Of a DNA stretch of 50,456 nucleotides, positions 1 through 50,456 are shown in pieces. The notes beneath the pieces are model-generated. The model searched no databases. It worked only from the letters and a program-made list of their open reading frames with translations, and was not told the DNA's origin. Position numbers and translations under genes: made by a program. Location of the stretch: positions 1 to 50,456 of the forward strand of contig CAKZKT010000121.1 of NCBI GenBank assembly GCA_937124585.1, given 5' to 3'. The DNA comes from an uncultured Anaerolineae bacterium (GTDB taxonomy: Bacteria > Chloroflexota > Anaerolineae > CG2-30-64-16). The stretch's first letter is position 1. Each line of letters opens with the position of its first letter.

Positions 1-78
1 GTGCCAGGCACTCTCCAAGATGCCTGGCACGTGAACACGGTCCATGTGCCAGGCACTCTCCAAGATGCCTGGCACGTG
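1..78. repeat. Two copies of the GTGCCAGGCA palindromic repeat
   Basis: Two nearly identical 30-bp units lie at 1-30 and 49-78. Each has GTGCCAGGCA and TGCCTGGCAC arms around a 10-nt centre, and the period is 48 bp. The same family recurs at 7007-7040, 15233-15250 (half copy), 21448-21483, 21547-21582, 42703-42732 and 48125-48158. The reading frame of the downstream gene runs open through both copies, but its Shine-Dalgarno lies after them. Confidence 0.9.
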
Positions 79-108
79 AGCACGGTTTTTTTCGGGTCAG
101 GAGCCACG

Positions 109-1248
109 ATGATCACTAACTTGCTTCCCGCCATCCTGTTCGCCGGGCCGCCGCATAGCGGCAAATCGGTCCTGGCCTATCTGCTCTCTCGTCGCCTGCG
201 CGAAGCCGACGTGCCGCACATCCTCCTGCGCGCCGCGCCCGACGGCGAGGGGGACTGGTCCTACGAGTGCCCCGAGGAAGCCCGCGTCCACCAACGCCAG
301 AAGGGCCTGTACACCGCGGACCTGATCGCCGACCTGCTGACGGCCATCCGCAACCGCAGCCTGCCTATGCTGGTGGACATCGGCGGTCGGCTGCGCGCGG
401 AGCAGTTCGAGCTGCTGGACGCCTGCACCCACGTCGTCCATCTCTGGCGGGAAGAGGCCGACCGCCAGGAGTGGACAACCTGGCTGGAGGAACGCAGCCT
501 CATCCCCATCGCCCGCCTGCGCTCGCAGCTCGCGCCGCCGGACGAGCTGGCGCCGGACGCCGGCCCGTTGCAGGGCACGATCACCGGCCTGGACCGCAAC
601 CGTCCGCAGCCCGGCCCCACCTTCGAGCACCTCTTCGAGCGCGTCCGCGGCATCTGCGCGTATCCGCCGGTCGCATTGGAAGCCGAGCACCTGCGCCGAG
701 CGCCGGCCGCGATCCCGCTGGTCACGACCGCAGAGCTGGCGCGCGGCCTGGGAATCATCTCGCCGAGCGGCGACATCCGGTGGCAGCCCGAGCATCTGCC
801 TCGACTCCAGGAGCTGGTGCCCGCGAGCCGGCCGCTGGCGGTGTACGGCCGCGGGCCGGTCTGGCTGTACGCGGCGCTGGCCGCGCACGTGGCCCCGGCG
901 TCGTTTCATCTGTTCGACGCCCGCTTCTACGGCTGGATGGAGCCGCCATCGGTGATCCTGGGTTCAGACAGGGCCAACTGCGAGTTCACGCTGACGGCCC
1001 TGTCGGAGCCCGACGGCCTCCGCCTGCGCTTCAACCGCAGCGACGAGCGCTATGTGCTCAGGCCGCTCCCCGTGCACGTGCCGCCCCTGCCGGCCGGCCG
1101 GCGCATCATCCTGGACGGCGCCATGCCCGCCTGGTTGTGGGCGGCCCTGGCGGCCGGCCTGCGCCACCGGCCGGCCCTGGCGGCCTATGAACCGCGCACC
1201 GGCCGGATCGTCACCTTCTGGCGGGATGGGCAGCTCGCCGCCGCTTAA
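109..1248 (+). CDS. csx3: P-loop domain fused to two Csx3-like (CRISPR ring-nuclease family) domains
   Basis: A 379-residue protein. Residues 13-20 (GPPHSGKS) form a Walker A motif in an N-terminal P-loop kinase/AAA-like domain of about 190 residues. The C-terminal half has two Csx3-type modules. The first carries VYGRGPVWLYAALAAH (245-260) followed by FDAR (269-272). The second carries DGAMPAWLWAALAAG (336-350) followed by AAYEPRTGRIV. Archaeal Csx3/Crn3 has the matching series 'GRGPIWLH...YDPRLG' and degrades cyclic oligoadenylate second messengers of type III CRISPR systems; Csx3 fusions to ATPase domains are known. The Asp of the YDPR motif is Glu in the second module. The ATG at 109 is chosen because AGGAG at 99-103 precedes it and the upstream codons lie in repeats. 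No cas gene or array is in the window, so the role is inferred from sequence alone. Confidence 0.75.
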   Translation: MITNLLPAILFAGPPHSGKSVLAYLLSRRLREADVPHILLRAAPDGEGDWSYECPEEARVHQRQKGLYTADLIADLLTAIRNRSLPMLVDIGGRLRAEQFELLDACTHVVHLWREEADRQEWTTWLEERSLIPIARLRSQLAPPDELAPDAGPLQGTITGLDRNRPQPGPTFEHLFERVRGICAYPPVALEAEHLRRAPAAIPLVTTAELARGLGIISPSGDIRWQPEHLPRLQELVPASRPLAVYGRGPVWLYAALAAHVAPASFHLFDARFYGWMEPPSVILGSDRANCEFTLTALSEPDGLRLRFNRSDERYVLRPLPVHVPPLPAGRRIILDGAMPAWLWAALAAGLRHRPALAAYEPRTGRIVTFWRDGQLAAA

Positions 1249-1534
1249 GCGAACAGCCGCCTCCGGCGCGAGCGCGCCGAAGACGACTGTGTGACGGCTG
1301 TACCTGGCGACAAATCTGGCCTGACGATCGCTGCGATAACATGGAGGCTCCACAACGAGCAGGGCGAATCGCTTCGGAATAGATTGGAGACCAGTATAAT
1401 CGAGCCGGGCGAAACAGACAAATCGCTCTGTCATCTTTTTGCCACAAAAGCGGCTGTCTCGCCTCAATTTTCCGGGGGTGTCCATGCCTCGCCGCGCTCA
1501 TCTGCGGCCGATCGCGCGGCGAGGCGGAACCAGG
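1249..1534. other. Intergenic region between convergent genes
   Basis: No gene is supported. The stretch separates the ends of the Csx3-like gene (plus) and lacZ (minus). It contains a short self-complementary GGCGCGAGCGCGCC near 1264-1277 but no clear terminator with a T-run. The short open frames crossing it have no family signature. Confidence 0.5.
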
Positions 1535-4750
<3,216 letters not shown>

Positions 4751-4864
4751 TTAATCATCGGCCAGCAGCCGAAATGAGCAGCAACCGGCCTGAGGAAAAA
4801 TCGGGGATCAAGGCCACAACTCAGCGCTCAGCATATTTTACTATACTCTACCCCAATTCCCGGG

Positions 4865-5962
4865 TTATGGCAAAATCACGGAGTGTCGGCCACGTATCTC
4901 CGCCGCCCGGTCGAAGATCTCCTCTCGGCTGATTCCTGCGGCCTCGTACATGGCAAAGATGTTCTCGTCGGGCGTCTCGGGCGGGACCGTGTGCGAGGCG
5001 GCCAGGATGTAGCCGCCCCCGTCGGCGGTCATCCCCTCGATCAGCCGGCCGGTGGCGCGACGGACCTCGGCGGCTGTGCCATGTGGGAGCAGTTCTTGGG
5101 TATCCACCCCGCCCATGAAGGTGATGTGGCGGCCGAATTCCCGCTTCAGGTCGAGCGGATCCATGCCCGGACAGTTGCTCTGCACGGGATTCAGCACGTC
5201 CATGCCGATCTCGATCAGGTCGGGGATGATCGGCCGCAGCGCGCCGCAGCAGTGATAGGCGACCGGCAGGCCGGCCGCTTTGCCCACGGCGAAGACGCGC
5301 GCCAGATGCGGCTTGATCTGCGTCCGCCAGGTCCTGGGATGCATCATCATGCCGGTCTGCGAGGCGATGTCGTCGCCCGTCCAGTACCAGTCGAGCGGGA
5401 AGCGGCGACACGCCGCTGCGCCGAGCGCGATGGCGAAGTCGGCGCAGCGACCGAACATCGTCCACGCCAGATCGGGATCGGCAGCCATGTCGGCCAGCGC
5501 GTCGGCCATCCCTCGCAGCCGCCAGTACATCTCGAAGACGCACGGTGACACATCGCAGCCGATGAAGCGGTCTCCGGCATGAGCAATCACCGGCTCCATC
5601 AGCGCCAGCAACGCTTCGGCCTGGTCATAGGGGAAACGATAGGCCAGCACTGCTTCGCGCGACGCGCCGGCCAACGGAAAGTGGACGATCTGGTTGAAGT
5701 AGTATTGTTTGACCCACCGGATGCCCCAGGCGTCGGTGTGCCCTTCGCCGTCGTGCTCGTGGACGATCCCCTCCATGGCGTAGTTGTTGTTCACCCACGT
5801 CTGCACGATATCGTTGCCCATCGCCTCGCCGACGCGAGAGACAGGAATCTCCAGCGATTCGGCCAGGTGTCGGGCGGTGGCCGGATGAAACCACATGAAG
5901 ATCGGGATCCGGTCTGCGGGCTGGCGGCGCAGCGCCGCGTAGACGCGCGTCCTGGCATCCAT
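4865..5962 (-). CDS. Uroporphyrinogen decarboxylase-fold (URO-D/MtaA-like) protein
   Basis: A 365-residue protein of the URO-D superfamily, which holds HemE and the corrinoid:CoM methyltransferases MtaA/CmuA. The segment YHCCGALRPI carries the His-X-Cys-Gly pair that binds zinc in the methyltransferase branch. The later Cys ligand is absent: the matching segment reads GGYILAASHTVPPETPDEN. It is therefore neither a typical HemE nor a complete MtaA. Neighbours are a beta-galactosidase downstream and a winged-helix protein upstream, so a role in sugar or methylated-compound catabolism is possible but unproven. The start at 5962 is preferred because CGGAG precedes it and the longer frame begins inside a palindromic repeat. 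Confidence 0.8.
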   Translation of the reverse strand: MDARTRVYAALRRQPADRIPIFMWFHPATARHLAESLEIPVSRVGEAMGNDIVQTWVNNNYAMEGIVHEHDGEGHTDAWGIRWVKQYYFNQIVHFPLAGASREAVLAYRFPYDQAEALLALMEPVIAHAGDRFIGCDVSPCVFEMYWRLRGMADALADMAADPDLAWTMFGRCADFAIALGAAACRRFPLDWYWTGDDIASQTGMMMHPRTWRTQIKPHLARVFAVGKAAGLPVAYHCCGALRPIIPDLIEIGMDVLNPVQSNCPGMDPLDLKREFGRHITFMGGVDTQELLPHGTAAEVRRATGRLIEGMTADGGGYILAASHTVPPETPDENIFAMYEAAGISREEIFDRAAEIRGRHSVILP

Positions 5963-6008
5963 TTTGTGACTCCGAAAATGTCCGGTTGAAAAGTAGAGCC
6001 CATCGCCT

Positions 6009-6036
6009 GTAGAGACGTTGCATGCAACGTCTCTAC
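6009..6036. repeat. 28-bp perfect palindrome (GTAGAGACGTTGCA arms), intergenic copy
   Basis: A perfect 28-bp palindrome whose 14-nt half is GTAGAGACGTTGCA; flanking T and A extend it to 30 bp. It lies between the winged-helix gene and the URO-D-like gene. Identical copies occur at 20368-20395 and 26503-26530, both inside coding sequences. Confidence 0.95.
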
Positions 6037-6053
6037 ACACGGCGTCGTCGGCC

Positions 6054-6965
6054 TCAACGCCCTTCGCGCAGCAGGCCCTCCCGACAGGCGATCAGCAGCT
6101 GCCGCAGATCGGCCAGCTCCGGCTCGTTCAGGCATGTCCACGTCGCGAAGAAGTAACGATTGGTGAGTTCCTCGGCCTCATCGCGCACGCGGCGGCCTGC
6201 ATCCGTCAGGCGATAGGCGCCGTTCGCGGCGACGACCCAGCCGCGGGCGATTAGCCCTTCCAGGGCGGCGGCGTAAGACTCGCAGGAGTAGCCGCGGCGG
6301 GCGCAGTGCCGCGCGCACAGCGCATCGAGCGTCACCAGGTCCCCCATCCAGAGATGTGTCAGCGTTTCCCACGCCTGGCCGGTGACGCCCAGCGGCCGCC
6401 ATGAGGCCAGATGGGCGTCGTCGCGATAGGCAGCCAGGTCGCTCAGGTACTGGTCGAGCTGCGGCACGGGCCCGGCCTGGCCGTAGGGATCGAAGTGGCG
6501 AGCAATGCGCAGACACCATTTGCCGGGCGGCTCCGGCGCGGCCAGACTGGCCTCTACCAGGCGGCGCAGCAGAGCCAACAGCCGGTCTAGGTCGGCCGGC
6601 GGCAATGGCTGCAGCCGTGCCATCGCCGCATATGCTGCCTCGATGAGCGCACGCACGGCGGCATGGCCGGCGTTGGTCAGATGATATTCGGCCGAGCCGG
6701 TCGGGGCCAACAGGCCCAGCCGCACCCCCTGTTCGAGCCGTTCCTGCAGGAGCGCCGGATTGGTATATGCGGCGCGCACACTCAGCCGCGCGGCCGAAAC
6801 CGGATCGGGCTCGAAGATGCGGGCGGCCATGAGCCAGCCGTACCATTGACCGTAGGGGATGCCGACCGCTTCGGCGGCGCGGTCAATGGCCGGGCCGTAG
6901 TGCGCGGTGAGGGCCTGGAGCGTCTCCCAGGCCAGGGGCCAGTATGCGATCAGGTCGGTTGACAT
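6054..6965 (-). CDS. Two-winged-helix protein, SCO6745/SalK-like
   Basis: A 303-residue protein with two helix-turn-helix-type regions. The N-terminal half has the pattern LQERLEQGVRLGLL followed by YHLTNAGHAAV, typical of a winged helix ending in a strand. The C-terminal half has ALEGLIARGWVV followed by YRLTDAGRRVRDEAEE, which resembles the actinobacterial SCO6745/SalK group. Such proteins are annotated as helix-turn-helix proteins, but whether they bind DNA is unclear. The start at 6965 is supported by AAGGAGG just upstream; the longer frame passes through the palindrome at 7007-7040. It is the first gene of a minus-strand set with the URO-D-like protein and lacZ, and could be their regulator. 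Confidence 0.65.
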   Translation of the reverse strand: MSTDLIAYWPLAWETLQALTAHYGPAIDRAAEAVGIPYGQWYGWLMAARIFEPDPVSAARLSVRAAYTNPALLQERLEQGVRLGLLAPTGSAEYHLTNAGHAAVRALIEAAYAAMARLQPLPPADLDRLLALLRRLVEASLAAPEPPGKWCLRIARHFDPYGQAGPVPQLDQYLSDLAAYRDDAHLASWRPLGVTGQAWETLTHLWMGDLVTLDALCARHCARRGYSCESYAAALEGLIARGWVVAANGAYRLTDAGRRVRDEAEELTNRYFFATWTCLNEPELADLRQLLIACREGLLREGR

Positions 6966-7006
6966 GGCGCAATCCCTCCTTGGTGGACAGGCGGATGAAA
7001 GTTGCC

Positions 7007-7040
7007 ACGTGCCAGGCACCCTCTCAGGTGCCTGGCACGT
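7007..7040. repeat. GTGCCAGGCA-family hairpin, 14-bp stem
   Basis: A perfect inverted repeat: 14-bp arms ACGTGCCAGGCACC and its complement with a 6-nt loop CTCTCA. It lies between the GDPD gene end (7085) and the winged-helix gene start (6965). It could stop or shield transcripts, but there is no T-run, so a classical terminator is not supported. Confidence 0.9.
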
Positions 7041-7084
7041 CTGGCGACTCCGACTGTAAGGTCGCTTGAAAACCGGTTTTACAG

Positions 7085-8062
7085 TTATGGACACGCAGCG
7101 ACCAGCGGCTTGAGGAGTTGCGGGAAGTCGGTGAAGATGCCGCTGGCCTGGCCGGCGATCAGCTTGCGCATGGTCGCCTCGTCGTTGACAGTCCAGATAT
7201 AGACGTCGAAGCCGGCCCGGCGAATGCGGCCGATCTCGTCGGCCTCGATGGCGCTTGCTCGTGGATTGTAGGCCTGCGCGCCAAGGCGTTTGAGGAGCGC
7301 GATCGGATCAAGATCGGCGCGCTCGACCAGGGCGGCGGTGGCGATGGTCGGGTTGGCCTGTTTGGCACGCACCAGGTAGCTGTGGTTGAACGATGAGATG
7401 AGCACGCGCTCGACCATGTCGAGCTCGGTGATGAGCGCAACGACTTTTTCCACCACAGTCGCGTCGCCGGGCGTGCCGGCCAGGTTCTTGATCTCGACGT
7501 TGACGCGCCAGTCGTGGTCGCGGGTGAAGGCGAGCGCCTCGCGCAACGACGGCGCTTTGACTCCCCGGTAGCTCTCCTGCTCGGCCGGGCTGACGTTGCC
7601 CGCCGCGATCTGCTTGAAGGGGTCAGTGGCGACGAACCACGAGCCGAAGTCCAGCTGCTGGATCTCGGCCCAGGTGAAGAGGTGATTGCTCCACGGGCTG
7701 CGGTCGGGGAAGACGGCCTTGATGTTCGAGGTGCGCACCAGGGTGTCGTCGTGGATGAGGAAGGGCACACCATCGGCGCTCATGGCGACATCCAGTTCCC
7801 AGAGGTCGGCGCCGATCTCTAGCCCTTTGCGGGCAGCGACCAGGGTGTTTTCAGGGGCCAGTGAACGCGCTCCGCGATGAGCGATGTTCAGGGTTCGAGC
7901 GCACATAGGCGTTGGTTTCTCCTGTGGTGATTGGCCCGTCGGCCGATCGGCCGGTTGGACGGCGGGCTGGCCGGTCGGCGTTGCGGGTACGGCGCAGGTG
8001 GCCGCAGCCAGGACGAGCGCCAGCAGCGCCAGGCTGATGAGAATGCGCAGAGAGTAGTTCAT
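7085..8062 (-). CDS. Glycerophosphodiester phosphodiesterase, exported
   Basis: A 325-residue GDPD-family enzyme that hydrolyses glycerophosphodiesters to glycerol 3-phosphate and an alcohol. The catalytic pattern is clear: AHRGARSLAPEN gives H62-R63 and the PEN turn, WELDV gives E89 and D91, and IHDD gives H104. The N-terminus has a hydrophobic segment (residues 6-20) followed by ATC23 and a Pro/Gly/Gln-rich linker, so the enzyme is exported; the lipobox is imperfect because Thr sits at -1. It lies 13 bp after ugpE, so its product would feed the adjacent glycerol-3-phosphate importer, as UgpQ does in E. coli, except that this copy acts outside the cell. Confidence 0.92.
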   Translation of the reverse strand: MNYSLRILISLALLALVLAAATCAVPATPTGQPAVQPADRPTGQSPQEKPTPMCARTLNIAHRGARSLAPENTLVAARKGLEIGADLWELDVAMSADGVPFLIHDDTLVRTSNIKAVFPDRSPWSNHLFTWAEIQQLDFGSWFVATDPFKQIAAGNVSPAEQESYRGVKAPSLREALAFTRDHDWRVNVEIKNLAGTPGDATVVEKVVALITELDMVERVLISSFNHSYLVRAKQANPTIATAALVERADLDPIALLKRLGAQAYNPRASAIEADEIGRIRRAGFDVYIWTVNDEATMRKLIAGQASGIFTDFPQLLKPLVAACP

Positions 8063-8075
8063 CGAGACGTGCCTG

Positions 8076-8924
8076 TCACTTTTCGGTTTGCACCAGGCCC
8101 TTGACGAACCACTGTTGCATCAGGATGACGATGATCACGGGAGGCAAGAGGGCCAGAACCGTGCTTGACATAATAAGATTCCAGTCGGTCTGGGCCTCAC
8201 CGGTGCCCATCATTTTGACGATGCCGATGACGATCGTCTCCATGTCGCGGCTGGTGGTGACCAGCAGCGGCCAGAGGTACTGGTTCCAGCCGTAGATGAA
8301 CAGGATGACGAAGAGCGCGGCGATGTTGGTGCGGGAGAGGGGCAGCGCGATGCTCCAGAAAAAGCGCAGCGGCCCAGCGCCGTCCACCTTTGCCGCCTCC
8401 ACGTATTCATCGGGGATCGTCAGGAAGAATTGCCGGAAGAGCAGGGTGCCGGTGGCCGAGGCCATCAGCGGCACGGTCAGGCCGGCAAAGGTGTTGATCA
8501 GCCCCAGGTCGGTCATCACCTTGTAGGTGGGCGCAATGCGGACTTCGATGGGGAGCATCAGCGTCAGGAAGATCATGCCGAAGAAAAAGGTGCGGAGCGG
8601 GAACCTGAAGAAGGCTATCGCGTAGGCCGACAGCACCGAGATGACGATCTTGCCGATGGCGATCGCCAGCGCCATTTTCAGGCTGTTCCAGAGGAAGACC
8701 TGGACGGGATAGCCGATGATGCGGTTGCCGCGTGCAGTGGTGAGGGCGTTGGTGTAGTTCTCGATCAGGTTGGGACCGGGGGTCAACGGCATCTGCCCGC
8801 GGCCGATGCGCGCGGCGTCCCAGGTCGAGCCGATTAACGCCAGGTAGACCGGGAACGCGAAAATGATTACGGCGATGATGAGGATCAAATGCACCGGGAA
8901 ATTGCGAACTTGTTTGGCGGTCAT
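8076..8924 (-). CDS. ugpE: Glycerol-3-phosphate ABC transporter permease UgpE
   Basis: A 282-residue inner-membrane permease of the MalG type with six predicted transmembrane segments. The EAA loop reads EAAKVDGAGPLRFFWSIALPL. The stretch YGWNQYLWPLLVTTSRDMETIVIGI, split across the last helices, and the C-terminal QQWFVKGLVQTEK match the UgpE subfamily rather than maltose permeases. Its start overlaps the ugpA stop by 4 bases (ATGA type), showing translational coupling. The GDPD gene follows. No UgpC ATPase is encoded in the window, so an ATPase encoded elsewhere must energise the system. Confidence 0.93.
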   Translation of the reverse strand: MTAKQVRNFPVHLILIIAVIIFAFPVYLALIGSTWDAARIGRGQMPLTPGPNLIENYTNALTTARGNRIIGYPVQVFLWNSLKMALAIAIGKIVISVLSAYAIAFFRFPLRTFFFGMIFLTLMLPIEVRIAPTYKVMTDLGLINTFAGLTVPLMASATGTLLFRQFFLTIPDEYVEAAKVDGAGPLRFFWSIALPLSRTNIAALFVILFIYGWNQYLWPLLVTTSRDMETIVIGIVKMMGTGEAQTDWNLIMSSTVLALLPPVIIVILMQQWFVKGLVQTEK

Positions 8925-9805
8925 GCGTAATGCACCTTGCCTTCCATCGAGCGGAACTGGAGCCAGACCAGCGCGCTGACGATGACCATCAGGATCACCG
9001 ACTGGGCGGCCGAATGGCCCAGGTTCAGGTTGACGTAGCCGTCCATGTACACTTTGTACATCAGGGTGGTGGTGGCGCGGCCCGGCCCGCCGTGCGTGAG
9101 CGCGTGGATCACGCCGAAGGTGTCAAAGAACGAGAAGACCAGATTGATGGTCAGCAGGTAGAAGGTGGTCGGTGAGATCAGCGGAAAAAGGATCTTGCGA
9201 AACAGCCGCCACGAGTTGGCGCCGTCAATCATGGCCGCCTCGACGATGGATGGCGGCACGGACTGGAGGCCGGCCAGGAAGAAGAGGAAGTTGTGGGCGA
9301 TCTGCTTCCAGGAAGAAGCGACGATGATCAACACCAGGGCGTGCGTGCCGTTGAGCTGGTAGTCCCAATTCAGGCCGAGGCCGTTGAGTGTTTTGCCCAG
9401 GATGCCGATCGAGGGATGGAAGATGAAGCCCCACAAGACGGCTGCCACTGCTGGCGCCAACGCGTAGGGCCACAGCAAAAGCGTCTTGTAGACCCGCGCG
9501 CCGCGAATCTGGCGGTCGGCCATCAGCGCCAGCAGCAGGGCGAGCGTCATCACAAAAAGGGTGACCGAGGCCGAAAAGATGGCAGTGACTTCAATGGCTT
9601 CGAGGTACAACGGATCGCTGAGCACCGTCTGAAAGTTCTGCAGGAACACGAAAGAGGTGCGCAAGCCGAAAGGATCCTGCCGCAGCAGCGACTGATAGAT
9701 CGCCTGGCTGGCTGGCCAGAAGAAAAAGACGATGGTGATCGCAAGCTGGGGCAGGAGTAGCAGGTAGGGGAGTATACGGTTGTTGAAAATAACGCGGCGT
9801 TGCAT
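8921..9805 (-). CDS. ugpA: Glycerol-3-phosphate ABC transporter permease UgpA
   Basis: A 294-residue permease of the MalF/UgpA type with six predicted transmembrane helices. The EAA loop reads EAAMIDGANSWRLFRKILFPL. The C-terminal part has DTFGVIHALTHGGPGRATTTL, characteristic of UgpA. The ATG at 9805 is chosen over one at 9820 because GAGGAG lies a few bases upstream of it. Two strong hairpins separate the gene from ugpB, while its end overlaps ugpE. Confidence 0.93.
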   Translation of the reverse strand: MQRRVIFNNRILPYLLLLPQLAITIVFFFWPASQAIYQSLLRQDPFGLRTSFVFLQNFQTVLSDPLYLEAIEVTAIFSASVTLFVMTLALLLALMADRQIRGARVYKTLLLWPYALAPAVAAVLWGFIFHPSIGILGKTLNGLGLNWDYQLNGTHALVLIIVASSWKQIAHNFLFFLAGLQSVPPSIVEAAMIDGANSWRLFRKILFPLISPTTFYLLTINLVFSFFDTFGVIHALTHGGPGRATTTLMYKVYMDGYVNLNLGHSAAQSVILMVIVSALVWLQFRSMEGKVHYA

Positions 9806-9827
9806 CGGTCTCCTCGGCAAAAGAGCG

Positions 9828-9908
9828 CAGACCCTAAGGGTCGCTGCGACCCTTAGGGTCTGGGGCCCATCGCGCTGCTCGTACGCTGTACCGGATAGCC
9901 GGTACAGC
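9828..9908. repeat. Two strong hairpins between ugpB and ugpA
   Basis: The first, 9828-9862, is a perfect 16-bp stem (CAGACCCTAAGGGTCG) with a 3-nt loop. The second, 9885-9908, is a perfect 10-bp stem (GCTGTACCGG) with loop ATAG. Both lie just after the ugpB stop in transcription order. Known parallels in maltose and histidine operons suggest stabilisation of the binding-protein message and lower permease expression; that role is inferred here. There is no T-run. Confidence 0.85.
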
Positions 9909-9927
9909 TCAACCGGACACCATCAGG

Positions 9928-11463
9928 TTATTTGTACATCTTCTCGAAGTTGCGCAGGACTTCGTTGCCACGCTTGACCGCGTTGTCCATCGCCTGCTTG
10001 GCGGTCTGCTGGCCTTGGAAGGCCTTTTCCCATTCCTCGTAGACGATGACGCGGATTTCCGGCATGTTGCCCAGGCGCAGGCCGAGCGAATTCTCGGTCG
10101 GCTGGGTGCGGGTCAGCTGTTTGTAGGGCAGGTCGGTTCCCGGATTCTTCTCGTAATAGCCGGCAGCCTTGGTCTTCTCGTAGCCGCCATGGGTGATCGG
10201 CAGATAGCCGGTCTCCTGATGCCAGCGCGCGTCCACGTCGGGCTGGCTGATGTACTTGAAGAACTCTGCGACCGCCTTGAACTCCTCGGCAGTGCGGCCG
10301 GGGGAGTTCATCACCCACAGGCTGGCGCCGCCGATGATCGAGTTGATCGGCGCGCCCGGCACGTCATCGTAGTAGGGCAGGTAGGTCACATCCCAGGTGA
10401 ACTGGGACTCACGTTGGATACGCGCACGCGCGGCCGAAGAGGCCATGATGATGCCGCACTCGCCGGACGGGAAGAGCACGGTTGCAGCACCATCGCGGCC
10501 GCCATACTTGAAGGAGCCTTCTTTCGCCATGTCCATCAGGGTTTGCAGATGGCGGACATGCAGGTCGCTATTGAACTTGAGCTCGGCGTCCATCCCCAAC
10601 ATGCCGTTCGCTTTGGTCGCCAGCGGGACGTTGTGAATAGCCGAGAAGTTCTCCAGTTGCGTCCAGGTCGGCCACTCGAAGGTCATGCCGCACTTGGTCG
10701 CGCCGCTGTCCACCAGCTTCTTGGCGGCCGCGCGCACCTCAGCCCAGGTCTGAGGCGGCTTGGCGGGATCGAGGCCGGCCTTCTTGAAGGCGTCCACATT
10801 GAAGTACATGATCGGCGTCGAGCTATTCAGCGGCATCGAGATCATCTTGTCGCCTTCGCTGTAATAGCCGCGCACGGCCGGGATGTAGATGTTGGGATCG
10901 AGGTTCCAGCCGGTTTCTTTGGCCAGCTCATATACCGGCTTGATGGCGCCTTTCGCTGCCATCATGGTCGCCGTGCCGACCTCGAACATCTGGACGATGT
11001 GGGGCGCTTTGCCGGCGCGGAACGCTGCGATGGCCGCGTTCATCGTGTCGGCGTAGCCGCCCTTGTAGATCGCGTCCACGTAATATTTATCTTGCGACTT
11101 GTTGAAGTCCATGACAACGGCTTCGAGCACATCGCCGAGCGGCTTGCCCAGCCCGAACCAGAACTCAACCGTCACGCGGCCCGGAGGCGGCGTGGGGCGC
11201 GGGGTGGGAACGGGAGTGGCGGTGGGCGCAGCTGCTGGGGCCTTGGTGGGCTCCGGCGCTTTGGTGGGCTCGGGGGCCTTTGTCGGCTCTGGAGCTTTCG
11301 TTGGCTCCGGCGCCTTCGTCGGCTCTGGGGCCTTGGTGGGTTCCGGCGCCTTGGCCGCAGGCGCAGCCGGCTGGGCTGGAGCCGGGGTAGGCTGCGGCGC
11401 GCAGGCCGAGAGGAGCATGCTGAAGACTACCAGCAAGCTCAAGACGACAAACAGCTTCTTCAT
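9928..11463 (-). CDS. ugpB: Glycerol-3-phosphate-binding lipoprotein UgpB
   Basis: A 511-residue extracellular solute-binding protein. Residues 1-20 are a signal peptide with lipobox LSAC21. Residues 22-95 are a Pro/Thr/Ala linker with six EPTKAP repeats (41-76). The binding domain then has UgpB hallmarks: FPSGECGIIMASSAAR, YLPYYDDVPGAPINSIIGGA, WHQETGYLPITHGGYE and the C-terminal RGNEVLRNFEKMYK. GGAGGT precedes the ATG by six bases. It is the first gene of ugpB-ugpA-ugpE-GDPD. UgpB binds glycerol 3-phosphate or glycerophosphodiesters; the exported GDPD at the end of the operon supports that substrate. Confidence 0.94.
   Translation of the reverse strand: MKKLFVVLSLLVVFSMLLSACAPQPTPAPAQPAAPAAKAPEPTKAPEPTKAPEPTKAPEPTKAPEPTKAPEPTKAPAAAPTATPVPTPRPTPPPGRVTVEFWFGLGKPLGDVLEAVVMDFNKSQDKYYVDAIYKGGYADTMNAAIAAFRAGKAPHIVQMFEVGTATMMAAKGAIKPVYELAKETGWNLDPNIYIPAVRGYYSEGDKMISMPLNSSTPIMYFNVDAFKKAGLDPAKPPQTWAEVRAAAKKLVDSGATKCGMTFEWPTWTQLENFSAIHNVPLATKANGMLGMDAELKFNSDLHVRHLQTLMDMAKEGSFKYGGRDGAATVLFPSGECGIIMASSAARARIQRESQFTWDVTYLPYYDDVPGAPINSIIGGASLWVMNSPGRTAEEFKAVAEFFKYISQPDVDARWHQETGYLPITHGGYEKTKAAGYYEKNPGTDLPYKQLTRTQPTENSLGLRLGNMPEIRVIVYEEWEKAFQGQQTAKQAMDNAVKRGNEVLRNFEKMYK
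11236..11343 (-). repeat. Six 18-bp tandem repeats encoding EPTKAP
   Basis: Six successive in-frame 18-bp units code for Glu-Pro-Thr-Lys-Ala-Pro in the UgpB linker. The copies differ at synonymous positions, so the peptide is conserved more strongly than the DNA. The linker probably spaces the binding domain from the membrane anchor. Confidence 0.9.
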
Positions 11464-11940
11464 GATTCTACCTCCATGATGAGATGTGGAATATTTCTGG
11501 CAACTTACCCGTCGATTGTTGAGCTCATCTACATATCTTGCGCATGCCAGTGTGCACAGGATAGTACGGTCACGTGAAGCAGATGCTAAGATGGCTTTAC
11601 GGCATATCTAAGGAAATGTCATGATCTCTTAAGGTTGTGAGAATCCAGCCTGTTCTATCATGGTAAATGTGGAGGACGCGCGCAGGGGGCGCGAGCGAAC
11701 GGCTGCGTATGGCCATTTCGTCTCGCGCTGTCACCAGCGCGAGACGGGGTATGCTCTGGCAGGAGATGGGACGGTTACGAACAACAGAATTCACAGAGAT
11801 TGGACGCCTCATTGCATTGACCAATCTCGCACTCCTCGATTCGGATTAGTCGCGCGGCTCGTTCAATGTAATGAAATCATAACATAGCTTTCCGCATTCA
11901 GGCAAATCTCAGGAAAGACATCTCATGGCGCTGTAGCGGT
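11464..11940. other. Intergenic region with one strong hairpin
   Basis: 477 bp between the ugpB start and the GH13 gene end, both minus strand. A perfect 12-bp stem (CGTCTCGCGCTG) with loop TCAC lies at 11719-11746. Short open frames around 11597-11849 show no recognisable family. The stretch near 11560-11590 may hold the ugpB promoter. Confidence 0.6.
11561..11589 (-). promoter_or_regulatory. Candidate sigma-70 promoter for ugpB
   Basis: On the minus strand TTAGCA and TACTAT are separated by 17 bp, about 100 bp upstream of the ugpB ATG. Both boxes are only partial matches to consensus. It is a weak call. Confidence 0.3.
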
Positions 11941-13548
<1,608 letters not shown>

Positions 13549-13638
13549 CATTGGCCTCCGTAAGCTGAGATGCGAATGATCGTCAGAGGTTATTATATGC
13601 CATCCGCCTGCTGTGGTCGAATCCGCCGCGACGTATGC

Positions 13639-13780
13639 CGCAAAAGTGTCGGTCATTGCGAGGGGCGTCGTTTGCCCCGAAGCAATCTCCTGCTGTGAGC
13701 AGGCGCGCGACGGCTTTGCTTCGTCCCTCGCAACCGCATACTACGCTCCTCGCAGTGACAAAGTCACCGACAGTTTTGCG
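13639..13780. repeat. 142-bp MITE-like element with terminal inverted repeats
   Basis: The ends CGCAAAAGTGTCGGT (13639-13653) and ACCGACAGTTTTGCG (13766-13780) are inverted repeats with one mismatch. Inside them the arms continue as CATTGCGAGG and CCTCGCAGTG, with an 8-nt bulge in the right arm. The inner part has the 'gaagcaatctc ... tttgcttcg' pattern of dispersed repeats common in bacteria. No coding capacity is seen. The rest of 13549-13962 shows no gene; an AT-rich tract with TTGACA at 13805 may be part of the promoter of the next gene. Confidence 0.75.
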
Positions 13781-13962
13781 CTATGCTCTCTGCCGCGCGC
13801 CGATTTGACAGGGTGCGAAAATCTATGATATCTTTGATATAAATCTATGTATTGTTTATCCGCGCTTTTGGCCGTGAGCTTCACGCGGGCCGGCGCGGCC
13901 TGTGTTTGACGACCGGGTCATGATGGGGCATCTGTTCGGCCAATTCCGAGGTCTTCGTTGCG

Positions 13963-14721
13963 ATGAAACTGATCTTTCGCATCTTGCATTTCACGAGCCT
14001 GCTCGTAGTACTTGCGGCGTGTGCGCCTGCGCCCGTCCCGATGCCGACAGCGACCCCGGCGACGGTCGCCACCGGAACAGCCGTGCCCGGCAGCACTGCC
14101 GCAGCAGTTCTCCCGATCGCAGCGGCAGTGCTGTCACCGACACCGTTGCCGCCGACGGTCATCGCCGGCCCCGAATCGGCGCCGATGCCCACCCCGGTCG
14201 CCACGCCGGCAACGCCCACCCCTGTCCCGGTGACGTGTCAGCCGTCGCTCGTGCCGACCATCGCCCAGACCGAGGGGCCGATGTATCTGGCCAATCCACC
14301 CCAGCGCGCGAACTTCCGTGAAGACGCGCGGAATGCGGGCGGCGAGCCGGTGACGTTGGCCGGCCGTGTGATGGGCACAGACTGCAGGCCGATCGCCAAC
14401 GCGCGCGTCGACGTGTGGCACACGGATGCGCGAGGCGCCTACGATATGACTCCGACCTACACGTCGCGCGGTTACGTGCTGACCGACAGCGAGGGACGTT
14501 ATCAGTTCGAGACCATCGTGCCCGGCATCTACACGGGCCGGACGGCGCATATCCACGTCAAGGTCACGCCGCCCGGCGGCCGGACGCTCACGACGCAGCT
14601 CTATTTTCCGAATGAGGCGACCAATGCCGGCGATGCCATCTTCGATCACCGGCTGCTGGTCAAGCTGGAAGAGACGCCTCAGGGCAAACGCGCCACGTTC
14701 GATTTCGTCGTCGCGCCCTGA
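13963..14721 (+). CDS. Intradiol ring-cleavage dioxygenase-like lipoprotein
   Basis: A 252-residue protein. Residues 1-19 are a signal peptide with lipobox LAAC20, followed by a Pro/Thr/Ala linker to about residue 90. The C-terminal domain is of the protocatechuate/catechol 1,2-dioxygenase family: TEGPMYL (103-109), VDVWHTDARGAY (149-160) and PGIYTGRTAHIHVKV (187-201). The four non-haem iron ligands would be Y160, Y190, H196 and H198. Such proteins cleave catechols between the hydroxyls, but this one is predicted to be surface-anchored, so the substrate may be a polymer or plant/humic phenolic. No aromatic pathway gene accompanies it. Confidence 0.85.
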   Translation: MKLIFRILHFTSLLVVLAACAPAPVPMPTATPATVATGTAVPGSTAAAVLPIAAAVLSPTPLPPTVIAGPESAPMPTPVATPATPTPVPVTCQPSLVPTIAQTEGPMYLANPPQRANFREDARNAGGEPVTLAGRVMGTDCRPIANARVDVWHTDARGAYDMTPTYTSRGYVLTDSEGRYQFETIVPGIYTGRTAHIHVKVTPPGGRTLTTQLYFPNEATNAGDAIFDHRLLVKLEETPQGKRATFDFVVAP

Positions 14722-14881
14722 GGCGAGGCCATGATAGGCTTCGGGGCCGGCGATACATCCGAGACGAAACGCGCATCCAGCTCGGCGGCGGTCGGTTCGC
14801 CGGGCACGAGCTCGCGGCCCAGGGCAGCCGTCGCGCACCAGGTAGAGGGCGGTCACGGCATCTCTGGTCGTGGTAGCTGGT

Positions 14882-15217
14882 TTAAGAACGGATCGGGGGC
14901 ACGAGCCCCAGGTTGAGCAGATGAATCGGCTGCATGGGTGCTTCTCCGCCTGAAAGCGATGGCAGCAAGGTGATTTCGTCCCCCTCCCGCAGCGGACGTT
15001 TCGGGTCATCGAGGAGCGTACCGTTCAGGAAGGCCCGCGTGTACGGCGCGATCTCGCCATTCGCCAGGAACAGCGCCTCGGTCAGAGGCGGATGGCGTCG
15101 AGCTGCCAGCCACAACGCGTCGAGCAGGGTAGCGCCGTCGGGCAGCTCCATGCGTTCTGCTCGCTGCGCCGCGATGGCCGCAAAGATGCCGTGATAGCGG
15201 ATCAGAATCTGGATCAT
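14882..15217 (-). CDS. MoaD/ThiS-like beta-grasp protein with C-terminal extension
   Basis: A 111-residue protein starting MIQILIRYHGIF and ending its ubiquitin-like fold with LLPSLSGG (residues 84-91). In MoaD the Gly-Gly must be the last two residues to be adenylated and thiocarboxylated for pterin cofactor synthesis. Here 20 more residues follow, so it would need processing, or the extension reflects a recent sequence change. The gene lies 66 bp after the AOR-type oxidoreductase on the same strand, the usual place for a MoaD-like partner of tungsten/molybdenum enzymes. The 160 bp downstream (14722-14881) has no assigned gene; one minus-strand frame there looks faintly protein-like and may be a remnant. 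Confidence 0.75.
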   Translation of the reverse strand: MIQILIRYHGIFAAIAAQRAERMELPDGATLLDALWLAARRHPPLTEALFLANGEIAPYTRAFLNGTLLDDPKRPLREGDEITLLPSLSGGEAPMQPIHLLNLGLVPPIRS

Positions 15218-15283
15218 GAAAGCGGTCGTGTTCACGTGCCAGGCACCTGGGATGGCGCCCGGCCCGTTGGGCTCAGAATGTGG

Positions 15284-17152
15284 TCAGGCCAACCCCAGGG
15301 CCTGCAATTTTTCCGGCGTCGGCAGGCCCTGCGCATCCCAGCCGCGCAGTCGGTAGTAGCGCTCGAGCATGGCATCGGGATCATGGACCAGGCCGACGTG
15401 GATGGGCTGCTCCGATCGGCGCATTTCGCCCGTGGCCTCATCCTGGCTGAAGGTGTAGATCGGCAGCGGCTCGGATGTGAACCGGTCGGGCAGGCGGTCG
15501 TCGGCACGGGTCAGGCCCAGGCGGGCATTGTAAAGCCGCTCCAGGTTGACGATGCGCTCGCCAGCTTGCAGCAACTCGGCCGCGCTGATCGGCCGGCCGC
15601 GCAGCGCCGACAGACCGGCAGCCACGTCATCCGGCATCAGTGCGTAGGTCTCGGTGGTGGCGAATTTGCAGATGCCCAGTGCGTCGCTTACTGCGCTGTA
15701 GTTCTCGCTGTAGACGACCAGATCGGCTTTGTAGGTTTCATCTGCCAGATCCATCAGCTGCGGCAGCATTGCTTCCGGGAAGAGGGCGCGGGCAGCTTCC
15801 CAGTTGCCGGCAATGTCCACGGTCGGCAGCGCGTACAGGTGATCGGCGCCCCGGTTCGAGGTCATGTGGCCGAGGCCGAATGCTTTGGCGATGCGTGGCT
15901 CCTGGCGGGGTAGCTCCATTCCTTTGACGTGCATGGCGTAGGGCAGCGTTGCCGGGCCCAGCCTCTCAGCAGCGCGCTTCACCCCGTCGGCCAGGATATC
16001 ACCCAGGCCCTGACGCATGGCGATGGCGCGAATGAGTCCCAAGACGGTATCGGGGTCGCCCCAGGCGAGCGAGAAGTGGGGATCGGTGTAGAGCGCTCGC
16101 TGGCGTAGCTCCATGGCGAACGCAATGCAAACGCCGGTGGAGATCGTGTCCAGCCCCAGATCGTTGCAGAGCCGGTTGGCGTAGATGATCGCTTCGAGGT
16201 CGGCCAGGCCGAGCATCGGGCCGAGTGCATCCACCGTCTCGTATTCCGGGCCGCCCAGTTCGGTGGCGTAGGGGCCATCCACGACTCGCGTCTCGTGGTC
16301 GCAGCCGATGGGGCAGGCGTGGCAGCTTTTGTGTCGGGTGACGTAGCGGTCAAGCGCTTCGGCGTCAATGCGGGCATAGAACGGCACCTGGCCGGCCTGG
16401 TGGTTGTACGCGGGCAGGTCGCCCGATATATTTTTGGGCCGGATGAGCAGCGGCGTGCCCCAGCGGTGCAGCGCCTGGCTTTCCGGGTGTCTGTGCGTCT
16501 TGCGGGACATCTCGCCGGCAACTCTGGCGAACTCGCGCGGGGCTGCGGGCGCCTTGTTGTCGTGGACCACGATCGCCTTTAGCCGCTTGCTGCCCATCAC
16601 GGCACCGCCGCCGCTGCGCGCGGCCGCCCGGCTGCGATCGTTGATGATGCCGGCGATGCGCACGCCGTTTTCGCCGGCGGGGCCAATGCATGCCACGCGC
16701 GCGGCGCTGCTTGTGCTCAGCCGCTCATGCGTCGCGGCCGTGGTCAGCCCCCACAGGTCGGCCGCCGGCAGGATGGCGACCGCGGCCGGTGTCACGTCGA
16801 GCCGCACCGGCTCGGCAGCCTGACCCAAGATGACCAGCGCGTCGAAGCCACAGTGGGCGAGAACGGCCCAGAAGTGGCCGCCGCTGTTGGCATAGCCGTA
16901 GATGTCGGTCAGCGGCGAATGAAAAGTGACGTGTCCGCGCGCGCCGGCCGGCCATGAGGTACCGGTGAACGGGCCGACGGTGAAGATGAGCGGGTTGTCG
17001 GGGCCGAGCGGGTCGAGCGGGCCGCGGACATGCTGCCAGAGCAGACTCAGCCCCAACCCGCGACCGCCCAGGAAGCGGTCCAGCTCAGCTTCTGGGGTTG
17101 GCGCAACGGTGACGCAGCGCCGGGTCAGGTCAATGGTGGCGGTCAGGCCCAT
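15284..17152 (-). CDS. Aldehyde:ferredoxin oxidoreductase family (AOR) protein
   Basis: A 622-residue tungsten- or molybdenum-bispterin oxidoreductase of the AOR family, which oxidises aldehydes to acids with ferredoxin as partner. The N-terminal domain has RFLGGRGLGLSLLW (26-39) and GPFTGTSWPAGARGHVTFHSP (split around 60-80). The 4Fe-4S cluster is bound by C277, C280 and C284 (CHACPIGC) and C495 (ALGICKF). The ATG at 17152 is preceded by AAGGAG seven bases away. A MoaD-like gene follows on the same strand, and another starts divergently 132 bp upstream, consistent with local cofactor supply. The substrate cannot be told from the sequence. Confidence 0.92.
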   Translation of the reverse strand: MGLTATIDLTRRCVTVAPTPEAELDRFLGGRGLGLSLLWQHVRGPLDPLGPDNPLIFTVGPFTGTSWPAGARGHVTFHSPLTDIYGYANSGGHFWAVLAHCGFDALVILGQAAEPVRLDVTPAAVAILPAADLWGLTTAATHERLSTSSAARVACIGPAGENGVRIAGIINDRSRAAARSGGGAVMGSKRLKAIVVHDNKAPAAPREFARVAGEMSRKTHRHPESQALHRWGTPLLIRPKNISGDLPAYNHQAGQVPFYARIDAEALDRYVTRHKSCHACPIGCDHETRVVDGPYATELGGPEYETVDALGPMLGLADLEAIIYANRLCNDLGLDTISTGVCIAFAMELRQRALYTDPHFSLAWGDPDTVLGLIRAIAMRQGLGDILADGVKRAAERLGPATLPYAMHVKGMELPRQEPRIAKAFGLGHMTSNRGADHLYALPTVDIAGNWEAARALFPEAMLPQLMDLADETYKADLVVYSENYSAVSDALGICKFATTETYALMPDDVAAGLSALRGRPISAAELLQAGERIVNLERLYNARLGLTRADDRLPDRFTSEPLPIYTFSQDEATGEMRRSEQPIHVGLVHDPDAMLERYYRLRGWDAQGLPTPEKLQALGLA

Positions 17153-17284
17153 GATGATGCTCCTTGAGATGAGTGGGGGCGAGTTATTCTGGGTCGGATT
17201 ATACATCGGTCATCGGTCGCGCGGCATGAGTTGCATCATATGGACTTTTGCGTAATTTATGCTATGCTATGGCCGTTCTACGCC

Positions 17285-17548
17285 ATGATCACAGTGCAGG
17301 TGCAATTCTTCGGCGGTGTGCAGCTTTTTACCCGGCGGCTTCGACCGGAGATTGCGCGCGATCTGCCCCTGGTTCATTTGCCAGACGGCGCCACTGTGGA
17401 CGATTTGCTTCGTTTGCTGGATATCCCGACGGGAGAAGGCCGACCGCTCATCAGCGTCAATCGCTTCTATCAACGCGATAATGTGTCGTTGGCCGATGGC
17501 GATCGCGTGCAGGTGTTCAAGACGGTCGTCGGTGGCACAGAGTCGTGA
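17285..17548 (+). CDS. Second MoaD/ThiS-like beta-grasp protein
   Basis: An 87-residue ubiquitin-like protein: MITVQVQFFGG at the start, HLPDGATVDDLLRLL in the middle and DGDRVQVFKTVVGGTES at the end. The fold and length fit MoaD, but three residues (TES) follow the Gly-Gly. ThiS-like proteins with a few residues after GG, such as QbsE, are trimmed by a metalloprotease before activation. It reads divergently from the AOR gene and ends 24 bp before the hydroxylase FAD subunit, so it may be the first gene of that operon. The start is uncertain because no clear Shine-Dalgarno is seen; in-frame ATGs lie further upstream. Confidence 0.7.
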   Translation: MITVQVQFFGGVQLFTRRLRPEIARDLPLVHLPDGATVDDLLRLLDIPTGEGRPLISVNRFYQRDNVSLADGDRVQVFKTVVGGTES

Positions 17549-17572
17549 CCTGGAGGACGAAAGCTATCCGCT

Positions 17573-18430
17573 ATGCCGAGATTCGATTATGTGCGCGCCG
17601 GTTCGGTTGCAGAGGCATTGCGTCTGCTGGCCGAGCCCGGCTTGACGAGCAGGCCGCTTGCAGGCGGCACCGATGTGCTGGTTTACATCCGGCACGAGAG
17701 GGCGCCGTTCGACCGGCTGGTGGACATCAGCCGCGTGCCGGAGCTGAAGATCATCGAGCGCCGGGGCAACGAAGTGGTGGTCGGCGGCGCGGTGACCTAC
17801 ACCGAAGCTGCCGAGAGTCCTCTGTTGCGCCAGGTTGCCGCCTGCCTGGTCGAAGCCTGCCTGACCGTGGGCGGGCCGGCCATTCGCAACATGGGCACGC
17901 TGGGCGGCAACGTGGTCAATGCGGCCGCGTGCGCCGATTCGCTGCCGCCGTTGACCTGTCTGGACACGATGGTTCATCTGCGGAGCCTGGCCGGCGAACG
18001 GACGATGGCCTTGAGCGAGTTCATCATGGGTCCCAATCGTACTGCCATCCGCGCCGGCGAGCTGCTGACGCATTTCAGCTTTCCTGTTCCGCCGGACGGT
18101 GCGCGGCAGGTGTTCATTAAGCTGGGCCGGCGCAATGCGCAGGCCATTTCCCGCCTTTCAATCGCTGCGATCGGCCGGCTGGATGGCCAGGGTCGCGCGG
18201 ACTATGTGCGACTATCGCCGGGCGCGGCCATGCCCACTCCGCGCCGTCTCACCGAGGTCGAGGCGATGCTGCTGGGTCAGGTGCCGACCGACGAGCTCTT
18301 GATCGCGGCCGGCGTCCGCAGCGCCGAGGTGATGATCGCGGTCACCGGTCGTCGTTGGTCTACTGAGTACAAAGAGGTGGCCATCCAGGCCCTGGCCGAG
18401 CGGGTGTTGCGGCGGGTGCTGGTTTTGTGA
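17573..18430 (+). CDS. Molybdenum hydroxylase FAD-binding subunit
   Basis: A 285-residue protein of the CoxM/XdhB/CutM family. It carries the two FAD signatures: AGGTD (30-34) and VGGPAIRNMGTLGGNVVNAA (99-118). The C-terminal CO-dehydrogenase flavoprotein domain follows. It passes electrons from the Fe-S subunit to an acceptor in a three-subunit xanthine dehydrogenase-type enzyme. The Fe-S and molybdenum subunits follow in the order FAD, Fe-S, Mo. Confidence 0.93.
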   Translation: MPRFDYVRAGSVAEALRLLAEPGLTSRPLAGGTDVLVYIRHERAPFDRLVDISRVPELKIIERRGNEVVVGGAVTYTEAAESPLLRQVAACLVEACLTVGGPAIRNMGTLGGNVVNAAACADSLPPLTCLDTMVHLRSLAGERTMALSEFIMGPNRTAIRAGELLTHFSFPVPPDGARQVFIKLGRRNAQAISRLSIAAIGRLDGQGRADYVRLSPGAAMPTPRRLTEVEAMLLGQVPTDELLIAAGVRSAEVMIAVTGRRWSTEYKEVAIQALAERVLRRVLVL

Positions 18431-18482
18431 TTGAGAGGACGCGTCCTCGCTTTGGCTCAGGGCATGGCGCGGCGATTGTAAA

Positions 18483-18499
18483 GCGGCGCGAAGCGCCGC
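18483..18499. repeat. GCGGCGC hairpin repeat with AATCC flank
   Basis: A 7-bp perfect stem GCGGCGC/GCGCCGC with loop GAA, followed by AATCCA. A related copy at 47405-47422 has the same stem and flank with loop TACA. It lies between the FAD and Fe-S subunit genes. Confidence 0.75.
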
Positions 18500-18519
18500 A
18501 ATCCAGATAGGGTAACATT

Positions 18520-18993
18520 ATGCTGATCGAATTCACGCTCAACCGCAAACGCGTTGCCGTCGAGGCGCCGCCCGACATCACGCTGCTGACCCTGTTGCGT
18601 GATTACTTCAACCTGACCGGCACGAAAGAGGGCTGCTCGGTGGGTGAATGCGGTGCGTGCGCGGTAATCATGGATGGCCGTTTGGTGAATAGCTGCCTGG
18701 TGCTGGCGCCTCAGGCGGCCGGCAGCGAGGTCATCACCATCGAGGGCATTCGCGGGCCAGACGGCGGGCCGAACGACATGCAGGAGAACTTCATCACCTA
18801 CGGCGCCGTGCAATGTGGCATCTGCATCCCCGGCATGATCATGGCCGGCGAAGCGCTGCTGATGCACAATCCCAACCCGACCCGTGCCGAAATCCGGACT
18901 GCGCTGGCGGGCAACCTCTGCCGCTGCACGGGTTATCAGCAGATCGTAGATGCGATTGAGGCGACCGCGCGGAGTAGAGAGGGAAACAGGTAG
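18520..18993 (+). CDS. Molybdenum hydroxylase [2Fe-2S] subunit
   Basis: A 157-residue protein of the CoxS/XdhC family with two [2Fe-2S] centres. The plant-ferredoxin-like centre uses C39, C44, C47 and C59. The second uses C99, C102, C134 and C136 (CGICIPGM and CRCTGY). It relays electrons from the molybdopterin to FAD. The last residues SREGNR are coded by the edge of a polypurine repeat, so the natural C-terminus may have been slightly changed by that repeat. A palindromic repeat separates it from the FAD subunit gene. Confidence 0.95.
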   Translation: MLIEFTLNRKRVAVEAPPDITLLTLLRDYFNLTGTKEGCSVGECGACAVIMDGRLVNSCLVLAPQAAGSEVITIEGIRGPDGGPNDMQENFITYGAVQCGICIPGMIMAGEALLMHNPNPTRAEIRTALAGNLCRCTGYQQIVDAIEATARSREGNR

Positions 18994-19056
18994 ACAGGGA
19001 AACAGGTAGACAAGGAAACAAGGTTGTGCCCCCACCTTGTCTACTTGTTTCCCTCG
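18976..19056. repeat. Polypurine 'GTAGACAAGGAAACAG' repeat with inverted copy
   Basis: Tandem variants of GGGAAACAGGTAGACAAGG are followed by the inverted sequence CCTTGTCTACTTGTTTCCC. Related tracts lie at 27641-27722 and 30683-30726, in each case between genes of this cluster. Confidence 0.8.
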
Positions 19057-19070
19057 AGAGGAACGAGACT

Positions 19071-21425
19071 ATGCCAGAGTATCAATACATCGGTAAGCCT
19101 GCCCGTCGTGTGGATGCCCTGGAGAAAGTGTTGGGCACGGCGAAGTATATCGCCGATCGGAAGCTGCCCGGCATGCTGCATGCGCGCTGCCTGCGCAGCG
19201 AGGTGCCGCACGCGCGCATCGTGAAGCTGGATGTGACGCCCGCGCTGGCCGTGCCGGGCGTACGCGGCGTCATTACCAGCGAGGATTTCTTCGAGCACGG
19301 GCTGTACGGCTTTCCGGTGAAGGACAAGTACATGCTCGCGTACCAGAAGGTGCGCTATGTGGGCGAGGCGATCGCCGCAGTCGCGGCTGACACGCCCGAA
19401 GCGGCCCTGGCCGGTGTACAGGCCATTATCTGCGAGCTGGAGCCGCTGCCCGGTGTCTTCGACATGGAACACGCGCTCGACGCGGACGCGCCCCAGGTCG
19501 GCCCGGATCGGCCCGACGGCGAACATCCGAACTTCCTCGATAAGTTGATCGTGCGCAAAGGCGATCCGCTGGCCGTGTGGGAGCAGAGCCCGATCAAACT
19601 GGAAGAGCGCTACACGGTCGGGCCGCAGGAGCATGCCTATATCGAGCCCGAGGGGGTTTTGGCCGTGCCGACGCCTGAAGGTGGCGTGGTCGTCTATGCG
19701 CCGAACCAGAGCCCTTTCATCAATCACGGCAATCTGGCGCTGGTGCTCAACCTGCCACATAACCTGGTGCGCGTGATCCAGCCGCCGGTCGGGGGATCGT
19801 TTGGCGGCAAAGACGATATCATCTACGAGAGCTCCGCGCAGGTCGCCAGGCTGGCGCTGATCACGGGCAAGCCGGTGCGCATGGTCTTCAGCCGCGAGGA
19901 GAGCCTGATTGTTTCCTACAAACGCGATGCCATGCGCATGCACATCTGGCTGGCCGCCGACCCCGACGGCACACTGCGCGCCTGCAAATTCGATGGGCTG
20001 CTGGATTCGGGCGCGTATGCGTCCGAGAGCTCCTTCACCGCATGGCGCGCCAGTATCCACGCCATGGGCGCGTATCGCTATGACGCCTGCCATGTGGACA
20101 TCACGGCCGTCTACACCAACAACGGCTATTGCGGCGCGTTCCGCGGCTTCGGCAACACCGAGGTCTGTATGGCCATCGAGCAGGCGATTGACGAGATGGC
20201 CTACAAAGTCGGCATGGATCCGATTGACTTTCGGCTGAAGAACTGCCTGCGCCTCGGCGACGAGACCGTGCACGGCCAGCGCCTCACCGAGTCGGTCGGC
20301 CTGGCCGAGTGTCTGATGGCCGTCCGGCGGCTTTCCGACTGGGACCGCAAGCGCGCCGAATACACGCGTAGAGACGTTGCATGCAACGTCTCTACTACGA
20401 ACGACATCCGGCGCGGCATCGGCGTCGCCGCCCTCTATCACGGCACCTCGCTGGGCGCGGAGGGCCAGGACTATGCCAATGCCACGATCGCTATCGAGCA
20501 GGACAATTCAATTGACATCACTTCCGGCCTGACCGACTATGGCACCGGCTCGCGGACTGTGTTCACACTCATCGCGGCCGAGGAGCTCGGCGTGCGGCCG
20601 GAGCGCATCCACATGCAACGGCCCGATACCGACACCGCCATCGAATCGGGGCCGACGGTGGCCAGCCGTTCCACCATGCTCGGCGGCAACGCCATGCGCA
20701 TTGCTGCCATGAACCTGCGGCAGACCCTCGACTATGCGGCCGCTGACCTGCTCGGCTGCGAGCTGCACCAGCTCATCCGCCACGGCGAAGCCTATGTCGG
20801 CCCGGCCGAAGAGCCGGTGCCATGGGAGCGGGTGGTCGCACATGCTCGCGAGATGGGATTGGCTCTCTCCGCGCATGGCAAATGGACGGCCCCGCGCATC
20901 AACTGGGATCATCACGCCGGCCGCGGCACGCCCTACATGGCCTATCACTTCGCCGCGCAGGTGGCCGAGGTCGAGGTGGACATGGGCACGGGCAACGTGC
21001 AGGTGATCGGCTTTTGGGCCGCGCACGATCTGGGCAAGATGATCTTCCCACAGGGCGCGTACGGTCAACTCTACGGCGGCATTGCGCAGGGCCTGGGCTA
21101 CGCGCTAATGGAGCAGATCACATTTGTGAACGGCTATATCCAGGAGACCAATTTCGAGTCGTATCTGATCCCGACCGCGGTGGATGTGCCGGAGATCGTG
21201 GGAACGTTCATCGAGGCGCCTTTCTCGCACGGGCCGTATGGCGCCAAGAACATCGCGGAGCCGGCCATGGTCCCCACCGCGCCGGCCATTCTCAACGCCA
21301 TCTACCACGCCACCGGACGCCGTGTGCGCGATCTGCCGGCCAATCTGGAGCGGGTGCTGCTGGGCCACGATCTGGCGAAGGGCGGGTCGCCGAGAGCGTG
21401 CAAGTTGGGGTTGCACATCGCGTGA
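19071..21425 (+). CDS. Molybdenum hydroxylase large (Mo-pterin) subunit with in-frame repeat
   Basis: A 784-residue protein of the CoxL/XdhA family, the catalytic subunit hydroxylating purines or related heterocycles. The N-terminal a/b-hammerhead domain (about 15-125) is followed by the molybdopterin-binding domains with GGSFGGKDD (near residue 240), CGAFRGFG (near 354) and the active-site Glu region AKNIAEPAM (near 730). Residues 433-442 are coded by a 28-bp palindrome that also occurs twice elsewhere, giving TRRDVACNVSTTND in a surface-like region before RRGIGVA. The ATG at 19071 follows AGAGGAAC. Substrate specificity is not evident; the neighbouring hydantoinase, YgeW and YgeY homologues favour purines. 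Confidence 0.93.
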   Translation: MPEYQYIGKPARRVDALEKVLGTAKYIADRKLPGMLHARCLRSEVPHARIVKLDVTPALAVPGVRGVITSEDFFEHGLYGFPVKDKYMLAYQKVRYVGEAIAAVAADTPEAALAGVQAIICELEPLPGVFDMEHALDADAPQVGPDRPDGEHPNFLDKLIVRKGDPLAVWEQSPIKLEERYTVGPQEHAYIEPEGVLAVPTPEGGVVVYAPNQSPFINHGNLALVLNLPHNLVRVIQPPVGGSFGGKDDIIYESSAQVARLALITGKPVRMVFSREESLIVSYKRDAMRMHIWLAADPDGTLRACKFDGLLDSGAYASESSFTAWRASIHAMGAYRYDACHVDITAVYTNNGYCGAFRGFGNTEVCMAIEQAIDEMAYKVGMDPIDFRLKNCLRLGDETVHGQRLTESVGLAECLMAVRRLSDWDRKRAEYTRRDVACNVSTTNDIRRGIGVAALYHGTSLGAEGQDYANATIAIEQDNSIDITSGLTDYGTGSRTVFTLIAAEELGVRPERIHMQRPDTDTAIESGPTVASRSTMLGGNAMRIAAMNLRQTLDYAAADLLGCELHQLIRHGEAYVGPAEEPVPWERVVAHAREMGLALSAHGKWTAPRINWDHHAGRGTPYMAYHFAAQVAEVEVDMGTGNVQVIGFWAAHDLGKMIFPQGAYGQLYGGIAQGLGYALMEQITFVNGYIQETNFESYLIPTAVDVPEIVGTFIEAPFSHGPYGAKNIAEPAMVPTAPAILNAIYHATGRRVRDLPANLERVLLGHDLAKGGSPRACKLGLHIA
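20368..20395. repeat. 28-bp palindrome inside the Mo-hydroxylase gene
   Basis: Identical to the palindrome at 6009-6036. It lies in frame within the large-subunit gene without a stop codon. Because 28 is not a multiple of three, the inserted unit must include extra flanking bases, or part of the host sequence was replaced. Confidence 0.95.
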
Positions 21426-21433
21426 CATAACGC

Positions 21434-21630
21434 AAAATCGCCCTGCTCACGTGCCAGGCATCTTGCAGAGTGCCTGGCACGTGGCGACTGTCATCCCCCG
21501 TGGCGCCGGCCGCGGCCTGGGCATCTGTCCCGAAAATCGCCGTACTCACGTGCCAGGCATCTTGCAGAGTGCCTGGCACGTGACGACTGTCATCCCCCGT
21601 GGCGCCGGCCGCGGTATGGGCATTGGTTCC
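21434..21630. repeat. 99-bp tandem duplication containing GTGCCAGGCA palindromes
   Basis: Unit 1 starts at 21434 and unit 2 at 21533, a period of 99 bp. Each has the flank AAAATCGCC, a CACGTGCCAGGCA/TGCCTGGCACGTG palindrome (21448-21483 and 21547-21582) and a shared tail GTCATCCCCCGTGGCGCCGG. The CCGAAAATCGCC flank recurs in reduced form before the copy at 42703. No gene lies in 21426-21812 apart from the promoter region described separately. Confidence 0.9.
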
Positions 21631-21652
21631 ATAAGAGCTTTCATTTCCGAAG

Positions 21653-21682
21653 TTGACACACGTTATCCCCCCGTGATATGAT
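21653..21682 (+). promoter_or_regulatory. Strong sigma-70-type promoter for the XRE-cupin regulator
   Basis: TTGACA at 21653-21658 and TATGAT at 21677-21682 are separated by 18 bp. The -35 box is perfect and the -10 box has one mismatch. It would start transcription near 21690, leaving a leader of about 120 nt before the regulator gene and possibly serving the genes after it. Confidence 0.6.
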
Positions 21683-21697
21683 GATGACGAAACAAAG

Positions 21698-21712
21698 TTT
21701 ACTGAAAATAAA
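21698..21712. promoter_or_regulatory. Candidate operator at the regulator promoter
   Basis: TTTACTGAAAATAAA is an imperfect palindrome with five of seven positions paired (TTTA/TAAA ends). It lies just after the predicted start site, where XRE-cupin repressors commonly bind their own promoters. Binding is inferred only. Confidence 0.35.
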
Positions 21713-21812
21713 TCCCCGTATCGAATTTGGCTGGCCTGGTGGGTAGAGTGACGGGCTGATCCTGAAGAGGGCCTCGCACAGCCTCGAGTCAAAGGATGAT
21801 TGGATTAGATTC

Positions 21813-22361
21813 ATGGTCGTTAGCCAGGTTGTCGGTGAGCGCATCCGCCGGCGTCGTCGGGAGTTGGACCTCACGCTGCGCGAGCTGGCCGAGCGCATCG
21901 GCATGACCGCGGGCTACCTGAGCCGGGTCGAAAACCAGCAGGTTACTCCCTCTCTGGATGCGCTGCAGGCCATCGCAACCGCGCTGTGTGCGCCGATGTT
22001 CTATTTTCTGGACATGCCGCCCGATGAACCGGTGGTGCGCGCCAGCTCGCGACGTCGGCTTGCCTTTCCGGGGTCGCATCTTGCCTATGAGCTGCTGACC
22101 CCGGCCGGAAGCGGCCAGTTGATGGCGATGCTCATCCGGCTGGAACCCGGCGCGCGCCGGGTCACACCGCCGCTGAGCCAGCCCAACGAGCAGATGATGT
22201 TCGTGCTGGAGGGGCGTCTGCGGATCAACGTAGACGGCACAACATACATCTTGGACAAACATGATAGCATTTATTACAACGGCAACCTTCTTCGAGAGTT
22301 TGCCTGTGAGGGAGATCAAGAGCTGGCCGTGATTTGTGTTATCGTGCCGCCCGTATTGTGA
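21813..22361 (+). CDS. XRE-family regulator with cupin domain
   Basis: A 182-residue regulator. Residues 8-62 form an XRE helix-turn-helix (GERIRRRRRELDLTLRELAER and AGYLSRVENQQVTPSLDAL). Residues about 105-178 form a cupin (QPNEQMMFVLEGRLRINVDG, then HDSIYYNGNLLREFACEG) that would bind a small effector. This architecture matches PuuR/SutR-type regulators. The gene sits between the molybdenum hydroxylase genes and the catabolic enzymes, 18 bp before an amidohydrolase, so it probably controls the cluster in response to a pathway intermediate. The consensus promoter upstream with its palindrome suggests autoregulation. Confidence 0.9.
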   Translation: MVVSQVVGERIRRRRRELDLTLRELAERIGMTAGYLSRVENQQVTPSLDALQAIATALCAPMFYFLDMPPDEPVVRASSRRRLAFPGSHLAYELLTPAGSGQLMAMLIRLEPGARRVTPPLSQPNEQMMFVLEGRLRINVDGTTYILDKHDSIYYNGNLLREFACEGDQELAVICVIVPPVL

Positions 22362-22379
22362 GCGCGTGGGAGGCTTCTA

Positions 22380-23738
22380 TTGACCGTCATCCTCATCGAA
22401 AACGGCGCCATCATTACCCTGGACGACGTCCGGCATGTCTACAACCCCGGCTACATCCTGCTGCAGGACGACCGGATCGCGGCCGTCGGCTCCGGCGCGG
22501 CCCCGGCCGAGCTGCGCGCCCGTGCGACCGAGGTCATTGACGCCAGCCTGATGGCCGTCATGCCCGGCATGGTCAACGCGCATACGCACCTGTTCCAGAC
22601 CTTCATCCGTGGCCTGGCGGACGACAAGCCGCTGCTGGACTGGCTGAAGGCGGCCATCTGGCCCGTGGCCCAGGCGCTGACCGAGGAGGACGCGTACCTG
22701 GCCGCGCTGCTGGGCCTGGTGGAGAACATCCGGGGCGGCGCGACCAGCGTCATTGACCACCAGTACATCCACACCGAGCCGGGCAACGACGACGGTGTCT
22801 TCCGCGCAGCCGAAGAGAGCGGCGTCCGTTTCCTCAACGCGCGCGGCTGGGCCGACATGAACTATCCTCCGGCTTTTCAGGAAACGCCGGAGCGGATCGA
22901 GGCGGAGATGCGTCGGCTGCACGACCGCTGGCACGGCCGGGCGAACGGCCGGCTCCGGCTGGAGTTCGGCCCGCTGATCCCCTGGGGCTGCTCCGACGCG
23001 ACTATGCGCCGCACCTGCGCCCTGGCTGCCGAGTGGGGCGTGGGCACGCATGTCCATGTGGCCGAGACCCAGGCCGAGGTTGACATGGAGCTGGCCTCGC
23101 GCGGCATGCGCCATATCGAGTGGCTGCACTCGCTGGCTGCTCTGGGGCCGGATGTGCAGCTCGTCCACAGCGTGTGGCTCAGCGACCACGAGCTGGACCT
23201 GATCGAGCGATCGGGCGCGGTGGTGGTGCACTGCCCCGTCTCCAACATGTACCTGGCGTCCGGCGTGGCCCGCGTGCCTGAGATGTACCGCCGCGGCATC
23301 CCGGTGGCCCTGGCGACCGATGGGCCGGGCAGCAACAACAATCAGGACATGATGGAGGTGCTGAAGACGACCTGCCTGCTGCACAAAGTCAGTTCCCTGA
23401 ACGCGATGGTTTTGCTTCCCGAGGACGTGCTCTGGATGGCATGTCGGGGCGGCGCGGCTGCGTTCGGCCAGCCCGACCTCATCGGCTCGCTGGAGGTCGG
23501 CAAGAAGGCGGATGTGGTGCTGGCGGACCTCAACACCCCGCTGGCGATGCCGGTGCACAAGCCGGTCTCGGCACTGGTGTACAACCTGGCCGCGCGCGAC
23601 GTGGACACGGTCATCGTGGACGGCCGCGTGCTGATGCGGGGCAAACGCATCCTGGTGGTGGATGAGGCCGCGCTGCTGGATCGGGCGCGGGCTGCATGCG
23701 CGCGGTTGTTCGCGCGGGCAGGAGTGGTGGTGGATTAA
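22380..23738 (+). CDS. Amidohydrolase, MTA/SAH or 8-oxoguanine deaminase-like
   Basis: A 452-residue metal-dependent amidohydrolase of the TRZ/ATZ group that deaminates purines, adenosyl compounds or triazines. Metal and catalytic residues are visible: H68 and H70 (NAHTH), H226 and E229 (HVHVAET), H263 (LVHS) and D314 (ATDGPGSNNN). DKPLLDWLKAAIWP (82-95) is typical of the MTA/SAH-deaminase branch. The start is TTG at 22380, fixed by GGGAGG at 22368-22373 six bases upstream. It follows the regulator closely and precedes the YgeY-like gene by 8 bp. In this setting an aminopurine such as guanine or 8-oxoguanine is the likeliest substrate, but this is inferred. Confidence 0.88.
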   Translation: MTVILIENGAIITLDDVRHVYNPGYILLQDDRIAAVGSGAAPAELRARATEVIDASLMAVMPGMVNAHTHLFQTFIRGLADDKPLLDWLKAAIWPVAQALTEEDAYLAALLGLVENIRGGATSVIDHQYIHTEPGNDDGVFRAAEESGVRFLNARGWADMNYPPAFQETPERIEAEMRRLHDRWHGRANGRLRLEFGPLIPWGCSDATMRRTCALAAEWGVGTHVHVAETQAEVDMELASRGMRHIEWLHSLAALGPDVQLVHSVWLSDHELDLIERSGAVVVHCPVSNMYLASGVARVPEMYRRGIPVALATDGPGSNNNQDMMEVLKTTCLLHKVSSLNAMVLLPEDVLWMACRGGAAAFGQPDLIGSLEVGKKADVVLADLNTPLAMPVHKPVSALVYNLAARDVDTVIVDGRVLMRGKRILVVDEAALLDRARAACARLFARAGVVVD

Positions 23739-23746
23739 GGGGTTCT

Positions 23747-25042
23747 ATGCAACCCGAACTCATCTCTCGAATTACCACTCTGTCTCACCAGATGACCGAA
23801 CGCCGGGAGCGCTTCCTGGCCGACCTGATCCGCATCCGCTCCTACACTGGCCAGGAAGGCCCGGCGGTGGAGCGCACGCTGGCAGAGCTGCGCGCCATCG
23901 GCTGCGACGAGGTCTGGACCGACTCGGCCGGCAATGCGCTGGGCCGCATCGGCCATGGCCCGCGGATTATCCTCTACGATGCGCATCTGGACACCAACGA
24001 GGTGGCCGACGAGCGCGCGTGGCCGCATCCGCCTCTGGAGCCGGTGGTCGAGGGCGATGCCATGTTCGGTCTGGGCGCGTCCGACTGCAAAGGCGGTGTC
24101 GCGGCGATCGTCTACGGCGCGGCCGTAATCCGGGAGATTATCCGCAATGGGGCGATGGCGGGCGGAAGCCATCCGCCTCTGCGCCTGGATGATTTTTCGG
24201 TCGTCGTCATGGGCGCGACCCTGGAGGAGGACGCGGAAGGCTTCGCGCTGCGCTCCCTGGTCGAGCGGGACGGGCTGCGGCCGGAGGTGGTCCTGCTGGC
24301 CGAGGCGACCGACCTGACGTTGCGCCGCGGGCAGCGGGGCCGCTGTGAGGTGCGCGTGCGGGTTGAAGGCCGCGCGGCTCACGCCAGCCAGCCCCACCTG
24401 GGCGAGAACGCCATCCTCAAGATGCTGCCGGTGATCGCCGCGCTGGAGGCCATGAACGCCGGCCTGCCGGTTGATCCCATCTTTGGCCGCGGCAACCAGG
24501 TGGTGACCATGATCGAAGGCCCGCACACGCCCAACTCGGTGCCGGCATGGTGCGAGGTGACGCTGGACCGTCGGCTGGTGCCGGGCGAGACGCCGGAGGG
24601 GGTGCTGGCCGGCATCCGGGCAGTGGTTGAGCCGCTGGGCGCGACCGCGGCCATCCCCGATCAGCCGGTGCTGACCCATACCGGCCTGCGGCTGGATGGG
24701 CCCGCGTTCTACCCCGGCTGGCTGCTGGCCGAGGAGCATCCGTTGCTGGCGGCGGGCCAGGATACCTGTCGGGCGCTGTGGGGCCGGCCTGCCGCGATGG
24801 ACGTCTGGCGCTTCTCTACCGACGGCACCTACTCGGCCGGCGCGGCGGGCATCCCCACCCTGGGCTTCGGGCCGCAGGAGGAGCAGTACGTCCACGCCGC
24901 CAACGATCAGGTGAGCCTGACCAAGCTGCGCACGGCCGCGGCGTGGTATGCGTTGTTTCCGTTTGTGTACGCGACCCTCACCCCCCTGCCTCCCTCTCCC
25001 TGCCAGGGCGAGGGAGAACTCTCCCGCTTCCCGCAGAGGTGA
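23747..25042 (+). CDS. ygeY: YgeY-like M20 family hydrolase
   Basis: A 431-residue M20/ArgE/DapE-family zinc hydrolase closest in pattern to YgeY of purine-catabolism clusters. Metal ligands and catalytic residues: H80 and D82 (YDAHLDT), D113 (ASDCKGG), and E160-E161 (GATLEED). AEATDLTLRRGQRGR and RAAHASQPHLGENA are shared with the second M20 protein at 31910, so the two are paralogues. AAGGGG precedes the ATG. The last 20 or so residues (after FPFVYATL) are coded by a dispersed GC-rich repeat, so the original C-terminus was probably replaced or extended. Confidence 0.88.
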   Translation: MQPELISRITTLSHQMTERRERFLADLIRIRSYTGQEGPAVERTLAELRAIGCDEVWTDSAGNALGRIGHGPRIILYDAHLDTNEVADERAWPHPPLEPVVEGDAMFGLGASDCKGGVAAIVYGAAVIREIIRNGAMAGGSHPPLRLDDFSVVVMGATLEEDAEGFALRSLVERDGLRPEVVLLAEATDLTLRRGQRGRCEVRVRVEGRAAHASQPHLGENAILKMLPVIAALEAMNAGLPVDPIFGRGNQVVTMIEGPHTPNSVPAWCEVTLDRRLVPGETPEGVLAGIRAVVEPLGATAAIPDQPVLTHTGLRLDGPAFYPGWLLAEEHPLLAAGQDTCRALWGRPAAMDVWRFSTDGTYSAGAAGIPTLGFGPQEEQYVHAANDQVSLTKLRTAAAWYALFPFVYATLTPLPPSPCQGEGELSRFPQR

Positions 25043-25085
25043 GGGGCGCTCCTAGGCCCCGCCTGGGCGAGGGCCAGGATGAGGG
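24983..25085. repeat. Dispersed CCCTCACCCCC...GAGGTGAGGGG repeat at the ygeY-like 3' end
   Basis: The stretch has the C/T-rich start CCCCCCTGCCTCCCTCTCCC, an inverted GGGCGAGGGAGAA centre and GAGGTGAGGGG, then a second partial hairpin GGCCCCGCCTGGGCGAGGGCC. It is the kind of low-complexity inverted repeat seen between genes in many bacteria. It runs across the stop codon of the YgeY-like gene. Confidence 0.75.
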
Positions 25086-25110
25086 GGCAATCTATCACAG
25101 GAGTCACTCT

Positions 25111-26103
25111 ATGCAATCACAACTCTACGGCAAAGACTTCATCACCACCGAAGACTGGACGCTCGAAGAACTCGAGAGCGCGCTCGAGCTGGCGGCCGAC
25201 CTGAAGCGGCAGTGGATCACCGGCACGTATCACGACCACCTGCTGCGTGCCAAGACGCTCTACATGCTCTTCTTCGAGGAATCCACCCGCACCCGCAACT
25301 CCTTCGAGGCGGGCATGACCCAGCTCGGCGGCCACGCGCACTGGCTGACCCCCAAGGCCACGCAGATCGGCCACGGCGAGAGCGCCAAGGACACCGCCAT
25401 CGTTCTGGCCCGTTACGGTCACGGCATCGCGGTGCGCGATTGTCGCACCGGCATCGGCCAGAAGTACATGTACGAGCTGGCCAAATGGGCCAACATCCCG
25501 GTCTTTTCGATGCAGGACGACGTGGATCACCCCTGCCAGACCATGGCCGACATCATGACCATCCGTGAGAAGTTCGGGACGAATCTGCGCGGCCGCAAGT
25601 TCGTCATCTCCTGGACCTATGCGCCGCAGTACGTGCGGCCCCTTTCGGTGCCGCAGGGCCTGATCATGCTGATGCCCCGCTTCGGCATGGACGTCACTCT
25701 GGCGCATCCGAAGGGCTTCGAGATGATGCCGCACACCCTGGAGGCCGCGCGGCGACATGCCGAGGAAGCAGGCGTCAAATTCGAGATCGTGGACGACATG
25801 GACGAGGCAGTCCGGGGCGCCGACATCGTCTACGCCAAGAGCTGGGGCCCGATCATGGTCACCGAGGACGAGGCGGAGGTCAAGGCGATGGTGGATCAGC
25901 ACAAGGACTGGTGCCTTGACGAGCGGCGCATGGCGCTGGCGAAAAAGCACGCCATCTACATGCATTGCATGCCCATTGATCGCGGCTACGAAGCCACCGA
26001 CGCCGTAATTGACGGCCCGCAGTCGGTGATCTACGACGAGGCCGAGAACCGGTTGCACATCCAAAAGGCGCTGATGGTTCTGACCATGGCGCCGCGAGGA
26101 TGA
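25111..26103 (+). CDS. ygeW: YgeW-like (knotted) carbamoyltransferase
   Basis: A 330-residue member of the aspartate/ornithine carbamoyltransferase family. Carbamoyl-phosphate contacts are STRTR (58-62), HPCQ (140-143) and HCMP (285-288, where ornithine transcarbamoylases have HCLP). The ornithine-binding SMG loop is not evident, which fits the YgeW group of unknown physiological substrate that travels with hyuA, ygeY and ssnA in purine-degradation clusters. There it is thought to release carbamoyl phosphate for ATP synthesis. AGGAG at 25099-25103 precedes the ATG. A dihydropyrimidinase gene follows after 78 bp. Confidence 0.92.
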   Translation: MQSQLYGKDFITTEDWTLEELESALELAADLKRQWITGTYHDHLLRAKTLYMLFFEESTRTRNSFEAGMTQLGGHAHWLTPKATQIGHGESAKDTAIVLARYGHGIAVRDCRTGIGQKYMYELAKWANIPVFSMQDDVDHPCQTMADIMTIREKFGTNLRGRKFVISWTYAPQYVRPLSVPQGLIMLMPRFGMDVTLAHPKGFEMMPHTLEAARRHAEEAGVKFEIVDDMDEAVRGADIVYAKSWGPIMVTEDEAEVKAMVDQHKDWCLDERRMALAKKHAIYMHCMPIDRGYEATDAVIDGPQSVIYDEAENRLHIQKALMVLTMAPRG

Positions 26104-26181
26104 AACGTGCAACGCCCAACGCGAAACGTGCAACGCGCAACGCCTTTTTGTATCTGCCGCTTGACGGCCGAGGAAGTTCCC

Positions 26182-27645
26182 ATGAGTTACTACGACACCG
26201 TCATCCGCAACGGAACGCTGATCACGCCGGAAGGCCCGGTGAACGCCGACCTGGGCATCGTCGGCGAGAAGATCGCGGCCATCGGCCAGGGCCTGCAGGG
26301 ACGCGAGGTGATAGACGCAACGGGCAAGCTGGTCATCCCGGGCGCGATTGACCCCCACGTCCACCTGGAAATGCCGGCCGGCCCGGTTCGGTCATCCGAT
26401 GACTGGGTGACGGGCACCATCGCGGCCGCCTGCGGCGGCACGACGACGGTGATTGACTTCGTGGAACCGGAACCGGCGCCCGCCGGCCCCGTAGAGACGT
26501 TGGTAGAGACGTTGCATGCAACGTCTCTACGACGCGCCCTCGCCGCGCGCCGTGCCGAGGCCGAAGGCCGCGCGGTCATTGACTTCGGCCTGCACATGAC
26601 CCTGCTGGACGCGCAGCCCGAAACGCTGGCAGAAATCCCGGCCGTCGTTGCTGCGGGCTGCCCGTCGTTCAAAACCTACATGACCTACAGCATGAAGCTG
26701 ACCGACGACGCCCTGATCGCGGCGATGGATGCGGTCGGGCGGGCTGGCGGGATGGTCATGGTGCACGCGGAGAACGACGCGGGCATCGCCTATCTGCGGC
26801 GGAAACTGATTGAGGCCGGCCATGTCGAGCCGCGCTACCATCCGATCTCCCGGCCGGCGAGCATGGAGGTCGAGGCCATCGAGCGGGCGCTGGCCCTGGC
26901 CGAGGCCGCCGAGTGTCCGGTCTACATCGTCCACATCTCTACCGGCCGCGGCGCGGCGGCCGTGGCTGCCGCCCGTGGCCGCGGCCAGGTCGCATTCGGC
27001 GAGACCTGTCCCCAATACCTGCTGCTGACCGACGCCGAGTTCGACCGGCCGGGCTTCGAGGGGGCCAAGTTCGTCTGCTCGCCGCCGCTGCGCAAGCCCG
27101 AGGACAACGCGGCGCTGTGGAGGCTGCTGGCTTCGGCCGATCTTCAGACCGTGGGTACCGACCACTGCCCGTTCTTCTACCGTGGCGAAAAGGACCTGGG
27201 CCAGAGAGATGGCGCGTACCCGCCGTTCACGCGCATCCCCGGCGGCATGCCCGGCATCGAGGCGAGGCTGGCGCTGCTCTACACGTTCGGCGTGCGGGCC
27301 GGTCGGTTGACGGTCGAGCGATGGGTGGACGCCTGCGCGACGGCTCCGGCGCGCATCTTCGGCCTGTATCCCCGCAAGGGCGCGCTGGTTCCCGGCGCGG
27401 ACGCCGATGTGGTGATCTTCGACCCTGATCGCGAGGTCGTGCTGACGCATGCACGTGCGACGAGCCGGCCCGGTGCGTCGCATATTTATCGGTTGCACGA
27501 AAACTGCGACTACACACCCTATGAAGGCTTTGGCCTGACGGGCTGGCCTGCCCTGACCATGCTCCGCGGCCGCATCATAGCGCGGGATGGCAAGTTCGTG
27601 GGGCAGGCAGGCGGGGGGAGGTTTTTGGAGAGGGGAGACGGGTAG
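26182..27645 (+). CDS. hyuA: Dihydropyrimidinase / D-hydantoinase with in-frame repeat
   Basis: A 487-residue cyclic amidohydrolase that opens hydantoin or dihydropyrimidine rings. The binuclear metal site is complete: H59 and H61 (DPHVH), the carboxylated K164 (CPSFKTYMTY), H195 (MVHAEND), H251 (YIVHIST) and D327 (GTDHCPF). Residues 104-117 (VETLVETLHATSLR) are coded by a palindromic repeat and a partial copy; they fall between FVEPEP and ALAARRAEAEG, a loop-helix junction away from the active-site motifs. The ATG at 26182 is preceded by GAGGAAG. Between it and ygeW lies a short repetitive tract (CAACGCGAAACGTGCAACGC). Confidence 0.94.
   Translation: MSYYDTVIRNGTLITPEGPVNADLGIVGEKIAAIGQGLQGREVIDATGKLVIPGAIDPHVHLEMPAGPVRSSDDWVTGTIAAACGGTTTVIDFVEPEPAPAGPVETLVETLHATSLRRALAARRAEAEGRAVIDFGLHMTLLDAQPETLAEIPAVVAAGCPSFKTYMTYSMKLTDDALIAAMDAVGRAGGMVMVHAENDAGIAYLRRKLIEAGHVEPRYHPISRPASMEVEAIERALALAEAAECPVYIVHISTGRGAAAVAAARGRGQVAFGETCPQYLLLTDAEFDRPGFEGAKFVCSPPLRKPEDNAALWRLLASADLQTVGTDHCPFFYRGEKDLGQRDGAYPPFTRIPGGMPGIEARLALLYTFGVRAGRLTVERWVDACATAPARIFGLYPRKGALVPGADADVVIFDPDREVVLTHARATSRPGASHIYRLHENCDYTPYEGFGLTGWPALTMLRGRIIARDGKFVGQAGGGRFLERGDG
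26491..26530. repeat. 28-bp palindrome plus 12-bp partial copy inside the dihydropyrimidinase gene
   Basis: GTAGAGACGTTG (26491-26502) directly precedes the full palindrome (26503-26530), which is identical to those at 6009 and 20368. The reading frame stays open across all 40 bp. Confidence 0.95.
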
Positions 27646-27722
27646 ACAAGTAGACAGGTAGACAAGGGAACACTTTTTAGCTCGTTATTTCCTTGTTTCC
27701 TTGTTTCCTTGTTTCCTCATCT
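27641..27722. repeat. Polypurine/polypyrimidine repeat between genes
   Basis: GGGTAGACAAGTAGACAGG is followed by a spacer and three TTTCCTTGTTTCC repeats, inverted relatives of the tract at 18976-19056. It covers the dihydropyrimidinase stop codon and the gap to the next gene. Confidence 0.75.
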
Positions 27723-27744
27723 ACCAACCACCAGAGGCAACACG

Positions 27745-29226
27745 ATGAGAGGCATACTAATCCTTCCCGATTTTCTTATTGCCACCCCCGGCGAGCCGCC
27801 GAAGCGGAATTGGGGCGTGCGCGTGGTCGGCGATCGGATAGATGCGGTCGCGGCCAACGAACAGCTGCGCGACATGTATCCGGAAGATGAGGCCAAAGAT
27901 GCAGCCGGCCAGGTGCTGGCGCCGGGCTTCGTAGACGCGCACACCCACCTCTACGGCGTGCTGGCCCACGGCATTCCCATCATCCCCCCTCCCTCTCAGG
28001 GAGGGGTCGGGGGAGGGTCAGCCGTGCCTGGAGGAGCCGGGGGAGGTTCGGCCGCGTCGGATGAGACCGGAGGCGGCTGGTCCTTCCTCTCCGATTTCTG
28101 GTGGCCGCTGGTCGAAGATCGCCTCGATCACGAGATGATCTGTGCGGCGACCGACCTGAACCTGGCGCAGATGCTGCGTGGCGGTGTCACCAGCTTCTAC
28201 GACTGCACCGAAGCGCCCAACGCGCTCCCCGGCTGCCTGGCCGCCCAGGCCGAGGTCGTGGCTTCCCGCGGCATGCGCGGCATCCTCTCCTTCGAAGCCA
28301 CCGAACGGGTGAGCAAAGCCAACGGCCAGGCAGGGTTACGCGAGAATCTGGAGTTCATCAGGCGTCAAACGTCAGGCGTCAAACGCCAGGCGTCAGATGC
28401 CGGCATCCTGACAGGGCCTCCCAGCCCCCGGCCTCCAGCCCCTGGCCCCCAACCCCCGGCCCCCGGCCTCATCTCCGGCCTGATGTGCTTCCACACCACC
28501 TTCACTTGCTCGGCCGAGTTCATCCGGCAGGCGTTCGAGCTGGCCGCGAGCGAAGGCGTGTTGGTGCACATGCACGCGTCCGAGAGCCGCTTCGAGCCGG
28601 AATATGCCCTGAAGCACTTCGGCCTGCGCACCTTCGAGTACTATGATCGGTTGGGGGTGGCCGGGCCGAACATGCTGGCCTCGCAGTGCGTCCAGCTCAC
28701 CCCGGCCGAGATCGAGATCGTCGCGCGCCGCGGGGTACGCGTGACCCACATGCCCCTCTCGAACTGCGAGGTCGGCGGCGGCATCGCGCCCGTCCCCGAC
28801 CTGTTGGCGGCCGGTGTGACGGTCGGGCTGGGCAGCGATGGCTACATCACCGACATGTTCGAGGTCATGCGCGGCGCATTCCTGATCCATAAAGCGTATC
28901 GCCAGGACACGGCCACGATGCCGGCCCATGTCGTCTGGTGGATGGCGACCGAAGGCGGCGCGCAGGCCATCGGCCTGGAGCAGGTGGGGCGCCTGGCGCC
29001 GGGCTGGCAGGCCGATCTGCAGCTCATTGATGCGGCGCTGCCGACCCCCCTGGAGGCCTGGAACCTGTACGAGCAGCTTCTGCTCTATCGCAGTCGTCGG
29101 GATGTGCGCGCGGTGATGGTGGCCGGGCAATGGCGTGTGCGGGATGGCGTGGTGTTGGGTGCGGATGAGGCGGCGCTGCGCGGCCGTGTGCAGCGGGCGG
29201 CAGAACGCCTATGGCGTAGAGATTGA
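27745..29226 (+). CDS. ssnA: SsnA-like amidohydrolase with two low-complexity insertions
   Basis: A 493-residue amidohydrolase similar to SsnA of purine clusters. H67 and H69 (DAHTHLY), H277 and E280 (VHMHASE) and D365 (GLGSDG) are present. The segment that usually holds the next His (HCV) reads SQCV at 313-316, so one metal ligand may be missing. Two insertions interrupt conserved blocks: residues 79-111, rich in Pro/Gly/Ser between AHGIP and WSFLSDFWWP, and residues 206-243, rich in Pro between NLEFI and LISGLMCFHTTF. Both are coded by repeat-like DNA. AGAGG precedes the ATG at 27745. Activity is uncertain because of the Gln substitution and the insertions. Confidence 0.82.
   Translation: MRGILILPDFLIATPGEPPKRNWGVRVVGDRIDAVAANEQLRDMYPEDEAKDAAGQVLAPGFVDAHTHLYGVLAHGIPIIPPPSQGGVGGGSAVPGGAGGGSAASDETGGGWSFLSDFWWPLVEDRLDHEMICAATDLNLAQMLRGGVTSFYDCTEAPNALPGCLAAQAEVVASRGMRGILSFEATERVSKANGQAGLRENLEFIRRQTSGVKRQASDAGILTGPPSPRPPAPGPQPPAPGLISGLMCFHTTFTCSAEFIRQAFELAASEGVLVHMHASESRFEPEYALKHFGLRTFEYYDRLGVAGPNMLASQCVQLTPAEIEIVARRGVRVTHMPLSNCEVGGGIAPVPDLLAAGVTVGLGSDGYITDMFEVMRGAFLIHKAYRQDTATMPAHVVWWMATEGGAQAIGLEQVGRLAPGWQADLQLIDAALPTPLEAWNLYEQLLLYRSRRDVRAVMVAGQWRVRDGVVLGADEAALRGRVQRAAERLWRRD
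27979..28077. repeat. GC-rich repeat insertion 1 in the SsnA-like gene
   Basis: CCCCCCTCCCTCTCAGGG and AGGGGTCGGGGGAGG form an inverted low-complexity repeat followed by GGAGCCGGGGGAGGTTC. It encodes a Gly/Pro/Ser tract within the enzyme. Confidence 0.7.
28360..28473. repeat. Low-complexity repeat insertion 2 in the SsnA-like gene
   Basis: Three GGCGTCAAACGTCA-like direct repeats are followed by a C-rich run of CCCCCGGCCTCCAGCCCC type. It encodes a basic/Ser stretch and then a Pro-rich stretch within the enzyme. Confidence 0.7.
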
Positions 29227-29339
29227 AGAATGTTCCCACGATGTCGGTGGGCGCGCGTTTTGGGCTTGATGGAGTTGTTGGAACAGGTGCGGCAGCAGGC
29301 CGTCCGACCGCCGCAAGGCCGATGATGAGGGCAAAGGCT

Positions 29340-30683
29340 ATGTTGAAGATCCACGATCTGCGTTCATATCTCGCCGTGCTGGAAACCGCAGGCCAACTGG
29401 TGCGCATTCGCCGGCCTGTGCGCCTGGAGCACGAGCTGGCCGACGTCGCCGCGGCGCTGGAGCGCCAGGGCGGCCCGGCACCGCTCTTCGAGTCGGTGGT
29501 CGGCTCGACCTGGCCGGTCTTCTCTTCGGCTGTGGCGAATCAGCAGCGCGCGGCCCTGGCGCTGGGCTGCGAGAAGGCCCAGGTGGTCGAAGTGATGCGG
29601 CGCGCGCTCGATCCGGCCCAGGGCATCCCGCCCGTGCGCGTCGGATCGGCCGCATGGCAGGCGCACGTTGTCACCGGCGACGCAGTGGACGTGCGGCAAT
29701 TGCCCATCCCCGTCCATGCCCGAGGGGATGGCGGGCCGTTCATCACCGGCGGCGTGACGGTCAGCAAAGACCCGATCAGCGGCCGCGGCAACCTGTCGTA
29801 CAACCGGATGCAGGTCAAGGGGCCACGGGAGCTCGGCTTCGACGTGAACGAGTGGCGACACGTGCGCCAGTTCATGGAAGTGCAGGAGGCGAAGAACGAG
29901 CCGCTGCCGATTGCCATCGCCATCGGCCTCGACCCGGCCATCTCCATCGCGGCCGGCGCGCGCTACGAGGGCGATGAACTGTATATCGCCGGCGCGATCC
30001 GGGGCGAGGGCGTGCCGGTCTGTCCCGGCGTCACCGTGCCGATCCTGATCCCGGCCGAGGCCGAGATCGTGATCGAGGGTTATCTGCCGCCGCATGTGCG
30101 CGAGGGCGAGGGCCCGTTGGCCGAGTTCCACGGCTACTATGGCCGCATCTGGGAAAGCCCCGTGTTCCATGTGACCGCCATCTGCTGGCGCGACGACCCG
30201 ATCTTCCAAACGATCATTCCTGGCTGGAATGAGCATGTTTACATCGGTAACGTGCTGCCACGCGAGCCGTTGCTGCTCAATTTCGCCCGGCATGTCAGCA
30301 AAAATGTGGTCGGCCTGCACATCGCGCCCTACGGCAGCGGCTTCCTGGCGATCGTGGCGTTGAACAAGCAGAATCCCGGCGAACCGAAGAATGTGGCGAT
30401 GGCCGTCTTCACCGCGCACGTGAACGTCAAATGGTGCATTGTCGTGGACGCCGACGTGGACATCTACGATCCGGCCGATGTGATGTGGGCGCTGACGACG
30501 CGCGTGGACTGGAGCAGGGATGTTTTTCTCGTGCCCGGCAGCCAGGGCCACGAGATGGATCCGACTGCCGACACGCGCGGGGTGCACACCAAGATCGGCG
30601 TGGACGCCACGGCCGACAAAGGCCGTCGCGAAGCCGCGGAGCGGGTGAGGTATGGGGATGTGGATTTGAGCAGGTATTTGTGA
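29340..30683 (+). CDS. UbiD-family decarboxylase
   Basis: A 447-residue protein of the UbiD family, prenylated-FMN-dependent (de)carboxylases acting on aromatic, heteroaromatic or alpha,beta-unsaturated acids. It starts DLRSYLAVLETAGQL as usual. Cofactor/metal segments are NRMQVKG (155-161), VIEGYLPP (244-251) and EGEGPLAEFHGYYG (255-268) with the catalytic Glu cluster, and GHEMDPTAD near the end. Its place inside a purine/pyrimidine-type cluster is unusual. No UbiX flavin prenyltransferase is in the window, so the cofactor must be made elsewhere. The start at 29340 matches the family; in-frame ATGs at 29322 and 29325 are possible. Confidence 0.92.
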   Translation: MLKIHDLRSYLAVLETAGQLVRIRRPVRLEHELADVAAALERQGGPAPLFESVVGSTWPVFSSAVANQQRAALALGCEKAQVVEVMRRALDPAQGIPPVRVGSAAWQAHVVTGDAVDVRQLPIPVHARGDGGPFITGGVTVSKDPISGRGNLSYNRMQVKGPRELGFDVNEWRHVRQFMEVQEAKNEPLPIAIAIGLDPAISIAAGARYEGDELYIAGAIRGEGVPVCPGVTVPILIPAEAEIVIEGYLPPHVREGEGPLAEFHGYYGRIWESPVFHVTAICWRDDPIFQTIIPGWNEHVYIGNVLPREPLLLNFARHVSKNVVGLHIAPYGSGFLAIVALNKQNPGEPKNVAMAVFTAHVNVKWCIVVDADVDIYDPADVMWALTTRVDWSRDVFLVPGSQGHEMDPTADTRGVHTKIGVDATADKGRREAAERVRYGDVDLSRYL

Positions 30684-30726
30684 ACAGGTAGACAGGGAAA
30701 CAGGTAGACAAGGAAATGGGTAGAGA
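30683..30726. repeat. Polypurine repeat between UbiD-like and PreA-like genes
   Basis: AACAGGTAGACAGGG and AAACAGGTAGACAAGG repeats match the tracts at 18976 and 27641. The end of the tract joins the AAGGAG Shine-Dalgarno of the next gene. Confidence 0.75.
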
Positions 30727-30737
30727 AGGAGCGATGA

Positions 30738-31874
30738 GTGGCTGATCTGAAGACGACACTGTTCGGCGTGTCTATGTCATCGCCGTTTATTTTGGCCTCC
30801 GGGCCGCTTGCGTATGACGCGACCGGGCTGTGGGAGGCGTATCGGGCCGGCGCAGGCGGGGTGACGACCAAGACGCTGCGGCTGGAGCGCGCAATCAATC
30901 CGACGCCGCACATGGTCGTGCCGCGATCGTCCAATCTGCGCGCCACATTGTTCAACACCGAGAAATGGGCCGATCTGCCGTGGGAGCAGTGGGTCGAGCG
31001 CGAGCTGCCGGCCATGCGGGGTCATCCCGGCCTGCTGATCGCCAGCATCGGCCACACGCCGGCCGAGGGGGAGGTGATCGCCGGGCCGGTGGCCGCGACG
31101 GGCGTGGTGGACGCCATCGAGTGCGTGGCGTACACGAAGGCAACTATCGTTGATCTCGTGCGCCGCGTGCGTGAACAGGCGCCGCAAATGCCGATCCTCG
31201 CCAAGCTCACCTTCAACTGGGGCGATGATCTCTATCCTGCGGCCGAGGCCGCGCTGAAGGCCGGCGCGAACGGCTTCACTGCTATTGACTCCATCGGCCC
31301 GACGTTGCAGATTGACATCGAGACCGGCCAGCCGACCATCGGCGGCGCGGGCAACAAGGCATGGATGTCGGGCGCGGCGATCCGGCCTGTGGCGCAGGCG
31401 GTTGTGGCCGAGCTGGCCACGCGCTTCCCCGGCGTCCCGATCGTGGGCACGGGCGGCGTCATCCAGGCCGAGGATGCGGTCGAGATGACGATGGTCGGTG
31501 CGAGCGCGATCGGCGTCTGCACGGCGCCGCTCCTGCGCGGCCTGGAGTGGTTCGAGCGCACGCACAAGGCCCTGAGCGCCTGGCTGGACAGCCACAACTA
31601 TGGCCGCCTTTCCGATGTGCGCGGCGCGGCACTTCGCCATCTTCACGTCGTCGAAGACACCGCGCCCCTCACCTTCGTGTTCGAGCCGCTGAAGTGCACC
31701 AAATGCGATCTCTGTGTCGTCCTTTGCCCCTACGACGCGCGGCTGATGGAAGGCGATAAGCCCAAATCGCTCGACCTCAAGCAGATCCTCCTCGAAGACC
31801 GCTGCCGCTATTGCGGCCTCTGCGTCGAGGTGTGCAAGCCGGCCGCGCTGACGTACGGAAATTGGCCGAGGTGA
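30738..31874 (+). CDS. PreA-like dihydroorotate-dehydrogenase-fold protein with two 4Fe-4S sites
   Basis: A 378-residue flavoprotein. Residues 1-300 form an FMN-binding TIM barrel of the dihydroorotate dehydrogenase / dihydropyrimidine dehydrogenase type (SSPFILASGPLAYD at 14-27, IVGTGGVIQAEDAVEM at 235-250). The C-terminus is a bacterial ferredoxin domain with C320, C323, C326, C330 and C356, C359, C362, C366. PreA, the catalytic subunit of NAD-dependent dihydropyrimidine dehydrogenase, has this order, but its PreT partner is absent here. The start is GTG at 30738, set by AAGGAG six bases upstream. It may reduce or oxidise a pyrimidine-like intermediate with ferredoxin. Confidence 0.88.
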   Translation: MADLKTTLFGVSMSSPFILASGPLAYDATGLWEAYRAGAGGVTTKTLRLERAINPTPHMVVPRSSNLRATLFNTEKWADLPWEQWVERELPAMRGHPGLLIASIGHTPAEGEVIAGPVAATGVVDAIECVAYTKATIVDLVRRVREQAPQMPILAKLTFNWGDDLYPAAEAALKAGANGFTAIDSIGPTLQIDIETGQPTIGGAGNKAWMSGAAIRPVAQAVVAELATRFPGVPIVGTGGVIQAEDAVEMTMVGASAIGVCTAPLLRGLEWFERTHKALSAWLDSHNYGRLSDVRGAALRHLHVVEDTAPLTFVFEPLKCTKCDLCVVLCPYDARLMEGDKPKSLDLKQILLEDRCRYCGLCVEVCKPAALTYGNWPR

Positions 31875-31909
31875 AATGTTGAACGTTGGAACGTCGGAAG
31901 TCGGAACGT

Positions 31910-33070
31910 ATGATGATAGAGGATGCTCTTATTTCTTTCGCCCGCTCCCTCATCCGCTGCCCTAGCCGCTACGGTGAGGAAGGGGCCGTGGTCGAGTTGA
32001 TCCTGGCCGAGATGGCCGCGTTGGGTTTCGACCGGGCCTGGCGGGATGAGAACGGCAGCGCGGTCGGCGTGATCGAGACCGGCCGGCCGGGGCCGACGAT
32101 CCTGCTCGATGGCCACTGCGACACGGTCGGCATCGCGCCGGGCGTGATGTGGCAGCACGATCCGTTCGGCGGCGACATCGAGGATGGCTTCATTTACGGT
32201 CGCGGCGCGGCCGACATGAAGGGCAGCATCGCCGCGATGATCCACGCCGCCGCGGGACTGAACCGTTCCCGGCTCAAAGGCCGGATCGCGGTCAGCGCGA
32301 CGGTGATGGAGGAGAACCTGGAGGGCGCAGCGCTCAAGGCGGTGATGGAGGCGCTTTCGCCCGATTTCGTCGTCATCGGCGAGGCGACCGACCTGGCGCT
32401 CAATCGGGGCGGCCGCGGCCGGGCCGAGATTCATCTGGAGACGATCGGCCGGCCCGCCCACTCCTCTACACCGCATCTGGGCCGTAACGCTGTGCTCGAC
32501 ATGCTGGCCGTCGTGGCCGCGGTCGAGCGGCTGCCGCTGGGCAGCGACCCGTTCCTCGGCCCGGCGATCATGGCGCTCACCGACATCATCTCCGATCCGT
32601 ACCCCGCCTATTCGGTCATCCCCAGCCGCTGCCGGGTGACCTACGACCGTCGGCTGCTGCCCGGCGAGACGGCAGAGGGCGTGCTCGGAGACCTGCGAGG
32701 TCTCGCCGACCTCGCAGGCCGGGGAATCAACTTTCGGGCGACCATCGTCCAAGGCGAGCATACGACCTATACCGGCGTGCGCCTGGCCGGGCCGAAGTTC
32801 CTGCCGGCCTGGGTCTTCGGGGAAGATCACCCCTTCGTGCGAATGGCGCTGGCCGGCCTGCGCTCGGCCGGGCTTGACCCGCAGCTGGGCGCCTACCGCT
32901 TCTGCACCAACGCGGCCTACAGCGCCGGGATGGCCGGCGTGCCCACGGTCGGCTTCGGCCCCGGCCGCGAAGAGGACGCGCACGTGATTGATGAGCGGGT
33001 CGCTGTGGAGGACGTGCTGGCGGCCGAGCGCGGCTATCGCGGCATCATCCAGGCCGTGCTGACCATATGA
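31910..33070 (+). CDS. M20 family hydrolase, second YgeY-like paralogue
   Basis: A 386-residue zinc hydrolase of the ArgE/DapE/YgeY family. H69 and D71 (DGHCDT), D102 (AADMKG) and E134-E135 (VMEEN) form the binuclear site. GEATDLALNRGGRGR and RPAHSSTPHLGRNA are close to the matching parts of the protein at 23747. A short palindrome (CCTGCGAGGT, 32692-32718) lies in frame at residues 261-270. The ATG at 31910 (or the next at 31913) follows a repetitive AACGTTGGAACGTCGGAAG tract. Two YgeY-like enzymes in one cluster suggest two different N-carbamoyl or N-acyl substrates. Confidence 0.87.
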   Translation: MMIEDALISFARSLIRCPSRYGEEGAVVELILAEMAALGFDRAWRDENGSAVGVIETGRPGPTILLDGHCDTVGIAPGVMWQHDPFGGDIEDGFIYGRGAADMKGSIAAMIHAAAGLNRSRLKGRIAVSATVMEENLEGAALKAVMEALSPDFVVIGEATDLALNRGGRGRAEIHLETIGRPAHSSTPHLGRNAVLDMLAVVAAVERLPLGSDPFLGPAIMALTDIISDPYPAYSVIPSRCRVTYDRRLLPGETAEGVLGDLRGLADLAGRGINFRATIVQGEHTTYTGVRLAGPKFLPAWVFGEDHPFVRMALAGLRSAGLDPQLGAYRFCTNAAYSAGMAGVPTVGFGPGREEDAHVIDERVAVEDVLAAERGYRGIIQAVLTI

Positions 33071-33102
33071 GCCTCCGCAGGCGTCTAACCAAAGGAAGCC
33101 TC

Positions 33103-34905
33103 ATGACGCAAACACTACCGCATTGGGATCTCTCTAATGTCTACCCCGGCCTGGAATCGCCAGAGTTCGTAGCCGCGCTGACCGATTTCGGCCAGCAATT
33201 GGCCGCATTGAAGGCATTTTTCGCCGAACGCGTGGCCGGCGCCGACGCCCAGATGCCGATCTCGATGCTGGCGCCGCCGGTCGGTGAAGCCATTGACCGT
33301 CTCAACCGGGCGAGCGAGCTGGCCGACACGATTCGTTCCTACATCATGTCGTTCGTGGCCACTGATTCGCACAACACCCTGGCCCGTCGCCGCCAGTCGG
33401 AATTCGAGCTGGTCGCCGTGCACCTCCGCACTTTGGGCACTCGGTTCAAGGCGTGGGTCGGCCGCCTGGCGCCGGTCCTGGATAGGATCATCGCTGCGGA
33501 TGCTACAGCAGCGGCGCACGCGTTCGCCCTGCACGAGACGGCCGAACAGAGCCGGTATCTGATGAGCGATGCTGAAGAAGCGCTGGCCGCCGAGCTCCAC
33601 CTCAGCGGTGGCAGCGCTTGGACCAAGCTGCAGGGCGTCGTCACCTCGCAGCTCACGGCCGATTTCGAACTGGACGGCCAGGTCAGGCGTCTGCCGCTGC
33701 CCGCGCTGATCAACCTGCGCTCGCACCCTGATGAGGGCGTGCGTCGCCGCGCCTATGAGGCAGAGCTGGCGCTGCTCGCCTCTGCGCGCGAGCCGCTGGC
33801 CGCGTGTATGAACGGCATTAAGGGCGAGGCCATCACCCTGAACCGCCGACGTGGCCGCTAGGATGCTTTGCATAGCGCCATTGACGCAGCGCGCATAGAT
33901 CGGGCCACACTGGAGGCGATGCTCGGCGCAATGGCGGACGCGTTCCCGACCTTCCGCCGATATTTCCGGGCCAAGGCGCGGCGATTAGGCAAGGAGCAGC
34001 TCGCCTGGTGGGATTTGTTCGCGCCGACCGGGAAGGCCGATCGGACATACGGCTGGGACGAGGCACGGGCGTTCATCCTGGACAATTTTGCTACCTTCAG
34101 TCCGGAACTGTTCGGTCTCGCCCAGCGCGCGTTCGATCGTCGCTGGATAGATGCGGAGCCGCGCGAGGGCAAGCGCGGGGGCGCGTTCTGCATGGGGATA
34201 GAGGGTGTCAAAGAGTCGCGCATCTTGTGCAATTTCGACGGATCGCTGGATCAGGTTTCCACCATTGCTCACGAGCTGGGCCACGCGTTCCATAACTATT
34301 GCCGATATGCAGCCGACAAGACCCCCCTGCAAAGCAAAACCCCCATGACCCTTGCCGAGACCGCTTCCATCATGTGCGAGACCATTGTGATGCAGGCTGT
34401 GCTGGACCAGACGACCGACCCGGCCGAGGAGCTGGCCATCCTGGAGACGCTGCTGATCGGTGACACCCAGGTAATCGTGGACATCTATTCGCGCTATCTG
34501 TTCGAGCAAGAGGTCTTCGAGCGCCGTAGCCAGGCCGAGCTTTCGGCCGATGACTTGTCCGACATCATGGCGCGGGCACAGAAGGCGACCTATGGCGATG
34601 GCCTGGACGAGCGCTATCTGCATCCGTACATGTGGACGTGGAAACCGCATTACTACAGCACGGACCGATCGTTCTACAACTTTCCGTACGCGTTCGGGCT
34701 GCTGTTCGGCATCGGCCTGTATGCCGTCTACCGACAGCGCGGGGCTGCTTTTGTGCCCGACTACATGGCGCTGCTGGCCTCTACCGGCGAGGGCACGGCG
34801 GCCGACCTGGCCGGCCGCTTCGGCATGGATATCTGCCGGCGGCAGTTCTGGGCAGACAGCCTGGCCGTGATCGGCCAGCGCATCGAGCGGTACTGTGCAT
34901 TGTGA
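33103..34905 (+). pseudogene. pepF: Oligoendopeptidase F (M3) interrupted by one in-frame TAG
   Basis: The reading frame encodes a 600-codon M3B peptidase, the normal PepF length, but codon 253 (33859-33861) is TAG. Before it the sequence ends AITLNRRRGR; after it, in the same frame, it goes on DALHSAIDAARIDRATLEAML. M3 proteins often have an aromatic residue there, so a TGG to TAG change is the simplest explanation. The zinc site is intact downstream: H390-E391 and H394 in AHELGHAFHNY. A TTG at 33868 could begin the second part, but no Shine-Dalgarno supports it. The catalytic domain is otherwise undecayed, so the change is recent, recoded or a sequence error. Confidence 0.85.
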
Positions 34906-34930
34906 GGGGCCGCGGCCCGATGGGGGGATC

Positions 34931-35875
34931 ATGGATGCCGCCATAACCTGGCTGCTGACGGCTGAGACACCGGCGATCCGCTATCGCGCGCTGGTTGACC
35001 TGCTCGGCCGCGCGCCGGATGATCCGGAGGTTGCTGCCGCGCGCAGCGATATCATGGCACGCGGCCCTGTGCCGGCCATCCTGGCCCGGCAGGCCGAGCG
35101 GGGCAGCTGGGCTGGCGAGCGCAGCTTCTACACCCCGAAATACACCAGCAGCCACTGGAGTCTCCTCCTGTTGACCGAGCTCAGCGTGGACGCCGCGCAC
35201 CCTGGCTTTCAACGCGGTGTGCAGTACGTGTTGGATGCCACGGGTGAAGCGCTGTGCCGTCGGCTGGCGGGCGACCTGGGATGGTCGTGCCTGTGGGGCA
35301 ACATGCTCCGCTACGCGCTGCACGCCGGCCGGCATGGTGATCCGGAGACGGACGCGTTGATCGGCTTCGCAGTGCGCGATCTCCAGGCCGGGCCGTGCGT
35401 CTGCGAGCACAACGAGGGCTATCCCTGCGCGTGGGGCGTGGCCCGGCTGCTGTGGGGGTTGGCCGACTTGCCGACCGGGCAGCGCACGTCGGCGATCCGT
35501 CAGGCCATCGAGCGCGGGGTGGCCTTTCTGCTGGAGGATGGCCGGCTGGCCGATGCCGCCTACCCTGGCCCGGCCGGCAGGCAGATCCATCCGCTGTGGT
35601 TCGACCTGAACTTTCCGCTCTTCTACCAGGCCGATATCCTCTTCGCCCTGCGCGTGCTGGCCGAGCTGGAGGTGCTGGATCGGCCTGGCGCTGCGCCCGC
35701 GTTGACGTGGCTGGCAACCAGGTGCCGTGAGGGTCGCTGGCGCGGCTGCAATCCCTATGGGAATCGCACCTGGCCCGATCTGCGGTCGCGGGCCGAGACC
35801 AATCGGTGGGTGACGCTGCAGGCGCAGCGCATCCTCATGCGCGCGCCGCGTCATCGCTTGCTCGCCGGCGCCTGA
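34931..35875 (+). CDS. Prenyltransferase/squalene-cyclase-like toroid protein
   Basis: A 314-residue protein with repeated helical motifs of the terpenoid-cyclase/prenyltransferase alpha/alpha toroid: AAITWLLTAETPAIRYRAL at the start, YTSSHWSLLLLTEL, PCAWGVARLLWGL and WVTLQAQRILMRA at the end. No DXDD or DCTAE motif of true squalene cyclases is seen, so it is probably a non-cyclase member, of a kind common as a stand-alone protein in Chloroflexota. Function is unknown. The ATG is 25 bp after the pepF stop with a G-rich Shine-Dalgarno. Its 3' end overlaps the convergent MFS gene by 25 bp. Confidence 0.75.
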   Translation: MDAAITWLLTAETPAIRYRALVDLLGRAPDDPEVAAARSDIMARGPVPAILARQAERGSWAGERSFYTPKYTSSHWSLLLLTELSVDAAHPGFQRGVQYVLDATGEALCRRLAGDLGWSCLWGNMLRYALHAGRHGDPETDALIGFAVRDLQAGPCVCEHNEGYPCAWGVARLLWGLADLPTGQRTSAIRQAIERGVAFLLEDGRLADAAYPGPAGRQIHPLWFDLNFPLFYQADILFALRVLAELEVLDRPGAAPALTWLATRCREGRWRGCNPYGNRTWPDLRSRAETNRWVTLQAQRILMRAPRHRLLAGA

Positions 35876-37194
35876 TCGTGATCGGGCAGGCGTGTTTCGG
35901 CATCCCGGATGGCCGGGATAAAGCCGGCGACGACGGGCACGAGCACGCCCAGCGCGCCGCAGCACACCATCAGCAGACCCATGCCTGCGCCCGGCCCGAC
36001 GCCGACCAGTCCGCCGAACAGCGCGGCCAGTCTGCTCTCTCCGCGCATGGCCGGTTCCAGCACGAAGTCGGCCACTGTGCCGGCGATGATGGGCGAGATG
36101 GGATTGGTGAACCAGGCGATGAGCCGCCGCGCCGAGAAGACCCGGCCCTGCACATCGGGTGCCACCTTGGCCTGCCAGATGGCCTGGTTTGAGGTGTTGA
36201 TCAGCGGGCTGAAGAGCGAAGTCAGGAACACAGCCGGCAGCCACAGGGACAGGCCACGGCCGATGCCGATGAACGCCATCGCAGCGGAGGAAAGCGCCCA
36301 GCCGAGCAGCACGCCATAGACGCGGCGTCTGAAGCCGCCCCATGCGCTCATGATGATCCCGCCCGCAACGCCGCCAATCGCGCCGGCCGATTGCACCATG
36401 CCGAAGATCACGCTGTCGCTGGCGGTACGGGCCAGGATCATGGGGGACTGTACGGTGTATGCGATGCCGGCGAAGAGATTGCCGAAAAAGAAGACCATCT
36501 GCAGGCCCAACAGGCTGGGGCGGGCGAAGATGTAGCGGAAGCCATAGGCTGCCTCATGCCACACGCTGCCCCGGCCCTGTTCTCCCTTCGCGGTGCGGGC
36601 GGGTTGCGGCACGTAGACGATCACCAGCGCGGCGATGGCGAAGAGAAAGGTCAGCACGTCAATCGTCAGGATACCCGTCAGGCCGATGAGCGGCAGCAGC
36701 GCGCCGGCCAGCAACGGCGCTAACACCCCGGGACCGGCCTCGATCAGCGACATGAGGCCGTTGGCCCGGCCGTATTGTTCCTTCGGGACCATGGTGCTGA
36801 TGGCTGCCGAGTAGGCCGGCCATTGGAAGGTGTTGCCGATCCCGTTCAGCGCGGCGGCGATGTAGAGATGCCAGAACTCCAGCCGACCGATGGCGAGCAG
36901 GATGAAGACGCCGGCGGTAGCGACGATGGCGGTCAGGTCGCTCACCATCATCATCAGCTTACGGTTGTGGCGATCCACCATCACGCCGGCGATGGGCGAC
37001 AGCGCCAGAAACGGCACAATGAACGCCACCTGCATCAGCCCCATGGCGGTGGCACTTTCGGTCCGCTGGTACATCCAGATGGTGAGGCCGAAGTGACTCA
37101 TGCTGCTGGCCAGCACAGAGACGATCTGGCCCAGCCAGACGATGATGAATGCCGACATGCCGGCGGGACGACGGGTCAGAATACCGGCTTTCAA
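35851..37194 (-). CDS. MFS transporter
   Basis: A 447-residue major facilitator protein with about 12 predicted transmembrane segments. The loop after the second helix has GVMVDRHNRKLMM (the DRxxRR-type motif) and the second half repeats a weaker form. The pattern resembles the MFS_3/enterobactin-exporter or macrolide-efflux branch, so efflux is more likely than uptake; the substrate is unknown. The start is TTG at 37194 with AGGAG eight bases upstream; an ATG at 37158 is the alternative. It is divergent from the histidine kinase and overlaps the toroid gene at the 3' end. Confidence 0.87.
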   Translation of the reverse strand: MKAGILTRRPAGMSAFIIVWLGQIVSVLASSMSHFGLTIWMYQRTESATAMGLMQVAFIVPFLALSPIAGVMVDRHNRKLMMMVSDLTAIVATAGVFILLAIGRLEFWHLYIAAALNGIGNTFQWPAYSAAISTMVPKEQYGRANGLMSLIEAGPGVLAPLLAGALLPLIGLTGILTIDVLTFLFAIAALVIVYVPQPARTAKGEQGRGSVWHEAAYGFRYIFARPSLLGLQMVFFFGNLFAGIAYTVQSPMILARTASDSVIFGMVQSAGAIGGVAGGIIMSAWGGFRRRVYGVLLGWALSSAAMAFIGIGRGLSLWLPAVFLTSLFSPLINTSNQAIWQAKVAPDVQGRVFSARRLIAWFTNPISPIIAGTVADFVLEPAMRGESRLAALFGGLVGVGPGAGMGLLMVCCGALGVLVPVVAGFIPAIRDAETRLPDHDQAPASKR

Positions 37195-37391
37195 TTTTCA
37201 CGCTCCTGAGCGGATGACTTCGCTTTCGTGGGGATGCGCACGTTGGTGCGAGCCCAGGATAATGTAAGATCCTCTATTTGAAAAGTCGTCTATCAGGTGC
37301 CTGTGCCTGGCAATGTGCAGGAGTCCCAATCCCAGCATGACGCATTACTTCGTCCTGTTTGGCATGGATCATGTTTGTAAAGGCGGCGCTC

Positions 37392-39587
37392 ATGACCGAT
37401 TCCTTTCCCTCATTTCGCACTGATCTGCGCATATCGTTGCAGACTATCATCTTGATTCAGGTCGCGCTGGCGACGTTGTGTTTCTTACTTGCCGACAGGC
37501 TGGGCGAGGCCGACGGTCGGGTGAGCCTGTTCCTCGTTTCGTTATTGTTCTATCTCGGCGCGGCCCTCACCTGGCTGTTGGGTCACTGGTGTGATGGGCT
37601 GGGTCGTTGGTGTGCGGTGCTCATGTGCGGGTTGATCGTGGCTTGCGCGGCCATGTGGCTGCCGCTGCCGGGAATGCAGGCGCTTTTTTTGATCCCAGGC
37701 GGGCTGGCCGCAGTGCTGATCGGCCTGCCGGCAGGTGTGGTTGTGGCGGCTGCCTCGACCGCGCTGGCCGTGCTCCTCCCCGGTGAGCTGGCGGGGCCGA
37801 GGGGAGCGTCCGCCGTAGTTGCAGCCATCGGCATTTGGACGACCATCGGCCTGATCGCTGGGGTGATCGGGCCGGCGATTAGGGTCGCCGATTGGGCATG
37901 GGAGCACTACGGCCGGGCGCAGGCGTTGCTGGAGGAGGTGCGCCGCGGCAAGGCGCAGACAGAGCAGGCGCTAGAAGACCTAGCGCGAACAAACGTCCAA
38001 TTGACGCGGCTGAACAAGCTGGCCCGCGGTTTGCAGCAGGCTGCGGATGAAGCCCGCCGGGCCAAGGAGGAATTCGTTGCCAACGTCAGTCACGAACTGC
38101 GTACGCCGCTCAACATGATCGTCGGCTTCACGGAGATGATCATGCAGGCGCCGAAGGCTTACGGTCGGCTGTCCGCTGCGCTGTTAGCCGATCTGGCCGT
38201 TATCCATCGCAACGCTTGCCATCTGGCCGACCTGATTGATGACGTGCTCGATCTCAGTCAGATCGAGGCCGGGCAGATGGCACTGAGCAAGGAGTATGTG
38301 GCCCTGGCCGAGATCATCGAGGCCGCGGCGGAAGCGGTGCAGCCACTTTACCAGTCGAAAGGGCTGGATCTGCGGATCGAGATTGTGCCAGACCTCCCCC
38401 CTGTTTTCTGCGACCGGACGCGGATCCGCGAGGTGCTGCTTAACCTACTGAGCAACGCAGGCCGCTTCACCGAGCAGGGCGGTGTGACGGTGCGCGCCTG
38501 GCGCGTGGCGGACGACCTCGCCGTGGCCGTGGCCGATACGGGCCGGGGCATTGCCGCAGCCGACCTGGGCAAGCTCTTCCAGCCGTTCCAGCAGGCCGAT
38601 GGCTCGATTCGGCGTCAGTACGGCGGCACGGGACTGGGGCTGAGCATCAGCAAGCGGCTGCTGGAGCTGCATGGCGGCAAGATCGAGGTCGAAAGCCAAC
38701 TGGGCGTGGGCACGACTTTCACGCTCCGTCTGCCCATCCAACCTCCGGTCCGTTTCCCGCCGCCGGGGGTCGAGTTTGTGCGCGGCCTGCAGCCGGGCTG
38801 GGAATATCTCGAGCGCACCGGGACCTCGCAGGCACCGAAACCGGTAGTGCGGCCGCGGTGGGTCGTGCTCGAATCGGGCAAGGTGCTGACGCGGCTGCTG
38901 ACCCGCTACACTGAAGGCGCCGAGATCGTTGCGGTGCACGATCTACCCACCGCGCTGGCCGAACTGGCCGCCAGGCCGGGTCAGGCGCTAATTGTCAACG
39001 ACGTGTCGGTGGGCGACGCGTTGCAGCGGGTGCGCGCGGCAGTCCTGCCGCGCGGCACGCCTGCGTTGATCTGCTCGGTGCCTGGCACCGAAGAATTAGC
39101 CGGCTGGGCCGGGTTGGCCGGCTATCTCGTGAAGCCGGTATCGCGCGAGGCGCTGCTGGCTGCGCTCGACCGGGTCGAGCTACACGGGAAGACGATCCTG
39201 GTAGTGGATGACGAGCCGGAAACGTTGCGGCTCTATCGGCGCATGTTGGCCGCGGCCGGCCACAACTACCGCGTGCTGCGTGCGGCCGACGGCGCGGAGG
39301 CGCTCAAGACGTTGCGCGAGGTCCGGCCCAGCGTGGTACTGCTCGATCTGGTGATGCCGAACATGGATGGTTTTCAATTCCTGGAGGCCAAGAGCCAGGA
39401 TCCGGCCTTGTGCGACATTCCGGTGATCGTCATCTCCGCACAAGACGCTGCGGGCCAGCCGGTGATCAGTAGCGCGCTGGCCGTGACCACACAGGAGGGC
39501 CTCTCCGCGTCGCGGTTGCTGGCATGCTTCCGCGCGCTTACCGAGATCCTGGCGGTCGGCGGCGCACCTGCCGATCGAGTGCCGTGA
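37392..39587 (+). CDS. Membrane hybrid histidine kinase with two receiver-like domains
   Basis: A 731-residue sensor kinase. Residues 15-175 hold about six hydrophobic segments; a coiled coil follows (175-225). The dimerisation domain has H234 in FVANVSHELRTPLN. The ATPase domain has N351 (NLLSNAGRF), ADTGRGI (381-387) and GGTGLGLSI (411-419). Residues 488-596 form a receiver-like domain lacking the acidic pocket and phospho-Asp but keeping YLVKPVSREAL. Residues 600-720 form a second receiver with D652 (LLDLVMPNMDG), in which the conserved Lys is missing. Only the second can be phosphorylated. The gene converges on and overlaps the response-regulator gene, with which it probably acts. Confidence 0.93.
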   Translation: MTDSFPSFRTDLRISLQTIILIQVALATLCFLLADRLGEADGRVSLFLVSLLFYLGAALTWLLGHWCDGLGRWCAVLMCGLIVACAAMWLPLPGMQALFLIPGGLAAVLIGLPAGVVVAAASTALAVLLPGELAGPRGASAVVAAIGIWTTIGLIAGVIGPAIRVADWAWEHYGRAQALLEEVRRGKAQTEQALEDLARTNVQLTRLNKLARGLQQAADEARRAKEEFVANVSHELRTPLNMIVGFTEMIMQAPKAYGRLSAALLADLAVIHRNACHLADLIDDVLDLSQIEAGQMALSKEYVALAEIIEAAAEAVQPLYQSKGLDLRIEIVPDLPPVFCDRTRIREVLLNLLSNAGRFTEQGGVTVRAWRVADDLAVAVADTGRGIAAADLGKLFQPFQQADGSIRRQYGGTGLGLSISKRLLELHGGKIEVESQLGVGTTFTLRLPIQPPVRFPPPGVEFVRGLQPGWEYLERTGTSQAPKPVVRPRWVVLESGKVLTRLLTRYTEGAEIVAVHDLPTALAELAARPGQALIVNDVSVGDALQRVRAAVLPRGTPALICSVPGTEELAGWAGLAGYLVKPVSREALLAALDRVELHGKTILVVDDEPETLRLYRRMLAAAGHNYRVLRAADGAEALKTLREVRPSVVLLDLVMPNMDGFQFLEAKSQDPALCDIPVIVISAQDAAGQPVISSALAVTTQEGLSASRLLACFRALTEILAVGGAPADRVP

Positions 39588-40806
39588 GCAGCGCTTCCCG
39601 GCTGACCGGTTTGGGCAGAAATTCCGCCGCGCCCAGCGCGCCCGCCAATTCCTGGTATGGCAGGATCGTGCTGATCAGGAACGGCACGGCAGCCAGCTTT
39701 GGATGCTCGCGCAGCTGGCTGAGCAGCTCCCAGCCATCCACCCCTGGCAGCATCACATCCAGGATGACCGCAGCGGGGTGGTTCTCGATCGCCAGACTCA
39801 CAGCGACCCTGGGATCGGTCGTGCCCACGAAGCGATAGGGCGTGCCGCCGAGGTAGCGCGCCAGCAGCGCCAGGGTGTCGGCGTTGTCGTCCACGATGAG
39901 TACCGGGAAGTAGCCGGCCACGGGCAGGTGGAGTTGCGCTATGAAGGGCATAGACGCCGTCTCATCCAGATGCAGTTCGAGCGCGCCGCCGGCCACTTCT
40001 GCCAGGCGCCGCGCCAGGGCCAGATCATTTTCGGCAATGTGGCGCGCGTTTACGATGACGGATCGGTGCGCCTCGAATACCACGCGTGCGTACGGCGCCG
40101 GCGGTTGATCTTCAGTTGCAATGCGCACCCGACCGCCGGGCACGCAACGCGCGGCGATGGTCGTCAGGTGCACGAAGGCCTGGCGGGCGACGCTCTCTTG
40201 GATCGCCAGCGCAGGGAGATCGATGACGACATGACAACGCAGAGAGACGCCGGTTGCGCGGAGGAGCGGTTGCAACGTTTCCTGGACCCGGCCGACAATA
40301 TCGCACAGTGCGGTCGGCTCGGTAGGGATGGCACGGGCCAGCCGGGCCAGTTCGGCCTCGCGGCTGGCCTGTCGTGCTGCTTCATCGGCGGATGTCGCCG
40401 GCGCGGCCGACCAGCCGAGGTCGGCTGCGCGTTTCTGTAATTCGTTGTGTGCCCACAAATAATCGGCCAGTACTGCCTGGGCCGTCTTTTCCTGTCGGCG
40501 TAACTGTCGCACACTGAGCCCCAGGTCGGCGGCCACCTCGCGTTGGGTGAACTGTTCGACAAAGCGATAGTTGAGAATCTGATAGAAGCGCCAAGCGTTG
40601 GAGTTGGGAGGGATAGTCGCATCTGGCTTGAGTCGGGCGATGGCGTTCGTCAGGAGGCGACGCAGTGCATCCGCTGCATCTGGCCGATCCGCCAGATCGA
40701 ACCACTGGATGAGCAGACTGCGGCCCAGATAGTCGGGGTCATAGAGTCGCGCCAATACTTTGCTCAACTCGTCTACGAACCTGGCTTTGGCTGAGGTCGC
40801 TCCCAT
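39538..40806 (-). CDS. Response regulator with N-terminal HTH and C-terminal receiver
   Basis: A 422-residue protein in reversed order for a regulator. Residues 86-105 form a helix-turn-helix (TQREVAADLGLSVRQLRRQE). Residues about 150-300 look like a histidine-kinase-type ATPase fold without a phosphorylatable His. Residues 301-410 form a receiver with IVDDN, D350 (VILDVMLPGVDG) and K399 (FLPKPVSREAL). That last segment is nearly the same as in the first receiver of the neighbouring kinase, so the two share ancestry. It reads divergently from the sugar ABC operon at 41124 and is its most likely regulator. The 3' ends of this gene and the kinase overlap by 50 bp. Confidence 0.85.
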   Translation of the reverse strand: MGATSAKARFVDELSKVLARLYDPDYLGRSLLIQWFDLADRPDAADALRRLLTNAIARLKPDATIPPNSNAWRFYQILNYRFVEQFTQREVAADLGLSVRQLRRQEKTAQAVLADYLWAHNELQKRAADLGWSAAPATSADEAARQASREAELARLARAIPTEPTALCDIVGRVQETLQPLLRATGVSLRCHVVIDLPALAIQESVARQAFVHLTTIAARCVPGGRVRIATEDQPPAPYARVVFEAHRSVIVNARHIAENDLALARRLAEVAGGALELHLDETASMPFIAQLHLPVAGYFPVLIVDDNADTLALLARYLGGTPYRFVGTTDPRVAVSLAIENHPAAVILDVMLPGVDGWELLSQLREHPKLAAVPFLISTILPYQELAGALGAAEFLPKPVSREALLTALDRQVRRRPPGSR

Positions 40807-40851
40807 GTCCCCTGTGCGTCCTCTCGACGTCCTCTACGCGCCCCGCAGATG

Positions 40852-40880
40852 CTGACAGGGCGCTCGGTTCGTGCTATAGT
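40852..40880 (+). promoter_or_regulatory. Candidate sigma-70 promoter of the sugar ABC operon
   Basis: CTGACA (40852-40857) and TATAGT (40875-40880) have the ideal 17-bp spacing. It would start transcription near 40887, leaving a leader of about 235 nt before the binding-protein gene. Confidence 0.5.
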
Positions 40881-40883
40881 CAG

Positions 40884-40898
40884 GATAATATCGTTATC
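40884..40898. promoter_or_regulatory. Candidate operator GATAA-N5-TTATC
   Basis: An inverted repeat with 5-bp arms lies directly downstream of the predicted -10 box, a position suited to repression. It is the only clear dyad between the divergent regulator and ABC genes. Binding by the adjacent regulator is inferred. Confidence 0.35.
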
Positions 40899-41123
40899 AG
40901 TCCGCCACGCGCTGTGTCCTCAGCCAGCCAATGGTAACAGAGCGTCACGATCACGTCAAGACCAAACCACGCGTAATCGTGCTGTTGCCGACGGAATTGG
41001 CCAGCAGACTGGTCTGTTACCGAAAGGAGGTGCACCCGGCCAGGCCGCCATGACTTCGTACGGAACCGGTCTTCGCTTTTATCGTTTGTGTCATGTAACT
41101 ACTTACACAGGAGGATACCCCCG
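40899..41123 (+). promoter_or_regulatory. Long structured leader of the sugar ABC operon
   Basis: The leader contains a 9-bp long-range pairing, GGTAACAGA (40933-40941) with TCTGTTACC (41013-41021), followed at once by AAAGGAGGTG (41023-41032). An ATG at 41050 opens a 25-codon frame whose TGA overlaps the ATG of the binding-protein gene. That spacing is too long for efficient initiation from the AAAGGAGG. No known riboswitch class is recognised. Confidence 0.4.
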
Positions 41124-42560
41124 ATGAAGCGCATCTCACGTCGTGATTTTTTGAAGGGCGCTACGCTGACTGGTGTCGGGCTGGTTGCAGCTGCCTGTGC
41201 GTCTGCGCCGGCGCAGCCGGCGCCGGCCGCCAAACCGGTCGAAGCCACCGAAGCGCCTGCACAGGAACCCACTAAGGCGCCGGCGCCTGCCCCTGCCCAA
41301 GCGATTCAGATTGATGTCTGGACCGGTTGGACCGAAGCGGCGGCGAAGAACATCGAGCAGATCCTCGATGGCTACAACAAATCGCAGAGCAAGATCATTG
41401 CCAAACACGTTGTTGTTCCTGAAAACATGCTACAGAAGCTGCTGGCGAGTGTGGCGGCCGGCAACCCACCTACGACGGCGGTTGTCTTTGGCGCCTCCAT
41501 CGCCTATCAACTCGCCGCGCAGAAGGCCATCCTGCCTCTGGACGAAATCGGTAAGCCCGATCAAATTGCCACGTTGAAGAAGTGGATGTTGCCAGCCATT
41601 TGGGATCTAGGGGTGTACGATGGTAAGTTCTACTACGCTTCGATGTGGAATCAGTGCCTGGGCGTGTTCGTCAACACCAAGATGTGCCGGGAACGTGGGG
41701 TTGACCCGACCAAGCCGCCTGCCACGCTGGAAGAGCTCGATGCCATCTATGATAAGTTGACGACTTTCGACGCTCAGGGTAACATCAACGTCCTGGGCGG
41801 CGACTTTACCTGGTCGGCGGCGATTGTAGCCCGCTTCCTCGGCAAGTTTGTTTCCGAGGATGGCCGGAAGATCCTGGCCAACGATCCCAACAACATCAAA
41901 GCGTTAGAGTGGCAAGCGACGCGCTGGAAGACGGTCGGCGTCAAGAAGTTACAGGACTTCTATTCGTCGCTGTCGGGCCGCGGCGAGCGCTCGGCCGGCA
42001 ACGATCCGTTCCTCTCCGGCTTGCGTGCAACGTATGTCACCGGCCCCTGGCATTTCGATACGATCAAGCGTTACAAACCCGCGGGTTTTGAGTTCACGGT
42101 CTGGCCGTACCCCAGCCCGGCCGGCGTGACGAAGCGTGGCATGTACACCTACGGGGACGGCTGGATTGTCCCGAAGGGCGGCAAGGAGCCGGCCGCCGCG
42201 TGGGAGATCATCAGCGCGATGACCGGGGCCACCGGCGACCGCGATGTGTATTCCAGCCTCTTCACCACCTGGCAATGCGTGAACGGGCCGGTCTCGAAAG
42301 AGATGATCAACTGGCCGAAGTTCAAGACGGAGGTGATCGGGCAGTGTCCGGGCTATCAGGAGATCTTCTTGAAGGATCTGTTTGAGTCGGACGTGTATCT
42401 TTATCCGCCCAAGATCCCGACCAGCTCGTCCTATTCATCGTTGTTCGGCGCCGAGTGGGAGAAAGCTCGCCTCGGCCAGAAGACCCCCAAGGAAGCGCTG
42501 GATTACGTGACGCAGCAGGCGCAGAAAGAACTGGATGATTGGCTTGCCAAACAGGGCTAA
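41124..42560 (+). CDS. Sugar ABC transporter substrate-binding lipoprotein (Tat-type signal)
   Basis: A 478-residue family-1 extracellular solute-binding protein. The N-terminus SRRDFLKGATLTGVGLVAAAC combines a twin-arginine motif with a lipobox (AAAC), so it is probably exported folded and lipid-anchored. A Pro/Ala/Glu linker precedes the binding domain, which starts IDVWTGWTEAAAKNIEQILD. The pattern fits oligosaccharide or polyol binders. AGGAGG at 41108-41113 lies 10 bases before the ATG. Two permease genes follow after a 407-bp repeat-rich gap. No ATPase is encoded nearby. The flanking URO-D-like and sugar-isomerase-like genes suggest a sugar or sugar-derived ligand. Confidence 0.92.
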   Translation: MKRISRRDFLKGATLTGVGLVAAACASAPAQPAPAAKPVEATEAPAQEPTKAPAPAPAQAIQIDVWTGWTEAAAKNIEQILDGYNKSQSKIIAKHVVVPENMLQKLLASVAAGNPPTTAVVFGASIAYQLAAQKAILPLDEIGKPDQIATLKKWMLPAIWDLGVYDGKFYYASMWNQCLGVFVNTKMCRERGVDPTKPPATLEELDAIYDKLTTFDAQGNINVLGGDFTWSAAIVARFLGKFVSEDGRKILANDPNNIKALEWQATRWKTVGVKKLQDFYSSLSGRGERSAGNDPFLSGLRATYVTGPWHFDTIKRYKPAGFEFTVWPYPSPAGVTKRGMYTYGDGWIVPKGGKEPAAAWEIISAMTGATGDRDVYSSLFTTWQCVNGPVSKEMINWPKFKTEVIGQCPGYQEIFLKDLFESDVYLYPPKIPTSSSYSSLFGAEWEKARLGQKTPKEALDYVTQQAQKELDDWLAKQG

Positions 42561-42967
42561 CCGGAACATGGGACGCGGACGACGCAGAAGACGCGGATGA
42601 AATCTGAGCCTGTCCACGTCCTCTGCGGTGTCCGCGTCCTAGTTTTCGTCTCCGCTTGTGTCGCCTGCGAGATGGGCCGCTAACCCGAAATCGCCGGTGG
42701 ATGTGCCAGGCACTCTGCAAGATGCCTGGGACGTGGACAATGAACGCAGCAGCCTACTGCTTTTCATCGTCGCTCGTGTCGCCCACGACATGGACGCTAA
42801 TCAGGGCATTTGACCCGTCTGAGGCGCAACCTGCGTTGCACCTCAGACATTGTGACGCACATGGGCAGTGAAAAAGACGACGTTGGCAAACCTTTCAGGC
42901 TATGCGCCCAAACAAAGAGAAGTCCCGAAGGGTTTGTGCCGTCACCATCGTATCAGAGGATGCGACC
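42561..42967. repeat. Repeat-rich gap between binding protein and permease genes
   Basis: Three inverted repeats fill the gap. GGACGCGGAC (42571-42580) pairs with GTCCGCGTCC (42630-42639), and pairing continues inward through CGCAGA/TCTGCG with mismatches. A GTGCCAGGCA-family palindrome with one mismatch lies at 42703-42732. GTCTGAGG-C-GCAAC (42817-42830) pairs with GTTGC-A-CCTCAGAC (42835-42848) around a 4-nt loop. No gene is seen. The hairpins may lower permease expression relative to the binding protein. Confidence 0.8.
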
Positions 42968-43864
42968 ATGACTTCACAAGCGAGTGCCGTCGGGCTGCCG
43001 CAAGGCAGCAGGCATCGTTCTTCTTCGCGCTATCTGCTATTGCATAGCGTCGAGGCGATCGGAAAGTATATCCTGTTGATTTTCTTTTCGGCCTTTTTCA
43101 TCTTGCCATGGGTCTGGATGATTTCAACTTCGCTGAAGAACCCCCAAGAGCTGGCAGTCTGGCCGCCGATCTGGATCCCCAACCCCATCCGGTGGGACAA
43201 CTATGCCCAGGCGTTTGCTCAGGCCGAGTTTTCGCGTTTCTTTCTCAATACCCTCAGCATTGCCCTGCCCTCGGTCGTCGGCGCGCTGCTATCGAATTCG
43301 CTGGTGGCGTATGGTTTTGCGCGCATCCGCTGGCCGGGCCGCGATGCCGTCTTTGCCATCGTGCTGGCTACGATGATCTTGCCGGGCTTCGTGACGTTCA
43401 TTCCGCTCTATGTGATCTTTCACCGCCTGGGCTGGATCAATACCTATGCGCCCCTGGTCGTGCCGATTTACTTTGCCAGCCCATTCTTTATCTTCCTGTT
43501 ACGTCAGTTTTTTATGGGTTTACCGGCCGAGCTTTCCGACGCGGCGAAGGTGGACGGCGCCTCAGAGTTTGATATCTTTTGGCGGGTGATCTTGCCACTG
43601 GCACGGCCGGCGTTAGCTGTCGTGGCGTTATTTCAGTTTATCGGCAGTTGGAATGACTACTTTGGCCCTTTGATCTACCTCAATGACAAGTCGCTTTATA
43701 CGGTGTCGCTGGGTATTGCCAACATGCGCGGCGTCTATGGTTTCAGCAACTACGCCTGGATTATGGCCGCAACTGTGATGAGCATCGTGCCGATCATCGT
43801 TTTGTTTTTCTTTGTGCAGCGCACCTTCATCGAGGGGATCGCGCTCACCGGGCTGAAAGGATAG
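42968..43864 (+). CDS. Sugar ABC transporter permease, MalG/AraQ type
   Basis: A 298-residue inner-membrane permease with six predicted transmembrane helices. The first helix is IGKYILLIFFSAFFILPWVW. The EAA loop reads DAAKVDGASEFDIFWRVILPL and the C-terminus VQRTFIEGIALTGLKG is typical of the carbohydrate-uptake CUT1 family. AGAGGA precedes the ATG at 42968; an upstream in-frame ATG at 42902 has no Shine-Dalgarno. The second permease starts 9 bp after its stop, so the order is binding protein, MalG-type, MalF-type, the reverse of the common order. Confidence 0.92.
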   Translation: MTSQASAVGLPQGSRHRSSSRYLLLHSVEAIGKYILLIFFSAFFILPWVWMISTSLKNPQELAVWPPIWIPNPIRWDNYAQAFAQAEFSRFFLNTLSIALPSVVGALLSNSLVAYGFARIRWPGRDAVFAIVLATMILPGFVTFIPLYVIFHRLGWINTYAPLVVPIYFASPFFIFLLRQFFMGLPAELSDAAKVDGASEFDIFWRVILPLARPALAVVALFQFIGSWNDYFGPLIYLNDKSLYTVSLGIANMRGVYGFSNYAWIMAATVMSIVPIIVLFFFVQRTFIEGIALTGLKG

Positions 43865-43873
43865 GGGGCAGGT

Positions 43874-44788
43874 ATGACGCTCAACCTTCGACTGCGCCGA
43901 CTGACGCGCGAGGAACGCCGCACTCTCCTCTACGGCCTGCTCTTTATTTCGCCGTGGGCCTTCGGCTTCCTGGCCTTCCGTGTCGTGCCGTTTTTCATGT
44001 CGTTGTATTATAGCTTCACCTTCTATCCGATCCTCGAAAGCCCGCGCTGGATCGGACTGGCAAACTTCCGCAACCTGTTCACAGATGGCCGTTTTCTCTC
44101 CTCGCTCTACAACACGGCCTATTTTGCTTTCTTCGCTGTGCCACTCGGCGCGTGCTTCGGCATCCTGTTGGCGATGCTGCTCAACATGAAGGTCAAGGGG
44201 TTATCTGTCTGGCGCACCATCTTCTACCTGCCTAGCATTACGCCAGTCGTGGCGACCGCGCTCGTCTGGCTTTGGATGTTCAACCCTCGGGGCGGTATCA
44301 TCAATTACATCCTCTCGTTGGTGGGCCTCCGTGGCCCGGGTTGGTTAGGCGATCCGATGTGGGCCAAGCCAGCCCTGATCCTGATGAGCCTCTGGGGTGT
44401 GGGGACGGCCGTGGTGATCTATCTGGCCGCGCTGCAGGATGTGCCGCGCGAGCTATTGGAAGCATCCCAATTGGATGGCGCCAATGTGTTGCAACGGATC
44501 CGCTACATCACGCTGCCGATGATCAGCCCTGTGATTCTCTTCAACGTCATCACCGGCTTGATCGGCGCGTTTCAGTACTTCACCGAAGTGCATGTGATGA
44601 CCGGTGGCAGCGGTTCGCCGGCCGATTCGACCTTGATGATGTCGGTCTATCTATGGCAGAGCGCCTTCCAGTTCTTCAAGATGGGCTATGCATCGGCTCA
44701 GGCGTGGGTAATGTTTGTGATTATTGTGATATTCACAGCGATTATGTTCCGGGTCTCCGGCCGGATGGTCTACTATGGCGGCCGTTAA
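43874..44788 (+). CDS. Sugar ABC transporter permease, MalF/UgpA type
   Basis: A 304-residue permease with six predicted transmembrane helices of the CUT1 family. It begins with a basic cytoplasmic segment (LRLRRLTREERRTLLYG) and has the EAA loop EASQLDGANVLQRIRYITLPM. MTGGSGSPADSTLMMSVYLWQSAF is the usual penultimate region. It pairs with the permease just upstream. The ATPase is missing from the cluster, as it is for the ugp operon, so both importers may share one multipurpose ATPase such as MsmK/UgpC. Confidence 0.92.
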   Translation: MTLNLRLRRLTREERRTLLYGLLFISPWAFGFLAFRVVPFFMSLYYSFTFYPILESPRWIGLANFRNLFTDGRFLSSLYNTAYFAFFAVPLGACFGILLAMLLNMKVKGLSVWRTIFYLPSITPVVATALVWLWMFNPRGGIINYILSLVGLRGPGWLGDPMWAKPALILMSLWGVGTAVVIYLAALQDVPRELLEASQLDGANVLQRIRYITLPMISPVILFNVITGLIGAFQYFTEVHVMTGGSGSPADSTLMMSVYLWQSAFQFFKMGYASAQAWVMFVIIVIFTAIMFRVSGRMVYYGGR

Positions 44789-44916
44789 GTCAGACCTCGC
44801 CTCCCCATGACCAGATAAACAAATCAGGGCTTTTGATGTATACTCTGGATTATGCTGCCGGTTGTGCCTTGCGCGGCCGGCGGTGATTTTCCGCGGAGGA
44901 CGCAGGCAAAGCCATC

Positions 44917-46011
44917 ATGTTCGAGTTCAAGCCCGACTACGAGCAAACCAAACGACGCATTGATGCTTTTTGGGAACGCGAGCTGATAGACCGTCCGGTG
45001 GTCCAGTTTTACCTGGGCAAGCCGCTGGAGGAACGCGTGCCGGTGCCGCAGTCTACCCATGCGACGCCGGCCGAACGTTGGCTCGACGCCGATTTCCAGG
45101 CTGAACTGGCGCTGGCGCACCTGGCCAATTGCGAGTTCCTGGGCGACACGCTGCCGGTCGCCTATCCGAATCTGGGGCCGGAGGTTTTCTCCGCATTCTA
45201 TGGCTGTCCGCTCCATTTCGGCGATTACGGCACCAGCTGGACCGAGCCGATCCTCAAAGATTGGAGTCAGGCCGATCAGCTCCGGCTTGACTGGGACAGC
45301 CCCTACCTGAAGAAGTTGCACGAGATGACCGACCGCCTGTTGGAGGTCGGCCGGGGCAAGTTCATCGTCGGCATGACTGACTGGCATCCTGGCGGCGACG
45401 CCATTGCCGCGTTCCGTGATCCGCAGCGCCTGGCCATGGACATGGTGGATCACGTCGAGGATGTCAAGGCGTTGCTGCGCCGGATCGAGGCCGATTATTT
45501 TCGCATCTATGACATGTTCTATGAAAAGCTGCGCGAGGCCGGCCAGCCGATTACCTCGTGGACGCCCCTGGTTTGTGACGGCAAGTACTATATCCCCTCC
45601 AACGACTTTTCGATCATGATCAGCAAGCGGATGTTCGACGACGTCTTCCTGCCGGGAATCATCAACGAATGTCGCTTCCTCGATCGCTCGATCTATCATG
45701 TGGATGGGCCGGGCGCGCTGCGCCACCTCGATTCGCTGCTCGCCATTCCGGAACTGGATGCCATTCAATGGGTCTTCGGCGCCGGAAACGAGGGCTTCGC
45801 GCGCTGGATTCCGGTTTACAAAAAGATCCAGGCTGCAAAGAAGGCCGTGCAGGTGAACTGTGACTTCTCCGAGCTCGACCTGATCATGGAAACGCTCGAC
45901 CCGCACGGCGTATACCTGGTGATGGGGGGCGTGCCATCGCGTGAAGCAGCCGAGGACATGCTTCGGAAGCTGGAGCGGTGGGCGGCTCGCCACGCTCACG
46001 ATCGTCGCTGA
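44917..46011 (+). CDS. URO-D-fold protein of the sugar ABC operon
   Basis: A 364-residue protein that resembles the URO-D/MtaA fold, starting MFEFKPDYEQTKRRIDAFWEREL. The segment equal to the zinc-binding His-X-Cys-Gly reads YHVDGPGALRHLDSLL, with Asp instead of Cys, so zinc-thiolate chemistry is unlikely. It ends MGGVPSREAAEDMLRKLE. Proteins of this kind often sit beside carbohydrate transporters in Chloroflexota and Firmicutes, with no established reaction. The gene follows the permeases after 128 bp and probably belongs to the operon. A second, more MtaA-like member is at 4865-5962. Confidence 0.75.
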   Translation: MFEFKPDYEQTKRRIDAFWERELIDRPVVQFYLGKPLEERVPVPQSTHATPAERWLDADFQAELALAHLANCEFLGDTLPVAYPNLGPEVFSAFYGCPLHFGDYGTSWTEPILKDWSQADQLRLDWDSPYLKKLHEMTDRLLEVGRGKFIVGMTDWHPGGDAIAAFRDPQRLAMDMVDHVEDVKALLRRIEADYFRIYDMFYEKLREAGQPITSWTPLVCDGKYYIPSNDFSIMISKRMFDDVFLPGIINECRFLDRSIYHVDGPGALRHLDSLLAIPELDAIQWVFGAGNEGFARWIPVYKKIQAAKKAVQVNCDFSELDLIMETLDPHGVYLVMGGVPSREAAEDMLRKLERWAARHAHDRR

Positions 46012-46074
46012 GCACGGCCTCCGCTCCGACCGCTCTCCCCGCTCTGGCCGGTCTCCGATCGGGCCGGCCGTGGC

Positions 46075-47037
46075 TTAATTCCCCGTTTGTATCATCTGCC
46101 GCGTTGCGGCCGCGATCTCCGGCCAGAGATGGGCATAGCGGCTGCGGATTTCGACCGTGAGCCAGCCGGCGTAGCCCGCATCGCGCAGCACCGTCAGCAC
46201 GTCCGCCAGCGGGATCGCGCCCCAGCCCGGCGGCAGATGGTTATCGGCCTCACCGAAAGCCAGCCGCTCGGCCAGCGACTCGGCGCGGTCGTCGAGCCGG
46301 CCAAAATTGTCGTGCCAGTGGACGTGCACCACCTGCGCCGCGATGTCTCGAATGACCGTCAAGAAGTCGCTCGCCCAATAGGGAGCCGCCAGGAATGCGT
46401 GGCCGACATCCAGGCAGATGCCTGCGTTGGGCGAACCGATCTGCCGCGTCTGCTCGGCGATCAAATCCAGCCGCATCCCCTGGTGATAGGTCAGCAGGTC
46501 GGCGGCGGATTTGCCATGGCGGACGAGCGCGGCGATCTCCCACAGGTGTGGATCTCGGTTCTCGACCGCGATGGTGACGCCTAACCGCTCGGCGTGGCGT
46601 GCCATCCGCCGCAGCGCAGCGGTTTCGACGCGCCACGATTCGGCCAGCACGTCGGCGTCGGGCAGCGGGCCGATGTCCTGATCGGCCGGCCACAGGGCGA
46701 GTTGTGCGCTGTGATACACCATGACTGCCGCGCCGATCCGGGCGGTTGCTTCCAGACAGCTGAGAAAGACCTGTTCGTGAAAGCCGGTTGGCTCGGTCAG
46801 GCGGAGCGCCATGGGCGCGTGCACGGTGTAGTGCAGGGGGTAGCGCGTCAACAGCGCGGCCAGTCGTGCCAGCTCGCTCTCGATCAGCTGGCCGTGGCGG
46901 ATCACGTTGCAGGCCGGCAGCGAGAGCTCATACGCGTCGAATCCGGCGGCCTGAACCTGCGCGAGCTCCTGCTCCAGACGATCCAGCCGGCTGTCTATGT
47001 TCTTCTCGTTGTAATTGATGCCGATGCCTTTGATCAC
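46075..47037 (-). CDS. Xylose isomerase-like TIM barrel (sugar isomerase/epimerase)
   Basis: A 320-residue protein of the AP endonuclease 2 / sugar phosphate isomerase-epimerase family. Metal-binding positions are suggested by TIAVENRDPHLWE, ICLDVGHAFL, VVHVHWHDNFGR and WLTVEIRSRY. It could epimerise or isomerise a sugar or inositol derivative imported by the neighbouring ABC system. The start is GTG at 47037, because ACAGGAG lies six bases upstream; ATGs at 47058 and 47067 lie outside that signal. The gene converges on the URO-D-like gene 63 bp away; the gap contains GGCCGG and CCGGCC arms that could form a weak hairpin. Confidence 0.85.
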   Translation of the reverse strand: MIKGIGINYNEKNIDSRLDRLEQELAQVQAAGFDAYELSLPACNVIRHGQLIESELARLAALLTRYPLHYTVHAPMALRLTEPTGFHEQVFLSCLEATARIGAAVMVYHSAQLALWPADQDIGPLPDADVLAESWRVETAALRRMARHAERLGVTIAVENRDPHLWEIAALVRHGKSAADLLTYHQGMRLDLIAEQTRQIGSPNAGICLDVGHAFLAAPYWASDFLTVIRDIAAQVVHVHWHDNFGRLDDRAESLAERLAFGEADNHLPPGWGAIPLADVLTVLRDAGYAGWLTVEIRSRYAHLWPEIAAATRQMIQTGN

Positions 47038-47122
47038 GGAACGCTCCTGTCGGTGCATGAATCGCATAGGACGCCATTGTAGCGCAAGTCTCGGCTACGG
47101 GCACATTGGAGCGCGCATAGCT

Positions 47123-47382
47123 TTTGGTTTGCGGCGGCAGGTCACCGCTTTGGTTTGCGGCGGTGGGCCGCCGCTTTGGTTTGCAGCGGTCGGCCGCCGC
47201 TTTGGTTTGCGGCGGCAGGTCGTCGCTTTGGTTTGCGGCGGCAGGTCGCCGCTTTGGTTTGCAGTGGCAGGCCACCGCTTTGGTTTGCGGTGGCAGGCCA
47301 CCGCTTTGGCTTGCGGCGGCAGGTCGCCGCTTTGGTTTGCGGTGGCAGGCCACCGCTTTGGCTTGCGGCGGCAGGTCACCGC
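47123..47382. repeat. Ten tandem copies of a 26-bp palindromic unit
   Basis: The unit is TTTGGTTTGCGGYGGCAGG followed by YCRCCGC, repeated exactly ten times with no spacers. Each unit holds a GCGGYGG/CCRCCGC dyad. Several copies change both arms together (GTGG with CCAC in copies 6, 7 and 9), consistent with a conserved hairpin. The array is transcribed neither with the TIM-barrel gene nor clearly with the downstream gene. The rest of 47038-47491 has no gene. Confidence 0.95.
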
Positions 47383-47404
47383 TTTGGTTTGTGGCGCGCG
47401 AAAA

Positions 47405-47422
47405 GCGGCGCTACAGCGCCGC
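47405..47422. repeat. GCGGCGC hairpin repeat with AATCC flank, second copy
   Basis: GCGGCGC and GCGCCGC arms around loop TACA, followed by AATCCA, as in the copy at 18483-18499. It directly follows the 26-bp tandem array. Confidence 0.75.
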
Positions 47423-47491
47423 AATCCAAAGGCGGGGTGTCGTCCATCGCCGGCCGGCCCAGATTGCCGAGAGGCGCATCGGAGAAGGCGA

Positions 47492-48091
47492 TTATCGGGC
47501 CACGATCATGGGCAGGTAGACGCGTGCGGTGGGCGCTGGTGCCGTCCGCGTGCGGGTCGGTGTGCGCGTGACTGTTGGCGTCCTGGTGGGTGTACGCGTT
47601 GGGGTCGGTGAGGCGCCTTGTGCAGCCAGGGCCACCTGATGTGGTGGTGCCGATAGGTAGTCGTTGGCCCAGGCGAGGGCAGGATTCGCAGTCGCAGCCG
47701 CGCCGTTTACCCGGAAGGCAATGATCTCGCCGGCCCTCATGCCGGGGATGGCCGGACTGACGCTGTTGTCTTCGCCGTAGACGTACATCATGCCGTAATT
47801 GCCGGCGCTTTGGACAACGAAGCAGCCGACTACATGGCCGCGCGGGCTGCGCGCCTGGACGACCGTGCCGATCGGCGCAGAGGCGCCGTTGACGATGACT
47901 GTGCCGTAGACGATGGTGGCCAGGCTGCTGCTCTGCACGGGCGGACAGACGCCTGAACCTGTGTGGTTCGGGCCGGCGTGTTGCGGACGCTCCCGCTCAT
48001 CGGCGGCCGCGGGCAAGGAGGTGCTTGCGACGACGATGGCGACGCCACAGAGCAGAGAGAGGTAAGCGAAGACGAGCAGGTGTCGGCGCAT
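47492..48091 (-). CDS. Secreted beta-sandwich protein with Thr/Pro linker and YLPMIV C-terminus
   Basis: A 199-residue exported protein. Residues 1-30 are a Sec signal peptide ending LPAAA. Residues about 50-145 form one domain: YGTVIVNGASAPIGTVVQA, SPRGHVVGCFVV with a single Cys, then YGMMYVYGEDNSVSPAIPGMRAGE and FRVNG. The same domain occurs twice in the neighbouring pseudogene. A TPTRTPTRTPT linker leads to the C-terminal VYLPMIVAR. Many Chloroflexota surface proteins end with such a hydrophobic YLPLI-type tail, which may act in anchoring or sorting; that is an inference. The domain has no known activity. Confidence 0.78.
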   Translation of the reverse strand: MRRHLLVFAYLSLLCGVAIVVASTSLPAAADERERPQHAGPNHTGSGVCPPVQSSSLATIVYGTVIVNGASAPIGTVVQARSPRGHVVGCFVVQSAGNYGMMYVYGEDNSVSPAIPGMRAGEIIAFRVNGAAATANPALAWANDYLSAPPHQVALAAQGASPTPTRTPTRTPTVTRTPTRTRTAPAPTARVYLPMIVAR

Positions 48092-48124
48092 GGTGTGGCT
48101 CTCGATATTGGAGGTTTCAGTCTG

Positions 48125-48158
48125 ACGTGCCAGGCACCTGGTAGGGTGCCTGGCACGT
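48125..48158. repeat. GTGCCAGGCA-family hairpin, 14-bp stem
   Basis: Arms ACGTGCCAGGCACC and its complement around loop TGGTAG, the same form as the copy at 7007-7040. It lies between the two secreted-protein genes. Confidence 0.9.
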
Positions 48159-48177
48159 TGGTAGGCTGGCGGCCGCA

Positions 48178-50311
48178 TCAGCGAACGATCAACGGCAGCC
48201 AGAGCTGGCGCGGCGTTGCGGCCAGGTCCAGCCGATGCGGGGTCAGGTCGTCTTGCCATATGAGCGCTTCATCCAGGGCGGCAGTCAAGCCGTTGACCCG
48301 CAGCCGGATCGGTTCGCCGGGGCGGAAGCCGGGGATGGCCGGCTGCGCGGTCGTATCTTCGCCGGACACGGCCATGAAGCCGTATTGCGCCGGCGTCTCT
48401 ACGACGGTGCAGCCGGCGACCTCGCCGCGCGGGGTGAGCACTTCGATGTGCGTGCCGACGGGCGCAGGCGCCTCGCCAATCCGCAGCGAACCGAACAGGA
48501 GCGTCAGGTGCAGCGTTTCGATCACCGGACAGGCCAGGCCAGGATGGCGGGCGGCGTTTTCTGCCGGGAGGTCGGGCATCCCTGCAGAGACCGCACCCGA
48601 CGGATAGGTCAGCGTGGTGGCCTGGGTGGCGAAGATGCGGTAGCCCTGCCCCGGCGCCATCTGTTTCAGGGTGCTGAAGGTGGGATAGCGCACGTCGTAG
48701 AACAGGCCGCCCGCGCCGAGGACTCGTTGATAGCGGCCGGAGATGCTGTTCAGCGCCGTGGTCACGGGCAGGGAGGCCTGCGGCAGGTAGCCGACCCAGT
48801 TCCAGCCCGCATGCAGGCTGAGCGGCGTGGTGACGGCCACGGAGCTGCCCTCGATCAACAGGTTGGCGCTCGCCGTGTTCAGCCGCAGGTAGTAGCTGCG
48901 GCCGGCGTGCAGCTCGACGAGGGTGCGGAACGCAGGCGGGACATTCGCATCCCAGATGCCATCTTCGCCCAGCACGCGGTCGTATTTGCCGCTGATCGAA
49001 CCGAGCACGGCCTCCACCAGCGATGTGGGCGGCTCGACGCGAAACGAGATGAGGTTCCAGGTCTGCGGCAGGAGGATGCTTTGGCCCTGTAGCGGCACGG
49101 CGGACAAGTCGGCCCGATGGCCGGCCAGGTCGTTGTGCCAGTAGAATGGCGGAATCGCCTGCGCCAGCGCGCCGTCCACTCGGAAGGTGACCAGCTCGCC
49201 CTCCCTCATGCCGGGGATGGGCGGTGAGGCGCTCGCGTCTTCGCCGTAGATGGGCATGAAGCCGTATTGGCCGCCGGGCTGCCGTCGGTTCCTACGACGT
49301 AGCAGCCGACGATGTCGCCCCGGGGGTTCTCGGCGGTGACGACGGTGCCGGCGGGCGCGGCCACGCCGTTGACGGTCACACTGCCGAACGCGAAGCTGAG
49401 GCTGGCGCTCTCGCGCGCGCGGCAGGGCGAGTCGGTCAACAACGTCTCCTCTTCCAGGCTGATCTCGTTGACGGTGACGCCGGTGTCCGCATTGAGCACG
49501 ATCACGCTGACCACGATGCTGCCGTCGGTCGCATATGCAGCGGGCGACAGGCGCACGGTGGCGGAGATGGGCGTTCCGGCGACCAGGTTGACCGTGGCCG
49601 GGGTGTCCAGGCCATCCACGCGCACGCGCTGGAGCAGCGGATTGCCCGTGGCCTGCCAGAAGGTGAGGCTGACCTGGTAGCGTTTGGCCGGGTCGAGCCG
49701 GTCGAAGCGGTAACGTAGCTGAGGTCCGTTTTAGTTGACGCGCGCGCTGCGGTAGGGCAGCGGATTGGAGATGACGACGGTGTTGTCCTCGGCCAGATAG
49801 CCCCAGCCGCGGGCCGAGGTGTAGGCCAGGTCGCCCGGGCTGCCGCTGTCCGTGTAACGGTAGTCAATCTCGCGCAGGGCCACTGACGCGACCACGGCCC
49901 CGCGCTGGCTGCCGGATTCGCCGACGACGGCCACGTTGATCCGGTGATCGCGGTAGAGAGCGGGGTCGAGTCGGATGGAGAGGCGATGTTCGGCCTGGTC
50001 GCCCAGGCTCACGGGGCCGCCGACGAGCTGATCGTCCACGAGCACGCGTTCGATGCGCTGGTTGTTGTCGCATTCGTAGAGGATCACGTCCAGGTGATAG
50101 AAGCGGCCGGGCTGCAGGTGATCGAAGCGGTAGCCGACGCGGTTGCTGGGGTCGCGGCGCAGTGTGGCATCGGGCCGGCCGGCGCAGGTGACGCGCACGT
50201 CGGCCAGGCCGGTGTCCACGGCGCCGTAGCCGAACGCAGCCGTGTAGGTCGGGTCGTCGGTCGCGCTGCCGCTGTCCAGTGCCACAGGCGCGCCGAACCC
50301 GGCGTGGACAT
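48178..50311 (-). pseudogene. Decayed multidomain surface protein, 5' end cut by an IS1-family element
   Basis: On the minus strand the coding sequence enters from 50311 as VHAGFGAPVALDSG and has two malectin-like modules (each with YRFDxL and a YxLxL strand). An in-frame TAA at 49731-49733 interrupts it after SARVN; the frame continues NGPQLRYRFDRLDPAK. A single-base shift near 49276 separates IVGCYVVGTDGSP from QYGFMPIYGEDASA. The remainder has a single-Cys beta-sandwich domain, two WNLISF/WNWVGY-type repeats, a second single-Cys domain and the tail LWLPLIVR. The start codon is lost to the insertion at 50312. Either break could be a sequencing error, but the three together indicate a dead gene. 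Confidence 0.8.
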
Positions 50312-50456
50312 GGTAGTGGTAAACAAGTAAGTGATGGTGTATGATAGGCGCATGATCCAGAACACCATCACCTACCATTGCCGGGTCTGCGGCAGCCCGA
50401 ACATCGTGCGTAACGGCACGAATAAATGCGGTCAGGCGCCGTATCACTGCAAGGCC
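50312..50456 (+). mobile_element. IS1-family insertion sequence, left end (partial)
   Basis: The element appears to start GGTAGTGGTAAACAAG at 50312. This resembles the IS1 left end, which also begins GGT and has a TGTATGAT stretch before its first gene; here TGTATGAT is at 50338-50345. Coding for an InsA-like protein begins at 50352. The border coincides with the loss of the surface-protein reading frame. The right end lies outside the window. Confidence 0.75.
50352..50456 (+). CDS. insA: InsA-like zinc-ribbon protein of an IS1-family element (partial)
   Basis: Thirty-five codons run to the end of the window. CRVCGSPNIVRNG and GQAPYHCKA match the N-terminal zinc ribbon of IS1 InsA (CxxCGS...KNG...GxQxYxCK), with Cys pairs at residues 10 and 13 and again at the end of the frame. 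InsA is the DNA-binding repressor part of the IS1 transposase, which is joined to InsB by frameshifting in classical IS1. Completeness cannot be judged. Confidence 0.85.
   Translation, partial: MIQNTITYHCRVCGSPNIVRNGTNKCGQAPYHCKA

What the first reader, a model, noticed from the sequence alone, without database searches (positions are those of the whole stretch)
109..1248. P-loop ATPase fused to two Csx3-type ring-nuclease domains without visible CRISPR genes
The C-terminal half has two copies of the Csx3 signature (G-x-GP/MP-x-WL and FDAR/YEPR), behind a Walker A domain. Csx3/Crn3 degrades the cyclic oligoadenylate signal of type III CRISPR immunity. A single-chain tandem Csx3 could mimic the natural dimer, and the ATPase part suggests an extra activity such as phosphorylation or dephosphorylation of the messenger. 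Within 50 kb on the right there is no cas gene or array, so it is either at the edge of a locus on the left or a stand-alone signal-degrading protein.
Basis: partly seen in the sequence, partly recalled or inferred. Interest (0 to 1): 0.75.

Follow-up and report, generated by a model that had tools for sequence, protein, structure and literature searches.

The report
CRISPR-linked NTPase with two Csx3 domains
A Chloroflexota protein that looks like a CRISPR signal-destroying enzyme has lost the metal-binding half of that enzyme's active site in both of its copies, and it is almost always encoded head-to-head with a signal-binding gene regulator, so it more likely senses the antiviral alarm signal than destroys it.

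Summary
The gene is real: window 109-1248 encodes a P-loop NTPase followed by two Csx3-like domains. It is a full-length member of an already catalogued family, PADLOC C3a67 "AAA-Csx3" (E 5.5e-82). It is not CRISPR-free. The window is a whole contig that starts 108 nt upstream of the gene, in a genome-wide repeat. The genome has two type III systems, III-A (contig C122) and III-D (C27), both with an intact GGDD motif in Cas10. In 39 of 39 Chloroflexota loci with upstream sequence, this gene lies head-to-head with a CARF-LuxR-HTH regulator gene. In this genome that regulator is the last gene of C122, so the III-A operon almost certainly lies just left of the window. The P-loop domain models as a SIMIBI (MinD/ParA/HypB-like) NTPase. 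The Crn3 histidine/metal face (H57, H60, H80) is missing from both Csx3 domains in the window and in nearly all of 59 relatives; the cA4-binding face (G45, R46, D69, R71) is kept in the first domain. None of 45 carrier genomes has a separate Csx3 to supply it. Best reading: a cyclic-oligoadenylate-binding NTPase switch paired with a cOA-responsive transcription factor, not a Crn3-type ring nuclease. Biochemistry is untested.

The parts
1..77 (.). Two tandem copies of an imperfect palindrome (GTGCCAGGCACTCTCCAAGATGCCTGGCAC), a genome-wide interspersed repeat at which the contig ends
   Evidence: 147 matches in the genome; contig C122 ends with the first 14 nt of it, GTGCCAGGCACTCT
99..103 (+). 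AGGAG ribosome-binding-like site
   Evidence: read from sequence
109..1248 (+). AAA-Csx3 (C3a67) protein, 379 aa: SIMIBI-like P-loop NTPase plus two Csx3-like domains
109..708 (+). P-loop NTPase domain, SIMIBI-like fold (residues 1-200; modelled core 3-186)
   Evidence: AF2 model pLDDT 89; VIA-align Z up to 13.6 with FlhG/MinD/ParF/Soj/HypB
145..168 (+). Walker A GPPHSGKS (residues 13-20)
   Evidence: G13, G18, K19 invariant in the family
235..258 (+). APDGEGDW, family-specific motif at the end of strand 2 (residues 43-50)
   Evidence: D45, G48, W50 invariant in both alignments
376..387 (+). DIGG, DxxG-type switch/Walker B (residues 90-93)
   Evidence: D90, G92, G93 invariant
772..1008 (+). 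Csx3-like domain 1: keeps the cA4-binding 'D69 face' (YGRGPVWL, FDAR), lacks H57/H60/H80
913..924 (+). FDAR: equivalents of AfCsx3 D69 and R71 in domain 1
   Evidence: D in 51 of 59 relatives, R in 50 of 59
1015..1245 (+). Csx3-like domain 2: lacks H57/H60/H80; D69 replaced by E here and mostly Q in relatives
1186..1197 (+). YEPR: degenerate equivalent of Y-D69-P-R71 in domain 2

Best explanation
The protein is an accessory of the genome's type III-A CRISPR system. Cas10 makes cyclic oligoadenylate (cOA) on detecting phage RNA. The Csx3-derived C-terminal half binds cOA, probably cA4, through the D69 face kept in domain 1, with domain 2 as a degenerate structural partner. Because the histidine/Mn face is missing from both domains, it does not cut the ring by the Crn3 mechanism. 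Ligand binding instead controls the N-terminal SIMIBI-type NTPase, which acts as a nucleotide-driven switch. Its most likely target is the head-to-head encoded CARF-LuxR-HTH transcription factor or the promoters between the two genes, so the pair would tune the transcriptional response to the alarm signal. Shown computationally: architecture, fold class, residue loss, type III linkage in the family, and gene pairing in the family. Strongly inferred: contig adjacency to the III-A operon. Inferred only: cOA binding, NTP hydrolysis, and action on the CARF regulator.
For: Full-length family match. Genomic association: 43 of 47 carrier genomes have Cas10 against 61 of 353 non-carriers, Fisher p 2e-24. 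Head-to-head CARF-HTH neighbour in 39 of 39 loci; the closest relative, L113, shows it on one contig. CARF plus LuxR HTH by Pfam, and CARF/Csa3 folds among the structure matches. H57 present in 2 of 59 domain-1 and 3 of 59 domain-2 sequences, H60 in 3 and 4, against 10 of 10 and 9 of 10 in stand-alone Csx3; D69 and R71 in 51 and 50 of 59 domain-1 sequences. H60A alone abolishes cA4 cleavage in AfCsx3 (PMC7371418). No separate Csx3 in 45 carrier genomes. SIMIBI fold. Cas10 GGDD motifs intact.
Against: No experiment shows cOA binding, NTP binding or loss of cleavage. D69 and R71, both needed for full Crn3 activity, are kept in domain 1, and other ring nuclease families (Crn1, Crn2) cut without metal, so a residual or different cleavage mechanism is possible. 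The only link between the NTPase and the regulator is gene neighbourhood. C122-C121 adjacency rests on synteny and a 14-nt overlap inside a repeat, not on reads.
Confidence: 0.52

Rival explanations
1. It is still a ring nuclease: the tandem Csx3 pseudo-dimer (or a dimer of it) cuts cA4 with D69/R71 of domain 1 and new residues, and the NTPase domain drives assembly or product release.
For: Csx3 homology of both domains; D69/R71 kept in domain 1; cA4-type effectors such as Csx1 CARF-HEPN in the same genome would need an off switch; no other Csx3 in the genome.
Against: H57, H60 and H80 are lost in both domains family-wide, and H60A alone abolishes AfCsx3 activity (PMC7371418). The NCBIfam equivalog TIGR02579 is missed (35.2 of 55.4 bits).
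Confidence: 0.25
2. It is a cOA-triggered or cOA-modifying enzyme: the SIMIBI domain phosphorylates, ligates or adenylylates a substrate or the messenger itself.
For: Foldseek's top matches include CTP synthetase and VIA-align rows include dethiobiotin synthetase, both SIMIBI enzymes; a strongly conserved PDGEGDW motif follows strand 2.
Against: No known substrate-binding motif of those enzymes was identified; many SIMIBI members are switches, not enzymes on small molecules; fold similarity shows no function.
Confidence: 0.15
3. It is a stand-alone signal-degrading protein unrelated to a resident CRISPR locus.
For: No cas gene within the window.
Against: Two type III systems in the genome; universal pairing with the CARF-HTH gene, found at the end of the csm contig here.
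Confidence: 0.03

Closest known systems
PADLOC C3a67 'AAA-Csx3' (PDLC01059), a type III CRISPR accessory family
   Same: Full-length profile match, same architecture, type III association; all 34 members tested match
   Different: Nothing at family level; the histidine-face loss, the SIMIBI fold and the CARF-LuxR partner were not found described in the papers I could read
Crn3/Csx3 ring nuclease (AfCsx3, AF_1864)
   Same: Csx3 fold and D69/R71 face in domain 1
   Different: Two domains in one chain, no H57/H60/H80 in either, N-terminal NTPase
Csx3-AAA of cyanobacteria (e.g. Slr7080-type; PDLC01045)
   Same: Same P-loop domain fused to a Csx3 domain
   Different: Opposite domain order and one Csx3 domain; nine loci also carry a separate Csx3
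Csa3-type CARF-HTH regulators
   Same: The partner gene is CARF plus HTH
   Different: The partner has a LuxR-type HTH, its CARF is closest to Crn1-type structures, and it is paired with an NTPase gene
FleN/FlhG-FleQ (MinD-like ATPase with a cyclic-nucleotide-responsive regulator)
   Same: Analogy only: SIMIBI ATPase paired with a nucleotide-responsive transcription factor
   Different: No homology beyond the SIMIBI fold; no interaction shown

Membership tests
AAA-Csx3 (PADLOC C3a67) | Full-length match to the family profile | tested here: met
   E 5.5e-82, residues 4-362 on profile 2-355 of 382
AAA-Csx3 (PADLOC C3a67) | Association with type III CRISPR | tested here: met
   43 of 47 carriers have Cas10; two type III loci in this genome
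Crn3/Csx3 ring nuclease | Csx3 fold or sequence similarity | tested here: met
   Pfam 43.7 bits over cut-off 21; Foldseek 3wzg TMt 0.69
Crn3/Csx3 ring nuclease | NCBIfam TIGR02579 equivalog cut-off | tested here: not met
   35.2 bits against 55.4
Crn3/Csx3 ring nuclease | H60 face: H57, H60, H80 | tested here: not met
   A57, A60, D80 in domain 1 and A57, R60, R80 in domain 2; absent in nearly all relatives
Crn3/Csx3 ring nuclease | D69 face: D69, R71, G45 | tested here: met
   Domain 1 has G45, D69, R71; domain 2 has E at 69
Crn3/Csx3 ring nuclease | Mn-dependent cA4 cleavage | not testable with these tools
   Needs an assay
SIMIBI-class P-loop NTPase | Fold similarity of the N-terminal domain | tested here: met
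   Z 11.5-13.6 over about 155-178 residues; the 50 rows shown are SIMIBI-type proteins
SIMIBI, MinD/ParA branch | Deviant Walker A with signature lysine | tested here: not met
   GPPHSGKS has P14 at that place; branch not assigned
AAA+ ATPase | AAA+ core with C-terminal lid | tested here: inconclusive
   Only weak Pfam AAA_18 (E 0.07); no AAA+ fold in the rows shown, which does not exclude it

The most novel reading that the evidence does not exclude
The Csx3 fold has been converted from ring nuclease to a cOA receptor in a widespread Chloroflexota family. A cOA-gated SIMIBI NTPase and a cOA-binding CARF-LuxR factor, encoded head-to-head, would form a two-receptor transcriptional control module of type III CRISPR immunity, in which one arm is an NTP-driven timer.
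Probability: 0.3. Interest if true: 0.75.

Novelty: new variant of a known kind. Interest (0 to 1): 0.52.

Why it matters
Databases label such proteins as Csx3/Crn3 ring nucleases, so surveys of who can switch off type III signalling would miscount them. If they sense rather than destroy the signal, they add a cOA receptor type outside CARF and SAVED, and the conserved regulator pairing points to a transcriptional layer of type III immunity in Chloroflexota that can be tested directly. The AAA part has been called a domain of unknown function (PMC12409355); a SIMIBI assignment gives it a concrete hypothesis.

Tried and rejected
A first reading that domains 1 and 2 keep complementary halves (D69 in one, H60 in the other) was rejected: aligned without gaps, the histidine of domain 2 sits at position 61, with R at 60 and A at 57. 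Trans-supply of the H60 face by a separate Csx3, as might happen in cyanobacteria, was rejected for Chloroflexota: all hits in 45 genomes lie inside the AAA-Csx3 genes. A viral origin or viral copies: none in viral contigs or phage records. The single-sequence scan of genome contigs found nothing but the alignment scan did. Intergenic regions were extracted and read by eye for an operator; none was obvious and no statistics were run. No AAA+ entry stands among the fold matches shown, which does not exclude it. Makarova 2020, Shah 2019 and Brown 2020 are not held, so prior remarks there cannot be excluded.

Full report
What is there. Window 109-1248 (+) encodes a 379-aa protein. It has a canonical Walker A (GPPHSGKS) and a DIGG motif in the N-terminal half and two Csx3-like domains in the C-terminal half. 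Pfam Cas_csx3 scores 43.7 bits against a cut-off of 21. The PADLOC model C3a67 'AAA-Csx3' covers residues 4-362 at 5.5e-82, and all 34 sequences aligned in A2 also match it. The protein therefore belongs to a catalogued type III accessory family.

Where it lies. The window is the whole of contig C121 of a 4.83-Mb, 164-contig assembly. Relatives named in the record titles are mostly Chloroflexota. The contig begins 108 nt upstream of the gene, inside a palindromic repeat with 147 matches in the genome. The genome has two Cas10 genes and one Cas1. Contig C122 holds Csm2-Csm3-Csm4-Csm5, Cas10, Csx1 (CARF-HEPN), a CARF-PDDEXK protein, Cas6, an RT next to Cas1, and short arrays. Contig C27 holds a III-D system with its own Csx1. 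Both Cas10 proteins keep GGDD, so cOA production is expected.

The left edge. In relatives taken from 400 genomes of the phylum, the neighbour is constant: in 39 of 39 loci with upstream sequence, a CARF gene is divergently adjacent. Among the named genome contigs the same pair recurs, with a few exceptions in orientation such as L129 and L139. The closest relative, L113 (51% identical over the protein), has the pair on one contig. In the window's genome this CARF gene is the last gene of C122, on the minus strand, its start 33 nt from the contig end, and that end (GTGCCAGGCACTCT) is the first 14 nt of C121. Locus L080 shows the intact order Csm5-Csm4-Csm3-Csm2-Cas10-CARF, then the divergent AAA-Csx3. 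I infer that the III-A operon lies immediately left of the window; only reads can prove it.

The partner. It is a PF09623 CARF domain plus a LuxR-type (GerE) HTH. The model of its L113 homologue (pLDDT 91) matches Crn1 ring nucleases, Cad1-CARF and the cA4-bound regulator Csa3. Close homologues of it (E below about 1e-36) were found only in genomes that have AAA-Csx3. AAA-Csx3 carriers have Cas10 in 43 of 47 cases, against 61 of 353 non-carriers (Fisher p 2e-24).

The NTPase. The AF2 model (pLDDT 89.1, pTM 0.86) puts residues 3-186 in the SIMIBI class: FlhG, MinD, ParF, Soj, HypB and dethiobiotin synthetase at Z 11.5-13.6, with CTP synthetase, FtsY and GPN GTPases leading Foldseek. The 'AAA' label therefore looks wrong at fold level. 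The signature lysine of the MinD/ParA branch is absent. Strongly conserved PDGEGDW and DxGG motifs suggest a live nucleotide site, but hydrolysis is untested.

The Csx3 domains. In AfCsx3 the active site forms between the 'D69 face' of one dimer and the 'H60 face' of another. H60A or D69A alone is dead, R71A and H80A are strongly reduced, and H57 and H60 are the likely Mn ligands (PMC7371418). I aligned 10 Csx3 domains not fused to this P-loop domain, 15 Csx3-AAA domains and 59 distinct pairs of domains from this family. Unfused: H57 10/10, H60 9/10, H80 10/10, D69 10/10, R71 10/10. Domain 1: G45 52/59, D69 51/59, R71 50/59, H57 2/59, H60 3/59. Domain 2: D69 2/59, R71 11/59, H57 3/59, H60 4/59, H80 4/59 (R in 30). 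The window has A57, A60, D69, R71, D80 in domain 1 and A57, R60, E69, R71, R80 in domain 2. No other Csx3 exists in 45 carrier genomes to supply an H60 face. The Crn3 mechanism is therefore unlikely, while cOA binding through domain 1 is conserved at the residue level.

A parallel. In cyanobacteria and others, all nine Csx3-AAA fusions that sit near a separate Csx3 lack at least one catalytic residue in their own Csx3 domain, whereas four of six without such a neighbour are fully intact (small sample, neighbours sought only within the loci fetched). Degeneration of the fused Csx3 domain thus seems a recurrent theme.

Mechanism. I consider a cOA-gated NTPase switch acting with the CARF-LuxR regulator most likely (about 0.5), a residual ring nuclease less likely (0.25), and an enzyme acting on a substrate or on cOA possible (0.15). 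FleN-FleQ is a useful analogy, not evidence. I found no paper in the held library describing this family's function, but three key papers are not held.

Noticed in passing
window 1-77; 147 matches genome-wide: Abundant interspersed palindromic repeat (GTGCCAGGCAC...GTGCCTGGCAC type), often in tandem arrays of about 45 nt, found at several contig ends; origin unknown.
   Followed up: partly
L006:7141-9156 (contig C122): A Schlafen-AlbA-like plus NACHT (STAND) protein encoded between csm2 and cas10 in the III-A operon.
   Followed up: no
L005:5060-6025 and 3948-5018: A reverse transcriptase gene adjacent to cas1, suggesting RNA-derived spacer acquisition by the III-A system.
   Followed up: no
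L106:9497-10654 (G124) and G230:C24: AAA-Csx3 split by a stop at the boundary of the NTPase and Csx3 parts; either a two-gene version or decay.
   Followed up: no
L157, L158, L160, L162, L163, L164, L166, L167, L072: Cyanobacterial loci carry a separate (mostly intact) Csx3 beside a degenerate Csx3-AAA fusion, a possible hetero-oligomer.
   Followed up: partly
L163, 733-aa ORF in Leptolyngbya sp. PCC 7375: A large protein with an almost intact Csx3 domain at its C-terminus (H60 replaced by R), near a Csx3-AAA gene.
   Followed up: no
L148, L152: Distant AAA-Csx3-like proteins in Saccharibacteria, about 25% identical.
   Followed up: no
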